NCBI RefSeq assembly: GCF_040267705.1
Contig: NZ_CP158374.1
Span: 1,240,001-1,304,000 of the forward strand
DNA length: 64,000 nucleotides
Reading direction: 5' to 3'
Source: Agromyces sp. G08B096
GTDB lineage: Bacteria > Actinomycetota > Actinomycetes > Actinomycetales > Microbacteriaceae
Under the pieces are notes generated by a model that saw only the letters and a program-made list of their open reading frames with translations, had not been told where the DNA came from and made no database searches. This document shows positions 1 to 64,000 of the stretch, one piece after another (positions within the stretch are counted from its first letter, which is position 1; every line of letters starts with the position of its first letter). The position numbers and the translations under genes were made by a program.

Positions 1-322
1 CAAGCAGTCGGCCGACGCCGTGCTCGAGGGCCTCGGCGTGAATGACCCGCTGCTCGACATCGCGAAGGAGCTCGAGCAGTTCGCCCTGGAGGACGACTAC
101 TTCAAGGAGCGGCGGCTCTACCCGAACGTCGACTTCTACACCGGCGTCATCTACAAGGCCATGGGCTTCCCCACGCGCATGTTCACCGTGCTGTTCGCCA
201 TCGGCCGGCTCCCCGGCTGGATCGCGCACTGGCGCGAGATGAACCTCGACCCGCAGACGAAGATCGGCCGCCCGCAGCAGCTGTACACGGGCGAGGCGGA
301 GCGCCGCTACCCGGGCGCGTAG
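1..322 (+). CDS. gltA: Citrate synthase, C-terminal fragment (5' end outside window)
   Basis: The reading frame is open from base 2, so about 106 C-terminal residues are visible. The segment with SVYK-like [27 protein letters not shown] and a closing RPQQLYTG is the conserved end of type II citrate synthase (oxaloacetate plus acetyl-CoA to citrate, first TCA step, cytosolic hexamer or dimer). The RPxQxYxG end is nearly invariant in the family. A strong hairpin follows the stop, so this is the end of its transcript. The N-terminal half and the catalytic His residues lie outside the window. Confidence 0.93.
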
Positions 323-341
323 CGCGAGGCATCCGATCGCC

Positions 342-372
342 GAAGGGCCGCACCACCACGGTGCGGCCCTTC
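342..372 (+). terminator. Intrinsic terminator-like hairpin after gltA
   Basis: A perfect 13-bp stem (342-354 pairing with 360-372, arms GAAGGGCCGCACC and its complement) closes a 5-nt loop ACCAC, 20 nt after the citrate synthase stop. There is no long U-tract, as is common in actinobacteria. It also sits downstream of the minus-strand acylase gene, so it can serve both convergent genes. Confidence 0.85.
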
Positions 373-425
373 GTGTGTCGCCGGTCGCGAACGGCGAAGG
401 GCGGCGAGCGGCGGCCTCCGCGGTG

Positions 426-3008
426 TCACTGCGCGGGCTGCAGGGTCAGGGTCGCGCGCGCGGCGCGCTCGACCGCCTCCGCGCTGAAGGGCCAGTCGAG
501 CAGTTCCCCGCGCTGCCAGCTGGGCGCCTGGTCGGCGTAGTGCGGGTGGAACGCATGGCCGGACGCGCCCGTGAGGTTCACCCAGCGGGAGCGGTCGAAG
601 TCGGCGAGGTCGACGATCATGCGCATCGAGGGCACCCAGTGCACGTCGTAGCCCTCCGACGCGTCCCAGCCGATGGCGTTCGCGATCGCCGAGCCGCCGC
701 CGACCTCGTACGGACCGCGGTTGAAGAGCCACTCGATCGGGGCGATGCCCGACTCGCCGAAGCTCTGGTTCGTCAGCGTGAGCGTGTGCAGGCGCCCCCA
801 CCGCCAGCGCTCGGCGTCGCCGCCCATCCGCCGGCTCGCCTCCTGCCAGGCCGCATCGAGGGCAGCGGCGATCACCGCGTCGCGTCCGGATGCCCCGGTG
901 TCGGCGTCGCTCCACCACGCGGCGTCGGGCTCGTCGAGGAGACCGCCGACGACGGCGAACCAGCGGTCGCCGCCGGCAGGGTGGGTGCCCTCGGGGAGCC
1001 CGCGGAACATCCGGTCGAGCAGGGTGCGCCAGAAGACGGCGAAGTAGGCGGCCTCGGCGCTGTCGACGTCGGCGCGCGCGTCCCAGTCGGCGAGCAGCGC
1101 CTGGCCCTTCGCCGCATCGCCGTCGAGGTCGAGCTCGGCGATCACCGGCAGGAAGGCGGCCGCGTTGGCATCGGCCGTGTCGAGCTGGATGTCGGCGAGG
1201 TCGTCGGCGGTGATCGGCTCGCCGTCGGCCAGGAGGCCCTGGATGCGTCGTTCGATGGCCTGCGCCCGGTAGCCGAGGTCCCAGTCCTGCGTGAGCATCG
1301 GGCCCGACGCGGACGAGACCGCGTTGTTCGCGGTCACGAGGTAGCCGCGCTCGGGGTTGAACACGCTCGGCAGTTGATCGAACGGGATGGTCCCGGCCCA
1401 GCCGTTGCCGCTCGTCCAGCCGGGCAGGGGGACGGTGCCGTCGCCCGAGAGACGAATCGGGATCTCGCCGGGCGCCTGGTAGCCGATGTTGCCGTCGACG
1501 TCGGCGTAGACGAGGTTCTGCGCGGGCACGTCGAACTGCGACGCGGCGAGACGGAACTCCTCCCACGTCTGGGCGCGATCGAGGGTGAAGATCGCGGCGG
1601 GGGTGGTGCCGGGGGTGAGCGCCGTCCACTGCAGGGAGAGCTCGAGCCCGCCCTCGCCGACGCCGGCGGCGGCCGGGTACTCGTCGCCGATGCGCGCGAA
1701 ATCGCCGCCGAGGTCGGTGACGATGGGGCCGCGGGCGGTGGAGCGGACCGTGATCGTCTCCGGCTCGCCGCCTGCGACCTCGATGGTCTCCTCGCGGAGC
1801 GTCAGCGGCCGCAGGGCACCGTCGAGCTCGTACTCGTCGCCCTGGACCTTCTCGAGGAAGAGGTCCGCCACGTCGGGACCGAGGTTCGTGAAGCCCCAGG
1901 CGATGCGCTGGTTGTGCCCGATGATGACGCCCGGCAGGCCGGCGAAGGTGTAGCCGGCCACGTCGAAGCTGCAGTCCTCGTCGAGCTCGGCGCAGCCGAT
2001 GGCCTGCTGCGTCCAGACGGACGGCATCGCCGCGCCGAGGTGCGGGTCGTTGGCGAGCAGCGGCATGCCGGTGTCGGTGAGCGCCCCCGAGACGACCCAC
2101 GAGTTCGAGCCGATCTCGTTGCCGGCGGGGCCGATGAGGGCCGGCAGGCCGTCGAGGGTCGCGCGGAGCGCGGCCACTGCGCCGGCGTAGCCGGAGGAGA
2201 CGCCGGCGGCCGCGGCATCCGCGCCCGCATCGCCTGCCGCGGCATCCGCGCTGTCGCCGTCCGCTTCGTCGGCCGGCGCGGGCGCAGGATCGCCCTCGAG
2301 GATCGTCGGCATCTCGCCGTACGCGAAGCGGGGGTGGAGCCGCTCGACCTCCTCCGGCGGCAACTCGGTGGCCAGCAGCGCACGGTCGATCTCGTCCTCG
2401 AGGTTCGACCGGAGGTCCCAGGCCATGGCCTTCAGCCACGCGATCGAGTCGACCGCGCCCCACGGCTCGGGCCGATACCCGGGGTTCTGCAGCGCGAGCA
2501 CGCCGTACTCGAGCGAGAGGTCGACGCCCTGCCGCTCGTCGAGATAGGCGTTCACTCCCTCGGCGTAGGCGTCGTAGTAGCCGCGCGTGGCCTCGTCGAG
2601 CAGCGCGTACTCCTGCTCCGCGACCCCCCGCCAGTCGAGGGTGCGGATGAACGCGTCGGTGGCCACCTGCGACTGCCCGAACAGCTCGGCGAGCCGGCCC
2701 GCGGTCACATGCCGCCGGAAGTCCATCTCCCAGAAGCGGTCCTGCGCGTGCACGTACCCCTGCGCGAGGAAGAGGTCGTGGTCGTTCGCCGCCACGATGC
2801 GCGGGATGCCGGCGTCGTCGCGCGTCACCGTGACGGGCTCCCTGAGCCCCGGCACCTCCATCCCGCCGTCGGTCGTGGGGAATGAGCGCTGGACGACCCA
2901 CCACCCGAGTCCGGCCCCGGCGGCCGCGATCACGAGCACCGTGATCAGCAGCCCGACGAGGAACGACACCCACCGGCGCCGGCCGGTCCGAGGCTCGTCA
3001 GTGCCCAC
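426..3008 (-). CDS. Penicillin acylase family protein, membrane-anchored
   Basis: 860 residues, GTG start with an AGGAG ribosome site 4 nt upstream. Residues 13-36 form a signal anchor, so the enzyme is extracytoplasmic. The protein matches the Ntn-hydrolase penicillin acylase (peptidase S45) family: an A-chain region with HAQDRFWEMDFRR (88-100), a variable spacer that is Ala/Asp/Pro-rich (about 240-270), then the predicted autoprocessing site G300/S301 in GSNSWVVSG, where Ser301 becomes the N-terminal nucleophile of the B chain. NDPHL at 320-324 is also family-typical. Such enzymes hydrolyse amides such as beta-lactam side chains or acyl-homoserine lactones; the substrate here cannot be read from sequence. 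It appears monocistronic. Confidence 0.9.
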   Translation of the reverse strand: MGTDEPRTGRRRWVSFLVGLLITVLVIAAAGAGLGWWVVQRSFPTTDGGMEVPGLREPVTVTRDDAGIPRIVAANDHDLFLAQGYVHAQDRFWEMDFRRHVTAGRLAELFGQSQVATDAFIRTLDWRGVAEQEYALLDEATRGYYDAYAEGVNAYLDERQGVDLSLEYGVLALQNPGYRPEPWGAVDSIAWLKAMAWDLRSNLEDEIDRALLATELPPEEVERLHPRFAYGEMPTILEGDPAPAPADEADGDSADAAAGDAGADAAAAGVSSGYAGAVAALRATLDGLPALIGPAGNEIGSNSWVVSGALTDTGMPLLANDPHLGAAMPSVWTQQAIGCAELDEDCSFDVAGYTFAGLPGVIIGHNQRIAWGFTNLGPDVADLFLEKVQGDEYELDGALRPLTLREETIEVAGGEPETITVRSTARGPIVTDLGGDFARIGDEYPAAAGVGEGGLELSLQWTALTPGTTPAAIFTLDRAQTWEEFRLAASQFDVPAQNLVYADVDGNIGYQAPGEIPIRLSGDGTVPLPGWTSGNGWAGTIPFDQLPSVFNPERGYLVTANNAVSSASGPMLTQDWDLGYRAQAIERRIQGLLADGEPITADDLADIQLDTADANAAAFLPVIAELDLDGDAAKGQALLADWDARADVDSAEAAYFAVFWRTLLDRMFRGLPEGTHPAGGDRWFAVVGGLLDEPDAAWWSDADTGASGRDAVIAAALDAAWQEASRRMGGDAERWRWGRLHTLTLTNQSFGESGIAPIEWLFNRGPYEVGGGSAIANAIGWDASEGYDVHWVPSMRMIVDLADFDRSRWVNLTGASGHAFHPHYADQAPSWQRGELLDWPFSAEAVERAARATLTLQPAQ

Positions 3009-3100
3009 GTCACTCCTTCGTGCGTCGCATGGCGACGGCCGCCACCCGGCGGCCTGAGGGAATCACTGTACCCGACCCGGACCGCCCCGGAACGGCGGCC

Positions 3101-4060
3101 TCAGGCGTGCAGCGCGGCGTTCAGCGCGACGCCCGCTCCGGAGCGCTCGAGCACCTCCACCTGACCGGTGAGCGAGTTGCGCCGGAAGAGCAGATTAGGT
3201 ACGCCCGACAGCTCGACGGCCTTGACGATCCGCGGCGTTCCGCCCGCGCCCCCGAGGAGGGAGACCTTCGTGCCGGCGGTGACGTACAGCCCGGCCTCGA
3301 CGATCGAGTCGTCCCCGATCGAGATGCCGATGCCCGAGTTCGCGCCGAGCAGCGCGCGCTCGCCGATGGCGACCCGCTGCGTGCCCCCGCCCGAGAGCGT
3401 GCCCATGATGGATGCCCCGCCGCCGATGTCCGACCCGTCGCCCACGACGACGCCCTGCGAGATGCGGCCCTCGACCATCGAGGCGCCGAGGGTCCCGGCG
3501 TTGAAGTTCACGAATCCCTCGTGCATGACGGTCGTGCCCGGCGCGAGGTGAGCGCCGAGCCGCACCCGCGAGGCGTCGGCGATGCGCACCCGCTCGGGGG
3601 TGACGTAGTCGAGCAGGCGCGGGAACTTGTCGAGCCCGGTGACGTGGATGCCGGCGCGCTGCAGCGCGGGACGGAGCCGCTCGAGGTCGGCGGGCAGCAC
3701 CGGCCCGGCGTTCGTCCAGGCGACGTTCGGCAGGTGCGCGAAGACCCCGTCGAGGTTCACGGTGTTGGGCCGGGCCAGCAGGTGCGAGAGGAGGTGGAGT
3801 CGCAGGTACGCGTCGGACGTCGACGCGGGAGGCGTGTCGAGGTCGATCTCGACGGTGACGACCTCGATCGTCACCGCGCGTCGCTCGTCGGCCCCCGCCG
3901 CTGCGACGAGCGCGGCGTCCGGCGCGTGGTCGTCGGGCTTCGCCCCGAGCGCGGGCGCCGGGTACCAGGTGTCGAGGACCGTGCCGTCTGAGGCGATCGT
4001 CGCGAGACCGTGGCCCCAGGCGGGGCGAGCAGGGGCGGAGGCGGTGGCGTTCGCGGGCAT
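3101..4060 (-). CDS. dapD: 2,3,4,5-tetrahydropyridine-2,6-dicarboxylate N-succinyltransferase
   Basis: 319 residues. Transfers succinyl from succinyl-CoA to tetrahydrodipicolinate in the succinylase branch of the diaminopimelate/lysine pathway (cytosol). The C-terminal half carries the left-handed beta-helix of hexapeptide repeats ([21 protein letters not shown] and following turns to IVKAVEL), and the N-terminus AWGHGLATI plus LDTWYPAP is typical of the actinobacterial DapD class. It is divergent from dapE, 56 bp apart, so two consecutive succinylase-pathway enzymes share one intergenic promoter region. A TACGCT -10 lies six bases before the ATG, suggesting a leaderless transcript. Confidence 0.95.
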
Positions 4061-4066
4061 GCGACC

Positions 4067-4072
4067 AGCGTA
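4067..4072 (-). promoter_or_regulatory. -10 element of leaderless dapD promoter
   Basis: On the minus strand TACGCT is followed by six bases (GGTCGC) and then the dapD ATG, placing the transcription start at or next to the start codon. Confidence 0.6.
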
Positions 4073-4104
4073 ACGAGGCCGCGAAGCCCGTGACGCGGCA
4101 TCCG

Positions 4105-4110
4105 TAGACT
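4105..4110 (+). promoter_or_regulatory. -10 element of leaderless dapE promoter
   Basis: TAGACT, six bases (GACGTC), then the dapE ATG at 4117. No ribosome-binding site is present between them. Confidence 0.65.
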
Positions 4111-4116
4111 GACGTC

Positions 4117-5211
4117 ATGGCCGAACCGACTGCGCCCGCGCTCGACCTCACCGCCGACTCCGTCGCCATCACGCAGGCGATCTGCGACCTCCCCAGCGTG
4201 TCCGGAGACGAGGCGGCGCTCGCCGACGCGATCGTCGCCGCGCTGGCGGATGCCCCGCACCTCGAGGTCATCCGCGACGGCGACACCGTCGTCGCCCGTA
4301 CGAACCTCGGGCGCGAGCGCCGGGTCGTCATCGCGGGGCACCTCGACACGGTGCCGATCAACCGGAACCTGCCGACCCGGTTCCAGACGATCGACGGCGA
4401 ACGCCACCTCTGGGGCCGCGGCACCGTCGACATGAAGGCGGGCGTCGCGGTGCAGCTGAAGCTCGCGGTCGAGCTCGCAGCCCCCGCGTACGACATCACC
4501 TGGATGTGGTACGACCACGAGGAGGTCTCGGCCGAGCTCAACGGGCTGGGCCGGCTGGCCAGGCACCGGCCCGACCTGTTCGCCGGCGACTTCGCGATCC
4601 TCGGCGAACCGTCGAACTCGCGGGTGGAAGGCGGGTGCAACGGCAACCTCCGCGTCGAGCTGCGCGCGTATGGCGTGCGCTCGCACTCGGCGCGCAGCTG
4701 GGTCGGGGAGAACGCCATCCACAAGCTGGCGCCCGCGCTCGAACGGCTCGCGACGTACGAGCCCGCGACCGTCGAGGTCGACGGCCTCGCCTACCGCGAG
4801 GGCCTGAACGCCGTGGGCATCACGGGCGGCATCGCCGGCAACGTCATCCCCGACGAGGCGATGCTGCACGTCAACTACCGGTTCGCGCCGAACCGTTCGG
4901 TGGCCGAGGCGATCGAGCACATCCGCGATCTGTTCCCCGAGTACGAGCTCACCGTCGTCGACGAGGCCGAGGGGGCCCGGCCGGGTCTCGACGCGCCGTT
5001 CGCGCAGCGCTTCGTCGAGGCGGTGGGCGGTCCCGCGCACCCGAAGTACGGCTGGACGGATGTCGCGCGGTTCAGCGCCATGGGCATCCCCGCCGTGAAC
5101 TTCGGCCCCGGCGACCCGCTCAAGGCGCACGCCGACGACGAGCGCGTCGCGACCGACCAGATCCTCTCCTGCGAGCGAGCGCTGCGTGCCTGGCTCACCG
5201 ACGCCGTCTGA
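4117..5211 (+). CDS. dapE: Succinyl-diaminopimelate desuccinylase
   Basis: 364 residues, M20 metallopeptidase-like fold. Hydrolyses N-succinyl-L,L-diaminopimelate to L,L-diaminopimelate and succinate for lysine and peptidoglycan cross-bridge supply. Metal-site motifs are visible: AGHLDTVP (His and Asp), GRGTVDMKAG (bridging Asp), the catalytic DHEE pair, and GEPSN. The dimerisation-domain motif with RSHSARSWVGENA and the ending NFGPGDPLKAH are standard. Divergent from dapD with a leaderless-type promoter; the next gene starts 28 nt downstream and could be cotranscribed. Confidence 0.96.
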   Translation: MAEPTAPALDLTADSVAITQAICDLPSVSGDEAALADAIVAALADAPHLEVIRDGDTVVARTNLGRERRVVIAGHLDTVPINRNLPTRFQTIDGERHLWGRGTVDMKAGVAVQLKLAVELAAPAYDITWMWYDHEEVSAELNGLGRLARHRPDLFAGDFAILGEPSNSRVEGGCNGNLRVELRAYGVRSHSARSWVGENAIHKLAPALERLATYEPATVEVDGLAYREGLNAVGITGGIAGNVIPDEAMLHVNYRFAPNRSVAEAIEHIRDLFPEYELTVVDEAEGARPGLDAPFAQRFVEAVGGPAHPKYGWTDVARFSAMGIPAVNFGPGDPLKAHADDERVATDQILSCERALRAWLTDAV

Positions 5212-5239
5212 GGGGCGCCCCGAGGCGGGCACGGGCGCG

Positions 5240-6472
5240 GTGACGACGCGAGAGCCCGACCCGTTCCGCGTGCACCGCTGGTCGCCTCGGGTGCGCTGGC
5301 GCCTGCTGCCGTGGTGGGGACGGGTCGTCGTCGTGTACGCGTCGGCCCGGGCGGTCACGACCCTGTTCCTGCTCGTCCTCGCGGCAGCGCAGGGCCCGAA
5401 CGCGTGGACGGGTGCGTCCCCGGGGCTGTTCGCGTACTCGAATCTCTGGGATGCCAGGTGGTACGCCCTCATCGCGCACGCCGGCTATCCGAGCGAGCTC
5501 CCGCTCGACGACGCCGGCCACGTCGCGGAGAACGCCTGGGCGTTCCTGCCCGTCTACTCGGCCGTGGTCCGGCTCGTCACCCTCGTCGGGGTGCCGTGGG
5601 ACGTGGCATCCGTGCTCGTCTCGCTCGCCGCCGGGCTCGGTGCGGCGCTCGTGCTCCACCGGCTGATGAGCCGCTTCCTCGAGCCCGACCGGGCCCTCTT
5701 CGCCGTCGTGCTCTTCTCCATCGCGCCGGTCGCGCCGATTCTGCAGCTCGGGTACGCCGAGTCCCTCGCCTTCCTCTGGCTCGCCCTCGCCCTGCTGCTG
5801 CTCGTCGACCGTCGATACGGATGGCTCGTCCCGGTCATCGCGCTCTGGGCGTTCACGCGGCCCGGGACCCTCGCCTTCGCGCTCACGCTCGGACTGCATT
5901 GGATCGTGCGGTTCGCTCGGCGCGAGACCGAGCCGTTCCCGGTCCGCGAGCGGGTGACCGTCGCCCTCGTGGCCGCGTTCGCCGGCATCGCCGGACTGGC
6001 GTGGCCCGCGATCGCCTGGGTCGCGACGGGTGATGCGGCCGCGTACTTCGACACCGAGCTGGCGTGGCGCGCCGCGTACATCGGGTACGGCGAGCTCGTC
6101 CCGTTCACCGCCTGGTTCCAGGCGGCGGTGTGGTGGACCGGATTCGTCGGGCTGCCGACCTGGTGGGGCGTCGCCGCGGTGATCGTGCTGGTGCTCGGAT
6201 TCGCCGTCATGCTCTTCCTGCCGGCGGTCCGGCGCCTCGGCGTCGACATCCGGCTGTGGCTCGCGAGCTACGGGCTGTACCTGCTCGCCGTGTTCTTCCC
6301 GCAGTCGAGCACGTTCCGACTCCTCGCCCCGATGTTCCCGCTCGTCGGGGCGCTCGCCGCGCCGCGAGCCAGGTGGTACCGCTGGTCGATCGTCGCGGTC
6401 TCGCTCGCGCTCCAGTTCGGCTGGCTGTGGCTCTGCTGGGCCATCGTCGGCCGCGACTGGTCGCCGCCCTGA
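5240..6472 (+). CDS. GT-C type membrane glycosyltransferase, PIG-V/mannosyltransferase-like
   Basis: About 410 residues if started at GTG 5240 (VTTREPDP), which begins 28 nt after the dapE stop; an ATG at 5186 would overlap dapE. The protein is almost entirely membrane segments (about ten to twelve). The first extracytoplasmic loop carries NLWDARWYALIAHAGYP, matching the WDxxWYxxIAxxGY signature of polyprenol-phosphate-mannose-dependent PIG-V-like transferases, in which the Asp is thought to be catalytic. No donor or acceptor can be assigned. In actinobacteria such enzymes build cell-envelope glycoconjugates. Weak ribosome site; position behind dapE suggests readthrough. Confidence 0.7.
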   Translation: MTTREPDPFRVHRWSPRVRWRLLPWWGRVVVVYASARAVTTLFLLVLAAAQGPNAWTGASPGLFAYSNLWDARWYALIAHAGYPSELPLDDAGHVAENAWAFLPVYSAVVRLVTLVGVPWDVASVLVSLAAGLGAALVLHRLMSRFLEPDRALFAVVLFSIAPVAPILQLGYAESLAFLWLALALLLLVDRRYGWLVPVIALWAFTRPGTLAFALTLGLHWIVRFARRETEPFPVRERVTVALVAAFAGIAGLAWPAIAWVATGDAAAYFDTELAWRAAYIGYGELVPFTAWFQAAVWWTGFVGLPTWWGVAAVIVLVLGFAVMLFLPAVRRLGVDIRLWLASYGLYLLAVFFPQSSTFRLLAPMFPLVGALAAPRARWYRWSIVAVSLALQFGWLWLCWAIVGRDWSPP

Positions 6473-6530
6473 ACCGGCGAGCGCTCTCCACAACGCGCGC
6501 AGCGATTTCCCAGCCTTCGCGTTCGCGGGG

Positions 6531-6536
6531 GATAAT
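6531..6536 (+). promoter_or_regulatory. -10 element upstream of the DUF3117 gene
   Basis: GATAAT 30 nt before the ATG at 6566; a weak -35-like TTCCCA lies 18 bases further upstream. The resulting leader would contain the GAAAGGGG ribosome site. Confidence 0.45.
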
Positions 6537-6565
6537 GGAGACTCAGCCACGAAAGGGGTAGCTCA

Positions 6566-6739
6566 ATGGCGGCCATGAAGCCACGCACCGGAGACGGGCC
6601 TATGGAGGCTGTGAAGGAGGGGCGACTCATCATCGTGCGCGTACCGCTCGAGGGTGGGGGGCGACTCGTCGTCTCGGTGAACGACGCTGAGGCCAAGGAG
6701 CTCTACGACGTCCTCGGCGGCGTCGTGAACCCCGCCTGA
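6566..6739 (+). CDS. DUF3117 domain-containing small protein
   Basis: 57 residues. ATG at 6566 is preceded by a strong ribosome site GAAAGGGG (6551-6558). The sequence begins MAAMKPRTGDGPMEAVKEGR and contains RLIIVRVPLEGGGRLVV, recognisable as the DUF3117 family that is nearly universal in actinobacteria (M. tuberculosis Rv1211 type) and has no established function. It is flanked by its own promoter and a very stable hairpin, so it is an independent small transcript. The position between dapDE and tatB matches the conserved actinobacterial neighbourhood. An in-frame ATG at 6575 is a less likely start because of its distance from the ribosome site. Confidence 0.9.
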   Translation: MAAMKPRTGDGPMEAVKEGRLIIVRVPLEGGGRLVVSVNDAEAKELYDVLGGVVNPA

Positions 6740-6752
6740 CGCGGGGTTCGGT

Positions 6753-6803
6753 GTCCGGGCCGCCCGGCCCGCCGGTGCAGACCGGCGGCCGGGCGGCCCG
6801 GAC
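6753..6803. terminator. Very stable bidirectional terminator hairpin
   Basis: A 23-bp GC stem with one bulged C (left arm 6753-6776, right arm 6781-6803) closes a GCAG tetraloop between the convergent DUF3117 and O-methyltransferase genes. Confidence 0.85.
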
Positions 6804-6899
6804 GCTCAGCGGATCGCGGTGGGTGCGGACGCGCCGAGCTCCGTCACGGACCGACCTGCCGTCTGCGCGGCGGGGCCGGTCAGCGCGTGCGGCCGCGCG

Positions 6900-7532
6900 C
6901 TAGGCGCCGAGCTTCACGATCTGCAGCAGTCCGTCGCCCGCCGGCGAGATCGACGTGACCACCGCCGACGAGCCCGCGAGCTCGCCGATGAGCGTGCGGA
7001 ACGCCGTCGCGGTCTCGTCGCGCTTCGCCGGATCCGCGACCCGGCCCTTCCAGAGCGCGCGCGCGACGATGACGCTGCCCTTCGCCTTCGCGAGCCGCAG
7101 GCCGTGCTCCACGTACTCGATGACGTTCGGGGCGTCCGCGTCGAGGAAGACGAGGTCGTAGCTCGCCTCGTTCATCCGCGGGAGCACCTCGCTCGCCCGG
7201 CCCGTGATGAGGCGGACCCGCGCGGGCGCGATGCCAGCGTCCGCGAAATGCTGCCGGGCGTGCTGCTGGTACTCGGTCTCCGTGTCGATCGACGTCAGCA
7301 GTGCCGTGGGCGCCGCCTGCAGCAGCCACAGCCCCGAGACGCCGATGCCGGTGCCGACCTCGATGATCGACTCTGCCCGGGACGCGGCCGCGATGACGGC
7401 GAGCTGCGCCCCCACCGCGGGCGAGACGGGCTCGACGCCGAGCTCGAGGGACTGCTGGCGCGCGCGGGCGATGATGTCGTGCTCGACGACCGACTCGTCG
7501 ACGTACTTCCAGTTCAGGTCGTGTTCGGACAC
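6900..7532 (-). CDS. SAM-dependent O-methyltransferase (class I, family 3-like)
   Basis: 210 residues. GTG start with a GGGAG ribosome site 7 nt upstream. The SAM-binding motif I IIEVGTGIGVSGLWLLQ, an acidic residue after strand two (TSIDTETEY) and the post-motif FLDADAPN (metal/substrate Asp) place it in the cation-dependent O-methyltransferase family (Rv1220c-like, caffeoyl-CoA OMT fold). The substrate is unknown. Its place just upstream of tatB, on the opposite strand, is conserved in actinobacteria. Confidence 0.88.
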   Translation of the reverse strand: MSEHDLNWKYVDESVVEHDIIARARQQSLELGVEPVSPAVGAQLAVIAAASRAESIIEVGTGIGVSGLWLLQAAPTALLTSIDTETEYQQHARQHFADAGIAPARVRLITGRASEVLPRMNEASYDLVFLDADAPNVIEYVEHGLRLAKAKGSVIVARALWKGRVADPAKRDETATAFRTLIGELAGSSAVVTSISPAGDGLLQIVKLGA

Positions 7533-7609
7533 GTTGCGGCTCCCTGCAGTGACTCAACCCCCAAGGATAGGGGCGCGAACCCCGTCGCTGCGGACGCCTC
7601 GCCGCCCTC

Positions 7610-7615
7610 TATCCT
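7610..7615 (+). promoter_or_regulatory. -10 element of leaderless tatB promoter
   Basis: TATCCT, six bases (GGAGGG), then GTG 7622. The purine stretch is too close to the start to act as a normal ribosome site, so a leaderless start is more likely. Confidence 0.55.
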
Positions 7616-7621
7616 GGAGGG

Positions 7622-8011
7622 GTGTTCGGTCTGACGTTCGAGAAGCTCCTCATCATCGGGGTGATCGCCGTCTTCCTCCTCGGCCCCGAACGCCTGCCGC
7701 ACTACGCGGCGAAGCTCGGGCAGCTGGTGCGCTCCCTGCGAGATCTCGCCAACGGCGCCAAAGACCGGATGCGCGACGAGATGGGCCCCGAGTTCGACGA
7801 CGTCGACTGGAAGAAGCTGGACCCCCGCCAGTACGACCCGCGTCGGATCATCCGCGAGGCGCTCTCCGACGTCGACCCGTTCGCCGAGCCCGAGCGGCCC
7901 GTCGTCGCGAGAGCGTCGGTGAACGAGAACTCCGCCTACCTGCAGCGCAAGCGCAAGCGGGAGGCGCTCGGCGCCGGCGAGATGGCACCGTACGACTCGG
8001 AGGCGACCTGA
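7622..8011 (+). CDS. tatB: Sec-independent (twin-arginine) translocase subunit TatB
   Basis: 129 residues, GTG start. The N-terminus MFGLTFEKLLIIGVIAVFLLGPERLP is the TatA/B transmembrane helix with the conserved GPERLP hinge, followed by an amphipathic helix (YAAKLGQLVRSLRDLANGAKDR) and a charged cytoplasmic tail, as in TatB. TatB works with TatC to receive folded proteins bearing twin-arginine signals. The single-copy location downstream of the O-methyltransferase is typical of actinobacteria; tatA and tatC are not in the window. Confidence 0.88.
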   Translation: MFGLTFEKLLIIGVIAVFLLGPERLPHYAAKLGQLVRSLRDLANGAKDRMRDEMGPEFDDVDWKKLDPRQYDPRRIIREALSDVDPFAEPERPVVARASVNENSAYLQRKRKREALGAGEMAPYDSEAT

Positions 8012-8055
8012 CCGGCGTCCGTCTTCCGGACTCCGGCGGGCCGGCATCTCGCTGG

Positions 8056-8083
8056 CTCTGACCTCTGACCTCTGACCTCTGAC
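8056..8083. repeat. Four perfect tandem copies of CTCTGAC
   Basis: The 7-bp unit CTCTGAC is repeated four times without interruption in the tatB-MATE intergenic region, about 50 bp before the MATE start. Confidence 0.95.
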
Positions 8084-8134
8084 CCGGCCGGCGCCGCTGG
8101 CGTCGCTCGAATCGATTCGATACAGTCGTGGGCG

Positions 8135-9718
8135 GTGACTTCCCCCGCGCCCGTCGTGGAGCCCCCACCCGTCCTCACACCCACGCCTCCACCGAGAATC
8201 CACATGGCCAGAACCCTCACCACCGGCGCGCCGTGGCGCGTCATCACCGTCTTCGCGGTGCCCCTGCTCATCGGCAACGTCGTGCAGCAGCTGTACCAGA
8301 TCGCCGACGCGATCGTCGTCGGTCGGCATCTCGGGGTCGACTCCCTCGCCGCCGTCGGGGCGACGGGCAGCCTGCTCTTCCTGCTGCTCGGGTTCGCCTG
8401 GGGGGTGACGTCGGGCTTCGCGATCCCGACGGCCCAGGCGTTCGGCGCCCGCGACCACGCCGCCGTGCGGCGCTCGGTGGCCATCGGCACGCTGCTCACG
8501 GGCGCCATGAGCGTCGTGCTCACGATCGGCGCGCCGCTGCTCGCCGGACCCGCGCTGCAGCTCATGCAGACGCCGGAGGAGCTGCTCCCCGAAGCGACGG
8601 TGTTCACCCAGGTGAGCTTCCTCGGCTCTGCCGCTGTCATGTTCTTCAACTACCTGTCGGCGATCATCCGCGCCGTCGGCGACTCGCGCACCCCGCTCGT
8701 CTTCCTCACGCTCGCGTGCGCGCTCAACGTCGCGCTGGTCCTCGTGATGGTCGGCGTGCTGGAGTGGGGCGTCGCGGGCGCTGCGCTCGCGACGGGCGTA
8801 GCCCAGGCGGTCTCCGTCCTGCTCTGTCTCGAGTACGTGCGCCGACGCCTGCCGATGCTGCATCTGCGGCGCGAGGACTGGCGATTCTCCCGGGCCGAGT
8901 TCTCCGAGCACCTCCGCGTCGGCCTCCCTATGGGGTTCCAGGCCTCGATCATCGCGATCGGCACGCTCACGGTGCAGGTCGCGCTGAACGAGCTCGGCGC
9001 CGGCGCGGTCGCCGCCTATACGACGGCCTCGCGGGTCGACTCGCTGGCGGTGGCGTTGCTGCAGTCCATCGGCCTCGCCGTGTCCATGTTCGCGGCGCAG
9101 AACCTCGGCGGCCGCCGGCCGGATCGCATCCGTCGCGGCGTCGTGCAGGCCGTCTGGATCTCGATCGGCGTGAGCGTCGTGCTCGGCGCCGTCCTGATCG
9201 CCTTCGGCGCCGACCTCGTGCGACTCTTCGTCGACGAGGGCTCCGACGCCGTCGTCGCGGACGCGGCGACGATGCTCGCGGTGAACGGATTCCTGTACGC
9301 CTCGCTCGGTGTGCTCTTCGTGCTCCGCGGGGCCCTGCAGGGGCTGGGGCACACCCTCGTGCCGACGCTCACGGGCGTCGTCGAGCTCGTGATGCGCGTG
9401 CTGGCCGCCATCGTGCTCGGCGCGGCGTTCGGCTTCGTCGGCGTGGTGTGGAGCAACCCGCTCGCCTGGCTCGGCGCGGTCGCGCTGCTCCTGCCGGCGT
9501 ACCTCCGCGAGCACCGCAAGCTCGGGCGCATGCGCGTGGAGCCGCGGACCGCGACCCCGACGACGCCGATCGCGGTCGTCGGCCCCGTCGACGGCTCGAT
9601 GACGGTCGACGCCGTCGTCACGGGGGCCATCCCGGTGCAGGCACCGGTCGACGCGGTTCGGTCGCCGTTCCGGCGCCGTGCGGCCCGGGCGGCCCGCCAG
9701 CGGTCGAAGAGCCGCTGA
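8135..9718 (+). CDS. MATE family efflux transporter
   Basis: 527 residues from GTG 8135; an in-frame ATG at 8204 would remove a Pro-rich 23-residue leader and is an alternative. Twelve membrane helices in two six-helix bundles. The first repeat contains PLLIGNVVQQLYQIADAIVVGRHLG, the classic MATE opening, and the second repeat PMGFQASIIAIGTLTVQ. Family members export cationic drugs or metabolites in exchange for Na+ or H+. A TACAGT -10 lies 8 bp before the GTG, so the message has little or no leader. The last ~45 residues are a basic cytoplasmic tail. Confidence 0.88.
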   Translation: MTSPAPVVEPPPVLTPTPPPRIHMARTLTTGAPWRVITVFAVPLLIGNVVQQLYQIADAIVVGRHLGVDSLAAVGATGSLLFLLLGFAWGVTSGFAIPTAQAFGARDHAAVRRSVAIGTLLTGAMSVVLTIGAPLLAGPALQLMQTPEELLPEATVFTQVSFLGSAAVMFFNYLSAIIRAVGDSRTPLVFLTLACALNVALVLVMVGVLEWGVAGAALATGVAQAVSVLLCLEYVRRRLPMLHLRREDWRFSRAEFSEHLRVGLPMGFQASIIAIGTLTVQVALNELGAGAVAAYTTASRVDSLAVALLQSIGLAVSMFAAQNLGGRRPDRIRRGVVQAVWISIGVSVVLGAVLIAFGADLVRLFVDEGSDAVVADAATMLAVNGFLYASLGVLFVLRGALQGLGHTLVPTLTGVVELVMRVLAAIVLGAAFGFVGVVWSNPLAWLGAVALLLPAYLREHRKLGRMRVEPRTATPTTPIAVVGPVDGSMTVDAVVTGAIPVQAPVDAVRSPFRRRAARAARQRSKSR

Positions 9719-9723
9719 GGCCC

Positions 9724-9754
9724 GACCCCGGTCAGGCCAGACCCCGGTCAGGCC
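9724..9754. repeat. Direct repeat GACCCCGGTCAGGCC x2 at the end of the SSADH gene
   Basis: Two identical 15-mers (9724-9738 and 9740-9754) separated by one A; the second copy contains the SSADH stop codon (TCA on this strand at 9748-9750) and the first holds a copy of it. Confidence 0.95.
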
Positions 9755-11298
9755 CGGCGGATCGCCTTCAGCACCCGGGCGAGCAGCAAGAACGGTCCGG
9801 CGAGCACGCGGAACTCGCCTCCCGTCCGGGGCAGCTGAAGCAGCCCCGTCGCCCGCGACACCGTGACGGGCTCGACGAACCGCAGCAGCCCTTCGCGGCC
9901 GTTGCGCCGGCCGACCCCCGACGCCTTGACGCCGCCCATCGGCGCGGCCACCGAGGAGAACGAGCCCCGGTAGCCCTCGCCGAGGTTCACGCTGCCGGCG
10001 GCGAGCGAGTCGGCGATCCGCCGCCCGCGCGACGTCGAACGCGTGAGCACCGACGCGTTCAGCCCGTACTCGCTCGCGTTCGCCGCGAGCACGGCCTCCT
10101 CGTCGCTGTCGACCACGTACAGCGAGGCGATCGCGCCGAACGTCTCCTCGCCGTACACGCGCATCTCGGGGGTGACCCCGGTGAGCACCGTGGGGGAGAA
10201 GCACCACGGCCCGACATCCGTGCGCGGTTCGCCGCCGACCAGCACGGTCGCGCCCTTCGCGACGGCGTCGTCGAGGTGGGAGCGCACCCGCTCGAGCTGC
10301 GCCGAACTCGCGAGCGAGCCGAAGTCCGACTCGAAGTCGAGCGAGGTGCCGATGCGGGCGTCGCGCAGCCGCGCCACGAGCGCGCGCTGGAACGGGCCCG
10401 CGATGCGCCGGTGGACGTAGATGCGCTCGATCGAGACGCAGAGCTGACCCATCGCGGCGAAGCACGCGTACGCGGCGTCCGCGGCGGCCTGTTCGGGGTC
10501 GACGTCGTCGAGCACGATCATCGCGTTCTTGCCGCCGAGTTCGAGCGAGGCGCCCACGAGACGGCGGCCGGCCTTCTCGGCGATGCGCCGCCCGGTCGCG
10601 GTGGAGCCGGTGAAGCAGATGTAGTCGACCTCGTCGGTGAGCGCTTCGCCGGCCTCGGCCGCCTCGCCGGCGACGACGGCCCAGAGCGCCTCGGGCACGC
10701 CCGCCTCGATGAACGCGCGCCGCAGCGCGAGGATCGACAGCGCGCCCTGGTCGTCGGCCTTCTGCACCACGGCGCATCCGGCCGCGAGCGCAGGCACGAC
10801 GTCCATCGCGGCGAGGCTCAGCGCGTAGTTCCACGGCGTGATGACGCCGACGACGCCCTTCGGCGCGTAGCGCACGCGGGTCGAGACGACGAGCGGGATG
10901 CCCCCGCGTGCGCGCCGGCCACGCAGCGTCGCCGCGGCGGTGAGCGCGTTGTAGCGAGTCACGGATGCCGCTTCGAAGACCTCCTCGAGCGCCTGGCCGC
11001 GGGTCTTGCCGCTCTCGGTCTGGATGAGGTCGAGCAGCAGGTCGCTGCGCTGCAGGATCAGGTCGTGGGCGCGCAGCAGCACCCGGCGCCGGTGGGCGAA
11101 GCCGGCGCGTGCCCAGGCGAGCTGGGCGAGCCTCGCCCGCGAGACGGCGTCGCGCACGTCGTCTCCGCTCGAGCGCGGCAGGTCGTGATGCGGCTCACCC
11201 GTCGCGGGGACGGGCACGGAGATGGTGTCGGAGCCTGACGCGACCACATCGTCGGCGAGGCTCGCGAACAGGGCGGGGGAGGCCGTCTGGGCGCGCAT
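9748..11298 (-). CDS. gabD2: Succinate-semialdehyde dehydrogenase (aldehyde dehydrogenase superfamily)
   Basis: 516 residues from ATG 11298; this start is preferred over GTG 11304 because a TAGACT -10 lies exactly six bases upstream. Oxidises succinate semialdehyde to succinate with NAD(P)+, feeding the TCA cycle. The cofactor-site Asn is in ITPWNYAL, the general-base Glu in LELGGKN, and the nucleophilic Cys in GQLCVSIERI. The context VSIERIYV is typical of the actinobacterial GabD2 subgroup. Monocistronic, divergent from the GPH transporter. The symbol is by similarity only and specificity is not proven. Confidence 0.85.
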   Translation of the reverse strand: MRAQTASPALFASLADDVVASGSDTISVPVPATGEPHHDLPRSSGDDVRDAVSRARLAQLAWARAGFAHRRRVLLRAHDLILQRSDLLLDLIQTESGKTRGQALEEVFEAASVTRYNALTAAATLRGRRARGGIPLVVSTRVRYAPKGVVGVITPWNYALSLAAMDVVPALAAGCAVVQKADDQGALSILALRRAFIEAGVPEALWAVVAGEAAEAGEALTDEVDYICFTGSTATGRRIAEKAGRRLVGASLELGGKNAMIVLDDVDPEQAAADAAYACFAAMGQLCVSIERIYVHRRIAGPFQRALVARLRDARIGTSLDFESDFGSLASSAQLERVRSHLDDAVAKGATVLVGGEPRTDVGPWCFSPTVLTGVTPEMRVYGEETFGAIASLYVVDSDEEAVLAANASEYGLNASVLTRSTSRGRRIADSLAAGSVNLGEGYRGSFSSVAAPMGGVKASGVGRRNGREGLLRFVEPVTVSRATGLLQLPRTGGEFRVLAGPFLLLARVLKAIRRA

Positions 11299-11304
11299 GC
11301 GCAC

Positions 11305-11310
11305 AGTCTA
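11305..11310 (-). promoter_or_regulatory. -10 element of leaderless SSADH promoter
   Basis: TAGACT on the minus strand, six bases, then ATG 11298. This spacing decides the start codon. Confidence 0.6.
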
Positions 11311-11365
11311 GGTCACCTGACCCACTTCGGCTCGGGGCATCCGCGCAGCCCTCGCTCGCGACCAC

Positions 11366-11371
11366 TACACT
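11366..11371 (+). promoter_or_regulatory. -10 element of leaderless GPH transporter promoter
   Basis: TACACT, six bases (GCCCCC), then ATG 11378; no ribosome site. Confidence 0.65.
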
Positions 11372-11377
11372 GCCCCC

Positions 11378-12799
11378 ATGACCGCACCGGAGCGTCCCCT
11401 CCCGCGCGGCGTCGTGGCGAGGTACGCGATCGGATCGATCGGCACCGGCGGGTTCGCGACGCTGCCCGGGCTCGTGCTCGTGTACTACCTGACCGACACG
11501 CTGGGCGTCGCCGCGCTCGCCGCGGGTCTGGTCGTGACGGCCGCGAAGGTGTGGGACGTGGTGATCGACCCGTTCATCGGCGAACGGAGCGATCGCGCGC
11601 TGGCCCGCACGGGCACCCGGCGCACGTGGATGCTCGCGGGTGCCGCACTGCTGCCCGTGGGCTTCGCGCTCACGTTCGCCGTTCCCGCCGGCATCGGCCC
11701 CGTCGGGTCGGCGATCTGGGTGTGCCTGGCGTTCCTCGCGACCGCCACGGCGTTCAGCGTCTTCCAGGTGCCCTACCTCGCGCTGCCGGCCGAGCTCACG
11801 GCGGGGTACGACGACCGCACGCGGCTGCTGACCTGGCGGGTCGTGGTGCTCACGGTCGCGATCCTCGCGTTCGGGGCGGGAGGTCCGGAGGTCCGTGCCG
11901 CGTTCGACGACGAGCACGTCGGCTACCTGGTGATGGCGATCGTCGCCGGCCTCGCGATCGGCGCCGGCATGCTGGTCGCGTCGACGACGGCGGTGCGCCG
12001 CGCGCCCCGACCCTCCGCGGCGGCCGGGGCGCCCGGCGGGGGCCTCCGTGACGGATACCGTGAGGGGCTCGACGCGCTCCGGCGCAGCGCCCCGTTCCGA
12101 GCGCTCCTCGCGACGTTCGTGCTGCAGGGACTCGCGACGGGGCTCATGCTCGCCGGCGCCCAGTTCGTGGCGACCTGGGTGCTGCGTTCGGAATCCGCCG
12201 TGACGCTGCTCTTCGTCGCGCTCATCGCGCCGGCGGTGCTCTGCGCGCCCCTCTGGGCCGCGCTCGCGCGGCGCGTCGGGAAGGAGAGCGGGTTCGCCAT
12301 CGCGAGTTCCGTCTTCGCGGTCGCCGCCCTCTCCCTGGTCGGCATGCTGTGGACGCCGGGCGCGTGGGTGTACGTGCCGGTCGGCGTCGCGGGTGCCGCG
12401 TACGCGGGCATGCAGTCGCTGCCCATGGCCATGCTCCCCGATGTGATCTCGCACGACGCCGCACGGCACGGCGCCGACCGGGCCGGCAGCTTCAGCGGCG
12501 TCTGGACCGCGGGCGAGACGGCCGGCATGGCGCTCGGCGCGACGCTGCTGTCCATCGTGCTCGCCGTCACGGGCTACCTCGAGTCCACGGGGGCCGAGGT
12601 CGTCGAACAGGGCGCCGGCGCCGTCGCCGGCATCGTGATGAGCTTCAGCGTGCTGCCGGCCGCGCTCGTCGCCCTGAGCCTCATCGCGCTCCGCGGGTAC
12701 CACCTCCGGCGCGACGACGTCGACGGCACCACCACCCCGGCGGAGCTCGCCGCCGATGCCGCGCCGGCGACGGGCGCACCCCAGGAAGGAAGCCGATGA
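11378..12799 (+). CDS. GPH-family MFS transporter (glycoside-pentoside-hexuronide:cation symporter type)
   Basis: 473 residues, twelve predicted membrane helices. The N-terminus YAIGSIGTGGFATLPGLVLVYYLTDTLG and AAKVWDVVIDPFIGERSDR match the MelB/GPH signature (YxxGxxxxxx...YYxTDxxG and WDxxxDPxxGxxSDR), where the Asp residues bind cation and sugar. QVPYLALPAELT is the third family motif. Cytoplasmic membrane, cation-coupled uptake; substrate unknown. The stop overlaps the next start in ATGA, so it is translationally coupled to a PLP decarboxylase, which suggests that the imported or exported molecule is linked to that enzyme. Confidence 0.83.
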   Translation: MTAPERPLPRGVVARYAIGSIGTGGFATLPGLVLVYYLTDTLGVAALAAGLVVTAAKVWDVVIDPFIGERSDRALARTGTRRTWMLAGAALLPVGFALTFAVPAGIGPVGSAIWVCLAFLATATAFSVFQVPYLALPAELTAGYDDRTRLLTWRVVVLTVAILAFGAGGPEVRAAFDDEHVGYLVMAIVAGLAIGAGMLVASTTAVRRAPRPSAAAGAPGGGLRDGYREGLDALRRSAPFRALLATFVLQGLATGLMLAGAQFVATWVLRSESAVTLLFVALIAPAVLCAPLWAALARRVGKESGFAIASSVFAVAALSLVGMLWTPGAWVYVPVGVAGAAYAGMQSLPMAMLPDVISHDAARHGADRAGSFSGVWTAGETAGMALGATLLSIVLAVTGYLESTGAEVVEQGAGAVAGIVMSFSVLPAALVALSLIALRGYHLRRDDVDGTTTPAELAADAAPATGAPQEGSR

Positions 12800-14316
12800 C
12801 CGAGCTGCGCCGCGACCCCGCCGCCATCCTGGAGGAACTCCGCGCCCTCCGCGACGCCGATGCGCCGACGCACGGCGGCCACATCCTCTCCTACGTGTAC
12901 GACTCCGGCGTCGCAGAACTCGACGCGCTCGCGGCCGACGCCGCCCGGCTGGTGCAGCCGGTCAACGGGCTCGACCCGACGACCTTCACCTCGGTGGCCG
13001 CCCTCGAGTCCGCGGTCGTCGGGTTCGCCCGCGACGCGTTCAACGGCGATGACGAGGTCGTCGGTTCGGTGACGTCCGGCGGGACCGAGAGCTGCCTGCT
13101 CGCGGTGAAGTCGGCGCGCGACGCGTGGCGGGCGGCACGGGCCGGCACTCCCCGGACCCCGCGGCTCGTCGCCCCGGTCACGGTGCACGCGGCCTTCCAG
13201 AAGGCGGCCGCCTACTTCGGTCTCGCGCTCGATCTCGTGCCGGTCGACCCCGCGACGGGCAGCGCGCCGGTCGCGGCGATCGAGGAGCGGCTGGGCGACG
13301 ACGTCGCGCTCGTCGTCGTGAGCGCCCCGTCGTATCCCTTCGCGACGATGGATCCGGTCGCCGACGTCGCGGCCGTCACCTTCCCGAGGGGCATCTGGCT
13401 CCACGTCGACGCGTGCATCGGCGGCTTCGCGCTCGCCTTCGGCCCGGAGCATCCCGGTGCGGCGCCCTGGGATTTCCGCGTCCCCGGCGTGACGACGCTG
13501 TCGGCCGACCTGCACAAGTACGGGTACGCCCCGAAGGGCGTCTCGGTGCTGCTGACGCGCGGACGCGACCGCCAGCGACGGCAGTACTTCGCGACGACGA
13601 GGTGGCCGGGCTACCCGGTGGTGAACCCCACGATGACCGGCTCGAAGCCGGCCGGCCCGCTCGCCGCCGCCTGGGCGATCATCCAGGCGCTCGGCGCCGA
13701 CGGGTTCGCCGAGCTCGCGGCGCGCGCCGCGCTCGCCGCCGACGCGCTCCGTGAGACCGTCGAGGGCATCGAGGGGCTCCGCGTCGTCGGAGAGCCGGCC
13801 GGCCCGCTCCTCGCCGTCGCCACGGACGAGACGCTCGCCCCCGACCGCCGCGTCGACCCGCACCACTGGGCGGACGCCGCCCGCGCACTCGGCTGGCACC
13901 TGCAGCTGCAGCCGGGCCTGACCCAGGACGGAGCCGACCCGCTCCCGCGCACGACCCACCTCACGATCACGCCCGTCACCGCCGACGTGCTGGGCGAGCT
14001 TCGTCCCGCCCTGCGGGCCGCGGCCGACGAGGTGCGCGGGGTGCCCGCCGCGGACGGCCGGATGCTCCTCGCCGAACTCGCCGGCGGGCCGGAGGGCGCC
14101 GCGGCGCTCGCAACATCGGCGTCCGGGCTCGACAGCGACGGAGCGGCCCTGCTGCTCGCCTCGTTCGGTCTGCTCGGCGGGGCATCCGCGTTGCCCGATC
14201 GGATGGCGCCCGTGCTCGCACTGGTCGAGGCGCTGCCGCCCGAGCTGTCTGAGCGGCTGCTCGTCGAACTCCTCGCCCGGGTGGTCGAGCCGCCTGCGCG
14301 CGGCGGGAGCCGCTGA
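12796..14316 (+). CDS. PLP-dependent group II decarboxylase/lyase (sphingosine-1-phosphate lyase- or glutamate decarboxylase-like)
   Basis: 506 residues, ATG 12796 overlapping the transporter stop. Fold-type I PLP enzyme: phosphate loop SGGTES (94-99), His131 for ring stacking (VHAAFQKA), Asp205 in LHVDACIGG pairing with the pyridine N, and Schiff-base Lys241 in ADLHKYGYAPKG. The DLHKYGYAPKG context and overall length resemble sphingosine-1-phosphate lyase and related group II decarboxylases rather than biosynthetic DOPA/GAD enzymes. The C-terminal ~90 residues are an Ala/Leu-rich helical extension. It may split or decarboxylate the substrate of the coupled GPH transporter; the exact reaction is undetermined. 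Confidence 0.8.
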   Translation: MTELRRDPAAILEELRALRDADAPTHGGHILSYVYDSGVAELDALAADAARLVQPVNGLDPTTFTSVAALESAVVGFARDAFNGDDEVVGSVTSGGTESCLLAVKSARDAWRAARAGTPRTPRLVAPVTVHAAFQKAAAYFGLALDLVPVDPATGSAPVAAIEERLGDDVALVVVSAPSYPFATMDPVADVAAVTFPRGIWLHVDACIGGFALAFGPEHPGAAPWDFRVPGVTTLSADLHKYGYAPKGVSVLLTRGRDRQRRQYFATTRWPGYPVVNPTMTGSKPAGPLAAAWAIIQALGADGFAELAARAALAADALRETVEGIEGLRVVGEPAGPLLAVATDETLAPDRRVDPHHWADAARALGWHLQLQPGLTQDGADPLPRTTHLTITPVTADVLGELRPALRAAADEVRGVPAADGRMLLAELAGGPEGAAALATSASGLDSDGAALLLASFGLLGGASALPDRMAPVLALVEALPPELSERLLVELLARVVEPPARGGSR

Positions 14317-14349
14317 GTCCGGGGTCGGAGGTTCGCTGAGGCCAGGGTC
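14311..14349. repeat. Imperfect 16-bp duplication spanning the decarboxylase stop codon
   Basis: CGCTGAGTCCGGGGTC at 14311-14326 (containing the TGA) recurs as CGCTGAGGCCAGGGTC at 14334-14349, two mismatches. Confidence 0.75.
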
Positions 14350-14371
14350 CCGGCCTCGGCAAGCTCCGGCC

Positions 14372-14395
14372 GCGTCGGCCCGCCGCGGCCGACGC
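14372..14395. terminator. Hairpin between convergent genes
   Basis: Perfect 9-bp stem (GCGTCGGCC, 14372-14380, with 14387-14395) and a 6-nt loop CGCCGC, between the convergent decarboxylase and lipoprotein genes. Confidence 0.6.
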
Positions 14396-14405
14396 AGCCG
14401 CCCGC

Positions 14406-15287
14406 TCAGCTCGACGGCAGGCCGCAGCGCTCGGTGAAGTAGTCGAAGAGGTCCTGCTTCAGCGCGGGCCCGGACCGGACTTCGTAGAGTCCGCTCCACC
14501 CGTCGCTTGTGGTCACCTCGATGGGGATGATGGTGCCGCGCTTGTCCTCCGCACCGGCGTGGGGATCGCAGCGAGCCGGACGCACCGGCAGCTCGATGGT
14601 CGACGCCGACCCGCCGCCCTCGATGGTCGCGGTCACCGGCCAGTCGAGCCCGCCCTCCGCCGAGAGCAGGGTCGTGCCGAGCACCTGGTGCACCTCGACG
14701 CTGCCCTCGGCGCCGGCGACGGGCGCGACGGCGAGGTCGAGCACCGCTCGCCGCTCGGTGCCGGACCCCGTCGACCGCAGCCGTTCCGGAGGGGTGATCG
14801 CCACGATCTCCTCGACGGCCGCGGCGAGGCAGCCGGTGTGCTGCACGCGGGCGATCGTGTCGTACGGATCCGTCGCCGGCACGCGGCCGGCGACCGACGC
14901 ATCACCGAGCTGGGCCTCGATGACGATCGACGGCGGGTCGGCCACCACCTCGTCGCAGGTCGGGCCGGGCAGGTCCATGCGGTAGGCGACCGAGCGGCCC
15001 GGCGGAACGCGTTTGGGCCCCTGGAGCTCGAGCTCGTCCTCCAGCCCGGCGGAGGCGACCGTCAACCGGTCGATCACGAGCGTCGTGTCCGCGCCGTTGT
15101 CGACCTGCACCACCAGCCGCCCGTCGACGACGTCCTGCCGGCTCTGCAGCACGCTCGCGGTGATCTCGCCGGGCACGGCTCCGTCTGGTTCGGCCGCGAC
15201 GGCGCAGCCCGCGGTCACCGAGACGGCCGCGACGACGACCGAGGCCGCGAGACACCTCGTGCGGGTGACGGCGCGGCGGCGGGGCAT
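14406..15287 (-). CDS. Putative secreted lipoprotein of unknown function
   Basis: 293 residues from ATG 15287, 4 nt after the mrp stop; this start gives a proper lipoprotein signal: basic n-region, hydrophobic LAASVVVAAVS, lipobox VTAGC at about residues 25-29. The mature part has no family I recognise. It contains several Cys residues (PTCDEV, HTGCLAAA, RPARCDPH, ERCGLP) that could form disulfides outside the membrane, and an Ig/beta-like middle region. It is the last gene of the MgtE-like/DUF1003/Mrp operon, so it may be envelope-associated with that module. Upstream ATG/GTG choices would sit inside mrp and bury the signal peptide. Confidence 0.75.
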   Translation of the reverse strand: MPRRRAVTRTRCLAASVVVAAVSVTAGCAVAAEPDGAVPGEITASVLQSRQDVVDGRLVVQVDNGADTTLVIDRLTVASAGLEDELELQGPKRVPPGRSVAYRMDLPGPTCDEVVADPPSIVIEAQLGDASVAGRVPATDPYDTIARVQHTGCLAAAVEEIVAITPPERLRSTGSGTERRAVLDLAVAPVAGAEGSVEVHQVLGTTLLSAEGGLDWPVTATIEGGGSASTIELPVRPARCDPHAGAEDKRGTIIPIEVTTSDGWSGLYEVRSGPALKQDLFDYFTERCGLPSS

Positions 15288-15291
15288 CCGG

Positions 15292-16491
15292 TCACCGAAC
15301 CGAGACGTCGAGTCGGCGGCCCTGCAGGGAGCGGGGACGGGCGGCGAGCGCGGCGGCGACCTGCTCGATCGCACGCGCCGCGGGGTCGTCGGGTGCGGTG
15401 GCGACGACCGGCGTGCCGGCGTCGCCGCCCTGCCGAAGCGCCACGCTGAGCGGCACGCTCGCGAGGAGGGGGACGGCCTCGGGCTGACCCTCGGAGAGCC
15501 GGCGGGCGACCTCGGCCCCGCCGCCGGCGCCGAAGAGGTCGATGAGCGCGCCGTCGGCGCTGGTGAACGCCGCCATGTTCTCCACCACGCCCACGACTCG
15601 CTGACCGGTCTGCCGTGCGACCACGCCCGAGCGCTCGGCGACGTCGGCGGCGGCCGGCTGCGGCGTCGTCACGACGACCACCTCGGCGTTCGGCAGCAGC
15701 TGCCCGAGCGAGATCGCGACGTCGCCCGTGCCGGGCGGCAGGTCGACCAGCAGCACGTCGAGGTCGCCGAAGTAGACGTCGGTGAGGAACTGCGACAGCG
15801 TGCGATGCAGCATCGGCCCGCGCCAGGCCACGGCGACGGATGACGCGCGCCCGCCGGGCTCGGCCGGTTCGACGAACATGCCGATCGAGATGACCTTCAC
15901 GCCGTGGGCGACGGGCGGCAGGATCATGTCGTCGACCCGGGTCGGCCGCGCGGCGTTGCCGTGCTCGTCGACGAGGCCGAGGAGCGCGGGGATCGAGAAG
16001 CCGTGGACATCGGCGTCGACGAGCCCGACCGCCAGGCCGCGCGCCGCCAGGGCGACCGCGAGGTTCGCCGTGAGCGTCGACTTGCCGACACCGCCCTTGC
16101 CGCTCGTGATGGCGATCACCCGGGTCAGCGTGCCGGGGCCGAACGGGTTGCCGCGCGCCGCGCGTCCGCCGCGGAGACGCTCGGTGAGCGCCGCCCGCTG
16201 CTCCGGCGTCATCACCGAGAGCACCACCTCGGCGTTGCCCCGGCCGACGACCGTCTCGGCCGCCTCCCGGGCGTCGCGCTCGATGCGATCGCTCGCGGGG
16301 CATCCGACGATCGTGAGGCGCACGTCCACCCTGACCCGGCCCGCGTCGTCGGCCGTGACACCGCCGACCATGTCGAGCTCGGTGATCGGTCGGCGGATCT
16401 CGGGGTCGACGACCGCGCCGAGGGCGGCGTGCACCCTCGCCTCGAGCGATGCGCGGTCGGGCGCCGGGTCAGGAAGCGGGGGCAGGGGCAC
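15292..16491 (-). CDS. mrp: Mrp/NBP35-family P-loop ATPase
   Basis: 399 residues. N-terminal MIP18/DUF59 domain (VHAALGAVVDPEIRRPITELDMV, about 20-95), then the deviant Walker A GKGGVGKST (131-139), switch region DADVHGFS and DLPPGTGDVAIS. Family members carry and deliver Fe-S clusters. Unusually, the segment after ENMAAF, where Mrp proteins normally have a CPxC cluster-binding pair, reads TSADGALIDLF with no Cys, so cluster carriage by the usual ligands is not possible. Its start overlaps the upstream DUF1003 gene by 23 nt, and the lipoprotein gene follows after 4 nt. The position matches M. tuberculosis Rv1229c. Confidence 0.9.
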   Translation of the reverse strand: MPLPPLPDPAPDRASLEARVHAALGAVVDPEIRRPITELDMVGGVTADDAGRVRVDVRLTIVGCPASDRIERDAREAAETVVGRGNAEVVLSVMTPEQRAALTERLRGGRAARGNPFGPGTLTRVIAITSGKGGVGKSTLTANLAVALAARGLAVGLVDADVHGFSIPALLGLVDEHGNAARPTRVDDMILPPVAHGVKVISIGMFVEPAEPGGRASSVAVAWRGPMLHRTLSQFLTDVYFGDLDVLLVDLPPGTGDVAISLGQLLPNAEVVVVTTPQPAAADVAERSGVVARQTGQRVVGVVENMAAFTSADGALIDLFGAGGGAEVARRLSEGQPEAVPLLASVPLSVALRQGGDAGTPVVATAPDDPAARAIEQVAAALAARPRSLQGRRLDVSVR

Positions 16492-17002
16492 GCTCGGCGT
16501 CCTCCTCCTCGTCGCGACGGTCGAGCTCCTCCAGCACCTGCCGGAGCTCGGCGCGGATGAACTCCTTCGACGCGAGATCCTTCACGGCGAGCCGGAGCGC
16601 CACGACCTCGCGGGCGAGGTACTCGGTGTCGGCGAGGTTCCGCTCGGCGCGCTGGCGGTCCTGCTCGATCTGCACGCGGTCGCGATCGTCCTGCCGGTTC
16701 TGCGCGAGCAGAATGAGGGGCGCCGCGTACGACGCCTGCAGCGACAGCACGAGCGTCAGGGCGATGAACCCGTAGTCGGCGCGGTCGAACTGCCACTCGG
16801 CGGGAGCGAGCGTGTTCCACAGCATCCACACGAGCACGAACAGCGACAGGCCGAGCAGGAACCAGGGGGTGCCCATGCCGCGCGCGACCCACTCGGTGAA
16901 CCGGCCGAACCGGTCGCGGTCGCCTGAGCCCCGGAAGGCGGGCGATCGCCGCATGCCCTTCGGGGTCTCGAATCGCCGGTCGTCGACGTCAGCGCGTGCC
17001 AT
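16469..17002 (-). CDS. DUF1003 membrane protein
   Basis: 177 residues. Contains the DUF1003 core: two membrane helices (MGTPWFLLGLSLFVLVWMLWNTL and DYGFIALTLVLSLQASYAAPLILLAQNRQ) followed by the signature NRQDDRDRVQIEQDRQRAERN and a long acidic coiled-coil tail. Function is unknown; homologues are found next to MgtE-like proteins throughout actinobacteria (Rv1231c/Rv1230c region). The start overlaps the upstream MgtE-like gene and the end overlaps mrp, so translation is coupled across the operon. Confidence 0.87.
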   Translation of the reverse strand: MARADVDDRRFETPKGMRRSPAFRGSGDRDRFGRFTEWVARGMGTPWFLLGLSLFVLVWMLWNTLAPAEWQFDRADYGFIALTLVLSLQASYAAPLILLAQNRQDDRDRVQIEQDRQRAERNLADTEYLAREVVALRLAVKDLASKEFIRAELRQVLEELDRRDEEEDAERAPAPAS

Positions 17003-18317
17003 CTCCTGCCCTCCTTCCGTGGTGGATCGGGATGCTTCCCGTCGCCAGCTGTGCGCGCGCGGTCGCGCGCCTGGTCACCTCGTCCTCCTCGGGATGACTT
17101 CGCCAGTCGTCGGGCAGGAGGTAGTCGAGGACGTCGTCGATGGTCACCACCCCGACGAGTCGGTGCTTCTCGTCCACGACCGGCACGGAGACCAGGTCGT
17201 AGCTGGCGAGGATGCGGCTCACCTCGGCGGCCGACGTGTCGGCGGTGACCGGCTCGAGGCCCTGGTCGATGAGCGAGCCGAGGCGCTCGTGCGGCGGGTA
17301 GCGGAGCATCCGCTGGAAGTGCACGACGCCGAGGAACCGGCCGGTGGGCGGCTCGTAAGGCGGGAGGGTCACGCACACGGCGGCGCCGAGCGCCGGCGGG
17401 AGGTCGTGCCGGCGGATGAGCGCGAGCCCCTCCGCGACGGTCGCGTCCGCGGACACGATGATGGGCTCGGTCGTCATGAGGCCGCCGGCCGTGTCCGGAC
17501 CGTACGCGAGGAGGAACCGGACGTCCTCCGCCTCCTCCGGCTCCATGAGCTCGAGCAGGTGCTCGCCGCGCTCCTCGGGCAGCTGGGCGATGAGGTCGGC
17601 GGCGTCGTCAGGCTGCATGTGATCGAGCACGTCGGCGGCGCGGTCGTCGCCGAGGCCGGCGAGGATGTCGACCTGGTCGGACTCGGGCATCTCCTCGAGC
17701 ACGTCGGCGAGACGGTCGTCTGGCAGTTCCTCGGCGACCTCCTGCCGGCGCTGCGGCGGCAGGTCGAGCAGGGTGTTCGCGAGGTCCGCGGGCTTCAGCT
17801 CCGAGTAGGTGGCGATGAGCTGTTCGGCCGACTGCGCCTGACCGGCCTGCGCGGCCTCGCGCACCTCGCGCCACGTCACGTACGCCGACGGGCCCTTCGA
17901 GAAGGGCGATGCGCCCTTGGGGCGGCGCACGAAGAGCTGGGAGACCTCCCACTCGCCGGGCTCCTGCTCCTCGATCGCGACATCCTCGATGGTCGCCTCG
18001 CCTGAGCCGTCGTTGAAGGCGACCTTGCGGCCGAGCATCTCGGCGATGACGCGCACCTCGCCGCCGCGCTGCTCGAATCGGCGCAGGTTGATGAGCCCGG
18101 TGGTGATGATCTGCCCGCCGCCGATGGAGGTCACGCGGCCGATGGAGAGGAACACGCGGCGTTTGCCGGGGATCTCGACGATGAGCCCCACGACGCGCGG
18201 CGCGTCGGACTTGCGGTAGACGACGAGCACGTCGCGCACCCGGCCGACCCGATCGCCTGCGGGGTCGAAGACGGCGCACCCGGCGAGTCGGGCGACGAAG
18301 ACTCTCGTGGCGCTCAC
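16989..18317 (-). CDS. Soluble MgtE-like protein with PRC-barrel, MgtE-N and CBS domains
   Basis: 442 residues from GTG 18317; chosen over TTG 18326 because TAAGTT stands seven bases upstream as a leaderless -10. Order: PRC-barrel-like N-terminus (FVARLAGCAVFDPAGDRVGRVRDVLV, about 1-110), MgtE intracellular helical repeats (ADLANTLLDLPPQRRQEVAEELPDDRLADVLEEMP, about 160-270), then a CBS pair ending VVGVVTIDDVLDYLL. The membrane channel domain of the Mg2+ transporter MgtE is absent, so this is a cytosolic sensor-type protein (Rv1232c-like), possibly acting on an Mg2+ channel or the cotranscribed DUF1003 protein. First gene of a four-gene operon. Confidence 0.85.
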   Translation of the reverse strand: MSATRVFVARLAGCAVFDPAGDRVGRVRDVLVVYRKSDAPRVVGLIVEIPGKRRVFLSIGRVTSIGGGQIITTGLINLRRFEQRGGEVRVIAEMLGRKVAFNDGSGEATIEDVAIEEQEPGEWEVSQLFVRRPKGASPFSKGPSAYVTWREVREAAQAGQAQSAEQLIATYSELKPADLANTLLDLPPQRRQEVAEELPDDRLADVLEEMPESDQVDILAGLGDDRAADVLDHMQPDDAADLIAQLPEERGEHLLELMEPEEAEDVRFLLAYGPDTAGGLMTTEPIIVSADATVAEGLALIRRHDLPPALGAAVCVTLPPYEPPTGRFLGVVHFQRMLRYPPHERLGSLIDQGLEPVTADTSAAEVSRILASYDLVSVPVVDEKHRLVGVVTIDDVLDYLLPDDWRSHPEEDEVTRRATARAQLATGSIPIHHGRRAGDGTR

Positions 18318-18324
18318 GCCTACC

Positions 18325-18330
18325 AACTTA
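18325..18330 (-). promoter_or_regulatory. -10 element of leaderless MgtE-like operon promoter
   Basis: TAAGTT on the minus strand, seven bases (GGTAGGC), then GTG 18317. Confidence 0.5.
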
Positions 18331-18373
18331 GCCCCCGACAGCTGGAATCCGGCCGCGACCGCAGCCCCCGTGG

Positions 18374-18379
18374 GACAAT
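18374..18379 (+). promoter_or_regulatory. -10 element of leaderless stress-protein promoter
   Basis: GACAAT, six bases (GACCCG), then ATG 18386. Confidence 0.5.
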
Positions 18380-18385
18380 GACCCG

Positions 18386-19192
18386 ATGAGCACTCCGAGC
18401 CCGTTCGGCGGCCGCGCCGCCCAGGCGTTCCCGACCCTTCCGAAGGGCGAGACCGTCGCGAGTTTCGAGACCTATCAGGAGGCGCAGGCGGCGGTCGACC
18501 GTCTCGCGAAGGCGGAGTTCCCGGTGAAGGAGCTGTCGATCGTCGGCACCGACCTGACGAGCGTCGAGCGCATCACCGGCAAGCTGACGTGGGGTCGGGC
18601 GGCCGGCGCCGGCGCGCTGTCGGGCGCCTGGTTCGGCCTGTTCCTCGGTCTGCTGTTCTTCATCTTCTCGCCGACGGGTGCGGGGCTCGGCATCCTCGCC
18701 TCCGCGGTCCTCATCGGCGCGGGATTCGGCATGATCTTCGGCCTCGTCTCCTACTCCGCCAACCGGCGCCGGCGCGACTTCACCTCCGTCATGCAGGTGC
18801 TGGCCACGCGGTACGCGATCATCGCCGACCCGGCGCACGTCTCGCGAGCCCGCGACGTGCTGGGCGTCGACGCCCCGGCCGCGCCGCCTTCGGCGCCGAC
18901 CTCGTCGGCGTCCTCCACAGCCGGTACCGGCGAGGCGGCCCCGCGGACGTACGGCGAGGCGACGGATGCCGCGCGCCGGGCCCGCGCGGCGGCCGAGGCA
19001 GCGGAGGCCGCGCCGGCGCGCCCGCGGTACGGCGAGCTGGCTCCCGAGCCGGGAGACGCCTCCGACCACGGCCCCGAGGCCACGGACGGCCGCGCCGCGG
19101 ACGGCGGCGCCACACACGGCAGCGCGGCGGACGGCGGCGCCACGGGGCGCGAGCGCACGACCGGCGGTACGGGCGACGCCGACGGGCGCTGA
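18386..19192 (+). CDS. General stress protein 17M-like membrane protein
   Basis: 268 residues. N-terminal ~75 residues form the YflT/17M-like domain (ETVASFETYQEAQAAVDRLAKAEFPVKELSIVGTDL), followed by a glycine-rich two-helix membrane hairpin (about 75-118) and a short cytosolic segment. The last ~90 residues are low-complexity Ala/Gly/Glu/Arg, probably disordered. This matches the Rv1234-type protein found beside the MgtE-like gene in mycobacteria. Function is unknown beyond a proposed stress role. Divergent from the MgtE-like operon, 68 bp between starts. Confidence 0.8.
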   Translation: MSTPSPFGGRAAQAFPTLPKGETVASFETYQEAQAAVDRLAKAEFPVKELSIVGTDLTSVERITGKLTWGRAAGAGALSGAWFGLFLGLLFFIFSPTGAGLGILASAVLIGAGFGMIFGLVSYSANRRRRDFTSVMQVLATRYAIIADPAHVSRARDVLGVDAPAAPPSAPTSSASSTAGTGEAAPRTYGEATDAARRARAAAEAAEAAPARPRYGELAPEPGDASDHGPEATDGRAADGGATHGSAADGGATGRERTTGGTGDADGR

Positions 19193-19229
19193 GGCATCCG
19201 GCTCCCAGCCCTCGGTCGGATTCGCCGCC

Positions 19230-19235
19230 TATCGT
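19230..19235 (+). promoter_or_regulatory. -10 element of leaderless PGPGW-protein promoter
   Basis: TATCGT, seven bases (CTCCCGC), then ATG 19243. Confidence 0.55.
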
Positions 19236-19242
19236 CTCCCGC

Positions 19243-19590
19243 ATGGTGAGCGAGGAGGAGCTCCGCCGCGACATCGCGAACGGTGAGCGACGCGACCGGC
19301 CCGTGCGCGTGGCGCTCCGGCGCCTCCGCGCCGGCATCGACCGGCATCCGCGGCTCCGGACGGTCTACCGTGCCGGCGTCGGCGTCCTCGGCGGCGTGAT
19401 CGCGGTCGGCGGCCTCGCGCTCGTCCCGCTTCCGGGTCCGGGCTGGCTCGTCGTCTTCCTCGGCCTCGCCATCCTCGGCACCGAGTTCGCCTGGGCGAGG
19501 CGCGCCGCCGTCTTCATCAAACGGGCGCTCGACCGGTTCTGGACGTGGTGGCGCGCGAGACGCGCCCGCCGCGCCGAGAACTCCGGCTGA
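19243..19590 (+). CDS. PGPGW-motif small membrane protein (TIGR02611-like)
   Basis: 115 residues from ATG 19243. Two membrane helices flank the motif PLPGPGWLVVFLGLAILG that defines the actinobacterial PGPGW/TIGR02611 family; both ends are basic and cytosolic. No function is established. The start is supported by the TATCGT element seven bases upstream. It ends convergent to aminopeptidase P. Confidence 0.85.
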   Translation: MVSEEELRRDIANGERRDRPVRVALRRLRAGIDRHPRLRTVYRAGVGVLGGVIAVGGLALVPLPGPGWLVVFLGLAILGTEFAWARRAAVFIKRALDRFWTWWRARRARRAENSG

Positions 19591-19600
19591 CGCCCGTCGG

Positions 19601-19653
19601 CCCGATCAGCGGCGCCGTGCGCCCGCTGACCGGCCGAGCGGTCCCGATCAGCG
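19601..19653. repeat. 11-bp duplication copying the pepP stop region
   Basis: CCCGATCAGCG occurs at 19601-19611 and again at 19643-19653, where it contains the minus-strand pepP stop (TCA 19648-19650). Confidence 0.8.
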
Positions 19654-21234
19654 CTGCGCCTGGCGCACCCACGCCTCGACCTCGTCGGCCGTGCGCGGGA
19701 TGCCCGCCGACAGGTTCTCCGCGCCGTCGGCCGTCACGAGGATGTCGTCCTCGATGCGCACGCCGATGCCGCGGAACTCCTCGGGGACCGTGAGGTCGTC
19801 GGGCTGGAAGTAGAGACCCGGCTCGATGGTGAAGACCATGCCGGCCTCCAGCACGCCGTCCATGTACAGGTCGCGGCGCGCCTGCGCGCAGTCGTGGACG
19901 TCGAGTCCGAGGTGGTGGCTCGTGCCGTGCACCATGTAGCGGCGGTGGAACTGGTTCGAGGGGTCGAGCGATTCCTCGGCCGACACCGGCAGGAACCCCC
20001 ACTCGGCCGTGCGACGGGCGATGACCTGCATCGCGGCGGCGTGGATCTCGCGGAAGACGATGCCGGGTCGCACGATCGCGAACGCCGCGTCGGCCGCCTC
20101 GCGGACCGCCTCGTAGACCTGCCGCTGCACGTCGGAGAAGGTGCCGTTCACCGGGAACGTGCGGGTGATGTCGGCCGTGTAGTACGAGTCCATCTCGACG
20201 CCGGCGTCGAGGAGCACCAGGTCGCCGGGCACCACGGGCCCGTCGTTGCGAGTCCAGTGCAGGATCGTGGCGTGGGGACCGGCCGCGGCGATGGAGCCGT
20301 AGCCGACGTCGTTGCCGTCGAGGCGCGCCCGCGTGGCGAACACGCCCTCGATCACCCGCTCGCCGCGCACCTCGGCCGTGATCCGGGGCAGCTCGGAGAG
20401 CACCTCGGTGAAGCCGCGGCTCGTGGCCTCGACGGCGGCGCGGAGCTCGGCGATTTCGAAGTCGTCCTTCACGAGGCGGAGTTCCGAGCAGACCCGCGCG
20501 AGCTCGCCGTCGGGCTCGTGGTCGGCACCGACCTCGAGGCTGAAGGGCGCGTCCTGGGCGTTCGTCGAGAGCGCCTCCTCCGCCGCGAACCGGATCCGGG
20601 CGTGGTCGACGCGCTCGGTCAGCGCGGCATCCGCCTCGCGGAGCACGAGGGTCGCGGTGTCGACGCGGTCGATGACGGCGTCGAACTCGCCGATGTCGCG
20701 CGTCGCGACGCCGAGGTCGGCCGCGACGTGCGCGAGCGACGGACGGGGGCCGATCCAGAACTCGCCGATCGCCGGGTTGGCGTAGAACTCGTCGGAATCG
20801 CGGCCAGCACGCTCGCGGAAGTAGACGGTGGCCAGGTGGCCCTCGCCGCCCTCGGGCTCGAGGACGAGCACGGCGCCCGGCTCGGAGTCCGATCCCCAGC
20901 CGGTGAGGTGCGCGAACGCCGAGTGCGCACGGAACGGGTACTCGGTGTCGTTCGCCCGCTGCTTGAGGTCGCCGGCGGGGATGATGAGCCGCTGGCCGGG
21001 GAAGGCCTGGGAGACCGCGGCGCGCCGCGCCGCCGCGTAGGCCGCCTGAGCGCGTGCGGGCGGGAGCGCTTCGTCGCGCTCCGCCCAGCCGCTGCTGATG
21101 AAGTCCTTGAACCGCTCGGAACCGGGCGTCGTCGAACGGTTCGCGTTGCGGTCGCGCTCGTCGGTCGCCGTCTCGGTCAGCTCGGGCTCGACGGGCGCGG
21201 TGGAGGTGTCGGTGGTCTCGGACATGGCATCCAT
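19648..21234 (-). CDS. pepP: Xaa-Pro aminopeptidase (aminopeptidase P family, M24B)
   Basis: 528 residues; a second ATG at 21225 (MSETTD) is an equally possible start. The N-terminal ~230 residues are the AMP_N domain (RQRLIIPAGDLKQRANDTEYPFRAHSAF). The C-terminal pita-bread domain holds five metal ligands: Asp in LLDAGVEMDSYYTADITR (two Asp), His in GTSHHLGLDVHD, Glu in TIEPGLYF and Glu in GVRIEDDILV. Removes N-terminal residues ahead of proline with two Mn2+ in the cytosol. The extended ~60-residue Thr/Glu-rich N-terminus is common in actinobacterial homologues. Monocistronic. Confidence 0.93.
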   Translation of the reverse strand: MDAMSETTDTSTAPVEPELTETATDERDRNANRSTTPGSERFKDFISSGWAERDEALPPARAQAAYAAARRAAVSQAFPGQRLIIPAGDLKQRANDTEYPFRAHSAFAHLTGWGSDSEPGAVLVLEPEGGEGHLATVYFRERAGRDSDEFYANPAIGEFWIGPRPSLAHVAADLGVATRDIGEFDAVIDRVDTATLVLREADAALTERVDHARIRFAAEEALSTNAQDAPFSLEVGADHEPDGELARVCSELRLVKDDFEIAELRAAVEATSRGFTEVLSELPRITAEVRGERVIEGVFATRARLDGNDVGYGSIAAAGPHATILHWTRNDGPVVPGDLVLLDAGVEMDSYYTADITRTFPVNGTFSDVQRQVYEAVREAADAAFAIVRPGIVFREIHAAAMQVIARRTAEWGFLPVSAEESLDPSNQFHRRYMVHGTSHHLGLDVHDCAQARRDLYMDGVLEAGMVFTIEPGLYFQPDDLTVPEEFRGIGVRIEDDILVTADGAENLSAGIPRTADEVEAWVRQAQR

Positions 21235-21274
21235 TCTCGCACCGCCCGCTGGCCGGTGGCGCGGCGTCGGGCCG

Positions 21275-22303
21275 TCAGCCCGCGCGCACCAGCGTCGCGA
21301 CGATCGGCCGGTGGTCGCTGCCGGCGTCGTCGAACTCGCCGAGGACCCGGAAGCTCGCGACCTCCCAGTTCGGCGTGGCGAGCACGTGGTCGATCGGGCT
21401 GCCGAGGACGGGGGGCAGATCCGTCGGCCACGTCCCGAGCCCGGCGGCGCCGCCCGCCCGCGCCGCGTCGCTGCAGCGACCGAGATCTCCGCCGTCGACG
21501 CCGCGGCCGGCGAAATGATCGAGCGTGGCGTTGAAGTCGCCGGCGAGGATGACGTCCTCGCCGGTGCAGAGACCGGCCAGGTAGTCGAGGTCGCTCCGCC
21601 AATTGCGCAGCTCCCACCGGATCGGCGCGACCGCGTGCACGGCGACGATGCGGGGGCCGTCGCCGTCGACCGGTTCGGCCACCACGGTCGGCAGGGTGTT
21701 CGTATTGCCCGGAGGGCCAGGCCACTCCGCCGACACCACCTCGTAGTCGCCGAGGTCTGGGCTGATCAGCAGCGTCGTCGATCGTGCCTTCGCGATGTCG
21801 TCGAAGGCGAGCGTGTGCACCCACATCGGCCGCCCGCCGTCGCGCATCGCGACCGCGACGTCCTCGCCGAGCGGGTCGGTGGTCTCGGGCAGCGAGATCA
21901 CGTCGGCGCCCTCCCGCAGCGCGAGATCGGCGATGGTCTGCGCGTCGGGGACCTCGCCGAGCGTGTTCCAGGCGAGCACCGTCACCGCGTCGGCATCGGA
22001 TGCCTCGGCCGGTGCCGCGCTCGAGCCGAGCCCGCGCATGGCGAGCACGGCCACGTTGCCGGCCGCGAACAGCGCGAGCACGCTCGCCATGGCGATGCCG
22101 AACCGGCGCGTCCGGCGGGGAAGTGCCAGCAGCGCGAAGAGCGCCGCCGCGGCGATCCCGGCGGCCGCTGCCGAGCCGCGGAGCGCGACCACGTGCGCGG
22201 AGATCCACTGGTTCTGCAGCCCGAACGCCTGCGGCCACACGAGGATCGCCGCGATGGCGGCGGTGACGACGACGGCGGCCCAGCCGAGGATGCGGGGGAG
22301 CAT
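21275..22303 (-). CDS. Endonuclease/exonuclease/phosphatase-fold membrane protein
   Basis: 342 residues from ATG 22303. Three N-terminal membrane helices (about 5-95) are followed by an exported EEP catalytic domain: VLAWNTLGEV, SLPET (Mg2+ Glu), VHAVAP, AGDFNATLDHF and the terminal SDHRPIVATL. The domain is therefore outside the membrane, where related proteins act as phosphodiesterases or phospholipid/sphingomyelin hydrolases; a nuclease role is also possible. The start is set by a TAGGGT -10 seven bases upstream; the earlier in-frame ATGs would add a Pro/Arg-rich stretch with no homology. Confidence 0.82.
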   Translation of the reverse strand: MLPRILGWAAVVVTAAIAAILVWPQAFGLQNQWISAHVVALRGSAAAAGIAAAALFALLALPRRTRRFGIAMASVLALFAAGNVAVLAMRGLGSSAAPAEASDADAVTVLAWNTLGEVPDAQTIADLALREGADVISLPETTDPLGEDVAVAMRDGGRPMWVHTLAFDDIAKARSTTLLISPDLGDYEVVSAEWPGPPGNTNTLPTVVAEPVDGDGPRIVAVHAVAPIRWELRNWRSDLDYLAGLCTGEDVILAGDFNATLDHFAGRGVDGGDLGRCSDAARAGGAAGLGTWPTDLPPVLGSPIDHVLATPNWEVASFRVLGEFDDAGSDHRPIVATLVRAG

Positions 22304-22310
22304 TCTTCCC

Positions 22311-22316
22311 ACCCTA
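22311..22316 (-). promoter_or_regulatory. -10 element of leaderless EEP-protein promoter
   Basis: TAGGGT on the minus strand, seven bases (GGGAAGA), then ATG 22303. Confidence 0.5.
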
Positions 22317-22386
22317 GCCACCAGAACGGGGCACGTCCGGGGCCGGGCGCTGGCGATCGCCTGGGAGTCGGCCGGGAGCCCGCTTG

Positions 22387-22392
22387 TAGCAT
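22387..22392 (+). promoter_or_regulatory. -10 element of leaderless PHP-gene promoter
   Basis: TAGCAT, six bases (GAGGGG), then ATG 22399. Confidence 0.55.
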
Positions 22393-22398
22393 GAGGGG

Positions 22399-23271
22399 AT
22401 GCGTGCAGACGGGACCCGGGCCATCGGCGAAGCCGACCTGCACGTGCACTCGGTGGTGTCGGACGGCACCGAGACGCCGGGCGCACTCCTCGCGGAGGCG
22501 GCATCGATCGGGCTCGGCGCGATCGCGCTCACCGATCACGACTCGACCGCCGGATGGGCCGAGGCCGCCGCCGCGGTGCCCGGCACGGGCGTGGCGCTCA
22601 TCCCCGGCATGGAGCTGTCCACGCGCGAGGGGTTCACCAGCGTGCATATGCTGGCCTACCTCGTCGACCCCCTCGATGAGGGCCTGATCGCCGAGACCGC
22701 ACGTATCCGTGAGTCCCGCCTCACCCGTGCGGAGGAGATCGTCCGCCGCATCTCGCGCGACTACGACCTCAGCTGGGACGACGTGCTCGCCCAGACCATC
22801 GAGGGCACCACCATCGGTCGCCCGCACATCGCCGACGCGCTGGTCGCAAGGGGCCACGTGGCCACGAGGTCGGCGGCGTTCTCCGGCATCCTGCACCCGC
22901 GGGCCGGATACGCCCAGCCGCACTACGCCCCCGACCCGCTCACCGCGGTGCGCCTCATCCGGGCCGCCGGCGGGGTCCCCGTGCTCGCACACCCGGGAAC
23001 GAGGGGCGCGGAGCGGGTCATCCCGGAGGAACGGCTCGCCCAGCTCGTGGACGCCGGACTCTTCGGCCTCGAGGTCGACCACCCCGAGAACCGGCCCGAC
23101 GCCAAGCCGCGCCTGCGGCAGCTCGCCGAGCGGTTCGGCCTCGCGGTCACCGGGTCGAGCGACTACCACGGGTCGGGAAAGCCGAATCGGCTGGGGGAGT
23201 GCCGGACGAGCGCCGACGTCGTCGCCCGGCTCGTCGCGGAGGGCACGGGCTCGGCGCCCGTGCTGCCGTAG
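22399..23271 (+). CDS. PHP-domain phosphoesterase
   Basis: 290 residues, full-length PHP fold. Metal-binding motifs: DLHVHSVVSDGT (HxH and Asp), ITDHDS, GMELST (Glu), LAHPGT, and SSDYHG. The family includes 3',5'-nucleoside-bisphosphate phosphatase (RNase AM/YciV type), which is the most likely activity because of the small-size single-domain architecture. Leaderless-type promoter; divergent from the EEP gene and convergent with the DEAD-box helicase. Confidence 0.85.
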   Translation: MRADGTRAIGEADLHVHSVVSDGTETPGALLAEAASIGLGAIALTDHDSTAGWAEAAAAVPGTGVALIPGMELSTREGFTSVHMLAYLVDPLDEGLIAETARIRESRLTRAEEIVRRISRDYDLSWDDVLAQTIEGTTIGRPHIADALVARGHVATRSAAFSGILHPRAGYAQPHYAPDPLTAVRLIRAAGGVPVLAHPGTRGAERVIPEERLAQLVDAGLFGLEVDHPENRPDAKPRLRQLAERFGLAVTGSSDYHGSGKPNRLGECRTSADVVARLVAEGTGSAPVLP

Positions 23272-23349
23272 CGGCGGCGTCCACCGCCAGCCACTCCGGG
23301 AATCCGCCGTCGATGCCCCGCGTCAGCCGGGCACCGACGACGCTGCGTC

Positions 23350-24921
23350 TCAGCCCTGCTGCGCGGGCGCGGCCTGACCGCCACCCGACGACGAGCCCCG
23401 GCGGCGGCGGCGCCGGCGGGGCGCCGCGGCGTTGCCGTCGTGGTGCTCTCGGCCCGCGCCGTCGTGCGTGCCGGAGCCCGGGGCCTTGGTCTCGGCGTCC
23501 GCCGAGCCGGCCTCCCGCGAGGACGCCCTGCTCTGGTCGGCCGTGGCCGACGAGGCATCCGTCTCGGGTCGCCCGCCGCGGGTCCGGCGTCGCGACCGGC
23601 TGCGCGAGGACCGCTCGCCCGACTCGCCGGCGTCGCCCTCACGGCGCTCGCCGCTCCGGCCGGAACGCTCCCGGCCGGACTCGCCGCGGCCCGACTCGCT
23701 GCGCCCGGCCGTCGCGGCCCGCGGGGCCGCGGCGGCGGGCTTCAGCCGCCCCTTCGTGCCCTCGGGGATGTCGAGGTCGGTGTAGAGGTGCGGGCTCGAC
23801 GAGTACGTCTCGACCGGCTCGGGCTGGCCGAACTCGAGCGCCCGGTTGATGAGCGCCCACTTGTGCAGGTCGTCCCAGTCGACGAAGGTGACCGCGATGC
23901 CCGTCTTGCCGGCACGTCCCGTGCGACCCGCGCGGTGCAGGTACGTCTTGTCGTCGTCGGGGATCGTGTGGTTGATGACGTGCGTCACATCGTCGACGTC
24001 GATGCCTCGCGCCGCGACATCCGTGGCGATCAGCACGTCCTTCTTGCCGGCCTTGAACGCGGCCATCGCGCGCTCGCGCTGATCCTGGTTCAGGTCGCCG
24101 TGCACGGCCGCGGCGTTGAAGCCGCGGTCGTTCAGCTCCTCGACGAGCTTCGCCGCCGCCCGCTTCGTGCGCGTGAAGATGACGGTCTTGCCGCGGCCCT
24201 CGGCCTGGAGGATGCGGGCGATCACCTCGTCCTTGTCGAGCGAGTGCGCCCGGTAGACGAGATGCTTGATGTTCGCCTGCGTCAGCCCCTCATCGGGGTC
24301 GTTCGCGCGGATGTGGATCGGCTTCGACATGAAGCGGCGCGCGAGCGCGACGATCTGGCCCGGCATCGTGGCCGAGAACAGCATGGTGTGCCGCACCGCC
24401 GGCGTCTTGGAGAAGAGCTTCTCGATATCGGGCAGGAAGCCGAGGTCGAGCATCTTGTCGGCCTCGTCGAGCACCATCTCCTGGACCTGCCCGAGGTTCA
24501 GCAGCCGCTGGCTCGCGAGGTCGAGGAGACGCCCGGGCGTGCCGACGACGATCTGCGCGCCGGCTTTGATCTGCTCGATCTGCCCCTCGTACGCCTTGCC
24601 GCCGTAGATCGCGACGACCTTCGTCGGGCGGTTCGAGGTCGCGAGCTCGAGGTCTTCGGTGACCTGGACGCACAGCTCGCGCGTCGGCACGACGACGAGC
24701 GCCTTCACGCCGGGCTCGGGGTCGTCGCCCAGCCGCTGGATGAGCGGCAGGCCGAAGCCGAAGGTCTTGCCGGTGCCGGTCTTGGCCTGGCCGATGATGT
24801 CCTGCCCGGAGAGGGCGAGGGGGATGGTCTGCTCCTGGATGGGGAAGGCATCGACGATGCCCTTCCCGGCGAGTGCGTCGACGATGTCTGACGCCACGCC
24901 GAGTTCGGTGAACGTGGTCAC
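23350..24921 (-). CDS. DEAD-box ATP-dependent RNA helicase
   Basis: 523 residues, GTG start. Q motif (FTELGVASDIVDALAGKGIVDAFPIQEQTI), Walker A AKTGTGKT, DEAD (LDEADKMLDLGF), SAT (FSATMP) and HRAGRTGRAGKTG are all intact; this is the RhlE-type core of ~370 residues. The last ~130 residues are Arg/Ser/Gly/Glu-rich, ending in an Arg run, and probably bind RNA nonspecifically. Role in RNA remodelling, ribosome assembly or cold adaptation. It faces the ferritin-like gene divergently, as RhlE (Rv3211) does with Rv3210c in mycobacteria. No leaderless signal; expected leader about 20-60 nt. Confidence 0.92.
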   Translation of the reverse strand: MTTFTELGVASDIVDALAGKGIVDAFPIQEQTIPLALSGQDIIGQAKTGTGKTFGFGLPLIQRLGDDPEPGVKALVVVPTRELCVQVTEDLELATSNRPTKVVAIYGGKAYEGQIEQIKAGAQIVVGTPGRLLDLASQRLLNLGQVQEMVLDEADKMLDLGFLPDIEKLFSKTPAVRHTMLFSATMPGQIVALARRFMSKPIHIRANDPDEGLTQANIKHLVYRAHSLDKDEVIARILQAEGRGKTVIFTRTKRAAAKLVEELNDRGFNAAAVHGDLNQDQRERAMAAFKAGKKDVLIATDVAARGIDVDDVTHVINHTIPDDDKTYLHRAGRTGRAGKTGIAVTFVDWDDLHKWALINRALEFGQPEPVETYSSSPHLYTDLDIPEGTKGRLKPAAAAPRAATAGRSESGRGESGRERSGRSGERREGDAGESGERSSRSRSRRRTRGGRPETDASSATADQSRASSREAGSADAETKAPGSGTHDGAGREHHDGNAAAPRRRRRRRGSSSGGGQAAPAQQG

Positions 24922-25043
24922 GGGAAGTTTCCGCCTGTCGGTCTTGCTCGGGTGCGCCCTGATCTCTTCCGCAGGCGCACGGTCGCGGTTCCATCGCCCG
25001 CGTACGCAACCCAGCCTAACGGAGTCGAGGATGCCTCCCCCGT

Positions 25044-25049
25044 TATGCT
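25044..25049 (+). promoter_or_regulatory. -10 element of leaderless ferritin-like gene promoter
   Basis: TATGCT, seven bases (GTCCTGC), then GTG 25057. This argues against the ATG at 25045, which lies inside the hexamer. Confidence 0.55.
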
Positions 25050-25056
25050 GTCCTGC

Positions 25057-25770
25057 GTGGTGCTCTGGTCAGCAAGGCGCGGTTCGCGCGAGACGCCGCG
25101 GCTCCGCCCGCGTGTGGCGCCGACCGACCTCGCCAGGGTCGACTTCACCGAGCTCGTCCCCGAGCCGGTCGCCTTCCTCGGCCAGGCCGCGTACATCCAG
25201 CTCGAGGCGTTCGAGAACCTCGCCCGCGCCGTGGCCACCGCGCCCTCGATCGACTCGAAGGAGGGCCTGTCGGCCGCGGCCGGTGTGGCGCTGCGCAAGC
25301 ACCACGCCCTCATCGCCGAGCTCCGTCGCGAGGGCGTGGAGCCCGTCGAAGTGATGGCGCCGTTCGCGCCCGCGACCGACCGGTTCCGCGAGGCGACCGC
25401 CGGCGCCGACTGGTACGAGCTGCTGCTCGGCATCCACGTCACCACGGGCATGCTCGACGACTTCTTCGCCCGGCTCGCCGCAGGGCTGCCGCACGAGGTG
25501 GGCGACCGCGTCCGGCGCATCCTCGACGAGCAGGGCGCGGCGGAGGTGCTCCAGCGGGAGCTCGGGCGGGCGATCGCCGAGCAACGGGGGCTCGCCGACC
25601 GGCTGGCGCTCTGGGGCCGCAGCCTCGTCGGCGACACGCTGCTCATCGCACGGTCGGCCCTCCGCGGGGCCGAGCCCAGCGGCCGGTTCGACGAGGACGT
25701 CGAGCCCGTCTTCACCGAGCTCATCGCCGATCACACGCGCCGCATGGACGCGCTCGGCCTCACCGCCTGA
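25057..25770 (+). CDS. Ferritin-like-fold protein (Rv3210c/MiaE-like)
   Basis: 237 residues from GTG 25057. All-helical; resembles the actinobacterial ferritin-like family annotated as tRNA 2-methylthio-N6-isopentenyl adenosine hydroxylase-like. Candidate di-iron or structural residues are in QLEAFENLARAV, ALRKHHALIAEL, WYELLLGIHVTTGMLDDFF and DHTRRMDALGL. Enzymatic activity is not established for this branch. Its pairing with the DEAD-box gene and DUF3107 is conserved. A 13-bp sequence containing its stop codon recurs 25 bp downstream. Confidence 0.75.
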   Translation: MVLWSARRGSRETPRLRPRVAPTDLARVDFTELVPEPVAFLGQAAYIQLEAFENLARAVATAPSIDSKEGLSAAAGVALRKHHALIAELRREGVEPVEVMAPFAPATDRFREATAGADWYELLLGIHVTTGMLDDFFARLAAGLPHEVGDRVRRILDEQGAAEVLQRELGRAIAEQRGLADRLALWGRSLVGDTLLIARSALRGAEPSGRFDEDVEPVFTELIADHTRRMDALGLTA

Positions 25771-25815
25771 GCGCTCGTCCTGAAGGGCTGCCGGGTTTCA
25801 CGGCCTGAGCGCTCG
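25765..25815. repeat. 13-bp duplication spanning the ferritin-like gene stop codon
   Basis: GCCTGAGCGCTCG at 25765-25777 (TGA 25768-25770) is repeated exactly at 25803-25815. Confidence 0.9.
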
Positions 25816-25864
25816 CGCAGGGCGGCGTTCCCCGGTGGACGACGTGGCGACCGAGCGCGCGGCC

Positions 25865-26173
25865 TCAGCGCGCGACGGCCGCGCCGGGGCGCGACAGGCG
25901 CTCGAAGAGCGCGGCATCCGCCCGCTCGCGACGCGGCCCGATGAGGAGCACGGATGCCACGACCGCCGCGCCAGCGGCGACGAGGGAGACGACCCAGATC
26001 CAGCCGCCGTCCCAGGCCCAGCCGAGCCAGGTGAGGCCCACCCACACGACGGCGGCCACGGCCGCCCCGATGGCCGGCACGAGCACGCTGCCGTACGTCT
26101 GCCGGCGCGGCAGCGTGTAGCGCGCGATGGCGCCGAGGATCGCGCCGCCGAGCGTCACGAACAGCAGTTCCAT
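25865..26173 (-). CDS. Small membrane protein of unknown function
   Basis: 102 residues with three hydrophobic helices (LLFVTLGGAILGAIARYTL, VLVPAIGAAVAAVVWVGLTWLGW, WVVSLVAAGAAVVASVLLIG) and a short basic C-terminus. I recognise no named family. The ATG overlaps the last base of the DUF3107 stop codon, so it is translationally coupled to that gene. Coupling and membrane character suggest an accessory protein, but nothing indicates its activity. Confidence 0.72.
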   Translation of the reverse strand: MELLFVTLGGAILGAIARYTLPRRQTYGSVLVPAIGAAVAAVVWVGLTWLGWAWDGGWIWVVSLVAAGAAVVASVLLIGPRRERADAALFERLSRPGAAVAR

Positions 26174-26397
26174 CAGGCGACGAACCCGATGCGGCGGGAT
26201 TCCTCCGAGCCGATCTCGATGTAGGCGAGCGCCGCGGCGGGCACCACGTAGACCGTGCCCTTGTCATCGGCGAGCTTGAGCAGCGAGGACTGCCCCGAGA
26301 GCGCGGCCTCGACGGCCTGCTGGATCTCGGCGGCCGTCTGGGACGACTCGAACCCGAGTTCACGAGGGGAGTTCTGGATGCCGATGCGAACGTCCAC
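26173..26397 (-). CDS. DUF3107 domain-containing protein
   Basis: 74 residues, GTG start with AGAAAGG ribosome site 6 nt upstream. MDVRIGIQNSPRELGFES and FVVPAAALAYIEIG are the recognisable DUF3107 core (mycobacterial TB9.4/Rv3208A type), a small ATP-binding-like protein of unknown role, encoded next to DNA-repair genes across actinobacteria. It is divergent from adnA, with 92 bp between starts. Confidence 0.9.
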   Translation of the reverse strand: MDVRIGIQNSPRELGFESSQTAAEIQQAVEAALSGQSSLLKLADDKGTVYVVPAAALAYIEIGSEESRRIGFVA

Positions 26398-26477
26398 GAT
26401 GCGCCTTTCTGTCGTGCTTGCAACACTATGGCACGCCCGATGGGAGCGTCCCGCCGTTCACTGTCGGCAGAACGGGT

Positions 26478-26483
26478 TAGCGT
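26478..26483 (+). promoter_or_regulatory. -10 element of leaderless adnAB promoter
   Basis: TAGCGT, six bases (GACGGC), then ATG 26490. Confidence 0.6.
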
Positions 26484-26489
26484 GACGGC

Positions 26490-29400
26490 ATGCCCCGCAC
26501 CACCCCGTCGCTCGAGCTCGCCGCTGGCGCTCCCGACCGCGCCGCGCAGCCTGCGTCGGCCCTCGCCCGCGCCGACGTCGATCCGGCCCGGGCACACGTG
26601 CTCGGGCTGCCCGACGGCGTCTCGGCCGCGGTGTTCGGCGCCCCCGGCTCGGGCAAGACCTCGCTCGCCGTCGAGCTCGTCGCCGACCGCGTCGAGCGGC
26701 GCGGCTACGACGTCGACGAGGTGCTCGTGGTCTCGGCGAGCCGGGCCACCGCGACCGCGCTCCGAGACCGCATCGCCGTCCGTCTCGGCGTCACCACGCG
26801 CGGCCCCATGGCGCGCACCGCGAACTCGATCGCCTTCCAGCTCGTGCGGGCGCGCACGGGTCGCCCCGTGACGCTCCTGACGGGCGCCGAGCACGACCAG
26901 CTCATCGGCGAGCTGCTCGAGGCTGCGGCCGCCGACGGCGGCGGGCCCGCCTGGCCCGACCCCCTCGGCGACGACGTCCGGCGGCTGCGGGGATTCCGCT
27001 CGGAGCTCCGCGAGCTCGTCATGCGGGCCGTGGAGCACGGCGCCGACGGGCCGGCGCTCCGAACGCTCGGGCAGGCGGCCGGGCGGCCCGAGTGGGTGGC
27101 GGCCGGCGACTTCCTCGACGAGTACGCCGAGGTGAAGGAGCTCGTGCGGGGCGCGCAGTACGACTCGGCCGAGCTCGGCGCGTACGCGGCCGCGATCCTC
27201 GCCGAGTCGGCGGCGGGCGACCCCGAGGCCGAGCTGGCGCTCGGCACCCTCGCGAAGCTCAGGCTCGTCGTCGTCGACGACGCGCAGGAGGCGACGCAGG
27301 CCACCGCCGCGCTGCTCGCCGGATTCGCCGCGCGCGGGGTCGCGGTCATCGCGCTCGGCGACCCCGACATCGCCGGCAACGGCTTCCGCGGCGGGCGCCC
27401 CGAGCTGCTCGGCTCGCTCGGCGCCATGCTCGGCGGACGCGCCGTCGAGCGCATCGACCTCGGCGTGCGCCACCGCGGGCGGCCGGCGCTGCACGCGCTC
27501 GTCGCCGAGGTGACGAGCCGCATCGGCGTCGCCCTCGGCGGCAGCCACCGCGCGGCCGCCGGGCTGAGCGACGCCGTCGCCGGCGCGAAGCCCCACGACG
27601 ACGACCCGCTCGCACCCATCCTCGGCATCGAGGCGCCGTCGCACGCGGCCGAGTGCCAGTCGATCGCCGCGCTCCTCCGGGAGCGGCACCTGCTCGGAGG
27701 CATCCCGTGGTCGTCGATGGCGGTCGTGCTGCGCTCCGGCGGCGACGTGCCCGCGTTCGAACGCGCCCTCGCGCTCGCCGACGTGCCGACCGCGGGTGCC
27801 GTCGCCCGGATGCCGCTCCGCGACGCGCCCGTCGCGGCGGCGCTGCTGCGCGCCGCATCGCTCGCCCTCGGCCGCGACGAGCTCACCGGGCCGCTCGCGG
27901 TCGACCTGCTCACGGGTCCGCTCGGTCGCCTCGACGCGGTGGGGCTGCGCCGCCTGCGGCTGGCGCTCCGGCACGAAGAGCTCGCCGCGGGCGGCGACCG
28001 CACCGCCGACGAACTGCTCGTCGATGCGCTCGACGCACCCGGCGGGTTCGAGACCATCGACGCCGCGCCCGCGCGGCGGGCGGGCCGGCTGGCGAAGCTG
28101 CTCGCCGCGGCGAGAGGCGTCGCGACCCGCGGCGGCACCATCGAAGAGGTGCTGTGGGCGCTCTGGGACGGCAGCGGGCTGGCCTCGGAGTGGGGCGCGC
28201 AGTCCACCGGCACGGGGGTGCTCGCCGAGGAGGCGAACCGATCCCTCGACGCGGCGGTCGCGCTCTTCGCCGCGGCGCAGCGGTTCGTGGAGCGCTCGCC
28301 GGGCGCGCCGCCCGCTCGGTTCGTCGACGAGGTGCTCGCGAGCGAACTGCCCGAAGACTCGCTCGCACCGCAGCGCACCGCCGAGACGGTCTTCGTCGGC
28401 ACGCCCTCGGCCCTCGTCGGGCGGGAGTTCGACGTCGTGGTCGTCGCGGGCCTGCAGGAGGGCGTCTGGCCGAACCTGCGGCCGCGCGGCACGCTGCTGC
28501 ACGCGGCGCTGCTGCCGCGCGCCATCGCCGCCTGGCGTTCCGGCGAGCCGATGCCAACCCCCGACACGGCCGCCGAGGCGCGTGCCTCGGTCCGGAGCGA
28601 CGAACTGCGCCTGTTCGCGCTCGCGATCTCGCGAGCCAGGCGCCAGCTGGTGCTCGCCTGCACGGCGAACGACGACGAGCAGCCGTCGGTGCTCATGGGA
28701 TACGCCCCGCAGCGCATCCGGCCCTCGCGGCGGCGGCCGCTGCACCTGCGCGGCCTCGTCGGAGCGCTCCGGCGCGAGGCCGTCGATGCGGGGTCCGGCG
28801 AAGCGGCGGCCGCGCTCGCGCTGCTGGCCGAAGCCGGCGTCCCCGGTGCGCATCCCGACGAGTGGTACGGCCTCCGCGAGCCGTCGACCACGGTGCCGCT
28901 CGTCGACCTCGACCACGACCCCGAGGCCGTGGTCGACGTGTCGCCCTCGCAGATCGACCGGGCCGAGGAGTCGCCGCTCGGCTGGTTCGTCGACCACATC
29001 GCCTCGCCGCCCTCGGGCCTCGCCGCCTCGATCGGCACGATCGTGCACGCCGTCGTCGAAGCCGCGGGCGCGCGCACCGACGGCGACATCGGCGTCGAGA
29101 CGCTCTGGGCCGACGTCGAGGCGAGGCTCGAGACCCTGCGGTTCGAGGCCGGATGGGTCGCCGAGCGCGAGCGGCGCGGCGCGCGGCGGATGACCGAGGG
29201 CGCTGCCGGATACCTCGCCGCCTTCGCCGACGACGGCAAGGTCCTGCTCGGCGCCGAGGGCCGGTTCACCCTCGTCGCCGGACGTGCGCGGCTCACCGGC
29301 ACCATCGACCGCGTCGAGGCCTCGCCCGACGGCACGACCGTCATCGTCGACCTGAAGACCGGTTCGCGGCCGCCGACGGGTCCCGAGACCGCCGGGCATC

Positions 29401-29693
29401 CGCAGCTCGCGGCGTACCAGCTCGCGGCGCGGGGCGGCGTGGTGCCGAACGCCGGGCGGCTCGGCGGCGCGAAGCTCGTCTACGTCGCGAAGCCCGCCGG
29501 TGGCGCCGCGTACACCGAGCGCGCGCAGCAGCCCTTCGACGACGAGGCCGAGGCGGAGTTCCGCGGCCGGCTCGACGCGGTCGCGCGCACCATGGCGGGC
29601 TCGAGCTTCGAGACCTCGGCCGAGCTGCCGTTCCGGTCGCGCTTCGCGGGCTGGCACTACCGCGTGCAGATCGTGCCGGCGGTGTCGGCATGA
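26490..29693 (+). CDS. adnA: DNA helicase-nuclease subunit AdnA (UvrD/AddB-like with RecB nuclease domain)
   Basis: 1067 residues. UvrD-like motor with Walker A GAPGSGKT (50-57) and motif Ia VVSASRATATALRDR; motif II is VVVDDAQEAT, motif III-like VIALGDPDIAGNGFRGG, and motif VI SRARRQLVLACT. The C-terminal PD-(D/E)XK RecB-type nuclease shows IVHAVVEAA, VIVDLKTGS near residue 953, and PQLAAYQLAA. With AdnB it forms the heterodimeric DNA-end resection machine known from mycobacteria (Rv3202c/Rv3201c) that replaces RecBCD/AddAB in recombinational repair. The stop overlaps the adnB start in ATGA. Confidence 0.88.
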   Translation: MPRTTPSLELAAGAPDRAAQPASALARADVDPARAHVLGLPDGVSAAVFGAPGSGKTSLAVELVADRVERRGYDVDEVLVVSASRATATALRDRIAVRLGVTTRGPMARTANSIAFQLVRARTGRPVTLLTGAEHDQLIGELLEAAAADGGGPAWPDPLGDDVRRLRGFRSELRELVMRAVEHGADGPALRTLGQAAGRPEWVAAGDFLDEYAEVKELVRGAQYDSAELGAYAAAILAESAAGDPEAELALGTLAKLRLVVVDDAQEATQATAALLAGFAARGVAVIALGDPDIAGNGFRGGRPELLGSLGAMLGGRAVERIDLGVRHRGRPALHALVAEVTSRIGVALGGSHRAAAGLSDAVAGAKPHDDDPLAPILGIEAPSHAAECQSIAALLRERHLLGGIPWSSMAVVLRSGGDVPAFERALALADVPTAGAVARMPLRDAPVAAALLRAASLALGRDELTGPLAVDLLTGPLGRLDAVGLRRLRLALRHEELAAGGDRTADELLVDALDAPGGFETIDAAPARRAGRLAKLLAAARGVATRGGTIEEVLWALWDGSGLASEWGAQSTGTGVLAEEANRSLDAAVALFAAAQRFVERSPGAPPARFVDEVLASELPEDSLAPQRTAETVFVGTPSALVGREFDVVVVAGLQEGVWPNLRPRGTLLHAALLPRAIAAWRSGEPMPTPDTAAEARASVRSDELRLFALAISRARRQLVLACTANDDEQPSVLMGYAPQRIRPSRRRPLHLRGLVGALRREAVDAGSGEAAAALALLAEAGVPGAHPDEWYGLREPSTTVPLVDLDHDPEAVVDVSPSQIDRAEESPLGWFVDHIASPPSGLAASIGTIVHAVVEAAGARTDGDIGVETLWADVEARLETLRFEAGWVAERERRGARRMTEGAAGYLAAFADDGKVLLGAEGRFTLVAGRARLTGTIDRVEASPDGTTVIVDLKTGSRPPTGPETAGHPQLAAYQLAARGGVVPNAGRLGGAKLVYVAKPAGGAAYTERAQQPFDDEAEAEFRGRLDAVARTMAGSSFETSAELPFRSRFAGWHYRVQIVPAVSA

Positions 29694-32600
29694 CCGCCCG
29701 CGCCATCGCCGCGGCCGAGATCGCCGACCGGCTCGGACTGCACGCCCCGACGCCCGAGCAGCGCGCCGTGATCGAGGCCGACCCGACGGGGCGTCACCTC
29801 GTCGTCGCGGGTGCGGGCAGTGGCAAGACCGAGACCATGGCCAACCGCGTGGTGTGGCTGCTCGCCAACGGCCACGTCGACGTGCCCGAGGTACTCGGCC
29901 TCACCTTCACCCGCAAGGCCGCCGGCGAGCTCGCCGACCGCATTCGCGAGCGGGTGGCGCAGCTCGTCGCCGGCGGCATCGCCGACCTCGACCTCGACCC
30001 GCTGGAAGCGGCCTCGGTCGGCACCTACCACTCCTTCGCGAGCGCGATCTACCGCGAGCACGCGCTGCTCATCGGCCGCGAACCCGACGCGGCCGTGCTC
30101 GGCGAGGCATCCGCCTGGCAGCTCGCGCGCCAGGTGGCCGCCTCGTCGTCCGACCCTCGGCTCATCGAGCTCGACCTCTCGCTCGACCGGGTGACCGCGG
30201 CCGTCCTCTCGCTGAGCCGCGCGCTCGCCGAGAACGTCGCCGACGCGCGCGACGTGCGCGCGTGGACCCGCGATTTCCTCGCGATGGCCGATCTGCCCAT
30301 CGGGCGGCCGCGGAAGCGCACGCCCTTCGAGTCGTTCACGAAGGCGCTCGGCGTCGTCGACGCGCTGCCGCCCCTCCTCGAGCTCGCCGACGCCTACGCT
30401 GCGGCCAAACGCGAGCGCGGCTACGTCGAGTTCTCCGACCAGGTGGCGCTCGCGCTCACGATCTGCGAGGGGCATCCCGAGGTCGTCGCGGGGTACCGCG
30501 AACGGTACCGCTCGGTGCTGCTCGACGAGTATCAAGACACCTCGGTGGTGCAGACGCGGCTGCTCGCGGTGCTCTTCGGCGGCACCGCGGTCATGGCCGT
30601 CGGCGACCCCGACCAGTCGATCTACGGCTGGCGGGGCGCGAGCGCGGCGAACCTGGCCCGCTTCGGCCGCGACTTCGGCGGCGACGCCGGCGCTTCGGTG
30701 TTCGACCTGTCGACGAGCTGGCGGAACCCGCGGATCGTGCTCGACGCGGCGAACGCGCTCATCGCGCCGCTCGATTCGGGCGTGGCCAAGGCGCCCCTCG
30801 GCGCCTCGCCGTTCGCCGGGGCGGGCCGGCTGGAGGTGGCCTGGCACGAGACCATCGACGAGGAGGCCGCCCACGTTGCCGACTGGTTCGCCGCCCGCGT
30901 GCTCGGCCGGGGCGACGCGGCTCCCACCGGGGCCCTGCTGTGCCGGACGTTCGCGAACGTCGGCGTGTTCGCCCACGCCCTCCGCGAGCGAGGCGTGCCG
31001 GTGCACATCCTCGGCATCGCCGGCCTCCTCGATCAGCCCGTCATCGCGGATCTCGTGTGCGCGCTCCGCGTCCTGCACGACCCCACCGCCGGAGCCGAGC
31101 TCATCCGGCTGCTCGCTGGTGCCAGATGGCGTATCGGGGCGGCCGATCTCGCCGCACTCCGCGGGCTGGCGCGCTGGCTCGCCGAGCGCGACGCGGCCAG
31201 TCGGCGCCTCGAACCCGACGTGCGCCGCGGCATCCGGGATTCGATCGCGCCCGAGGAGTCGCCGTCGATCGTCGACGCCCTCGACATGCTCACCTCGACG
31301 CCCGACGAGCATCGCGCGCTCGCCGGGTTCAGCGCGGCCGGCCTCGCTCGCCTGCGGCGCGCGGGCGCCCAGCTGCAGTCGCTCCGGCGTCGCGCGGGGC
31401 TCGGCCTGGTGGACTTCGTCGCGCTCGTCCAGCAGGAGCTGGTGCTCGACATCGAGGTCGACGCGAACGGCGACCAGCCGCTCGGCCGGCCGAGCCTCGA
31501 GGCGTTCGACGATCTGCTCTCGGGTTTCGTCGAGGTCTCGGAGCAGCCCACGCTCGGCGCGTTCCTCGGCTGGCTGACCGAGGCCGAGCAGCGCGACCGT
31601 CTGGCGCCCCGCCAGGACGAGCCCGAGCCCGGTGCCGTGCAGGTCCTCACGATCCACGGGTCGAAGGGACTCGAGTGGGACGTGGTCGCGATCCCGCGGC
31701 TGGTCGACGACGAGCTGCCGGCGAAGCCGCGGACGACGGCCGGATGGCTCGCGGTCGGCGAGCTTCCGAACGACTTCAAGGGCGACCGCGACGAACTGCC
31801 CGAGCTGATGTGGCGGGGGTCGCAGTCGCAGCACGAGTTCGATGAGGCGATGACCGCCTTCCGGGCCGAGAACGCGGCACGCGACGCGGAGGAGGAGCGG
31901 CGCCTCGCCTACGTCGCGGTCACCCGCACGCGCGACGAGCTGCTGCTCACCGGCTCGTGGTGGGCGACGCAGAAGACGCCTCGGCAGCCGAGCCCGTACC
32001 TGCGCGAGCTCGTCCAGGCGGGCATCGTCTCAGGCGAGGCGCTCCCCGCGGCATCCGCGTTCGAGCAGAACCCGCTCGCCGAGCGCAGCTCGACGGTGGT
32101 CTGGCCGCTCGACCCGCTGGGCCCGCGCCGGCCACGGGTCGAGGCCGCCGCGGATGCGGTGCGGCGTGCCGCCGAACGGCCGACGGGGGCGGGCATCGGC
32201 CCGGCGCTCCGAGCCGAGCTCGACCTGCTGCTCGAAGAACGCCGTCGCCGGCTTGCGGGTCCCGACGCGCCGGCGATCCCCGTGCGCGTGCCCGCATCGA
32301 GGTTCAAGGACTACGTCGACGATCCGGCGGCCGTCGCCGAGCAGTTGCGGCGGCCCATGCCGCAGCGGCCGTTCCGGGCCACCCGTATCGGCACGCTCTT
32401 CCACCGCTGGGTCGAGCACCGGGCGACCGGCGAGGGGGACGCCGAGTCCATCGACGCGCTCGATGGCGTGCCGCTGGATGAGCTCGCCTGGGCGGACGAC
32501 GCGGTGGGCGCCGCCGATGAGCGGCTGCCGGATCCGGCGCCCGAACGACTCAGGGAGCTCCAGGCGACGTTCGAGGCGTCGCCGTGGGGCGGGCTGCGGC

Positions 32601-33055
32601 CGTCGGCCGTCGAGCTCGAGCTGCACCTGCCGCTCGGCGCGCACGTGTTCGTCTGCAAGCTCGACGCGGTGTACGAGATCGCGCCCGATTCGGAGCTGGG
32701 CGCGGCGGGCATCCGGGCCCAGGTCGTCGACTGGAAGACCGGCAAGGCTCCGCGCGACGCCCGCGACCTCGAACTGAAGCAGACGCAGCTGGCCCTGTAC
32801 CGGCTCGCGTACTCGACGTGGTCGGGCCTGCCAGTCGAGGCGATCGACGCGTGCTTCTACTTCGTGGAGGACGACCGGGTCATCCGTCCGGGCGAGCTCT
32901 CCGACGAGGCCGCGCTTCGTGCGGCATGGGCGGCTGCGGTCTCCGACGGCACGGTCGAGTCCGAAGACCGGCACCGCGGAATGCGCCACGACTCGGCCGC
33001 GCGCGCCGTCGGCGCCGCGGGCGGGCCGGGCGCGAGCGCCCAGAGCGTCGGCTGA
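29690..33055 (+). CDS. adnB: DNA helicase-nuclease subunit AdnB (UvrD helicase with RecB nuclease domain)
   Basis: 1121 residues from ATG 29690, overlapping adnA by 4 nt. Complete SF1A motor: Walker A AGAGSGKTETM (about 42-52), Ia LTFTRKAAGEL, DEYQDTSVVQ (motif II), GDPDQSIYGWRGA (III), LTIHGSKGLEWD (V) and YVAVTRTRDELLL (VI). C-terminal nuclease: GTLFHRWVEH, AQVVDWKTGKAP near residue 1012 and QTQLALYRLAYS. In the mycobacterial complex AdnB is the leading ATP-driven motor. The frame is open for a long way upstream inside adnA, but start overlap and motif positions fix the ATG. Confidence 0.9.
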   Translation: MTARAIAAAEIADRLGLHAPTPEQRAVIEADPTGRHLVVAGAGSGKTETMANRVVWLLANGHVDVPEVLGLTFTRKAAGELADRIRERVAQLVAGGIADLDLDPLEAASVGTYHSFASAIYREHALLIGREPDAAVLGEASAWQLARQVAASSSDPRLIELDLSLDRVTAAVLSLSRALAENVADARDVRAWTRDFLAMADLPIGRPRKRTPFESFTKALGVVDALPPLLELADAYAAAKRERGYVEFSDQVALALTICEGHPEVVAGYRERYRSVLLDEYQDTSVVQTRLLAVLFGGTAVMAVGDPDQSIYGWRGASAANLARFGRDFGGDAGASVFDLSTSWRNPRIVLDAANALIAPLDSGVAKAPLGASPFAGAGRLEVAWHETIDEEAAHVADWFAARVLGRGDAAPTGALLCRTFANVGVFAHALRERGVPVHILGIAGLLDQPVIADLVCALRVLHDPTAGAELIRLLAGARWRIGAADLAALRGLARWLAERDAASRRLEPDVRRGIRDSIAPEESPSIVDALDMLTSTPDEHRALAGFSAAGLARLRRAGAQLQSLRRRAGLGLVDFVALVQQELVLDIEVDANGDQPLGRPSLEAFDDLLSGFVEVSEQPTLGAFLGWLTEAEQRDRLAPRQDEPEPGAVQVLTIHGSKGLEWDVVAIPRLVDDELPAKPRTTAGWLAVGELPNDFKGDRDELPELMWRGSQSQHEFDEAMTAFRAENAARDAEEERRLAYVAVTRTRDELLLTGSWWATQKTPRQPSPYLRELVQAGIVSGEALPAASAFEQNPLAERSSTVVWPLDPLGPRRPRVEAAADAVRRAAERPTGAGIGPALRAELDLLLEERRRRLAGPDAPAIPVRVPASRFKDYVDDPAAVAEQLRRPMPQRPFRATRIGTLFHRWVEHRATGEGDAESIDALDGVPLDELAWADDAVGAADERLPDPAPERLRELQATFEASPWGGLRPSAVELELHLPLGAHVFVCKLDAVYEIAPDSELGAAGIRAQVVDWKTGKAPRDARDLELKQTQLALYRLAYSTWSGLPVEAIDACFYFVEDDRVIRPGELSDEAALRAAWAAAVSDGTVESEDRHRGMRHDSAARAVGAAGGPGASAQSVG

Positions 33056-33081
33056 GGCGCGCAGAGCCTCGGCTGAGGCGC
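33041..33081. repeat. 20-bp near-perfect tandem duplication spanning the adnB stop codon
   Basis: 33041-33060 (with TGA 33053-33055) is repeated at 33062-33081 with 19 of 20 bases identical; the copied TGA is in the same frame. Confidence 0.9.
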
Positions 33082-33095
33082 CGCGAGCGGAGGAC

Positions 33096-34433
33096 TCAGC
33101 TGCCGGATGCCGCGGCCGACGGCCCCCGGCCTTCCCCGGAGGCGCGACCGTCGCCCTGGCGCGCGGAACCGCCGGTCGCGTCGCGGTCGCGGTCGCCCGT
33201 CGCCGCGTCTCCGCGGTCGGCATCGCCGCCGGCGTCCTCCGAGCGCGCCGGGTCGTCCGCCCCGGTCACCGCGCCGGGAGGTGCGTCGCCGTCGCGCGGC
33301 GCCGCGTCGCCCCAGTCGCTGAGGTCGAGCGGGATGGGCGCGGTGAGATCGCCGACGGGCGCCTCATCGCCGACGCGCTGCAGGTCGGAGAAGTCGTAGG
33401 CGTCGGTGAGAAGGGCGCCGCCCGCCTCGCGCGGCACGTGATCGCGCGGTGTCTCGTCGAGCAGCCGCTCGACGTCGCCCACGGTGAGGATCGGCCCGGT
33501 CTCGGCCGCGAGCGGCTCGCTCGACTGGTCGTGCACGCTCGAGACGAGGCCGTCGAGGAGGCCGACGGCGTCGGCGATGATCGTGTCGTCGTGCGTGTCG
33601 ACGCCGTGCAACAGCCAGCGTGCGAGCTCGAGCTCGGCGTGGAGCAGCGCGCGACGGGGCAGGTGCTCATCGGCGCCGCCGTCACGGGCGACGAGGTAGG
33701 CCTCGAGCGCCCGGTCGGCTGCGGCGCCGCGCGAGGTGAGCAACCAGTGCAGGTCTTGAGCCGGGTCGCCGACCGCGAGCTGCGACCAGCCGATGATGCC
33801 GGTCACGTGTTCCCCGGCCACGAGGATGGAGTCGGCGCTGAGCGACCCGTTCACGACGGTCGGCTCGAAGCGCCAGAGCGCCGCGTCGTCGGCCGCCTGC
33901 TCCCAGCGGCGCAGCAGCGCCGCGGGGAGTCTGCCCGTGTCGGCCGCGCGGCCGATCAGCGCGATCGCGTCGTCGCGGCACTCGGCCGCCGAGCGGCGCG
34001 GCAGCCCGGCGTCGGCCACGAACCCGCTCGGCAACGCGTGGATCGCGGCGACGGCGAGGCCGACGGACTCGGCGAGCCGGGATTCGGCCGTGAGCTCGTC
34101 AGCGCTCCGGGCGTCGCCCGGCACGTATTCCGTGACGACGGCGCGGGTGCCGTCGATGGGCGCCTGGCCGACGAAGTCGGGCACGTCGAAGGGCAGCCGC
34201 GACCGGATGCCGGGGGTCAGCGCGCGCAGCGCGACGAGGTCGGCGGATTGCTCCGTCTCGGCCGCCTGCGAGCGCGGCACGCGGATCACGAGGTGGCGCC
34301 CGTCGGCGTCGCGGAGCAGTACGGCGTCGAACCCGCCCTGCGCCCCGCGGGTGTGCGGGGCCGCGGCCCGCACCTCCAGTCCGGGCACCGCCGCCGTGGC
34401 CAACGCGGCTAGAGTGAGAGGGGGTCTGGCCAT
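33096..34433 (-). CDS. Phosphotransferase-fold protein lacking catalytic residues (likely pseudokinase)
   Basis: 445 residues from ATG 34433. The N-terminal ~330 residues follow the aminoglycoside/macrolide phosphotransferase fold: HLVIRVPRS, TEYVPGD, VAAIHALP, and VGDPAQDLHWLL. But the catalytic loop, normally HGDxxxxN, reads NGSLSADS (195-202), and the metal-binding DW that follows is GW (IIGW, 213-216). Key Asp, His and Asn residues are all gone, so phosphotransfer by the normal mechanism is unlikely. The last ~110 residues are an Asp/Gly/Arg/Ala-rich disordered tail. It lies between adnB (convergent) and nudC (divergent) and is predicted to be leaderless. Confidence 0.78.
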   Translation of the reverse strand: MARPPLTLAALATAAVPGLEVRAAAPHTRGAQGGFDAVLLRDADGRHLVIRVPRSQAAETEQSADLVALRALTPGIRSRLPFDVPDFVGQAPIDGTRAVVTEYVPGDARSADELTAESRLAESVGLAVAAIHALPSGFVADAGLPRRSAAECRDDAIALIGRAADTGRLPAALLRRWEQAADDAALWRFEPTVVNGSLSADSILVAGEHVTGIIGWSQLAVGDPAQDLHWLLTSRGAAADRALEAYLVARDGGADEHLPRRALLHAELELARWLLHGVDTHDDTIIADAVGLLDGLVSSVHDQSSEPLAAETGPILTVGDVERLLDETPRDHVPREAGGALLTDAYDFSDLQRVGDEAPVGDLTAPIPLDLSDWGDAAPRDGDAPPGAVTGADDPARSEDAGGDADRGDAATGDRDRDATGGSARQGDGRASGEGRGPSAAASGS

Positions 34434-34440
34434 GGCACAC

Positions 34441-34446
34441 AGCTTA
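34441..34446 (-). promoter_or_regulatory. -10 element of leaderless phosphotransferase-like gene promoter
   Basis: TAAGCT on the minus strand, seven bases (GTGTGCC), then ATG 34433. Confidence 0.6.
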
Positions 34447-34526
34447 AGCAGGCATCCTCGCCCGAGCGGCGACCGCCACGCCTTCCCGCCGACTCCGTCA
34501 GAGCCGCGTCGAGAGGTGGATGTTGC

Positions 34527-35468
34527 ATGCACGCCGTGCCGCCGCTCGCTCGCACCCTGATCGATCGCGACGGCGAGGCTCGTGCCGACGGCGATCTCGC
34601 CGAGCGCTTCGACGCCGACCCGCGCGCGCGCATCGTCTCGGTGCACGCCGGCCGCCTGCTCGTCGCCCAGCAGGTGGAGGGGTCGCCGGTCGCTCTGGAT
34701 CAGCGGCATCCCTCGACCGCGCCCGAGCCGATGCTCCGCGTCTACCTCGGCCGTACCGTCCCGGCCGGCGCACCGGTCGAGGTGCGCGTGTTCGACGAGG
34801 CGGGTGCCGAGGCGGTCGAGCCCGAAGCGGCTCGGTGGCAGAGCCTGCGGGCCCTCGCACCCGTGCTCGACGACGCCGACGCGAGCCTCGCGACCGAGGC
34901 CGTCGCGCTCGCGAACTGGCACGAGCGGCATCCGCGCTGCCCGCGCTGCGGCGGCGCGACCCACCCGGTGCAGGCCGGCTGGGCGCGGCGGTGCGAGGTC
35001 GACGACAGTCTGCACTTCCCGCGGACCGACCCAGCGGTCATCGTGCTGGTGACCGACGACGACGATCGGGTGCTGCTCGGTTCGAACGCGCTGTGGGAGC
35101 CCGGCCGGTTCTCGCTGCTCGCCGGCTTCGTCGAGCCGGGCGAGTCGCTCGAGGCGGCGGTGGTCCGCGAGATCGGCGAGGAGGCCGGTATCGCGGTCGA
35201 CCGGGTGGAGTACCGGGCGAGCCAGCCCTGGCCCTTCCCGGCGAGCATCATGCTGGGCTTCACCGCCCGCGTGGCGGCCGGCGCGCACGCCGGCGAGGCC
35301 CGACCCGACGGCGAGGAGATCCTCGAGCTGCGCTGGTTCGGTCGCGACGACCTCGCGGCCGCGACCGACGACCTCGTGCTGCCAGGCCCGGCCTCGATCG
35401 CGCGCTGGCTGCTGGAGCAGTGGTACGGCGGACCGATCGACTCCCAGACCCCGTGGACGACCGGATGA
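34527..35468 (+). CDS. nudC: NAD(+) diphosphatase (Nudix, NudC-type)
   Basis: 313 residues, ATG with a GAGAGG ribosome site. Splits NAD(H) to NMN(H) and AMP and in other bacteria removes NAD caps from RNA. Nudix box GFVEPGESLEAAVVREIGEEAGI (200-222) is intact, and SQPWPFPAS (232-240) is the NudC-specific motif. The zinc ribbon has C138, C141 and C156 but the fourth Cys is replaced (CEVD, Asp159), so metal binding may be weakened or use Asp. N-terminal ~125 residues form the NUDIX-like domain. The stop overlaps uvrD2 by ATGA, as nudC and uvrD2 are neighbours in mycobacteria too. Confidence 0.92.
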   Translation: MHAVPPLARTLIDRDGEARADGDLAERFDADPRARIVSVHAGRLLVAQQVEGSPVALDQRHPSTAPEPMLRVYLGRTVPAGAPVEVRVFDEAGAEAVEPEAARWQSLRALAPVLDDADASLATEAVALANWHERHPRCPRCGGATHPVQAGWARRCEVDDSLHFPRTDPAVIVLVTDDDDRVLLGSNALWEPGRFSLLAGFVEPGESLEAAVVREIGEEAGIAVDRVEYRASQPWPFPASIMLGFTARVAAGAHAGEARPDGEEILELRWFGRDDLAAATDDLVLPGPASIARWLLEQWYGGPIDSQTPWTTG

Positions 35469-37243
35469 CCCCCGCCGACGCCGACCCGTTGCTCGCCGGC
35501 CTCGACGACGAGCAGCGCGTCGCGGCCGAAGCGTTGCTCCGGCCGGTGTGCGTGCTGGCCGGCGCCGGCACCGGGAAGACCCGGGCGATCACCCACCGCA
35601 TCGCGTACGGGGTCGCATCCGGGGCGTACGACCCGAAGCGGATCATGGCCCTCACCTTCACGGCCCGCGCGGCCGCGGAGCTCCGCGGCCGGCTGCACAC
35701 GCTCGGTGCCGGCCAGGTCCAGGCGCGCACGTTCCACGCGGCCGCTCTCGCGCAGCTCGGCCACTTCTGGCCCCTCGTCGTCGGCGGCCCGGCGCCGCGC
35801 GTGCTCGACTTCAAGGGCCGGCTGCTGGGGCAGGCAGCCGAGCGGGCGAAGGTGCGGGTCGACACGGCGACGCTGCGGGATGTCGCGGCGGAGATCGAGT
35901 GGCGCAAGGTGCAGCTGCTGAGCCCCGCCGAATACGAGCAGCGGCTGCCGTCGCGGGGCATCCCCGGGCAGCTGTCGGCCGAACAGCATCTCGCGATCGT
36001 CGCGGCGTACGAGCAGCTGAAAGACGAGCGCCGCATGCTCGACTTCGAAGACGTGCTGCTCGTGACGGCGGGCATGATCGAGACCGAGCCGGCGGTCGCC
36101 ATGCAGGTGCGCGAGCAGTACCGGCACTTCGTCGTCGACGAGTACCAGGACGTCTCGCCGGCGCAGCAGCGGCTGCTCGAGCTGTGGCTCGGCGATCGTC
36201 GCGACCTCTGCGTCGTCGGCGACGCGAGCCAGACGATCTACTCGTTCGCCGGGGCGACGAGCGAGTACCTCCTCGGCTTCGAACGCACCTACCCGGATGC
36301 CACGATCGTGCGGCTCGAGCGCAACTACCGCTCGGAGCCGCCGATCGTGGAGACCGCGAACCGGCTGATGCGGGGCCGCGCGGGAGCGCTACGGCTGCGT
36401 GCGGCCGTGGCGGCCGCGGATGCTCCTGAGCCAGGCCCGACCGCGGCGCGGAGCGTCGCCGAGCCCGAGCTCCGCGAGTACCCCGACGATCTCACCGAGG
36501 CCCGCGGCGTCGCGGCGCGAATCCGCGAGCGGCTCCGGGCCGGGGCGAAGCCCGAGGAGATCGCGGTCCTCATCCGCGTGAACAGCCAGTCCGCACTCTA
36601 CGAGCAGGCGCTCGAAGAGGCCGGCGTGCCGGTGCGCGTGCGCGGTGCGCAACGCTTCTTCGACCGGCCCGAGGTGAAGGAGGCCGTGCACCACCTGCGC
36701 GCGCAGGCGCTCGTGCCGGCCGAGGAACCGCTCTTCAAGTCGGTCAGCGACGTGCTGCGCGGACTCGGGTGGTCGGCGCAGCCGCCCGCAGGGCCGGGCG
36801 CGGTGCGGGCCCGCTGGGAGTCCCTGAACGCGATCGCCCGGCTGGTCGACGATGTGCCGCCCGGTACGACGTTCCGCGCGTTCACCGACCAGCTCCGGGC
36901 CCGGGCCGAGAGCCACCACGAGCCGACCCTGGAAGCCGTCACGGTCGCGACGCTGCACTCCGCGAAGGGCCTCGAGTGGCCCGAGGTCCACCTCGTCGGC
37001 CTCTCGGAGGGGCTGCTGCCGATCGCCTACGCCAAGGGGCTCGAGGCCGTCGACGAGGAGCGCCGACTCATGTACGTCGGCATCACGCGGGCACGGCGCC
37101 GGCTCGAGCTGAGCTGGGCCCGGCAGGCCGGTGGCTCCCGAGGGGAACGGGAGCCGTCGCGGTTCCTCCGGGAACTCGGCATCCGCACTCCGGATGCGAC
37201 TCGTGACGGAGCACCTGCGGCGCGGCCCCGTCGGACGGGATGA
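35465..37243 (+). CDS. uvrD2: UvrD2-type DNA helicase, short form
   Basis: 592 residues from ATG 35465, overlapping nudC by 4 nt. SF1A helicase: Walker A AGAGTGKTRA (33-40), LTFTARAAAEL, VVDEYQDVSPAQQRLLELW, GDASQTIYSFAGA, VTVATLHSAKGLEWPEV and YVGITRARRRLELSW. Unlike M. tuberculosis UvrD2 (about 700 residues with an HRDC domain and a tetracysteine C-terminus), the protein stops soon after motif VI, so those modules are absent. Its last 161 bp are overlapped on the other strand by the E1-like gene. Confidence 0.9.
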   Translation: MTPADADPLLAGLDDEQRVAAEALLRPVCVLAGAGTGKTRAITHRIAYGVASGAYDPKRIMALTFTARAAAELRGRLHTLGAGQVQARTFHAAALAQLGHFWPLVVGGPAPRVLDFKGRLLGQAAERAKVRVDTATLRDVAAEIEWRKVQLLSPAEYEQRLPSRGIPGQLSAEQHLAIVAAYEQLKDERRMLDFEDVLLVTAGMIETEPAVAMQVREQYRHFVVDEYQDVSPAQQRLLELWLGDRRDLCVVGDASQTIYSFAGATSEYLLGFERTYPDATIVRLERNYRSEPPIVETANRLMRGRAGALRLRAAVAAADAPEPGPTAARSVAEPELREYPDDLTEARGVAARIRERLRAGAKPEEIAVLIRVNSQSALYEQALEEAGVPVRVRGAQRFFDRPEVKEAVHHLRAQALVPAEEPLFKSVSDVLRGLGWSAQPPAGPGAVRARWESLNAIARLVDDVPPGTTFRAFTDQLRARAESHHEPTLEAVTVATLHSAKGLEWPEVHLVGLSEGLLPIAYAKGLEAVDEERRLMYVGITRARRRLELSWARQAGGSRGEREPSRFLRELGIRTPDATRDGAPAARPRRTG

Positions 37244-38018
37244 GCCGGGAGGTTCCCGCGTCGCCGGGTCGTCCGCTCAGCAGGTCGTCGACCGCACGTG
37301 CGGCAGCGACGGCCGCCTCGAGCTCGATGCGCGCCGACCGCGGCGCCGGCGGCTGATCGACGAGCTGGGCGGCGATCGCGGGCCACGCGGCATCCGCGTC
37401 GCGTCGCTCGAGGTCGAGGCAGCGCAGGCACGCCGTCTCACCCGGCACGACGAGGGGCCCCACCACGGCGCCGTCGTCGGTGAAGAGCACGGGAAGATGG
37501 GGGACGTCGCGCCGCAGCAGCGGCAGGTGACGCATCGGCGGGATGACCCGCTCGGCGACGAGCACGACGACCGCGGCTCCGCTCGCCGGATCGTGGTCGG
37601 GGGCCCCGTCGGGAGCGGCCTGCCCGGCGCCCGGCCCGACGACCCGGTGCCCGAGGAGCGCGAGCGCGTGTCCGATCGTCAGCGCGGTACGCCCGGCGCC
37701 GTCGACCGCCACGACCGCCGGGATGCCCGGGGAGCGGGTGCGTGAGGCGGCCTCCGGCCCGGGCGCGCCGTCGTCATCGGCGCAGAGCGCCGGTGCGAGG
37801 GTGTCGAGCAGGGCGGCCACCGTTGCGGGCGGAGCCTCGAGGCCGGTCGCGACCGCGGCGAGGGTCGACTCGCTCACCCCGCGCCGGAGCAGCCGGACGA
37901 GATCGAGCTCGGCGCTGGACGGGTGCTGCAGCACGGCTCGCGCGCGGGGTGCGCCGAGCTGGAGCTCGTGCGGCGAGCGCCACACGACGGCGAGGCGGGG
38001 ATCGATCTGCGGCGGCAT
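37083..38018 (-). CDS. Orphan E1-like/cyclodehydratase-type zinc protein of unknown function
   Basis: 311 residues. It resembles the ThiF/E1-like half of TOMM (thiazole/oxazole peptide) cyclodehydratases: a Rossmann-like strand AVVAVDGAGRTALTIGHALALLGHRVVGPG (about 101-130), then VPGETACLRCLDLERRDADAAWPAIAAQL (CxxC at 197/200), and HPECGC (Cys 278 and 280) that completes a four-Cys zinc site. The glycine-rich ATP loop is abbreviated. No YcaO partner or precursor peptide is in the window. Similar orphans occur beside uvrD2/metalloprotease genes in actinobacteria. The 3' 161 bp overlap uvrD2, but the HPECGC motif within the overlap shows that this end is real. Confidence 0.72.
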   Translation of the reverse strand: MPPQIDPRLAVVWRSPHELQLGAPRARAVLQHPSSAELDLVRLLRRGVSESTLAAVATGLEAPPATVAALLDTLAPALCADDDGAPGPEAASRTRSPGIPAVVAVDGAGRTALTIGHALALLGHRVVGPGAGQAAPDGAPDHDPASGAAVVVLVAERVIPPMRHLPLLRRDVPHLPVLFTDDGAVVGPLVVPGETACLRCLDLERRDADAAWPAIAAQLVDQPPAPRSARIELEAAVAAARAVDDLLSGRPGDAGTSRLIPSDGAAPQVLRHESHPECGCRVPGGTATAPVPLGSHRPAGPSSARAGAVPA

Positions 38019-38131
38019 GCGCCGAGCATGCCCGACCCGCCGCTCGGCCCGGGCCGATCATCCACAGGGCGCGCCCGGGTCCGGCCGAGCCGAGCCGGTG
38101 TCGCGTCGGGGTGAGGCCCGGCGTGACCCGT

Positions 38132-39529
38132 TCAGCGAGCCGGCGGCTCCTCGCCGTCCTCGCCGGGAGCGGTCGGCGTCTCCCCGCGGAGCAGCTGCTC
38201 GAGCGCCTGATCGAACTCGTCATCGGCCTCCGCGCCCGAGGTGTCGGCCCCGGTGAGGCGCGCGACGAGAGCGGCGGGGTCGTCGAGGTCGGCCGCCGTC
38301 GGCAAGAGGTCGGGGTGCGCCCAGAGTGCGTCGCGCGCCTCGACGCCGACGGCCTCGGTGACCCGTCGCCACATCGCGGCCGCGTCGCGGAGCCGGCGCG
38401 GGCGGAGCTCGAGGCCCACGAGGGTCGCGAGCGCCGACTCGGCCGGGCCGCCCGACGCACGGCGGCGTCGGATGGTCTCGGCCACCTGGGCCGCCTTCGG
38501 CAGGCGGCTCGTGGCATCGGCCGTGGCGACGTCGACCCAGCCCTCGACGAGCGCGAGCATGGTCTCGAGCCGGTCGAGCGCGGCCTGCTGCCCCTCGCTG
38601 CGCGGCCGGATGAGCTCGCCGTTCACGACCGCCTGCCGCAGTTCGTCGGTGTCGCTCGGGTCGAAGCCCTCGGCGAGCCGCTCGAGCCGGTCGGTGTCGA
38701 TGTCGATGCCGCGCGCGAAGGTCGTGATCGCCGTGATGAGGTGCAGGCGCAGCCAGCGGGCGTGCCGGAACAGCCGCGCGTGCGCGAGCTCGCGCACGGC
38801 GAGGTAGAGCTCGACCTGGTCGGCCGGGATCTCGAGGTCGCGGCCGAACTCGGCCACATTCTGCGGCAGGAACGCGGCGCGGCCGTCTTCGATGAGCGGG
38901 ATGCCGATGTCGCCGCCCGAGACCACCTCCGTGGCGAGCTCGCCGACGACCTGCCCGAGCTGCATCGCGAACAGGGTGCCGCCGACGCCCCGGAGCATCC
39001 GGCTCGCACCCTGGATCATGCCGCGCATCTCTTCGGGCGCCTGTTCGGCCATCACGCGGGTGAGCGAGTCGGCGATGCTCAGCGCCACCGGCTCGGCGAG
39101 CTGGGTCCAGACGGGCATGGTCGCGGCGACCCAGGCCCGCCGGGTGAGCAGCTCGGGGCCGCTCGGCAGCGCCGAGACGTCGACCGCCTCGTCGAGCCAG
39201 AGGGAGGCGACCTGGAACGCCTGGTCGAGCCGAGCGCGCTCGTCGTCGGCGATCTGGCGCTGCTCCGCGGAGGCGCGCTGCTCGCCCTGGCGCAGCGCGA
39301 TGGACCAGTCGATGCCGTCGCCGGCACTCGCCATCGCCTGCTGGAGCTGGGCGAAGATCGCCTGCAGGCTCGCCGGGTCGCTCGGCAGCCCTGCGGCGCC
39401 GGCCAGGCGAGACGGGTCGATGCCGCCACCGCCCGACAGCAGCTCGCGGAGCATCTCGCGGAACTCCTCCTCGGGGTTCCGGTCGCCCCTGTCGTCGCCC
39501 ATGTCGTCGCGGTCGGCCACGGCAGCCAC
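38132..39529 (-). CDS. DUF2342/zincin-like metalloprotease family protein
   Basis: 465 residues, GTG start with a GGGAGG purine run immediately upstream. Belongs to the actinobacterial zinc-dependent metalloprotease-like family (COG5282, Rv3195-type). Recognisable blocks: EFREMLRELLSGG (N-terminus), RRAWVAATMPVWTQLAEPVA, GTLFAMQLGQVVGELATEVVSGGDIGIPL, FLPQNVAEFGRDLEIPADQVELYLAVRELAHARLFRHARWLRLHL, and SRLPKAAQVAETIRRRRA. The zincin site HExxH appears as RELAH, with Arg for the first His; proteolysis is therefore doubtful. Divergent from the YlbL-type protease gene. Confidence 0.78.
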   Translation of the reverse strand: MAAVADRDDMGDDRGDRNPEEEFREMLRELLSGGGGIDPSRLAGAAGLPSDPASLQAIFAQLQQAMASAGDGIDWSIALRQGEQRASAEQRQIADDERARLDQAFQVASLWLDEAVDVSALPSGPELLTRRAWVAATMPVWTQLAEPVALSIADSLTRVMAEQAPEEMRGMIQGASRMLRGVGGTLFAMQLGQVVGELATEVVSGGDIGIPLIEDGRAAFLPQNVAEFGRDLEIPADQVELYLAVRELAHARLFRHARWLRLHLITAITTFARGIDIDTDRLERLAEGFDPSDTDELRQAVVNGELIRPRSEGQQAALDRLETMLALVEGWVDVATADATSRLPKAAQVAETIRRRRASGGPAESALATLVGLELRPRRLRDAAAMWRRVTEAVGVEARDALWAHPDLLPTAADLDDPAALVARLTGADTSGAEADDEFDQALEQLLRGETPTAPGEDGEEPPAR

Positions 39530-39590
39530 CTCCCAATCGCGTTCCTTCCACGCTAGCGCCGCGCTCCCGGCCCGACCCTGGGAAATGGCC

Positions 39591-39596
39591 TAGGCT
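39591..39596 (+). promoter_or_regulatory. -10 element upstream of the YlbL-type protease gene
   Basis: TAGGCT about 70 nt before TTG 39666. The leader contains GGAAGGA (39652-39658), a good ribosome site that supports the TTG start. Confidence 0.5.
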
Positions 39597-39665
39597 GGCT
39601 CTTCGGGTGTCCGCCCTTCGCGAACAGCGCCGGAGCCCGTTCGATCACCGCCGGAAGGATGACGG

Positions 39666-40805
39666 TTGAGCATCTTCGACGACGAGGCCCTCCGCTCGGA
39701 GGACCCGCGTTCGCGGACCGAGCCCGCGCCGCTGCGGCGGCCCCTCCGCGAGCGCGCCGGCTGGTGGGCAATCGGCATCGCGGTCGTCATCGCGGTCGTC
39801 TTCGCCTTCCTGCCCTCGCCCTACGTGATCCAGCAGCCCGGGCCGGTCTACGACACCCTCGGCACCGCCGACCACGACGGCGAGCAGGTGCCGCTGATCG
39901 AGATCCCCGATGAGACCACGTATCCGACCGGGGGAGAGCTGAACCTGCTGACCGTCAGCGTCGTCGGCCGTCCGGGCGCGACGCCCAGCTGGCTCGACGT
40001 CCTCGGCACCTGGTTCGACCCGACCCGTGCCGCGATCCCGCAGGAGGAGGTCTTCCCGCCCGGCATCACCCAGGAGGACCGCGAGGCGCGCAACGAGGCG
40101 GCCATGGTCGACTCGCAGCAGGACGCGATCGCGGCCGCCCTCGTCGAGCTCGGGTACGACTTCCCGCGCGAGGTGACGGTCGCGAGCGTCATCGACGACT
40201 CGCCGGCGGCGGGCGTGCTCGAGGAGGGCGATGTCGTCGAGACCGTCGACGGTCGCGAGGTGCACTCGGTCGACGAGCTGCGCACGGCCGTCTCGGAGCA
40301 CGGAACGGATGCCCCGGCGAGCCTCACGGTCCTCCGCGACGGCGAGGAGCTCGCGCTCGAGGTCGTCCCGGTCGAGCGCGACGGCGTCACCGTGCTCGGC
40401 ATCGGCGTGCGCATGGCGTACGAGTTCCCGATCGACGTCGAGATCCAGCTCGACAAGGTCGGCGGCCCGAGCGCCGGCATGATGTTCGCCCTCGGCATCG
40501 TCGACAAGCTCACGCCGGGCGAGCTGACCGGCGGCGAGGTCTTCGCCGGCACCGGAACGATCGACTCCTCCGGCGCGGTGGGGCCGATCGGGGGCATCCG
40601 TCAGAAGCTCTGGGGCGCCGAGCGCGAGGGCGCCGACTGGTTCCTCTCGCCGGTCGCGAACTGCGGCGAGGTCGTCGGACATGTCCCCGACGGCATGCGC
40701 GTGTTCTCGGTCGAGACGCTCGATCAGGCTCGAGAGATCGTCGAGGCCGTCGGCGAAGGCGAGGACCTCTCGGGCTTCCCCGGGTGCGAGGCCCCCGCCA
40801 GCTGA
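39666..40805 (+). CDS. YlbL-type membrane-anchored PDZ/Lon-like serine protease
   Basis: 379 residues, TTG start. One N-terminal membrane helix (32-50), a PDZ-like domain (about 168-240, with SVIDDSPAAGVLEEGDVVETVDG) and a Lon-type protease domain with Ser269 in GGPSAGMMFALGIVD and Lys314 in GGIRQKLWGAE as the Ser-Lys dyad. The catalytic domain faces outside. Related YlbL degrades envelope or cell-division-checkpoint proteins in Bacillus and Caulobacter-type systems; here the target is unknown. Followed after 51 bp by the UPF0182 gene, the same pairing as mycobacterial Rv3194c-Rv3193c. Confidence 0.87.
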   Translation: MSIFDDEALRSEDPRSRTEPAPLRRPLRERAGWWAIGIAVVIAVVFAFLPSPYVIQQPGPVYDTLGTADHDGEQVPLIEIPDETTYPTGGELNLLTVSVVGRPGATPSWLDVLGTWFDPTRAAIPQEEVFPPGITQEDREARNEAAMVDSQQDAIAAALVELGYDFPREVTVASVIDDSPAAGVLEEGDVVETVDGREVHSVDELRTAVSEHGTDAPASLTVLRDGEELALEVVPVERDGVTVLGIGVRMAYEFPIDVEIQLDKVGGPSAGMMFALGIVDKLTPGELTGGEVFAGTGTIDSSGAVGPIGGIRQKLWGAEREGADWFLSPVANCGEVVGHVPDGMRVFSVETLDQAREIVEAVGEGEDLSGFPGCEAPAS

Positions 40806-40856
40806 TTCCAAGCCGGGCACGCCTAGGATGGATGCTCGATCCCGTTCCGACCGAAC

Positions 40857-43835
40857 ATGAGGCCGAGAGTGTCAGCACAGACGCACGAACCGAGGACTTC
40901 GCGCCGTCGCGCGCCCATCGCCATCACGATCGGCGTCGTCGCCGTGCTCGTGATCGCCTTCTTCGTCTTCGCGGGGTTGTACGCCGACGTGCTCTGGTAC
41001 GACCAGCTCGGCTACCTCGGGGTGCTCACTACCGAGTGGGTCTCGCGCGTCGTGCTCTTCGTCATCGGGTTCCTCGCGATGGCGGTTCCGATCTGGGCGT
41101 CGATCCAGATCGCGTACCGCACGAGGCCGGTGTACGCGAAGCTGAACAGCCAGCTCGACCGCTATCAGGAGGTGTTCGAGCCGCTCCGCCGCCTCGCGAT
41201 GTACGGCATCCCGGCGATCCTCGGCATCTTCGCCGGCGTCGCGACGTCGACGCGGTGGGAGCTCACCCTCACCTGGCTGAACCGCACGCCGTTCGGCGAG
41301 ACCGACCCCCAGTTCGGCTTCGACATCGGGTTCTACGTCTTCGAGCTGCCGTTCTACCGGTCGGTCGTGGGCTTCGCCTCCGCCGTGGTGCTGCTCTCGG
41401 CGATCCTCGTCGTGGCGACGAACTACCTCTACGGCGCCATCCGGATCTCCGGCCGCGAGGTCGTCATCTCCAAGTCCGCGCGCATCCAGATCGCGGTGAC
41501 CGCGGGGCTGTACCTGCTGCTGCAGGCCGTCAGCATCTGGTTCGACCAGTACGCCACCGTCACCGAGCAGGGCTCGCTCATCACCGGTGCGGCCTACACC
41601 GACGTGAACGCCGTCATCCCGGGGCGGGGCATCCTCGCCGCCATCGCCGTCGGCGTCGCGATCCTGTTCTTCGTCACCGCCGTGATCGGCCGCTGGCGGC
41701 TGCCGCTCGTCGGCACCGCGCTCCTCATCGTCTCGAGCCTCATCATCGGCTCGCTGTACCCGTGGGTCGTGCAGCGCTTCCAGGTCGACCCGAGCGAGCG
41801 TGCGCTCGAGGAGCCCTACATCCAGCGCAACATCGACCTCACCCGCGACGCGTACGGCGTCGCGGACATCGAGGAGATCCCGTACGAGGCGAAGACAGAC
41901 GCCGAGCCCGGCGCGCTCCGCTCCGACGCGGAGACGACGGCCTCGATCCGCCTCATGGACCCGGCGATCATCAGCCCGGCGTTCAACCAGCTGCAGCAGT
42001 TCCGGCAGTACTACCAGTTCCCGAGCGACCTCGACGTCGACCGGTACGAGCTGGAGGACGGCAGCACGCAGGACACCATCGTCGCCATCCGCGACGTCGC
42101 GCTCGAGGGCCTCGGCGACGCGAACACCTGGTACAACTCGCACATCGTCTATACGCACGGCTACGGTCTCGTCGCCGCGGCGGGCAACCAGCGCTCGGCC
42201 GACGGACAGCCGGTGTTCCTGCAGTCGGGCATCCCGTCGACGGGTGCGCTCGGCGACTTCCAGCCGCGGGTCTACTTCGGCGAGAGCTCGCCCGATTACT
42301 CGATCGTGGGCGCGCCCGAGGGCGCCGACCCGGTCGAGCTCGACTACCCGGGCGGCTCCGACGGCGCCGACCAGACGCAGACCACGTTCGAGGGCGACGG
42401 CGGGCCGAAGCTCGACAACGCGTTCACGAAGCTGATCTACGCGCTGAAGTTCCAGTCCGAGCAGATCTTCCTCTCCGACGCGGTGACGACCGATTCGCAG
42501 ATCCTGTACGACCGCAACCCGCTCGACCGGGTGCGCAAGGTCGCGCCGTACCTCACCCTCGACTCCGACACGTATCCCTCGGTCGTCGACGGACGGATCG
42601 TCTGGATCGTCGACGGGTACACCCTGTCCGACCAGTACCCGTACTCCGACAAGGTGAGCATGAGCGAGGCGATCGCCGACAGCGACCTGCCGACCCCGAC
42701 GCTCGCGTTCGACGAGGTGAACTACATCCGCAACTCGGTGAAGGCCACGGTCGACGCCTACGACGGCTCGGTCACGCTGTACGCGTGGGATGAGCAGGAC
42801 CCGATCCTCGAGACCTGGCAGAAGGTCTTCCCGTCGACTCTGAAGCCGATGAGCGAGATGTCGGGCGAGCTGATGAGCCACGTGCGTTACCCGGCCGACC
42901 TGTTCAAGGTGCAGCGCGCGGTGCTCGGGCGCTACCACGTCGACCAGGCGGGCGCCTTCTACTCGCGCGAGGACGCGTGGACGACGCCGAAGGACCCGAC
43001 GGCGCCCGAGAGCAGCGCGCTGCTGCAGCCGCCGTACTACCTGACCATGCAGATGCCGGGCCAGGAGGCGCCGAGCTACTCGCTGTACTCCACGTTCATC
43101 CCCGAGGCTCGCGGCGCCCAGAGCCGCAACGTGCTGCGCGGGTACCTGGCGGTGGACTCCGATGCCGGTTCGGAGGCGGGCGTCCGTTCCGACGGCTACG
43201 GCAAGCTGCGCATGCTCGCCCTGCCGGAGGACGACAACGTCCCGGGTCCCGGTCAGGTGCAGAACACGTTCGACTCCGACCCGACCGTCGGACGCGAGCT
43301 GAACATCCTGCAGCAGGGCCAGTCGACCGTGACGAACGGCAACCTGCTGACGTTGCCCGTCGGCGGCGGCCTGCTCTACGTGCAGCCCGTGTACGTGCAG
43401 TCCTCGGGCGGCACCGCGTATCCGCTGCTGCAGAAGGTGCTCGTCGCCTTCGGCGATCAGATCGCCTTCCAGGACACGCTCGACCAGGCGCTCGACGTGC
43501 TGTTCGGCGGCGACTCGGGAGCTGCGGCCGGCGACCAGGAGGTCGAGCCGGGCACCGAGACCCCTGCACCGGACGGCGGCACCGGCGAGGGTGAGGGCGA
43601 GACCGAGCAGCCCACCGAGAACAGCGAGCTGCAGACGCTGCTGAACCGGGCCCAGCAGGCGCTCGAGAACAAGCAGGCCGCGCTGCAGGCCGGCGACTGG
43701 ACGGCGTACGGCGAGGCCGACGCGGAGCTCGCCGAGATCGTCTCGGAGCTCGTCGCGCTCGCCGGTGAGGACGGGGCGAGCACGGGCACGCCGTCGACCC
43801 AGACGCCGTCCACCGAGGCGCCGAGCGCCGGCTGA
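40857..43835 (+). CDS. UPF0182 family large membrane protein
   Basis: 992 residues from ATG 40857; GTG 40869 (VSAQTHEP) has a better-placed purine stretch and is an alternative. Seven membrane helices in the first ~320 residues with hallmark YADVLWYDQLGYLGVLTTEW and IGFYVFELPFYRSVVGF, then a large extracytoplasmic domain (YNSHIVYTHGYGLVAA, GGPKLDNAFTKLIYALKF, WFPSTLKPMSEM-like) and a Glu/Thr/Pro-rich tail containing a short coiled coil. COG1615 proteins are found across actinobacteria and have no settled function. The stop overlaps the next gene start (TGATG). Confidence 0.9.
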   Translation: MRPRVSAQTHEPRTSRRRAPIAITIGVVAVLVIAFFVFAGLYADVLWYDQLGYLGVLTTEWVSRVVLFVIGFLAMAVPIWASIQIAYRTRPVYAKLNSQLDRYQEVFEPLRRLAMYGIPAILGIFAGVATSTRWELTLTWLNRTPFGETDPQFGFDIGFYVFELPFYRSVVGFASAVVLLSAILVVATNYLYGAIRISGREVVISKSARIQIAVTAGLYLLLQAVSIWFDQYATVTEQGSLITGAAYTDVNAVIPGRGILAAIAVGVAILFFVTAVIGRWRLPLVGTALLIVSSLIIGSLYPWVVQRFQVDPSERALEEPYIQRNIDLTRDAYGVADIEEIPYEAKTDAEPGALRSDAETTASIRLMDPAIISPAFNQLQQFRQYYQFPSDLDVDRYELEDGSTQDTIVAIRDVALEGLGDANTWYNSHIVYTHGYGLVAAAGNQRSADGQPVFLQSGIPSTGALGDFQPRVYFGESSPDYSIVGAPEGADPVELDYPGGSDGADQTQTTFEGDGGPKLDNAFTKLIYALKFQSEQIFLSDAVTTDSQILYDRNPLDRVRKVAPYLTLDSDTYPSVVDGRIVWIVDGYTLSDQYPYSDKVSMSEAIADSDLPTPTLAFDEVNYIRNSVKATVDAYDGSVTLYAWDEQDPILETWQKVFPSTLKPMSEMSGELMSHVRYPADLFKVQRAVLGRYHVDQAGAFYSREDAWTTPKDPTAPESSALLQPPYYLTMQMPGQEAPSYSLYSTFIPEARGAQSRNVLRGYLAVDSDAGSEAGVRSDGYGKLRMLALPEDDNVPGPGQVQNTFDSDPTVGRELNILQQGQSTVTNGNLLTLPVGGGLLYVQPVYVQSSGGTAYPLLQKVLVAFGDQIAFQDTLDQALDVLFGGDSGAAAGDQEVEPGTETPAPDGGTGEGEGETEQPTENSELQTLLNRAQQALENKQAALQAGDWTAYGEADAELAEIVSELVALAGEDGASTGTPSTQTPSTEAPSAG

Positions 43836-44764
43836 TGGCCGACGTCGACGTACGCAGCGGTGAGTGGCTCGATGACAATCGGGCCAACTGGGACGAACGC
43901 GTGCCGGTGCACGTCGGCTCGGAGTTCTACGACCGGTCGACGCTGCGCGCCGGCGGCAGCCAGCTCGATCCGATCGCCGCGGCCGGCGTCGCCCGCCTCT
44001 TCCCAGAGGGCCTCGACGCCGTGCGGGTGCTGCATCTGCAGTGCCACTTCGGCTCGGACACGCTCTCGCTCGCGAACCTGGGCGCGGAGGTCATCGGCCT
44101 CGACTTCTCGGTGCCGGCGATCGAGGAGGCCAGGCGCATGGCCGACGAGCTCGGTCTCAGCCGGCGGGCGCGGTTCATCGAGGGCAACGTCTACGACGCC
44201 CGCCGGCTGCTGCCTGAGCCCGAGTCGTTCGACCTCGTGTTCGTCACCTGGGGCACCATCACGTGGCTGCCGGATGTCGCGGAGTGGGCGAAGATCGTCG
44301 CCTGGTTCCTGAAGCCGGGCGGGCGGCTCTATTTCGCCGACGCGCACCCGACGGCGTGGATGTTCGACTACGCGGACGAGCCCGATTCGGAGGCGGGCGC
44401 GCCGGCCTCCGATGTGCCGGCGGATGAACCGGCCGCATCGCTGCCGGTGGTGAAGTACCCGTACGGGGAGATCGGCGCCGACATCCTCGAGGATCCCGCC
44501 GACTACGCCGACCCTGACGCGGTCCTCCAGCACGCGCGCACGTGGGAGTGGGCGCATCCGCTCAGCCAGACCATGGGGGCGCTCCGCGACGCCGGGCTCG
44601 TGATCGAGGAGTTCGAGGAGCACTACCGGCTGCCGTGGCGGATCTTCCCGCAGACGGTGCCGCTCGGCGAGGGCATGTTCGGCTGGCCCGATCGCCGGTG
44701 GATCCCGCTCGCGGCGGAGATCGTGGCAGTGCACCGGCCGGAGACGGCCCGGCGGGACGCGTAG
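43835..44764 (+). CDS. Class I SAM-dependent methyltransferase
   Basis: 309 residues; ATG overlaps the UPF0182 stop by one base, so the two are cotranslated. Motif I is VRVLHLQCHFGSDTLSLANLGAEVIGLDFS (methyl donor site), followed by VFVTWGTITWLPD and LKPGGRLYFADAHP, which fit the methyltransferase-11/25 type. A ~60-residue insertion rich in Asp, Glu, Ala and Pro sits near residues 175-205. The substrate cannot be inferred; there is no biosynthetic context. Confidence 0.85.
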   Translation: MADVDVRSGEWLDDNRANWDERVPVHVGSEFYDRSTLRAGGSQLDPIAAAGVARLFPEGLDAVRVLHLQCHFGSDTLSLANLGAEVIGLDFSVPAIEEARRMADELGLSRRARFIEGNVYDARRLLPEPESFDLVFVTWGTITWLPDVAEWAKIVAWFLKPGGRLYFADAHPTAWMFDYADEPDSEAGAPASDVPADEPAASLPVVKYPYGEIGADILEDPADYADPDAVLQHARTWEWAHPLSQTMGALRDAGLVIEEFEEHYRLPWRIFPQTVPLGEGMFGWPDRRWIPLAAEIVAVHRPETARRDA

Positions 44765-44798
44765 CCCGCCGCGCCGTCTCGTCCGGCACCGCGCGCGA

Positions 44799-44845
44799 CG
44801 GCCGGTCGCCGTGCGGCGACCGGCCGCCGTGCGGCGACCGGCCGC
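44799..44845. terminator. Bidirectional terminator with duplicated right arm
   Basis: A 12-bp stem (44799-44810 with 44815-44826, loop GTGC) lies between the convergent methyltransferase and chitinase genes. An 18-bp unit containing the loop and right arm is then repeated (44808-44825 and 44826-44843), so the left arm could pair with either copy. Confidence 0.8.
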
Positions 44846-44852
44846 TCCGTCC

Positions 44853-46232
44853 TCAGTCGAGCGGGCCGGGCGCGGCGCCGCGAAGCGTGTCGCCCAGGGT
44901 GTCGCCCAGTTCGTTGCGCCAGTCGCCCGAGACATCCCACCACATGGCGCCGCCGTAGCCCTCGCTCGCGACCCACTCGGCCTTCGCCTCCACCGATGCC
45001 GGCGTATCGAGGCTCCACCATTCGCCGGTGGCGGCGTCGTAGCGCCAGGCGGCTCCGACCTCGGCGTCGAAGAACTCCTCACCGACGTCGCGGAGCTGGA
45101 AGTACGGCTTCGTGCCGATCGAGGCGGTCGCGGGCTGCCACGCCTCGGCGCCGTTCTCGACACCCGTCCAGCCCTGGCCGTACGCGGCGAGTCCGGCGTT
45201 CAGCTGCTCGGGGCGTGCCCCGGCGGCGAGGAACGCCTCCACGGAGTTGTCGAGCGCGAGTCCCCAGTTCTGCGTGCCGTCGGGGTGGAGGTTGCCCTGG
45301 TGGCCGGTCAGGTTCGGCACCCAGCCGCCGTGGTAGTCGTAGCCCTGCACGTTGAGGAAGTCGACGGCGGCGAACAGGCGCGGGTCGAGCCATCCGCCCG
45401 CATCGCGGTTCCACCCGCCCGCCGGCGCGAACGCGGTGAGCAGGTAGTCCTCGCCCGTCTCGGCGCCGAGCGCGTCGAGCTGGGCGCGGAACTCCTCCAT
45501 GAGCGCGAGGAAACGCTCGGCGTCGTCGGGGGAGGCATTCGGGGTCTCGCCGCCGCGCACCGGCCACTCCCAGTCGACGTCGATGCCGTCGAAGATGCCG
45601 GCTGCGGCGCCCTGGCCGCCCTTGCCGTCGATCACCGGCAGGTTGCCGCGGAGGTAGAGGTCGATGCAGCTCTCGACGAGCGCGGCGCGGCGTTCGGGCG
45701 TCGCCGTGGCCTCGGAGAAGTGGTCGGACCAGGTCCAGCCGCCGAGCGAGATGAGGATCTTCGTGTCGGGGCTGACCTCCTTCAGCTTCCGCAGCTGGTT
45801 GAAGTTGCCCGACAGCCGGTCCTTCGGCTTGTCGTGCTTGCCGTCGACGGAGTCCTGCTTCGAGACGAGCCGCAGGTAGTCGTTGAACGCGTCGCCCTCG
45901 CCGGGCTGGGTGGTGATGTCGCAGGTGAGGTCGGCCGTCACGTTGCCGAAGGCGTAGTTCAGGTGCGTGAGGTCGTCGAGCGCGCCGGTGCGCAGGAGGT
46001 CGGCGACCTGGTAGTCGCGCGTGACCGGGGAGTCGGCCATGAGGTAGCCGACGGCGCGGTAGCCGTTGATGTCGCTCGGTCCCGCGACGGGCGCGGGCTT
46101 CTTGCCCGCCGCGACGGCAGCTTCGCCGGGGGAGCCGGGTGCCGCGATGGCCGGTGCGGCGAGCGAGACGCTCGCGATGGCCGCCGTCGCGACGGCGAGG
46201 GATGCCCCTCGGAGCACGTGTCTGAACCTCAT
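44853..46232 (-). CDS. Secreted chitinase, glycoside hydrolase family 18
   Basis: 459 residues from ATG 46232, which has a GAGGA ribosome site five bases upstream; ATG 46244 would add four residues and lacks such a site. Signal peptide to about residue 31 (AAPAIAA). The GH18 barrel shows INGYRAVGYLMAD, NYAFGNV, KILISLGGWTWSDHF (substrate Ser-Gly-Gly strand) and the catalytic DGIDVDWEW, DxxDxDxE with Glu222 as acid. Late barrel motifs FLNVQGYDYHGGW and YGGAMWWDVSGDW (Trp platform) are present. Hydrolyses chitin or related beta-1,4-GlcNAc polymers outside the cell. No carbohydrate-binding module. Confidence 0.92.
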   Translation of the reverse strand: MRFRHVLRGASLAVATAAIASVSLAAPAIAAPGSPGEAAVAAGKKPAPVAGPSDINGYRAVGYLMADSPVTRDYQVADLLRTGALDDLTHLNYAFGNVTADLTCDITTQPGEGDAFNDYLRLVSKQDSVDGKHDKPKDRLSGNFNQLRKLKEVSPDTKILISLGGWTWSDHFSEATATPERRAALVESCIDLYLRGNLPVIDGKGGQGAAAGIFDGIDVDWEWPVRGGETPNASPDDAERFLALMEEFRAQLDALGAETGEDYLLTAFAPAGGWNRDAGGWLDPRLFAAVDFLNVQGYDYHGGWVPNLTGHQGNLHPDGTQNWGLALDNSVEAFLAAGARPEQLNAGLAAYGQGWTGVENGAEAWQPATASIGTKPYFQLRDVGEEFFDAEVGAAWRYDAATGEWWSLDTPASVEAKAEWVASEGYGGAMWWDVSGDWRNELGDTLGDTLRGAAPGPLD

Positions 46233-46523
46233 CTGGATCCTCATCGATCGGGCCCGCCGGGCGGGCGATGGTCGTGGTGATCGGACGGTAGCAACGCGCA
46301 GTCGAGTATGGAAGGAGTCCTAACGAATAGTTCGGAAGCGTGCATCGAAGCGCGGTTCGGATGTCGCGAACCTCCAGCTGATCGCGGGAGGTGTGCACGA
46401 GCTGCAACGGCGCTGCGATGGCGGGGAGCCACGCGCAACCGGGGAGCGCACGGTCCTCGTGCCTCCGGATTCCCCCTGCACGCCGCTCTCGAATAACCGT
46501 GCTCGCTGGCTCCCGGCGCTCGA
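46233..46523. other. Gene-free interval between chitinase and tRNA promoter
   Basis: About 290 bp without a convincing coding region. It must hold the chitinase promoter, but I find no strong -10/-35 pair. Features seen: a GGCCCGCCGGGCGGGC-like GC block close to the gene, AGGAGTCCT (a 9-bp near palindrome) and CGAA-TAG-TTCG (46324-46334), which could be operators. Nothing further can be supported. Confidence 0.4.
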
Positions 46524-46553
46524 TTCGACGTCGCCCGAAACGCATGCTAGAGT
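46524..46553 (+). promoter_or_regulatory. Promoter of the initiator tRNA gene
   Basis: -35-like TTCGAC (46524-46529), 18-bp spacer, -10 TAGAGT (46548-46553), 12 bp before the mature tRNA 5' end. Confidence 0.65.
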
Positions 46554-46565
46554 CTTCTCTTGTGC

Positions 46566-46642
46566 CGCGGGGTGGAGCAGTTCGGTAGCTCGCTGGGCTC
46601 ATAACCCAGAGGTCGTAGGTTCAAATCCTGCCCCCGCAACCA
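46566..46642 (+). tRNA. Initiator tRNA-fMet (CAT)
   Basis: 77-nt cloverleaf with CCA encoded. Acceptor arms CGCGGGG and CCCCGCA give the unpaired C1-A72 that marks an initiator; the anticodon stem has the three diagnostic G-C pairs around loop CTCATAA. D loop AGTTCGGTA and T loop TTCAAAT are regular. It has its own promoter and terminator. Confidence 0.97.
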
Positions 46643-46645
46643 ACG

Positions 46646-46682
46646 AGGCCCCCGAGATCATCGATCTCGGGGGCCTTTCTTC
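46646..46682. terminator. Rho-independent terminator after tRNA-fMet
   Basis: Perfect 13-bp stem (46646-46658 with 46664-46676), 5-nt loop CATCG, followed by TTTCTTCG. It also serves the convergent oxidoreductase gene. Confidence 0.92.
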
Positions 46683-46716
46683 GTCTCCGGTCGATGCGCT
46701 CCAGCTTCCGCGGGCG

Positions 46717-47607
46717 CTACGCGGCGGCCGCGGCGTCAGGCCCGGGTCGTCTCACTGACTCGAAGATGCGCGCGAAGCCCTCAAGGCCGTGTCCGGCGTC
46801 GCGCTGGCGCGCGATGAGGGACTGCACCATGGCGAGCGGTTCGGACCCCACGCCGGCTGCGGCTGCGGCCTCGACCAACTTCGACAGGTCGGAGAAGTCG
46901 AGGCTCTGCTGACCCGGGACCGTGTAGTCGCCGCCGTCGATGACCCGGCCGAATCCTTCGAGCTCGTGCGCCATCGCCGACAGCCACCCGGCAGAACGTT
47001 CGGCGAACGCGGTGGCGGAGACACCTGCGGTCGCGACCAGCGCCGCCCCCTGCATGTAGCCGGCGAACATCACGTACATCGCCGAGAGCAGGGCGATGTC
47101 GTAGAGCGACGCGAGGCCGGGGTCATCCCCGAGGTGGCTGCTCGTTCCCCACCGGTCGAAGACCTCCCGATACCGCTCGAACGCGTCGCGGTCGCCGCTG
47201 TAGAGGATCTCGCTGCCGGGGCCGCCGATCATCGACGGGACCGCCATGATGCCGCCGTCGAGCGACGTGAAGCCGCCGGCCTGCGCCCACCGGCCGAGCT
47301 CGCGGGCCTGGTCGGGCGAGGTCGTCGTCAGATTCACCAGCACGCGGCCGCGCAGGCGGTCGACGATCGGGTCGAGCGTCTCGTGCACCGAATCGTGGTC
47401 GAACAGGCAGACGACGACGAGTTCCGAGGCGTCGATCGCGGCGGCCGCGCTCGACACCTCGAGGACTCCCGCCTCGACGAGCCGATCGGCCCGGCCGGGG
47501 GTGCGGTTCCACACCGTGAGCGGGTGGCCGGCGTCGAGCAGGGCGGTCACGAGGGCGCGCCCCATCTCGCCGAGACCGAGGATGCTGACGGTGATGGGAT
47601 GACTCAT
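46717..47607 (-). CDS. NAD(P)-dependent oxidoreductase, imine reductase/beta-hydroxyacid dehydrogenase-like
   Basis: 296 residues from ATG 47607, with AGG ribosome site in GAAAGG upstream. Rossmann GLGEMGRALVTALLDAGHPLTVWNRTPGRAD; the Arg after WN favours NADPH. The block LVNLTTTSPDQARELGRWAQAGGFTSLDGGIMAVPSMIGGPGSEILYSG is the signature of the imine reductase (IRED) branch rather than classical 6-phosphogluconate enzymes. The C-terminal helices include YDIALLSAMYVMFAGYMQG and VIDGGDY. Natural substrate unknown. Divergent from a MarR-linked SDR operon with a 185-bp shared intergenic region. Confidence 0.82.
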   Translation of the reverse strand: MSHPITVSILGLGEMGRALVTALLDAGHPLTVWNRTPGRADRLVEAGVLEVSSAAAAIDASELVVVCLFDHDSVHETLDPIVDRLRGRVLVNLTTTSPDQARELGRWAQAGGFTSLDGGIMAVPSMIGGPGSEILYSGDRDAFERYREVFDRWGTSSHLGDDPGLASLYDIALLSAMYVMFAGYMQGAALVATAGVSATAFAERSAGWLSAMAHELEGFGRVIDGGDYTVPGQQSLDFSDLSKLVEAAAAAGVGSEPLAMVQSLIARQRDAGHGLEGFARIFESVRRPGPDAAAAA

Positions 47608-47771
47608 GCCGGTGCCTTTCATTGGGGAGAACCTCGCTGGGCGACATCCGTTCTCGTCGCCACCAGCATGCTGGCGGCCCACAGTGGAACCCGCAAGTAC
47701 CCACTATTTCGTTCGATACATACCAACTGGGAAGTATTGGGTGCGCGGCCGCTGCGGGTGGGCAGGAGTGA

Positions 47772-47784
47772 TTTAGCGGCTAAA
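47772..47784 (+). promoter_or_regulatory. Operator-like inverted repeat TTTAGC-G-GCTAAA
   Basis: Perfect 6-bp arms with a one-base centre; the right arm overlaps the -10 (TAAACT) of the SDR/MarR operon. It sits where a MarR repressor would block RNA polymerase; the operon's second gene encodes a MarR protein. Confidence 0.65.
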
Positions 47785-47786
47785 CT
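47781..47786 (+). promoter_or_regulatory. -10 element of leaderless SDR/MarR operon promoter
   Basis: TAAACT, six bases (ACAGGC), then GTG 47793. Confidence 0.65.
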
Positions 47787-47792
47787 ACAGGC

Positions 47793-48425
47793 GTGACGAC
47801 CATCGCCCTCTTCGGCGCGACCGGCAAGACCGGCCGCCGCATGCTCCGCCGCGCCCTCGACGCCGGCTACGACGTCCGCGCGCTCGTGCGGAACCCCGAC
47901 GCGCTCGACGTGCAGCACGAGCGCCTCACCGTCATCCGCGGCGACGTGCTCGACCCCGCCGCGGTCGACTCCACCGTCGGGGGCTCCGACGTCGTGCTGA
48001 GCCTGTTCGGCCAGGTGAAGGGTTCGCCGAAGACGCTGCAGGCCGACGGCACGCGCAACATCGTCGCCTCGATGCGGGCGCGCGGCGTGCGCCGAATCGT
48101 GACCCTGTCAGGCGGCGGGCTCCGCGCCGAGGAGGACCGGCCCAAGGCGCCCGATCACGTCATGCGGTTCCTGCTGAAGACGATGGCCGGCCACGTGCTC
48201 GCCGACGCGGAGGCGCATCTCGACGTGCTGCGCGCGAGCGGCCTCGACTGGACCGTCGTGCGCGGGCCCCGGCTCCTCGAGACGCCGGGGGCGGGCACCT
48301 ACCGGGTGGGCTGGGTCGGCGTCGGCACCGGCATGCAGATCAGCCGCGACGACCTGGCCGACTTCATCCTGACCCAGGTCGACGACGACCGGTTCATCCA
48401 CCGGATGCCGTTCGTGAGCGCCTGA
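47793..48425 (+). CDS. NAD(P)H-binding atypical SDR oxidoreductase
   Basis: 210 residues, GTG start. Glycine motif ALFGATGKTGRRMLRRALDAGYDVRALVRNP at the N-terminus and later DVVLSLFGQ and RRIVTLSGGGLR mark an NmrA/BVR-B-like atypical short-chain dehydrogenase; the Arg pair favours NADPH. Such proteins act as redox sensors or quinone/flavin reductases. It is the first gene of a three-gene overlapping operon with marR and an NmrA-type gene, under a palindrome-covered promoter. Confidence 0.83.
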   Translation: MTTIALFGATGKTGRRMLRRALDAGYDVRALVRNPDALDVQHERLTVIRGDVLDPAAVDSTVGGSDVVLSLFGQVKGSPKTLQADGTRNIVASMRARGVRRIVTLSGGGLRAEEDRPKAPDHVMRFLLKTMAGHVLADAEAHLDVLRASGLDWTVVRGPRLLETPGAGTYRVGWVGVGTGMQISRDDLADFILTQVDDDRFIHRMPFVSA

Positions 48426-48886
48426 TGACCGGCGGAGGGCAGCAGGAGGACGCCGCCCGCCGCGCGAACGCCGCGCGGGTGCTGGAGTCGGTGACCCTCC
48501 TCGGCCGGGCGATCGCGGCGGAGCGGCGCACGCCGTTCGAGGGATTGACGCTCACCCGCTCCCAGCTCGAGACGCTGTTCCTGCTCGCCCACAGCGCTGC
48601 GCCGCTGACCCCCGGCCGAGTCGCCGATCGGCTCGGGATCACGCCGGGTGCGGTGACGCAGCTCGTCGACGGACTGAAGGCCGAGGGCCTCGTCGAGACC
48701 GACCGGCATCCCGACGATGCGCGGTCGCGCGTGCTGCGACTCACCGCGGGTGCCGCGCAGCAGGTCGAGCGCTTCGAGGCCGACACGACCACCCGGCTCC
48801 TGCCGGTGTTCGAACAGCTGAGCGACGATGAACTCGACCAGCTCGCGCGCCTCCTGCGCGCGCTGACCGACGAGGAGCCGGCATGA
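48425..48886 (+). CDS. MarR family transcriptional regulator
   Basis: 153 residues. Start overlaps the SDR stop (TGATG) and the end overlaps the next gene (ATGA). Winged-helix core: LTLTRSQLETLFLLAHSAAPLTPGRVADRLGITPGAVTQLVDGLKAEGLVETDRHPDDARSRVLRLT with the DxRSR wing that contacts DNA. Dimerisation helices at both ends. It probably represses its own operon through the TTTAGC-G-GCTAAA site and is released by a phenolic or redox ligand; this is inference from position. Confidence 0.92.
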   Translation: MTGGGQQEDAARRANAARVLESVTLLGRAIAAERRTPFEGLTLTRSQLETLFLLAHSAAPLTPGRVADRLGITPGAVTQLVDGLKAEGLVETDRHPDDARSRVLRLTAGAAQQVERFEADTTTRLLPVFEQLSDDELDQLARLLRALTDEEPA

Positions 48887-49758
48887 CATCGAACGACGCG
48901 GTCTTCGTGGCGGGAGCGACGGGGATCGTCGGCGGCGCCGTCGCCCGGTCACTCGTCGATCGCGGCGTGCCGGTCGTCGCCGCCGTGCGAGACGAAGCGG
49001 ATGCCGCGCGCCTGCCCCACGGCGTCACTCCGAGGAGCTTCGACTTCGGCATGACGCCCGCGGAGCTCGACTCGGCGCTCGAGGGATGCGACCGGCTGTT
49101 CCTCATGCGGCCGCCCGCGATCGAGGACGTGCGCACCTACCTCTTCCCGCTCGTCGATGCCGCGAAGCGGCGCGGCATCCGCCAGCTCGTGTTCCTCTCC
49201 CTCCAGGGGGTACAGGCGAATCGCAAGACGCCGCACCACGCGGTCGAGCAGTACCTGCGCGAGACGGATGCCCCGTACACGAGCCTCCGACCCAACTTCT
49301 TCATGCAGAACCTGTCGACGACCTACGCCGACGAGATCCGCGAGCACGACGAGATCTTCGTGCCCGCCGGACGCTCGTTCACCGCGTTCATCGACGCGGA
49401 GGACATCGGTCGCGTCGCCGGTGCGGTGTTCACGTCGCCGGGCCACCTGCGGAAGGCGTACACCCTGTCGGGAGAGCAGTCCCTGACGTACACGAAGGTC
49501 GCGCGGATCCTCTCCGACGTCCTCGGCCGTGGCATCCGGTACGCCCGCCCCAGCGAGCGGGAATACCTCGCCCGCCTCGAGGCGCAGGGCGCGCCTGCCG
49601 ACTACGTCGCGGTGCAGCGGATGATCTACCGGGTCGTGCGGTTCAACGTCTCCGCGTTCCCGAACCGGATGGTGCGCCGCCTCACCGGGCGTCCGGCGGC
49701 GACGTTCCGGGAATTCGCCGAGCGGGAACGCGGCGCGTGGGAGCGGCCCGCGGGCTGA
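48883..49758 (+). CDS. NmrA-family NAD(P)H-dependent oxidoreductase
   Basis: 291 residues. Glycine motif VFVAGATGIVGGAVARSLVDRGVPVVAAVRDEADAARLP; QLVFLSLQGVQANRKTPHHAVEQYLRETDAPYTSLRPNFFMQN is the NmrA/HSCARG-type core where the usual YxxxK Tyr is absent. Similar proteins include NAD(P)H:quinone oxidoreductase (QorB) and azoreductase-like sensors. Third gene of the MarR operon, coupled by ATGA overlap. It converges with the membrane methyltransferase gene, with only 6 nt between stops and no terminator visible. Confidence 0.82.
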   Translation: MTSNDAVFVAGATGIVGGAVARSLVDRGVPVVAAVRDEADAARLPHGVTPRSFDFGMTPAELDSALEGCDRLFLMRPPAIEDVRTYLFPLVDAAKRRGIRQLVFLSLQGVQANRKTPHHAVEQYLRETDAPYTSLRPNFFMQNLSTTYADEIREHDEIFVPAGRSFTAFIDAEDIGRVAGAVFTSPGHLRKAYTLSGEQSLTYTKVARILSDVLGRGIRYARPSEREYLARLEAQGAPADYVAVQRMIYRVVRFNVSAFPNRMVRRLTGRPAATFREFAERERGAWERPAG

Positions 49759-49764
49759 GGGCGC

Positions 49765-50697
49765 TCACCCGGTCCCGGCTGGGCTCGCAGCAGGGGCGCC
49801 GGCCCGGCGGCCGACGCGCGGTACCCAGCACCGCACCTCCGCCCGATATCGTTCGAAGGCGTCGCCGAAGCGGTGTGCGAGGTTGGCCTCCTCGTGCGGT
49901 CGCACCATGAAGTTCCACACGAGCGACCCGATGAGCGCGTACATCACGACCAGCCAGGACGACAGGATGACGCCCACGGCGACGCCCTGCAGAATGCCGG
50001 AGACGGCCATGGGATTGCGCACGTAGCGGTAGGGGCCGGCGATGACCAGGCGGTTCGGCATGGCGGAGGGCAGAGGTGTGCCGTCGCCGCGCGTGGACAT
50101 CGCGCCGGCCGCCCAGAGCCCGAGCGCGCTGGCGAGCACCAGGACGCCCGCACCTGCGAGGCGGACGTACGCGGGCGCGGGCGCGTGGACGCCCCACCGC
50201 ATTTCCAACGCCAGCAGGGCGAGCGGCGCCACCACGAGGAACAGGCCCCAGAAGACCGTGATCTGCACGGCGGTCGCCGCGATGCGACGGCCGGGCCGAG
50301 CGCCCGGGACCGCCGGTCGGAAGCGGAACGGGCCGAAGATGATCCACTCCGTCGGTACCCGCCCGAACCGCATCAGGCAGAGGGCCGCGAGCGACCCGCC
50401 CGACGCGGCGGCCATGAGGAGCACGCCCCAGCCCGCCTCGGTCGTCACGGTGGCGTACGCCGCGAGGGTGGTCGTGACGAGCAGGGTCCAGCCCGTCGTG
50501 ATCACGGCGGCGGGACTCGACCCGAGCGCCGCCGCTGCGGACGCCCCGACGAACAGCGGCACATCCACGACCGCGACGAGCACCGGGTCGAGCCCGCCGA
50601 GCGTGAGCTCATGCACGAGCGGCGAGACGAAGACGGCCACCCACCAGAGCGCGCCGGCCGCCGCCTGCGCCGCGAAGTACGCCCGTCCCCACCGCAT
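49765..50697 (-). CDS. Membrane methyltransferase of the isoprenylcysteine/phospholipid methyltransferase family
   Basis: 310 residues from ATG 50697. About seven to eight membrane helices. The C-terminal part contains the PEMT/ICMT signature: LVIAGPYRYVRNPMAVSGILQGVAVGVIL (SAM/lipid-binding RNP) and MVRPHEEANLAHRFGDAFERYRAEVRCWVPR (EExxLxxxFGxxYxxY type). The N-terminal ~130 residues are extra membrane segments. It probably methylates a lipid-like amine, thiol or carboxylate in the membrane. Leaderless-type promoter; separate from helR upstream on the same strand. Confidence 0.78.
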   Translation of the reverse strand: MRWGRAYFAAQAAAGALWWVAVFVSPLVHELTLGGLDPVLVAVVDVPLFVGASAAAALGSSPAAVITTGWTLLVTTTLAAYATVTTEAGWGVLLMAAASGGSLAALCLMRFGRVPTEWIIFGPFRFRPAVPGARPGRRIAATAVQITVFWGLFLVVAPLALLALEMRWGVHAPAPAYVRLAGAGVLVLASALGLWAAGAMSTRGDGTPLPSAMPNRLVIAGPYRYVRNPMAVSGILQGVAVGVILSSWLVVMYALIGSLVWNFMVRPHEEANLAHRFGDAFERYRAEVRCWVPRVGRRAGAPAASPAGTG

Positions 50698-50703
50698 GAC
50701 CGC

Positions 50704-50709
50704 ACGATA
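50704..50709 (-). promoter_or_regulatory. -10 element of leaderless methyltransferase promoter
   Basis: TATCGT on the minus strand, six bases (GCGGTC), then ATG 50697. Confidence 0.6.
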
Positions 50710-50735
50710 ACACCGGTCCGGCGGGCCACCACGCC

Positions 50736-52874
50736 TCAGCCGCTCGTCAGCACCGCCAGCCGCTCCGTGGCCCTCGTCATCGCGACGTACCGGTCGACGG
50801 CGCCTTCGATGCCGCCGCCGAACTGTTCGGGGTCGACGAGGACGACGAGGTCGAACTCGAGTCCCTTCGCGAGCACCGGCGTCAGCGACCGCACGCGGCC
50901 GGTCGGCGTGAACGACGCATCGCCGATGACGCAGGCGACGCCCTCGTCGTGGCCCGCCAACCAGTCGGCGAGGATCCGGTCGCGCTCGCCGAGGGAGCCG
51001 TGGTGCACGGGGATCCCGCTGCTGCGGATCGAGGTTGGGACGTTCGCATCGGGCAGCGCCCCGCGGATGACGGGCGCCGCCTCGGCCATCACCTCGCTCG
51101 GCGTTCGGTAGTTGATCGTGAGGGAGGCGATCTCGATGCGGTCGAGGCCCACGCGCTCGAGCCGCTCCTGCCACGACTCGGTGAAGCCGTGCCTCGCCTG
51201 GGCGCGGTCGCCGACGATGGTGAAGCTCCGCGACGGGCACCGGGCGAGCAGCATCTGCCACTCGGCGTCGGTGAGCTCTTGCGCCTCGTCGACGACGATG
51301 TGGGCGAACGGGCCGGCGAGCTGATCGGGGTCGACGGGCGCGAGCGTCGAGGCGTCGTCGAGCGAGTTGCGCGCGTCCTGACCGCGGAGGATCTGCATCA
51401 CGCCGAGCTCGGAGTCGTCGGTGCTGACGAGGTCGTCGATGACGCGGGTCATCCGTTCCCGTTCGGCGGCCCGTACCGCCTCGTCGCGATGCCGGCGACG
51501 CGTCGCCTCGGGGTCGCCGATCCGGCGGCGAGCGGCGTCGAGGAAGGGCAGATCCGCCGTCGTCCAGGCGCGCGCATCGCCGCGCTGCAGCAACCGCACC
51601 TCGTCGGGCGAGAGCCACGGCGCGCACCGCGCGAGGTAGGCGGGCGACGACCACAGGTCGGCGACGACGCCCACCGGATCGAGCAGCGGCCACGCCCGGT
51701 TGAACGCCGAGCGCAGGCCGTCGTCCTGCTGCAGCGCGCGGCGGAGGAGCGACTCGGGGACGTCCTCGTCGTGCTGGTCGACGATGATGCGCAGCAGCTC
51801 CTCCCACACCTCGTCTCTCGCATCGTTGTGCGGTGTGCCGCGTTCCGGCGCGTCGAAGGCCTCGGCCCAGTCGTCGGGGCCGAGATGCGCGTCGGCCCAC
51901 GGTGTCTCGACCGTCAGCCAGGCCGTCGGCGGGACCTCGTGGTAGCGCACCGCGGACTCCACCGCGTGCACCAGCCGCGCCCACGACTTCAGCGCCGCGA
52001 CCCGGTCGTCGGGTTCCGGCCCGGCCGCCGCGCCTTCGGGCACGAGGTGCCGCAGCGTGCACGTGGCCACGCCCTCCTCGCCGAGGCCGGGCAGCACTTC
52101 CGACACATAGTCGAGATACGGCTGGTGCGGACCCACGAAGAGCACGCCGCCGCGACGATGCCCGAGCCGCGGATCGGAGTAGAGCAGGTACGCCGTGCGG
52201 TGCAGGGCGACGACCGTCTTGCCGGTGCCCGGCCCGCCGTCGACGACGAGCGAGCCGCGGGAACCGGCGCGGATGATGGCGTCCTGGTCGGCCTGGATGG
52301 TGCTCAGCACATCGCGCATGCGGTCGGACCTGGTGCTCGCGAGGCTGGCGATGAACGCCGACTGGTCGTCGAGTGCGGCATGCCCCTCGAGACCGTCGGG
52401 GGTGAACACCTCGTCCCAGTAGTCGGTGATGCGTCCGTCGGTCCAGCGGTAGCGGCGGCGGCTCGCGAGGCCCATAGGGTCGGCGTGCGTCGCGCCGAAG
52501 TACGGCTCCGCGGCGGGGGAGCGCCAGTCGACGAGCAGCAGCTCGCCGTCCTCGTCGGTGAGCCCGATGCGGCCGATGTAGACCGGGCGGCCGTCGTCGG
52601 CGGCGACCATGCGGCCGAGGCACAGGTCGAGCCCGTAGCGGCGCAGCGTGCGGAGGCGCCCGGTGAGCCGGTGGATCTCGAGATCGCGCTCGAGGGCCGC
52701 CTGTCCGCCGCGCTCCGGCTGCCTGCGGACGGCGTCGAGACGGTCGGATGCCTCGGTGATGGACTGCTCGAGGCGGGCGGCGATGGCGGCGAAGTGCCGC
52801 TCATCGGCCTCGATGAGCAGCGGGTCGGACTTGGCGGCGAGTCGGTCGGGCAGGTCGAAGACGTAGATGGACAG
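50736..52874 (-). CDS. helR: RNA polymerase-recycling motor ATPase of the HelD/HelR family
   Basis: About 712 residues if started at CTG 52874, which has GAGGAG five bases upstream and gives LSIYVFDLPDRLAAKSD, the usual HelR beginning. ATG 52946 lies inside the predicted -10 and is rejected. Coiled-coil N-terminal arm (about 25-80), YIGRIGLTDEDGELLLVDWRSPAAEPYF, Walker A VDGGPGTGKTVVALHR, a long helical insertion (about 330-480), VVDEAQELTDAEWQML, VGDRAQARHGF, and AKGLEFDLVVLVDPE plus AMTRATERLAVL. These proteins clear stalled RNA polymerase, and HelR displaces rifamycins. A rifamycin-associated-element-like palindrome stands immediately upstream. Confidence 0.87.
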   Translation of the reverse strand: MSIYVFDLPDRLAAKSDPLLIEADERHFAAIAARLEQSITEASDRLDAVRRQPERGGQAALERDLEIHRLTGRLRTLRRYGLDLCLGRMVAADDGRPVYIGRIGLTDEDGELLLVDWRSPAAEPYFGATHADPMGLASRRRYRWTDGRITDYWDEVFTPDGLEGHAALDDQSAFIASLASTRSDRMRDVLSTIQADQDAIIRAGSRGSLVVDGGPGTGKTVVALHRTAYLLYSDPRLGHRRGGVLFVGPHQPYLDYVSEVLPGLGEEGVATCTLRHLVPEGAAAGPEPDDRVAALKSWARLVHAVESAVRYHEVPPTAWLTVETPWADAHLGPDDWAEAFDAPERGTPHNDARDEVWEELLRIIVDQHDEDVPESLLRRALQQDDGLRSAFNRAWPLLDPVGVVADLWSSPAYLARCAPWLSPDEVRLLQRGDARAWTTADLPFLDAARRRIGDPEATRRRHRDEAVRAAERERMTRVIDDLVSTDDSELGVMQILRGQDARNSLDDASTLAPVDPDQLAGPFAHIVVDEAQELTDAEWQMLLARCPSRSFTIVGDRAQARHGFTESWQERLERVGLDRIEIASLTINYRTPSEVMAEAAPVIRGALPDANVPTSIRSSGIPVHHGSLGERDRILADWLAGHDEGVACVIGDASFTPTGRVRSLTPVLAKGLEFDLVVLVDPEQFGGGIEGAVDRYVAMTRATERLAVLTSG

Positions 52875-52931
52875 CGCGGCTCCTCGGTCGTGTGACTGGG
52901 TCGGTGATCTCGGTGATCTGGCTGGGTGAAC

Positions 52932-52945
52932 TGGACGGCCGTCCA
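52932..52945 (-). promoter_or_regulatory. 14-bp perfect palindrome at the helR transcription start
   Basis: TGGACGGCCGTCCA, perfectly self-complementary, starts at the last base of the predicted helR -10 (CACAAT, 52950-52945) and covers the expected +1. A possible operator or initial-transcript hairpin. Confidence 0.5.
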
Positions 52946-52975
52946 TTGTGCGACGTCAGGGGGACCTTGCGGCAA
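52945..52975 (-). promoter_or_regulatory. Predicted helR promoter
   Basis: On the minus strand -35 TTGCCG (52975-52970), 19-bp spacer, -10 CACAAT (52950-52945). The -35 lies inside the RAE-like palindrome. Confidence 0.5.
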
Positions 52976-52983
52976 GGCCCCCC
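52959..52983. promoter_or_regulatory. Rifamycin-associated element (RAE)-like inverted repeat
   Basis: A 25-bp near-perfect palindrome: core CCTTGC-G-GCAAGG (52965-52977), flanked by five G on the left and five C on the right with a single A/C mismatch pair. From memory this matches the RAE found upstream of helR and rifamycin-inactivating genes in actinobacteria. It contains the -35 elements of both divergent promoters. Confidence 0.8.
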
Positions 52984-52995
52984 GTGCCCGATAAT
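52967..52995 (+). promoter_or_regulatory. Plus-strand promoter emerging from the RAE-like element
   Basis: -35 TTGCGG (52967-52972), 17-bp spacer, -10 GATAAT (52990-52995), predicted +1 near 53002; it reads toward the FMN reductase gene. Confidence 0.6.
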
Positions 52996-53003
52996 CTGAA
53001 AGT

Positions 53004-53022
53004 GGAGAGCTTCGTGCTCTCC
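53004..53022 (+). other. Hairpin at the 5' end of the RAE-driven plus-strand transcript
   Basis: GGAGAGC-TTCGT-GCTCTCC, perfect 7-bp stem starting about two bases from the predicted transcription start. No U-tract follows, so a 5'-stabilising or regulatory structure is more likely than a terminator. Confidence 0.5.
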
Positions 53023-53096
53023 ATTCGCATGTGCGGCTCGCAGGTGCGGCCGAGGTGGGCCCGTGCCACCCCCTTTCCGCTCGCGCGCGGCGGTCG

Positions 53097-53102
53097 TAGG
53101 GT
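53097..53102 (+). promoter_or_regulatory. -10 element of leaderless FMN reductase promoter
   Basis: TAGGGT, seven bases (GTCGCGC), then ATG 53110; a second promoter in addition to the RAE-linked one about 110 bp upstream. Confidence 0.55.
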
Positions 53103-53109
53103 GTCGCGC

Positions 53110-53679
53110 ATGAACGAGTATCGGGTGGGTTACTTCGTCGGGTCGCTGTCGGCGTCCTCCATCAACCGCGTGCTCTCGCAGGCGCTGATCCGGCTCGCGC
53201 CGGACGGGCTGGCGTTCACCGAGATCCCGATCGGCGATCTGCCGCTCTACAACCGCGACTTCGACGTCGACTACCCGCCCGAGGCGCGTGCGCTCAAGCA
53301 GCGCATCGCGGAGTCCGACGCGCTGCTCTTCGTCACTCCGGAGTACAACCGGTCGATCCCGGGCGCCCTGAAGAACGCGATCGACTGGGCGTCGCGGCCC
53401 TGGGGCACGAACTCGTTCGACCACGTGCCGGCGGCCGTGATCGGGGCGTCGCCGGGCGCGATCGGCACGGCGCTCGCCCAGCAGAGCCTGCGGTCGGTCC
53501 TGAGTTTCTGCAACGCCAGGCAGATGACGGCGCCCGAGGCGTACCTGACCTTCCGCGAGGGACTCTTCGAAGACGACGGCACGGTGACGGATGCCTCGAC
53601 CGAGGAGTTCCTGCGATCGTTCATGACCGAGTTCCGCGATCACATCGAGCGCGTGCTCACGGTGCTGCCGCGACGGTGA
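53110..53679 (+). CDS. NADPH-dependent FMN reductase (flavodoxin-like)
   Basis: 189 residues from ATG 53110. The flavin phosphate loop is GSLSASSINRVLSQAL near the N-terminus; TPEYNRSIPGALKNAIDW is the family's FMN-binding signature, and AAVIGASPGAIGTALAQQSLRSVL is also conserved. Reduces FMN, quinones or azo compounds with NADPH in the cytosol. It lies divergent from helR, and the RAE-like element and a plus-strand promoter sit in its upstream region, raising the possibility of rifamycin induction. The frame is open back to 52948 but that part lacks homology. Confidence 0.88.
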   Translation: MNEYRVGYFVGSLSASSINRVLSQALIRLAPDGLAFTEIPIGDLPLYNRDFDVDYPPEARALKQRIAESDALLFVTPEYNRSIPGALKNAIDWASRPWGTNSFDHVPAAVIGASPGAIGTALAQQSLRSVLSFCNARQMTAPEAYLTFREGLFEDDGTVTDASTEEFLRSFMTEFRDHIERVLTVLPRR

Positions 53680-53704
53680 GGATTCGGGGCGGGTGAGCGC
53701 GGCC

Positions 53705-53710
53705 TACGAT
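53705..53710 (+). promoter_or_regulatory. -10 element of leaderless ClbS/DfsB-like gene promoter
   Basis: TACGAT, six bases (GGCCGC), then ATG 53717. Confidence 0.6.
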
Positions 53711-53716
53711 GGCCGC

Positions 53717-54253
53717 ATGTCGACGCCGACCACCCGTGCCGCGCTCGAGGCCGCCGCCGTGCGCGGCTTCCGCGAACTCGATACCCGGATCGAGTCCATC
53801 CCCGAGCCGGCGCGTTCCGCGCCGTTCGCGCCCCGGGCCGAGCCATCCGCCTCGGCGCCGCCGCGCGACCGCGACCTGCAGGACGTCGTGAACCACCTGC
53901 ACGCGTGGCATCTGCTGCTGCTCGGCTGGCTCGACGCGGATGCCGCGGGAACCACGGTCGCCTACCCGGCCGAGGGGTTCACGTGGGACGCGCTCGAGGT
54001 GCTGAACCTCGAGCTCCGCGATCGCCACCGCATCGACTCCCGTCGCGCTGCCAGTGCGCTCGCGAAGGCGCGCGACCGGTTGCGTGCGAGCCACGTCGAC
54101 GTGCTCACCCGGCTCGAGGCGCTGAGCGACGCCGACCTGTTCGAGCCGGGGGGCCGGGCCTGGCTCGGCGGCCCGCTCGCCGAGCCGGTGCACGAATGCC
54201 TGGGCGGCCACTACGCGTGGGCCGTGGACGCGATCGAGGCGGCCCGCGCGTAG
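53717..54253 (+). CDS. ClbS/DfsB-like four-helix-bundle protein
   Basis: 178 residues from ATG 53717. Helical DinB-superfamily fold: RDLQDVVNHLHAWHLLLLGWLDAD, then FTWDALEVLNLELRDRHR and GGHYAWAVDAIEAAR at the end, characteristic of the ClbS/DfsB (DUF1706) family. Named members protect against colibactin or are implicated in stress tolerance, but no general activity is known. The His residues of DinB metal sites are only partly kept. Own leaderless-type promoter 26 bp after the FMN reductase stop. Confidence 0.75.
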   Translation: MSTPTTRAALEAAAVRGFRELDTRIESIPEPARSAPFAPRAEPSASAPPRDRDLQDVVNHLHAWHLLLLGWLDADAAGTTVAYPAEGFTWDALEVLNLELRDRHRIDSRRAASALAKARDRLRASHVDVLTRLEALSDADLFEPGGRAWLGGPLAEPVHECLGGHYAWAVDAIEAARA

Positions 54254-54288
54254 CGCGGACCGCCCCGATCAGCACGGGCAGAGGCCGG

Positions 54289-56427
54289 TCAGCCCTTGCC
54301 CTTGCCGGTGTTCGTCACCGTGAGCGAGTAGCCCGCGTCGAGCGAGTCCAGGTCGCCCGTCGGCAGGTTCGACACCAGCGTCGCGAAGTCGCGGTTCGCG
54401 CCGTTCGCGCACTTCGTCTGGAACCCGCCCTGCGAGATGGCGTCGCCTGTGAGCCGGTAGACGTGGTTGCCCGCCTCGTCGACGATCTCGTACGACGCGT
54501 CGACGCCCGGCGTGAGGTCGCAGCTGGCGACGACCTGCAGGGTCCAGTTGTTGTCCTGGAGCCCGGTCGTCTCGAGCCACTCGCCCTCCGCCGAGGAGAG
54601 CGTCGCCGGCTGCCCGTTCACGAGCACGTCGTCGACGAACCAGCCGGTGTCGAGGTACGCGGCGTCGGTCGAGTAGCGGAACCGCACATCGGTCGTGCCG
54701 GCCGGCAGCTGCGCCGTGTAGTGCACATACTCCGGCTCATCGACGAAGTAGACGCCGCCCGACGTGCCCGTGAGGCCGTTGCCCTCGGTGTTGCCGCCGT
54801 GCGGGTCGTCGTCGCTCGTGACGACCTGGCCCGAGTCATCCGTCAGCGGCACGGTGACCCACTCGCCGCCGACCAGCGCCTCGACGAAGCCGTAGTCCCA
54901 GCCCTCCTCGATGAAGTGCCAGTTCCAGAAGTCGAGCGTCGTCGCCTCACCGGTGACATCGACATCGAGGACATTCTCCGACTGGCTCTCGTACCCGGCG
55001 TACCAGTGCGTGTCGCCCGAGTGCGGCGCGATCTGGGTGACGTCGTCGCCGTCGAGCGCGACCGTCACGGTCGGGCCGGGGTTGCGGAACCGCTCGACCT
55101 GGATGCCGTACGGCAGGGCGACGGGCGACTGACCGTTCGTGCGGCGCTGCCACTTCGCGTCGGGCTGGGCGCCCTGGCTCGAGCCGCGGCCCTCCCAGAA
55201 CTGGTCGTCGGCGATGTCCATCGTCCAGGTCGTCGACGCCGGGTCGCCGAAGTCGACGGCCTTGATGTCGAAGCGCTCGGATGCCTCGTCGTCGAGGTAC
55301 ACCGCGACGGCCCAGTCCTGGTACAGCTCCGCGGCCGTGCGGAGGTCGCCGCCGGTCTCGGCGTTGAACGTGTCGATCGCCGCCTGGACGCCGGCCATGC
55401 CGTCGGCCTGCTCCTCGAAGATGCGCTTGATCAGCAGGTCGCCGCCCGCGGCGTCGTACTGCAGGTCGGGCTCGTAGGTGCCGTCGCCGTTGCCGCCGGC
55501 CTGCTCCCAGAGGTACTGGAAGAAGGTGTACGCGGCGCCGTAGTTCTCCAGGCCGCCGCCCCATCTCGTGAGCGAGGTCTCGGCGTAGAACACCTGGTGG
55601 TACGTCAGATGCGATCCGCCGACGTCGTAGCCGTTGAGGAACACCGCGAAGTCGGCGAGGCCCTCGTCGACCCAGGAGAGCTCGCCCGGGTCGCTGTAGT
55701 TGTGCAGCAGGTGCTCGAGCTCGTGGGCGATGACGCCCTCGTAGAGGGTGGGCTGGTCGTTCTCGGGGTCGTCGTCGTTCCACGGCGAGTCGGCCGGACC
55801 CACGCGGTTGGCCCAGTCGAACGCGTCGATGACGATGGTGTTCATCCCGGCGGACTCGATGAAGTCGGGGGCGAAGTACCCGGCGGTGTAGCTCGTCTCG
55901 GCGCAGTCGTAGTACTGGTCGTCCTGCACGTTGTAGACGACCATGACCAGCGAGTCGCTCGCGGGCTCGTCGGGGTCGGCCGCGTCCATCGGCCCGTAGT
56001 GCTCTTCGTCGACCGCGACGATCTGGTTCGCCAGCTGGTCGCCCATGTAGTCGATCTGCGCCTGCGTCAGCACATAGTCGGAGACCGACGAGTCGGCGCA
56101 CGGGACGAACTCGTCGCCGGGGTTGTGGTCGAACGCGGGGTCGAGGCTCGCCACGCCGGTCGGCGCGGTGCCGTCGAGCGGCGTGCCGGTCGGGACGTAG
56201 ATGTACACGGGCGTGCCGTCTGCCGTGACGCCCGCGTACACGCGGGTGAAGTCCTGGTCGTAGGTGCCGCCGGCGGCGCTGTCGTTGATGGGCAGTGTGA
56301 GCGTCGGCTCGCCCGGCAGGTTCAGGTGGTCGTCGGCCTGGGCCGGCGCGGCGCCTGCGGCGAGGAGTGCGAGCGCCGCGGCGCCCGCCAATCCGGCCGC
56401 AGCCGCCCGATGTGGTGATCGGAGCAC
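54289..56427 (-). CDS. Secreted zinc metalloprotease, immune inhibitor A (M6)-like
   Basis: 712 residues, GTG start with a GGAGGG ribosome site eight bases upstream. Signal peptide cleaved near APAQA (about residue 31). Catalytic motif VIAHELEHLLHN (HExxH at 235-239) with the downstream glutamate in SWVDEGLADF (Glu255), a gluzincin arrangement. The middle and C-terminal parts contain LDFWNWHFIEEGWDYGFVEALVGGEWVTVPL and FRYSTDAAYLDTGWFVDDVLVNG, the MAM/beta-sandwich region of immune-inhibitor-A-type peptidases. Probably an extracellular scavenging protease. No sorting or anchor signal at the C-terminus, which is Gly/Lys-rich. Confidence 0.85.
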   Translation of the reverse strand: MLRSPHRAAAAGLAGAAALALLAAGAAPAQADDHLNLPGEPTLTLPINDSAAGGTYDQDFTRVYAGVTADGTPVYIYVPTGTPLDGTAPTGVASLDPAFDHNPGDEFVPCADSSVSDYVLTQAQIDYMGDQLANQIVAVDEEHYGPMDAADPDEPASDSLVMVVYNVQDDQYYDCAETSYTAGYFAPDFIESAGMNTIVIDAFDWANRVGPADSPWNDDDPENDQPTLYEGVIAHELEHLLHNYSDPGELSWVDEGLADFAVFLNGYDVGGSHLTYHQVFYAETSLTRWGGGLENYGAAYTFFQYLWEQAGGNGDGTYEPDLQYDAAGGDLLIKRIFEEQADGMAGVQAAIDTFNAETGGDLRTAAELYQDWAVAVYLDDEASERFDIKAVDFGDPASTTWTMDIADDQFWEGRGSSQGAQPDAKWQRRTNGQSPVALPYGIQVERFRNPGPTVTVALDGDDVTQIAPHSGDTHWYAGYESQSENVLDVDVTGEATTLDFWNWHFIEEGWDYGFVEALVGGEWVTVPLTDDSGQVVTSDDDPHGGNTEGNGLTGTSGGVYFVDEPEYVHYTAQLPAGTTDVRFRYSTDAAYLDTGWFVDDVLVNGQPATLSSAEGEWLETTGLQDNNWTLQVVASCDLTPGVDASYEIVDEAGNHVYRLTGDAISQGGFQTKCANGANRDFATLVSNLPTGDLDSLDAGYSLTVTNTGKGKG

Positions 56428-56615
56428 AGCGGTGTCCCTCCTGGTCGTGGATCCGCCGGGCGGTGCTTCGGTGCGCGTGCCGGGCGGAGCCGGTTCTTCG
56501 GGTGGGCACCCGGGTCGGGCGCCCGCGAACGCGCATAGTCAATCACCGCGGTTCGCGCAGTGGAAGGGGGTTCCCGTGCAGAAGCTGCGAGCCTCCGCCA
56601 CGGGGCGGGCCGCCG

Positions 56616-56621
56616 TAGGCT
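56616..56621 (+). promoter_or_regulatory. -10 element of leaderless nitrilase-gene promoter
   Basis: TAGGCT, six bases (GACGTC), then ATG 56628. The spacer GACGTC is identical to that of dapE. Confidence 0.65.
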
Positions 56622-56627
56622 GACGTC

Positions 56628-57476
56628 ATGTCCTCCGACCTCCAGGCCGACGGCGCCGCCGACGCCCTCCAGCCCGCCGCGGTCGCCGTGGCCGTCGCGC
56701 AGTTCGCCGCCGTGGCGGACCCCGACGCCAACCTGGCCGAGATCGACCGGCTCGCGCGACGCGCGGTCGAGCGGGGAGCGCGCGTCGTCGTCTTCCCCGA
56801 GTACTCGATGAGCTTCACCCCCGAGCCCGGCCAGGAGATGCTCGACGCCGCCGAACCGCTCGACGGCGAGTTCGTGCGTGCGCTCGGCGATCTCGCCGCG
56901 GAACTCGGCGTGCACCTCGTGGCGGGTGTGATCGAGCAGGCGGCCGACCGCGGGCGGTTCCACAACACCGTCGTGGCGCTCGACCCCTCTGGCGCCCTGG
57001 TCGCCCGGTACCGCAAGCTCCACCTGTACGACGCCTTCGGGCAGCGGGAGTCCGACGTGGTGCAGCCGGGCGCGATCGAGCCGCCGGAGCTGTTCGAGGC
57101 GGGCGGGCTCCGGTTCGGGCTGCAGACCTGCTACGACGCGCGCTTCCCCGAGGTCACCCGTCGTGTCGTCGATGCGGGCGCCGACGTCGTGTGCATGCCC
57201 GCGGAATGGGTGCGCGGTCCGCTGAAGGAGGCGCACTGGCGCACGCTCACGACCGCACGCGCGCTGGAGAACACCGTCTACGTGGCCGCGGCCGACCAGG
57301 CGCCCCCGGTGAGCGCGGGCAACAGCATGATCGTCGACCCGATGGGCGTCGAGCTCGCGACCATCGGGGAGGAGACCGACGTCGCCGTCGCGTGGCTCTC
57401 GCGGGAACGCCTCGACGCGGTGCGCCGGGTGAATCCGGCGCTCTCACTGCGGCGGTTCGTCGTCGTCGAGCGCTGA
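56628..57476 (+). CDS. Carbon-nitrogen hydrolase (nitrilase superfamily)
   Basis: 282 residues. The Glu-Lys-Cys triad is complete: Glu58 in VVVFPEYS, Lys130 in YRKLHLYD, Cys168 in LQTCYDARFPE. The KLHLYDAF context resembles the omega-amidase/Nit and deaminated-glutathione amidase branch. Hydrolyses an amide C-N bond in the cytosol; the substrate is not determined. The ~20-residue Ala-rich N-terminus before the first strand is unusual but lies after the leaderless start, so it is probably translated. Convergent with the aminotransferase gene; omega-amidase and a glutamine transaminase act together in other organisms. Confidence 0.88.
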   Translation: MSSDLQADGAADALQPAAVAVAVAQFAAVADPDANLAEIDRLARRAVERGARVVVFPEYSMSFTPEPGQEMLDAAEPLDGEFVRALGDLAAELGVHLVAGVIEQAADRGRFHNTVVALDPSGALVARYRKLHLYDAFGQRESDVVQPGAIEPPELFEAGGLRFGLQTCYDARFPEVTRRVVDAGADVVCMPAEWVRGPLKEAHWRTLTTARALENTVYVAAADQAPPVSAGNSMIVDPMGVELATIGEETDVAVAWLSRERLDAVRRVNPALSLRRFVVVER

Positions 57477-57527
57477 CCCGCCCCGGCCGGCGGCAGGCGG
57501 TATGCGGCAGGCCTCAGGCGGTGGACG

Positions 57528-58745
57528 TCAGCCGGCGCCCAGCCGGCTGAGCCGGGCCGAGGCCGCTTCGAGCACGTCGAGGCGCTTGCAGAAGGCGAAG
57601 CGCACGAGGCTCGCGACGTCGCCGCGCCGCTCGGGGCCGACGAACGCGGAGACGGGCACGCCGACCACGCCCGCGAGCTCGGGCAGGCGTCGGCAGAACG
57701 CGTCGGCGTCGTCCACGCCGAGCGGTGCGGCGTCGGCCACGATGAAGTAGCCGGCGCCGGGCAGCGCGATCTCGAACCCCGCGGAGGTGAGCCCCGAGGC
57801 GAGCACGTCGCGCTTCCGCCCGAGGGCGCCCGCGAGTCCGGCGAACACGGCGTCTGGCAGGCCGAGCCCGGTGGCGATGGCGGGCTGGAACGGCGCGCCG
57901 TTCACGAAGGTCAGGTACTGCTTGACGGCGAGCACGGCCGTCACCAGGTGGGCCGGCGCGGTGAGCCAGCCGATCTTCCACCCCGTCGTCGAGAACGTCT
58001 TGCCGCCCGAGGAGATGGAGATCGTGCGCTCGCGTGCACCCGGGAGGGTCGCGACCGGCACGTGGGCGCCCTCGAACACGAGGTGCTCGTAGACCTCGTC
58101 GGTGACGATGAGGGCGTCGTGCCGCTCGGCCAGGGCCACGACCAGCTCGAGCGTCGGGACGTCGAGCACCGCGCCCGTGGGATTGTGCGGAGTGTTCACC
58201 AGGATGAGCCGGGTCCGGTCGGTGACCGCGGCGCGGAGCTCCGCAGGGTCGGGCGCCCAGTCGGGGAAGCGCAGTGGGACGGTGCGGAGCACGCCGCCCG
58301 CACGTGCGACGAGCGCGGCGTAGGCGTCGTATGCGGGCTCGAAGGCGACGACCTCGTCGCCCGGCTCGACGAAGGCGAGGATGGATGCCGCGAGCGCCTC
58401 GGTCGCGCCCGCCGTCACGAGCACCTCGGTGTCGGCATCCGTCGCGAGGCCGTACCAGTGCGCCTGGTGACGAGCGATCGCCTCCCGGAGGACGGGCAGG
58501 CCGCGGCCCGGCGGATACTGGTTCACCCCGTCGGCGATCGCCTGGCGCGCGGCCTCGAGCACCTCCGAGGGGCCGTCCTCGTCGGGGAAGCCCTGCCCGA
58601 GGTTGATCGCGCCGGAGGCCGCCGCGAGCGCGCTCATCTCCGCGAAGATCGTGGGCCGCACGGTGCCGTCGGAGCCGAGCAGGCCGGCCCCGGCCGCGGT
58701 GCGCTGCCAGGGGGCGAGCCGGTCGGGGGGAGGGGCATCCGTCAC
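57528..58745 (-). CDS. PLP-dependent aminotransferase, class I/II
   Basis: 405 residues from GTG 58745; GTG 58751 is two codons further upstream but a TACGGT -10 six bases before 58745 selects the second GTG. Fold-type I motifs: INLGQGFPDEDGP, GATEALAASILA, NTPHNPTGAVLD (Asn), VTDEVYEHLVF (Asp/Tyr) and SSGGKTFSTTGWKIGW with the Schiff-base Lys. NLGQGFPD is typical of kynurenine/glutamine-oxoacid aminotransferases. Cytosolic; could supply oxo-amides to the adjacent nitrilase-family enzyme if the latter is an omega-amidase. Confidence 0.87.
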   Translation of the reverse strand: MTDAPPPDRLAPWQRTAAGAGLLGSDGTVRPTIFAEMSALAAASGAINLGQGFPDEDGPSEVLEAARQAIADGVNQYPPGRGLPVLREAIARHQAHWYGLATDADTEVLVTAGATEALAASILAFVEPGDEVVAFEPAYDAYAALVARAGGVLRTVPLRFPDWAPDPAELRAAVTDRTRLILVNTPHNPTGAVLDVPTLELVVALAERHDALIVTDEVYEHLVFEGAHVPVATLPGARERTISISSGGKTFSTTGWKIGWLTAPAHLVTAVLAVKQYLTFVNGAPFQPAIATGLGLPDAVFAGLAGALGRKRDVLASGLTSAGFEIALPGAGYFIVADAAPLGVDDADAFCRRLPELAGVVGVPVSAFVGPERRGDVASLVRFAFCKRLDVLEAASARLSRLGAG

Positions 58746-58751
58746 GTTCAC

Positions 58752-58757
58752 ACCGTA
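58752..58757 (-). promoter_or_regulatory. -10 element of leaderless aminotransferase promoter
   Basis: TACGGT on the minus strand, six bases (GTGAAC), then GTG 58745. Confidence 0.55.
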
Positions 58758-58891
58758 CGTCAGGGTGCGGCGGCTACGCTGATTCCTCGCGTCCGGATGA
58801 CTCCCGGTGAAGGGATAGCGGACTCATAGACTTCGCCGATGCCCTGCACAGACTGCCCGTCGAGCATGGGGATCGCTTGGAAGGAGCAGAC

Positions 58892-60538
58892 ATGACCGAC
58901 AACCAGCACGACCCGGCGCTGCGCGGCGAGACGCAGGGGGAGCCCGAGGAGCTCCGGCAGGCGGCAGCGGCCGCGCCGGAGGTGCCGGCTCCGGTCGAGG
59001 AGCCCGCGACCGACGCGACCGCGACGTCACGGCCCGCCGCCGAGACGGCGCAGCAGCCGGCTCCGGCGCAGCCCCAGCCCGCCGCAGCCGCACCGGCACC
59101 GCAGCCGCAGCCGCCGGCGCAGCCGACCGGCACCGTCTACGCCCCCGGCCAGACCCCGCAGCCGTACCACGCGCCGCAGTACAGCCACCAGCCTCCGGCA
59201 TACGCCGCTCCCGGTGCCACGCAGCCTACCCAGCCGCTGCCCGGCAACGTGCCGCCCGGCAGCGTGCCCCCCGCCTTCGGCGGTCCGGCGGCGCCCGCCG
59301 CCTCCGAGCCGAAGCCCCGCCGTGCCGGCTTCGGCATCGCCGCCGCGATCGTCGCCGCCGCCCTCATCAGCGGCGGGGCCGGCGTGGGCGTCGGCGCGGC
59401 CGTCGTGAGCAGCCAGGCCTCCTCCGACGCGGGGAACGGCGGCAGCAGCAGCCCCGAGAGCATCGTCGTGAACGACACCGACTCGGTCAACCAGATCACC
59501 GCGGTCGCCGCGAAGGCGAGCCCCAGCGTCGTCACCATCTCCGTGCAGGGCGGCCAGGCCGGCGGCACCGGATCCGGCATCATCCTCTCCGAGGACGGCT
59601 ACGTGCTGACCAACACCCACGTCGTCACGCTCGACGGCACCACCGGGGACCCCGCGATCCAGGTGAAGACCAACGACGGCCGCCTCTACACGGCCGAGCT
59701 CATCGGCACCGACCCGCTCTCCGACCTCGCGGTCATCAAGCTGGCGGATGCCTCGGGCCTTGAGCCGCTCGAGTTCGCCGACTCCGACGAGCTGAACGTC
59801 GGCGACACCGCCATCGCGATCGGCGCGCCGCTCGGCCTGTCGGGAACCGTGACGAACGGCATCGTCAGCGCCCTGAACCGCAGCATCGACGTGCAGTCGT
59901 CGGCGGCGCCCGAGACGCCCGACGACAGCGAGGGCGACGACCAGGAGCAGCAGGAGGGGCAGAGCCCGTTCGACTTCTGGAACTTCGACGTCCCCGGCGA
60001 GCAGGACCAGCAGCAGCGTTCGGCGTCCGGCGGGACCATCTCGATCCCGGTCATCCAGACCGACGCGGCGATCAACCCGGGCAACTCGGGAGGCGCGCTG
60101 CTCGATGCCGAGGGCAAGCTCATCGGCGTGAATGTGGCCATCCTCTCGGCCGGCGGCTCGTCGACCGAGGCGGGCAACATCGGCGTCGGTTTCGCCGTGC
60201 CGGCGAACCTCGCCGAGCGCGTCGCCAAGGAGCTCATCGAGAACGGCTCGGCGACGCACGGGCTGCTGGGTGCGACCGTCACGAGCGCGCAGACCGCCGA
60301 GGACGCCTCCACCGTGGGCGCCCTGATCACCGAGGTGTCGCAGGGCGGGGCGGCCGAGTCGGCCGGCCTCCAGGCCGGCGACGTCGTGACCGAGTTCAAC
60401 GGCATCCCGATCACCGACCAGACCGACCTCACCGCGCAGGTGCGCGCTCAGGAGGGCGGGGCGAAGGCCGAGCTCACCTACGTGCGCGACGGCGAGGCGA
60501 AGACCGTCGACGTCACGCTCGGCACGTTCGAGGGCTGA
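58892..60538 (+). CDS. HtrA/DegP-type membrane-anchored serine protease with PDZ domain
   Basis: 548 residues from ATG 58892 (ribosome site GGAAGGAG, seven bases upstream). A ~140-residue Pro/Gln/Ala-rich cytosolic tail, one membrane helix (about 146-172), then the extracytoplasmic trypsin-like domain: His243 (NTHVVT), Asp278 (PLSDLAVI), Ser399 (NPGNSGGALLD). C-terminal PDZ (about 455-545). Between the second barrel strand and the Ser lies an acidic Gln/Glu/Asp-rich insertion (341-378). Envelope quality control or signalling protease. Its TACGCT/TAGACT promoter elements lie about 70-120 nt upstream. Confidence 0.93.
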   Translation: MTDNQHDPALRGETQGEPEELRQAAAAAPEVPAPVEEPATDATATSRPAAETAQQPAPAQPQPAAAAPAPQPQPPAQPTGTVYAPGQTPQPYHAPQYSHQPPAYAAPGATQPTQPLPGNVPPGSVPPAFGGPAAPAASEPKPRRAGFGIAAAIVAAALISGGAGVGVGAAVVSSQASSDAGNGGSSSPESIVVNDTDSVNQITAVAAKASPSVVTISVQGGQAGGTGSGIILSEDGYVLTNTHVVTLDGTTGDPAIQVKTNDGRLYTAELIGTDPLSDLAVIKLADASGLEPLEFADSDELNVGDTAIAIGAPLGLSGTVTNGIVSALNRSIDVQSSAAPETPDDSEGDDQEQQEGQSPFDFWNFDVPGEQDQQQRSASGGTISIPVIQTDAAINPGNSGGALLDAEGKLIGVNVAILSAGGSSTEAGNIGVGFAVPANLAERVAKELIENGSATHGLLGATVTSAQTAEDASTVGALITEVSQGGAAESAGLQAGDVVTEFNGIPITDQTDLTAQVRAQEGGAKAELTYVRDGEAKTVDVTLGTFEG

Positions 60539-60556
60539 GACCCGTCAGTGACCGCC

Positions 60557-60590
60557 CGGAGGGCCGGCGCCGCGAGGCGCCGGCCCTCCG
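60557..60590 (+). terminator. Strong terminator hairpin after the HtrA gene
   Basis: Perfect 15-bp GC stem (60557-60571 with 60576-60590) closed by a GCGA (GNRA-type) tetraloop. No U-run. Confidence 0.85.
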
Positions 60591-60612
60591 CGGCGTCTCA
60601 GGGGACGACTGC

Positions 60613-60618
60613 TAGGCT
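60613..60618 (+). promoter_or_regulatory. -10 element of the glycopolymer cluster promoter
   Basis: TAGGCT about 28 nt before TTG 60646; the short leader contains GTGAGGA as ribosome site, so this one is not leaderless. Confidence 0.5.
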
Positions 60619-60645
60619 CGATCGACCGAGCACGAGTGAGGACCA

Positions 60646-61701
60646 TTGCCCCAAGAGTCACCGGAGGCGACCACGTCGCCTGCCGCCGGCGTCTCCTACG
60701 TCATGCCGGTGCTGAACGACGCGTCCCACGTCCGCCAGGCGGTCGAGTCGATCCTCGAGCAGGACTACTCCGGCCCGGTCGAGGTGCTCATCGCCCTCGG
60801 CCCGTCGATCGACGGCACCGCCGAGCTGGTCGGCGATCTCGCCGGCAGCGACCGCCGGGTTCGGATCCTCGAGAACGAGGTCGGTTCCACGCCCGCCGGC
60901 CTCAACATCGGCATCCGGGCCGCACGCTACCCGGTCATCGTGCGCGTCGACTCGCACTCGATGCTCCCGAGCGACTACACCCGGATCGCCGTCGCGACGC
61001 TCGAGCGCACGGGCGCCGACAACGTCGGCGGCATCATGGCCGCCCACGGCGAGACCCCGTTCGAGCGGGCGGTCGCGCTCGCCTACGGCACGAAGGTCGG
61101 GCTCGGCGGCACGCCGCTGCACGTCGGCGGAGCGGAAGGCCCCGCCGAGACGGTCTACCTCGGCGTGTTCCGCGCTTCGGCACTGCATCGCGTCGGCCTC
61201 TTCGACGAGGACATCAAGCGCGGGCAGGACTGGGAGCTGAACCGTCGCATCCGCGAGCAGGGCGGCGTCGTCTGGTTCACGCCCGACCTGTCGGTCACCT
61301 ACCGCCCGCGCTCCAGCCTCGAGCGGCTCGCGAGGCAGATGTTCTCCACCGGGCTCTGGCGCGGCGAGCTCGCCCGCCGGTTCCCGGCCGCCAACGGCAT
61401 CCGCTACTTCGTCCCGCCGGCGACGCTCGTCGGCCTCGTCCTCGGTACCCTGCTCGGCATCGCCGGCATCGTCCAGGCCGTCGCGGGCGCCCAGCCATGG
61501 CTGCTGCTCGGCTTCGCCGTGCCCCTCGTGTACGCGCTCTTCGTGGTCGGCGCGACCGTCAGGTACGCTCGCGGAGCGGGTGGCGCGACGGCGAGCCGAT
61601 TCCTGGTGGTGCTGCCGTGCATCCACCTCGCCTGGGGCGCCGGGTTCGTCCTCGGGTTTCTGTCACTGGCGCGCAATATCGCCGCCCACACGGGAAGGTG
61701 A
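60646..61701 (+). CDS. Glycosyltransferase family 2, ExoA-like, with C-terminal membrane helices
   Basis: 351 residues, TTG start. GT2 domain: VSYVMPVLNDASHVRQAVESILEQDY, the DxD-equivalent VRVDSHSML, and QDWELNRRIREQGG (acidic base region). Two or three C-terminal membrane helices (ATLVGLVLGTLLGIAGIV, WLLLGFAVPLVYALFVV, and one near the end). Resembles succinoglycan ExoA-type transferases that extend a lipid-linked glycan from a nucleotide sugar on the inner face. First gene of a tight cluster: the next starts 5 nt after its stop. Confidence 0.85.
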   Translation: MPQESPEATTSPAAGVSYVMPVLNDASHVRQAVESILEQDYSGPVEVLIALGPSIDGTAELVGDLAGSDRRVRILENEVGSTPAGLNIGIRAARYPVIVRVDSHSMLPSDYTRIAVATLERTGADNVGGIMAAHGETPFERAVALAYGTKVGLGGTPLHVGGAEGPAETVYLGVFRASALHRVGLFDEDIKRGQDWELNRRIREQGGVVWFTPDLSVTYRPRSSLERLARQMFSTGLWRGELARRFPAANGIRYFVPPATLVGLVLGTLLGIAGIVQAVAGAQPWLLLGFAVPLVYALFVVGATVRYARGAGGATASRFLVVLPCIHLAWGAGFVLGFLSLARNIAAHTGR

Positions 61702-61705
61702 GCCG

Positions 61706-62512
61706 ATGACCGCTTCCGCACTCGAGCGGCCGGGGAGCATCGCCGAGCTCAAGGCCGTCACGCAGCCGCCTGAGGTCCGCGGCCGCCGCAACGCCGAGCA
61801 CTGGACGGCCTCGCTGTACCTCAGGCGCCTGTCGCCCTATCTCACCTGGGTGCTCCTGAAGACGCCGATCTCGGCGAACGGCGTCACCTTCCTCATGATC
61901 CTCGTCGGCTGGTCGACCGCGGCGGTGCTGCTGATCCCCGGCATCTGGGGTGCGCTGCTCGCGGTCGTGCTCGGGCAGCTGCAGATGCTCGTCGACTGCT
62001 GCGACGGCGAGGTCGCGAGGTGGCGACGCACCTCGTCGCCCGCCGGCGTCTTCCTCGACAAGGTCGGCCACTACACGACCGAGGCGCTCATCCCGCTGGC
62101 GCTCGGCATCCGGGCCGCGGCGTATCCGCTGGAGTTCCCCGCGGACTTCCTCTGGACGACGATCGCGGCGCTGCTCGCGCTCGTCATCGTGCTGAACAAG
62201 GCGCTGAACGACATGGTGCACGTCGCACGTGCGAACGCGGGGCTCGCGAAGCTCGCCGACACGCACGGTGAGACCGCGCCGCGCAGCGGCCTCGTGGCGA
62301 AGCTCCGCAAGGCCGCGCGCTTCGTGCCGTTCCACCGGCTGTACCACTCCGTCGAACTCACGCTCATCGCGCTCGCCGCGGCGCTCGTCGGCCTCGTCGC
62401 GGGTCAACCGCTCGTCGACCGGGTCGTGGTGGCCGCGCTGCTCCCGCTCGCGGTGCTCGCGCTCGCGGGCCACTTCGTGGCGATCATGGCGAGCCGCCGT
62501 GTCCGCGCCTGA
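61706..62512 (+). CDS. CDP-alcohol phosphatidyltransferase-family protein with altered motif
   Basis: 268 residues from ATG 61706 (GGAAGGTG ribosome site). Six predicted membrane helices. The family signature DGx2ARx8Gx3Dx3D is present as DGEVARW...GVFLDKVGH: the final Asp, the proposed catalytic base, is His. An extra Cys pair (DCCDGEVAR) precedes it. Family members join a CDP-activated alcohol to lipid or polyol; between two GT2 genes and a glycerophosphotransferase-like gene it probably makes a phosphodiester-linked building block. A helical cytosolic N-terminus (about 1-45) contains GRRNAEHWTASLYLRRLSPY. Confidence 0.8.
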   Translation: MTASALERPGSIAELKAVTQPPEVRGRRNAEHWTASLYLRRLSPYLTWVLLKTPISANGVTFLMILVGWSTAAVLLIPGIWGALLAVVLGQLQMLVDCCDGEVARWRRTSSPAGVFLDKVGHYTTEALIPLALGIRAAAYPLEFPADFLWTTIAALLALVIVLNKALNDMVHVARANAGLAKLADTHGETAPRSGLVAKLRKAARFVPFHRLYHSVELTLIALAAALVGLVAGQPLVDRVVVAALLPLAVLALAGHFVAIMASRRVRA

Positions 62513-63428
62513 GCCGGCGCACCGCTGCCCCGATCCCGGCGCGGAGGGCGCCGCGCCGCGCATCGGCGTCGTGGTGCTCACGATGGGCCGCCGCCCCGAC
62601 GACCTCGTCCGGGGCATCCGCAGCGTCCTGGCGCAGCGCGACGTCGTGACGGACGTCGTCGTCGTCGGCAACGGCTGGGATCCGGCGACGAGCGATCCGC
62701 CGCTGCCGCCCGCCGTGGCGACGGTGCATCTGCCCGAGAACCTCGGCATCCCCGCCGGACGCAACCGCGGGGTGCCGCACGTGACGGGCGACCTGCTGTT
62801 CTTCCTCGATGACGACGCGTTCCTGCCGCACCACGACTTCCTCGCCCGCGGCGCGCACATGCTCGCCGACCGGCCCGAGCTCGGCCTGATCCAGCCTCGG
62901 GTCGTCGACCCCGAGGGGCTCGTATCTCCGCGTCGCTGGATCCCGCGCATCCGCAAGGGCGACCCGGCGCACTCCTCGCCCGTGTTCAGCTGCTGGGAGG
63001 GCGCCGTGCTGCTGCCCCGCGCGGTCTTCGACCAGGCCGGTGGTTGGGGCGACCCGTACTTCTATGCGCATGAGGGCATCGAACTGGCGTGGCGCGTCTG
63101 GGACACGGGCCGCATCGCCTGGTATGCGGGCGACCTCGAGGCGGGGCATCCGGTCATCGACCCGGCCCGTCACGCCGAGTACTACCGGCTGAATGCGCGG
63201 AACCGCGTGTGGCTCGCCAAACGCAACCTCCCTGCGGTGCTCGTGCCGTTCTACGTCGGCTCATGGACGGCGGTGCAGGTGCTGCGCTGGGCGCGGCATC
63301 CGTCACGGCTGCGCGCCTGGTTCGGCGGCTGGGCGGCGGGCTGGCGCGAGCGGCCCGGCGGTCGGCGGCCCCTGCGCTGGCGCACCGTGTGGCGGATGAC
63401 CCGTGCGGGGCGTCCGCCCGTGATCTGA
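62499..63428 (+). CDS. Glycosyltransferase family 2
   Basis: 309 residues from GTG 62499, overlapping the previous gene by 14 nt. RIGVVVLTMGRRPDDLVRGIRSVLAQ opens a GT-A fold; FFLDDDAFLPHHDFLARG holds the DDD metal/nucleotide site, NLGIPAGRNRG is the usual loop, and AHEGIELAWRVWDTGR gives the acidic catalytic segment. The C-terminus has a single amphipathic or weak membrane stretch (VLVPFYVGSWTAVQVLRWAR). Similar to rhamnosyl/galactosyl transferases of cell-wall polymers. Translationally coupled to the CDP-alcohol transferase. Confidence 0.83.
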   Translation: MSAPEPAHRCPDPGAEGAAPRIGVVVLTMGRRPDDLVRGIRSVLAQRDVVTDVVVVGNGWDPATSDPPLPPAVATVHLPENLGIPAGRNRGVPHVTGDLLFFLDDDAFLPHHDFLARGAHMLADRPELGLIQPRVVDPEGLVSPRRWIPRIRKGDPAHSSPVFSCWEGAVLLPRAVFDQAGGWGDPYFYAHEGIELAWRVWDTGRIAWYAGDLEAGHPVIDPARHAEYYRLNARNRVWLAKRNLPAVLVPFYVGSWTAVQVLRWARHPSRLRAWFGGWAAGWRERPGGRRPLRWRTVWRMTRAGRPPVI

Positions 63429-63506
63429 GCGCTCCGCCCCCGTAACGATCGCCTGACAGTCGGCTCCCGCCGCACCTCGACGGACATGGCTCCGCGCGGA
63501 GGTCGT

Positions 63507-63512
63507 TACCCT
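63507..63512 (+). promoter_or_regulatory. -10 element of leaderless promoter of the last gene
   Basis: TACCCT, six bases (TGGACA), then GTG 63519. Confidence 0.6.
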
Positions 63513-63518
63513 TGGACA

Positions 63519-64000
63519 GTGGGATTGAGGACTGACGCCAGGCGAGCCGTGAAGCTCGCGAAGAACGTCGTGGCATCGCGGCGGGCGCAGCGCGCACTGC
63601 AGGCGAAGCTCGCCGCGCAGCCCCCGCTCGAGCCGCACCGCTACCGCATCGGGGTGTACTTCGCCGACGGCAAGGTGAACCTCTACCAGCTGCGGCAGTG
63701 GTATGCGCCGCTCGCCGAACTCGCGAAGACGCACCCCGTGCTCATCCTCAGCCGCGCCTCGGGTGCCGCCCTCACCCTCCTCGACGAGTCGCCGCTGCCC
63801 GTCGCGTACGTGCGCCGCGTCGCCGACCTCGAACGCGTCATCCACGAGCAGGACCTGCACCTCGTGCTGTACGTGAACCAGAACGCGAAGAACTTCCAGA
63901 TGATGCGTTACGGGCGCCGCTGGCACGTGTTCATCAACCACGGCGAGTCCGACAAGATGTACATGACCACCAACCAGTTCAAGGCGTACGACTACGCCCT
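63519..64000 (+). CDS. CDP-glycerol glycerophosphotransferase-like protein (3' end outside window)
   Basis: The first 160 residues are visible from GTG 63519 to the window edge. A basic N-terminal helix is followed by RIGVYFADGKVNLYQLRQWYAPLAELAKTHPVLILSR, VLYVNQNAKNFQMMRYGRRWHVFINHGESDKMYMTTNQFKAYDY; the last block (HVFINHGESDK plus NQFKAYDY) is characteristic of TagB/TagF-type glycerophosphotransferases that polymerise poly(glycerol-phosphate) in teichoic-acid synthesis. It supports a teichoic-acid-like product for the upstream cluster. The catalytic C-terminal part is not visible. Confidence 0.8.
   Translation, partial: MGLRTDARRAVKLAKNVVASRRAQRALQAKLAAQPPLEPHRYRIGVYFADGKVNLYQLRQWYAPLAELAKTHPVLILSRASGAALTLLDESPLPVAYVRRVADLERVIHEQDLHLVLYVNQNAKNFQMMRYGRRWHVFINHGESDKMYMTTNQFKAYDYA

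Follow-up and report, generated by a model that had tools for sequence, protein, structure and literature searches.

The window, the 64-kb stretch of Agromyces sp. G08B096 DNA analysed here, carries helR (50736..52874, minus strand) and, facing away from it, an FMN reductase gene (53110..53679, plus strand). HelR matched the curated NCBIfam model NF041254 with 1232.5 bits, against a cut-off of 750. Its likely start codon is the CTG at 52874-52872, which lies behind GAGGAG; the ATG assigned by the ORF finder, at 52946, falls within the predicted -10 region. CTG initiation of helR seems to be common in Agromyces: CTG aligned as the start codon at 29 of 44 loci. For 24 of those 29 the upstream stretch examined contained no in-frame ATG, GTG or TTG, and 5 of the 24 had a GTG 12 nt downstream. 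In some genomes (G026, G030, G843) helR was found in pieces or with an internal stop, so the gene may sometimes be lost. The FMN reductase is a 189-residue protein that matched PF03358 (120.7 bits), and it is one of five PF03358 genes in this genome. Its best solved relative was PDB 3u7r (E = 7.4e-47), followed by 1rtt (a conserved hypothetical protein), chromate reductases and yieF, so that it resembles NAD(P)H-FMN quinone reductases of the FerB/ChrR/YieF type. The next gene downstream is a DUF1706 gene (53693..54253, plus strand).

An RAE lies between helR and the FMN reductase gene

Between these two genes lies a 25-bp palindrome (GGGGGACCTTGCGGCAAGGCCCCCC, 52959..52983) with two 12-nt arms that are 92% complementary and a 1-nt spacer, the G at 52971, which is its centre. 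GGNNCCTTGCNGCAAGGNNCC matched the window once, without mismatches (shuffled sequences averaged 0.55 matches at up to 3 mismatches), and CTTGCGGCAAG matched the 3.59-Mb genome once. A genome-wide search with GGGGNNCTTGCNGCAAGNNCCCC at up to 3 mismatches returned this site (0 mismatches) and one other place with 3; because the reversed control gave 5, only the exact match is informative. Core-pattern searches found no second such element in the genome, and Rfam gave no match at E values up to 1 across 52850-53200.

The RAE of helD/helR, arr, rox, rgt and rph is described as one palindrome that stands upstream of rifamycin-defence genes and overlaps the -35 of the gene-side promoter (PMC10719064). 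The palindrome in the window has this form (about 19 bp with GC-rich arms), adjoins helR, and overlaps the -35 of the helR promoter TTGCCG-N19-CACAAT. By position and form it is an RAE, and both the inverted repeat and its identity had been recognized correctly in a previous reading of the sequence alone (hereafter, the sequence-only reading). The CTTGCNGCAAG core was present within 260 nt upstream of helR in all 45 Agromyces helR loci, the window's own included, in 20 of 28 helR loci elsewhere in the family, in 29 of 30 in Microbacterium and in 9 of 11 further Microbacterium loci where helR lies beside an FMN reductase gene. Loci lacking a perfect core (8/28 in the family, 1/30 and 2/11 in Microbacterium) were omitted from further comparison; of these 11, the variant TTGTGGCAA/TTGCCACAA was present in 7, and 4 showed none of the forms sought.

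The palindrome is the predicted -35 region of two opposed promoters

On the minus strand, the -35-like hexamer TTGCCG (52970..52975) is followed after a 19-bp spacer by the -10 CACAAT (52945..52950), which occupies a conserved position +21..+26 from the palindrome centre. From this spacing, helR transcription is predicted to start at 52938, 7 nt after the -10. On the plus strand, the -35-like hexamer TTGCGG (52967..52972) is followed, likewise after 19 bp, by the -10 TAATCT (52992..52997), in the frame that is conserved in relatives. At the predicted +1 of this outward promoter begins a hairpin, GGAGAGC-UUCGU-GCUCUCC (53004..53022, plus strand), which is stable (-17.2 kcal/mol for 37 nt) and has no T-run behind it (the next bases are ATTCGCA). 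A generic sigma-70 promoter and terminator scan of 52700-53300, which admits only spacers of 16-18 bp, returned nothing.

These features suggest that the RAE likely acts as the common -35 region of two back-to-back promoters, one reading into helR and one outward. Since the predicted starts are 66 bp apart and the -35 region is common to both, RNA polymerase could probably occupy only one of them at a time. The sequence-only reading had placed the helR promoter exactly as given here. It had read the outward promoter as TTGCGG-N17-GATAAT (-10 at 52990-52995), and while those letters are present, the frame is not the conserved one, which lies 2 bases further on; among 160 helR RAEs, an outward NANNNT stood at +19 in 10 vs 158 at +21.

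Mirror-image -10 hexamers are general among actinobacterial RAEs

Requiring a core 20-220 nt upstream of a defence gene gave 229 distinct RAEs, 160 with helR, 36 with rox, 22 with an rgt-like gene, 6 with arr and 5 with rph; -10 hexamers played no role in their selection. Class labels were checked with one reference each, and those of rox, arr and rph scored above the curated cut-off. For rgt, the Rgt model was the best match but gave 408 bits against a cut-off of 800, and we thus use the label rgt-like. When NANNNT hexamers were plotted against distance from the palindrome centre, each side showed one sharp peak at +21 (hexamer +21..+26). On the gene side the hexamer was found in 160/160 helR, 35/36 rox, 22/22 rgt-like, 5/6 arr and 5/5 rph RAEs, and on the outward side in 158/160, 35/36, 21/22, 6/6 and 5/5, respectively. 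It was present outward in 225 of the 229 RAEs and on both sides in 223, while among nine look-alike TTGCNGCAA cores from these loci it was seen on 0 of 18 sides. The two divergent promoters that the sequence-only reading saw on one palindrome are therefore more general than it had claimed. A smaller outward peak at +27 (68 of 160 helR RAEs) stems from a conserved GAAAGT behind the -10.

An exact search for the complete 53-bp layout in its orientation gave matches in 182 of the 394 class genomes, and the reversed pattern was absent among the matches listed; the core with GGGG alone was found in 177 of 394. The named loci span 44 genus labels, some of them labels of metagenome-assembled genomes (MAGs), and among the matches listed 105 of 107 have the near NANNNT and 104 of 107 the far TANNNT. 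At least 120 pattern loci are named, and 13 of them do not appear among the 229 as named rows, either because no defence-gene start lies 20-220 nt away or because the site was already counted via another locus. Among these 13, by eye, a Luteibacter locus (L150) and one from a Micrarchaeota MAG (L186) lack both -10s at the offset, and a Saccharopolyspora locus (L084) has no -10 in frame. L119, a locus of Aerophototrophica crusticola, which is not an actinobacterium, was counted among the arr RAEs and fails on the gene side: its arr-like gene stands behind an RAE-like core that lacks a gene-side -10. Separately, four loci (L079, L094, L175, L190) carry RAEs with both -10s, by eye, and no match to a known defence gene in the stretch examined; they are possible further targets.

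An incidental promoter next to an ordinary operator would not be expected to look like this. If the RAE simply binds a regulator that responds to rifamycin and controls the single downstream gene, the outward hexamer should not stay in one frame, as it does in 225 of 229 RAEs, with a -10 type of its own, nor should the layout be shared by 182 of the 394 class genomes. The flanking C/G runs are nevertheless strongly conserved: the C-runs beside the core are kept to a degree that a -35 alone would not require, which suggests that a protein binds the palindrome, and two papers propose a factor on the palindrome (PMC10719064, PMC12802891). We regard such an operator as a possible but doubtful account of the RAE as a whole.

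The two sides of the RAE differ in -10 type and in hairpins

The gene-side -10 is mostly of a CAnAAT type (CAGAAT, CATACT, CACAAT); its first base is typically C or G, and T in 2 of 229 RAEs. The outward -10 is of a TANNNT type (TATCCT, TACGTT and similar), with T first in 219 of 229. TANNNT is the actinobacterial form of the -10. A stronger outward promoter is suggested by this form only, and mismatches to TATAAT do not favour the outward side: the outward mean was worse than the gene-side mean in four of five groups (2.33 vs 2.03 for helR, and likewise for rox, rgt-like and rph), while arr RAEs reversed the trend, with an outward -10 closer to TATAAT than the gene-side one.

Perfect stems of 7 bp or longer that begin 15-69 nt away from the palindrome centre were found on the outward side of 83 of 229 RAEs. 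Half of these (42 of 83) begin exactly at +33, as far beyond the -10 as a transcription start would lie; in 39 of the 42, the next 7 bases include at least 3 T. The gene side had such stems in 12 of 229 RAEs, 1 of them with T. A looser test (at least 6 pairs) gave 122 of 229 outward vs 51 of 229 on the gene side, while positions farther from the centre gave 59 and 60 of 228; by this test about half of the RAEs have no outward hairpin, including all 6 arr RAEs. A stem followed by at least 3 T occurs outward in 74 of 229. The outward hairpins of helR RAEs differ in sequence (65 distinct 5' arms among 80) and also in length. Where present, the hairpin would likely stop transcription from the outward promoter, so that the RNA would consist of its own terminator.

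The placement of these hairpins also bears on whether the outward block is a promoter at all. It could instead belong to a binding site that is asymmetric, or act as a terminator that guards against other transcription. Its promoter character is read from sequence, and in streptomycetes the block often reads TATANNTTG, which is longer than a bare -10. However, the NANNNT mirrors the position of the gene-side -10, 42 of the 83 perfect outward stems start exactly one promoter-to-start distance on, and in 10 Microbacterium loci described below the start of a gene is only 55-96 nt away from the centre, and one motif set found no other promoter motif there. We thus consider this explanation quite improbable. 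Hairpins that cluster at the outward +1 across 44 genus labels, among the matches listed, likewise speak against an incidental outward promoter beside an operator.

The FMN reductase of Agromyces sp. G08B096 probably has its own promoter

We asked what the outward promoter means for the gene that faces it. The sequence-only reading took it as a sign of a helR/FMN-reductase module. An outward -10 is standard across actinobacterial RAEs, with or without an FMN reductase gene, so its presence here is no such sign; and because the outward -10 is general to RAEs and about half of them have an outward hairpin, this promoter did not arise to serve the FMN reductase. Nor is the pairing conserved. Homologues of the FMN reductase (E = 1e-10 or better) were found in 19 of 59 other Agromyces genomes, of which G034 and G024 gave weak or partial matches, and by coordinates helR is adjacent to a homologue in none of the 59, so that a conserved module in Agromyces, the conservation that the sequence-only reading had suggested checking, was rejected. 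Across the family, coordinates read by eye placed the pair together in this genome only, among 199 sampled.

Furthermore, the RAE is not the only promoter-like element upstream of the gene. A predicted promoter, TTTCCG-N17-TAGGGT (53074..53102, plus strand), was identified by eye and resembles the elements of its closest orthologues, which have no RAE; it ends 7 nt before the ATG, a leaderless layout. The nearest homologues share a block CAACCC...CGTAGCGT that by eye resembles the window's CCACCCCC...CGTAGGGT, and of 18 Agromyces homologues the 6 nearest have TANNNT no further than 40 nt from the start (at -28 to -38, compared with -13 in the window); the other 12 have none in that range. Judging by these few relatives, the FMN reductase probably came with its own promoter. 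At 12 of 40 Agromyces helR loci, the outward side of the RAE leads to nitrilase, M36-like or DUF1706 homologues (the survey covers only about 1.4 kb at most loci), and in the window nitrilase, M36-like and DUF1706 genes sit just beyond the FMN reductase. This arrangement suggests an insertion, and the gene in Agromyces sp. G08B096 probably arrived by a separate one.

Direct co-induction of helR and the FMN reductase by the RAE, as one rifamycin module of this genome, is rather unlikely in our estimation. It would gain from the outward -10, which is present in the conserved frame, from the lack of a T-run behind the intervening hairpin, and from the recurrence of the pairing with another paralogue in Microbacterium, where 10 of 11 loci are compact. 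Against it, 139 bp and the stable hairpin lie between the RAE centre and the gene, the gene has promoter-like elements of its own, the adjacency is missing from the other 59 Agromyces genomes, and none of 18 Agromyces homologues with a usable start (17 genomes) has an RAE core within 200 bp upstream. In the window, the RAE would add to FMN reductase expression only read-through past a hairpin that lacks a T-run, and its control of this gene is uncertain.

A different FMN reductase is likely under RAE control in Microbacterium

In Microbacterium, where helR was found at E = 1e-150 or better in 105 of 247 genomes, an FMN reductase gene is divergently adjacent to helR in at least 11 of 247 (G657, G659, G665, G693, G739, G779, G790, G826, G838, G840, G858). 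G790 encodes, at the corresponding coordinates, a protein identical to one of M. sufflavum (L172), the basis for assigning these genomes to Microbacterium. The count of 11 is a lower bound, with 30 FMN reductase loci checked on DNA. In 10 of the 11, the outward TATCCT is intact and the start codon is 55-96 nt away from the centre of the RAE. The promoter motif of FMN reductase relatives was not found in these 10 with one motif set, and an outward hairpin was absent from all eight of the ten compact loci that entered the hairpin test; the two outside it (L283, L284) have an RAE core with one changed base. These observations suggest that in the compact loci the RAE likely controls the FMN reductase and co-expresses it with helR. 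The eleventh locus (L295 in G739) has a hairpin, a T-run and its own TATACC motif, with 150 nt from RAE to start, and is plausibly an intermediate toward capture by the RAE.

A tree placed the window's FMN reductase in a clade of 17 rows (support 100/98) and all 11 captured genes in another of 31 rows (100/99). With two separate clades, a single ancestral pairing is not favoured, and the pairing most likely arose at least twice. The proposal that one RAE serves both helR and a flavin reductase is likely for the compact loci of Microbacterium (10 of the 11, with another paralogue) and uncertain for the window, with its 139 bp, hairpin and predicted own promoter. By eye, at least 8 Microbacterium genomes (G675, G757, G807, G730, G777, G709, G727, G754) have FMN reductase and helR genes 3-10 kb apart and not adjacent. 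Because the two are already neighbours in this genus, juxtaposition is easier than genome-wide chance would suggest, which weakens an argument from chance.

Discussion

Actinobacterial RAEs carry mirror-image -10 hexamers at one fixed distance from the palindrome centre. We propose that the RAE is an orientation switch, the shared -35 of two promoters of which the outward arm is a sink that genes have captured in some lineages, and we give this reading a probability of roughly 55%. By default, polymerase would mostly be engaged outward and its transcription wasted. The sink would make a terminated RNA of about 25-40 nt, with a hairpin in about half of RAEs and a T-run behind it in about a third. 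Rifamycin, acting perhaps via a palindrome-binding factor or through the drug-hit polymerase itself, would then move polymerase to the resistance gene. Some lineages have placed a gene under the outward arm, as in Microbacterium, where an FMN reductase directly follows the outward -10 and is likely co-expressed from the RAE. Promoter function of both hexamers, mutual exclusion of polymerase and an outward RNA that ends in the hairpin are steps we infer from sequence. Points against the switch include the 19-bp spacers, the conserved C-runs beside the core, the poorer match of the outward -10 to TATAAT in most groups and the absence of an outward hairpin from about half of RAEs. A 19-bp spacer is long for the main sigma factor.

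Related arrangements are known outside the actinobacteria. The B. subtilis helD/pps alarm likewise has two opposed promoters at a rifampicin-response gene, and the one that does not serve the gene is thought to be dominant (PMC12802891). Those promoters are convergent, whereas the RAE promoters face apart and overlap at the -35, so that a polymerase leaving one promoter does not pass across its partner. When the two B. subtilis helD promoters were brought so near each other that their polymerases are mutually exclusive (del17), rifampicin induction was abolished (PMC12802891), which suggests that bare competition may not give induction. We consider unlikely a stricter form of the switch, in which the RAE is a regulator-free rifamycin sensor made of two exclusive promoters and an outward sink, the drug-hit polymerase alone shifts the balance, and genes that come to lie outward, as FMN reductases did at least twice, are a second output. 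Bidirectional promoters of E. coli also use pseudo-symmetric DNA on which RNA polymerase binds in one of two orientations, but the five studied share the -10 and start 10-23 bp apart, while the RAE shares the -35 and has predicted starts 66 bp apart; basal transcription from those five was too low for competition (PMC12825309), a second caution against competition alone.

The outward promoter appears to be an addition to the published picture of the RAE, which in the available text of PMC10719064 has two sense promoters in mycobacteria and no outward one. The available text of PMC12802891 does not contain the word "divergent", and that of PMC13162311 mentions neither the RAE nor HelR. The titles and abstract openings searched held no outward RAE promoter.

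Deleting half of the RAE together with the -35 is reported to abolish helD induction (PMC10719064), and our results add to the point made there, that a half-deletion which also removes the -35 cannot separate an operator effect from a promoter effect. The mode of rifamycin sensing via the RAE in actinobacteria is stated to be unknown (PMC12802891). An outward promoter that is conserved and that often carries its own hairpin would give RAE sensing a concrete and testable anatomy, and the outward side of every RAE is worth inspecting for more genes.
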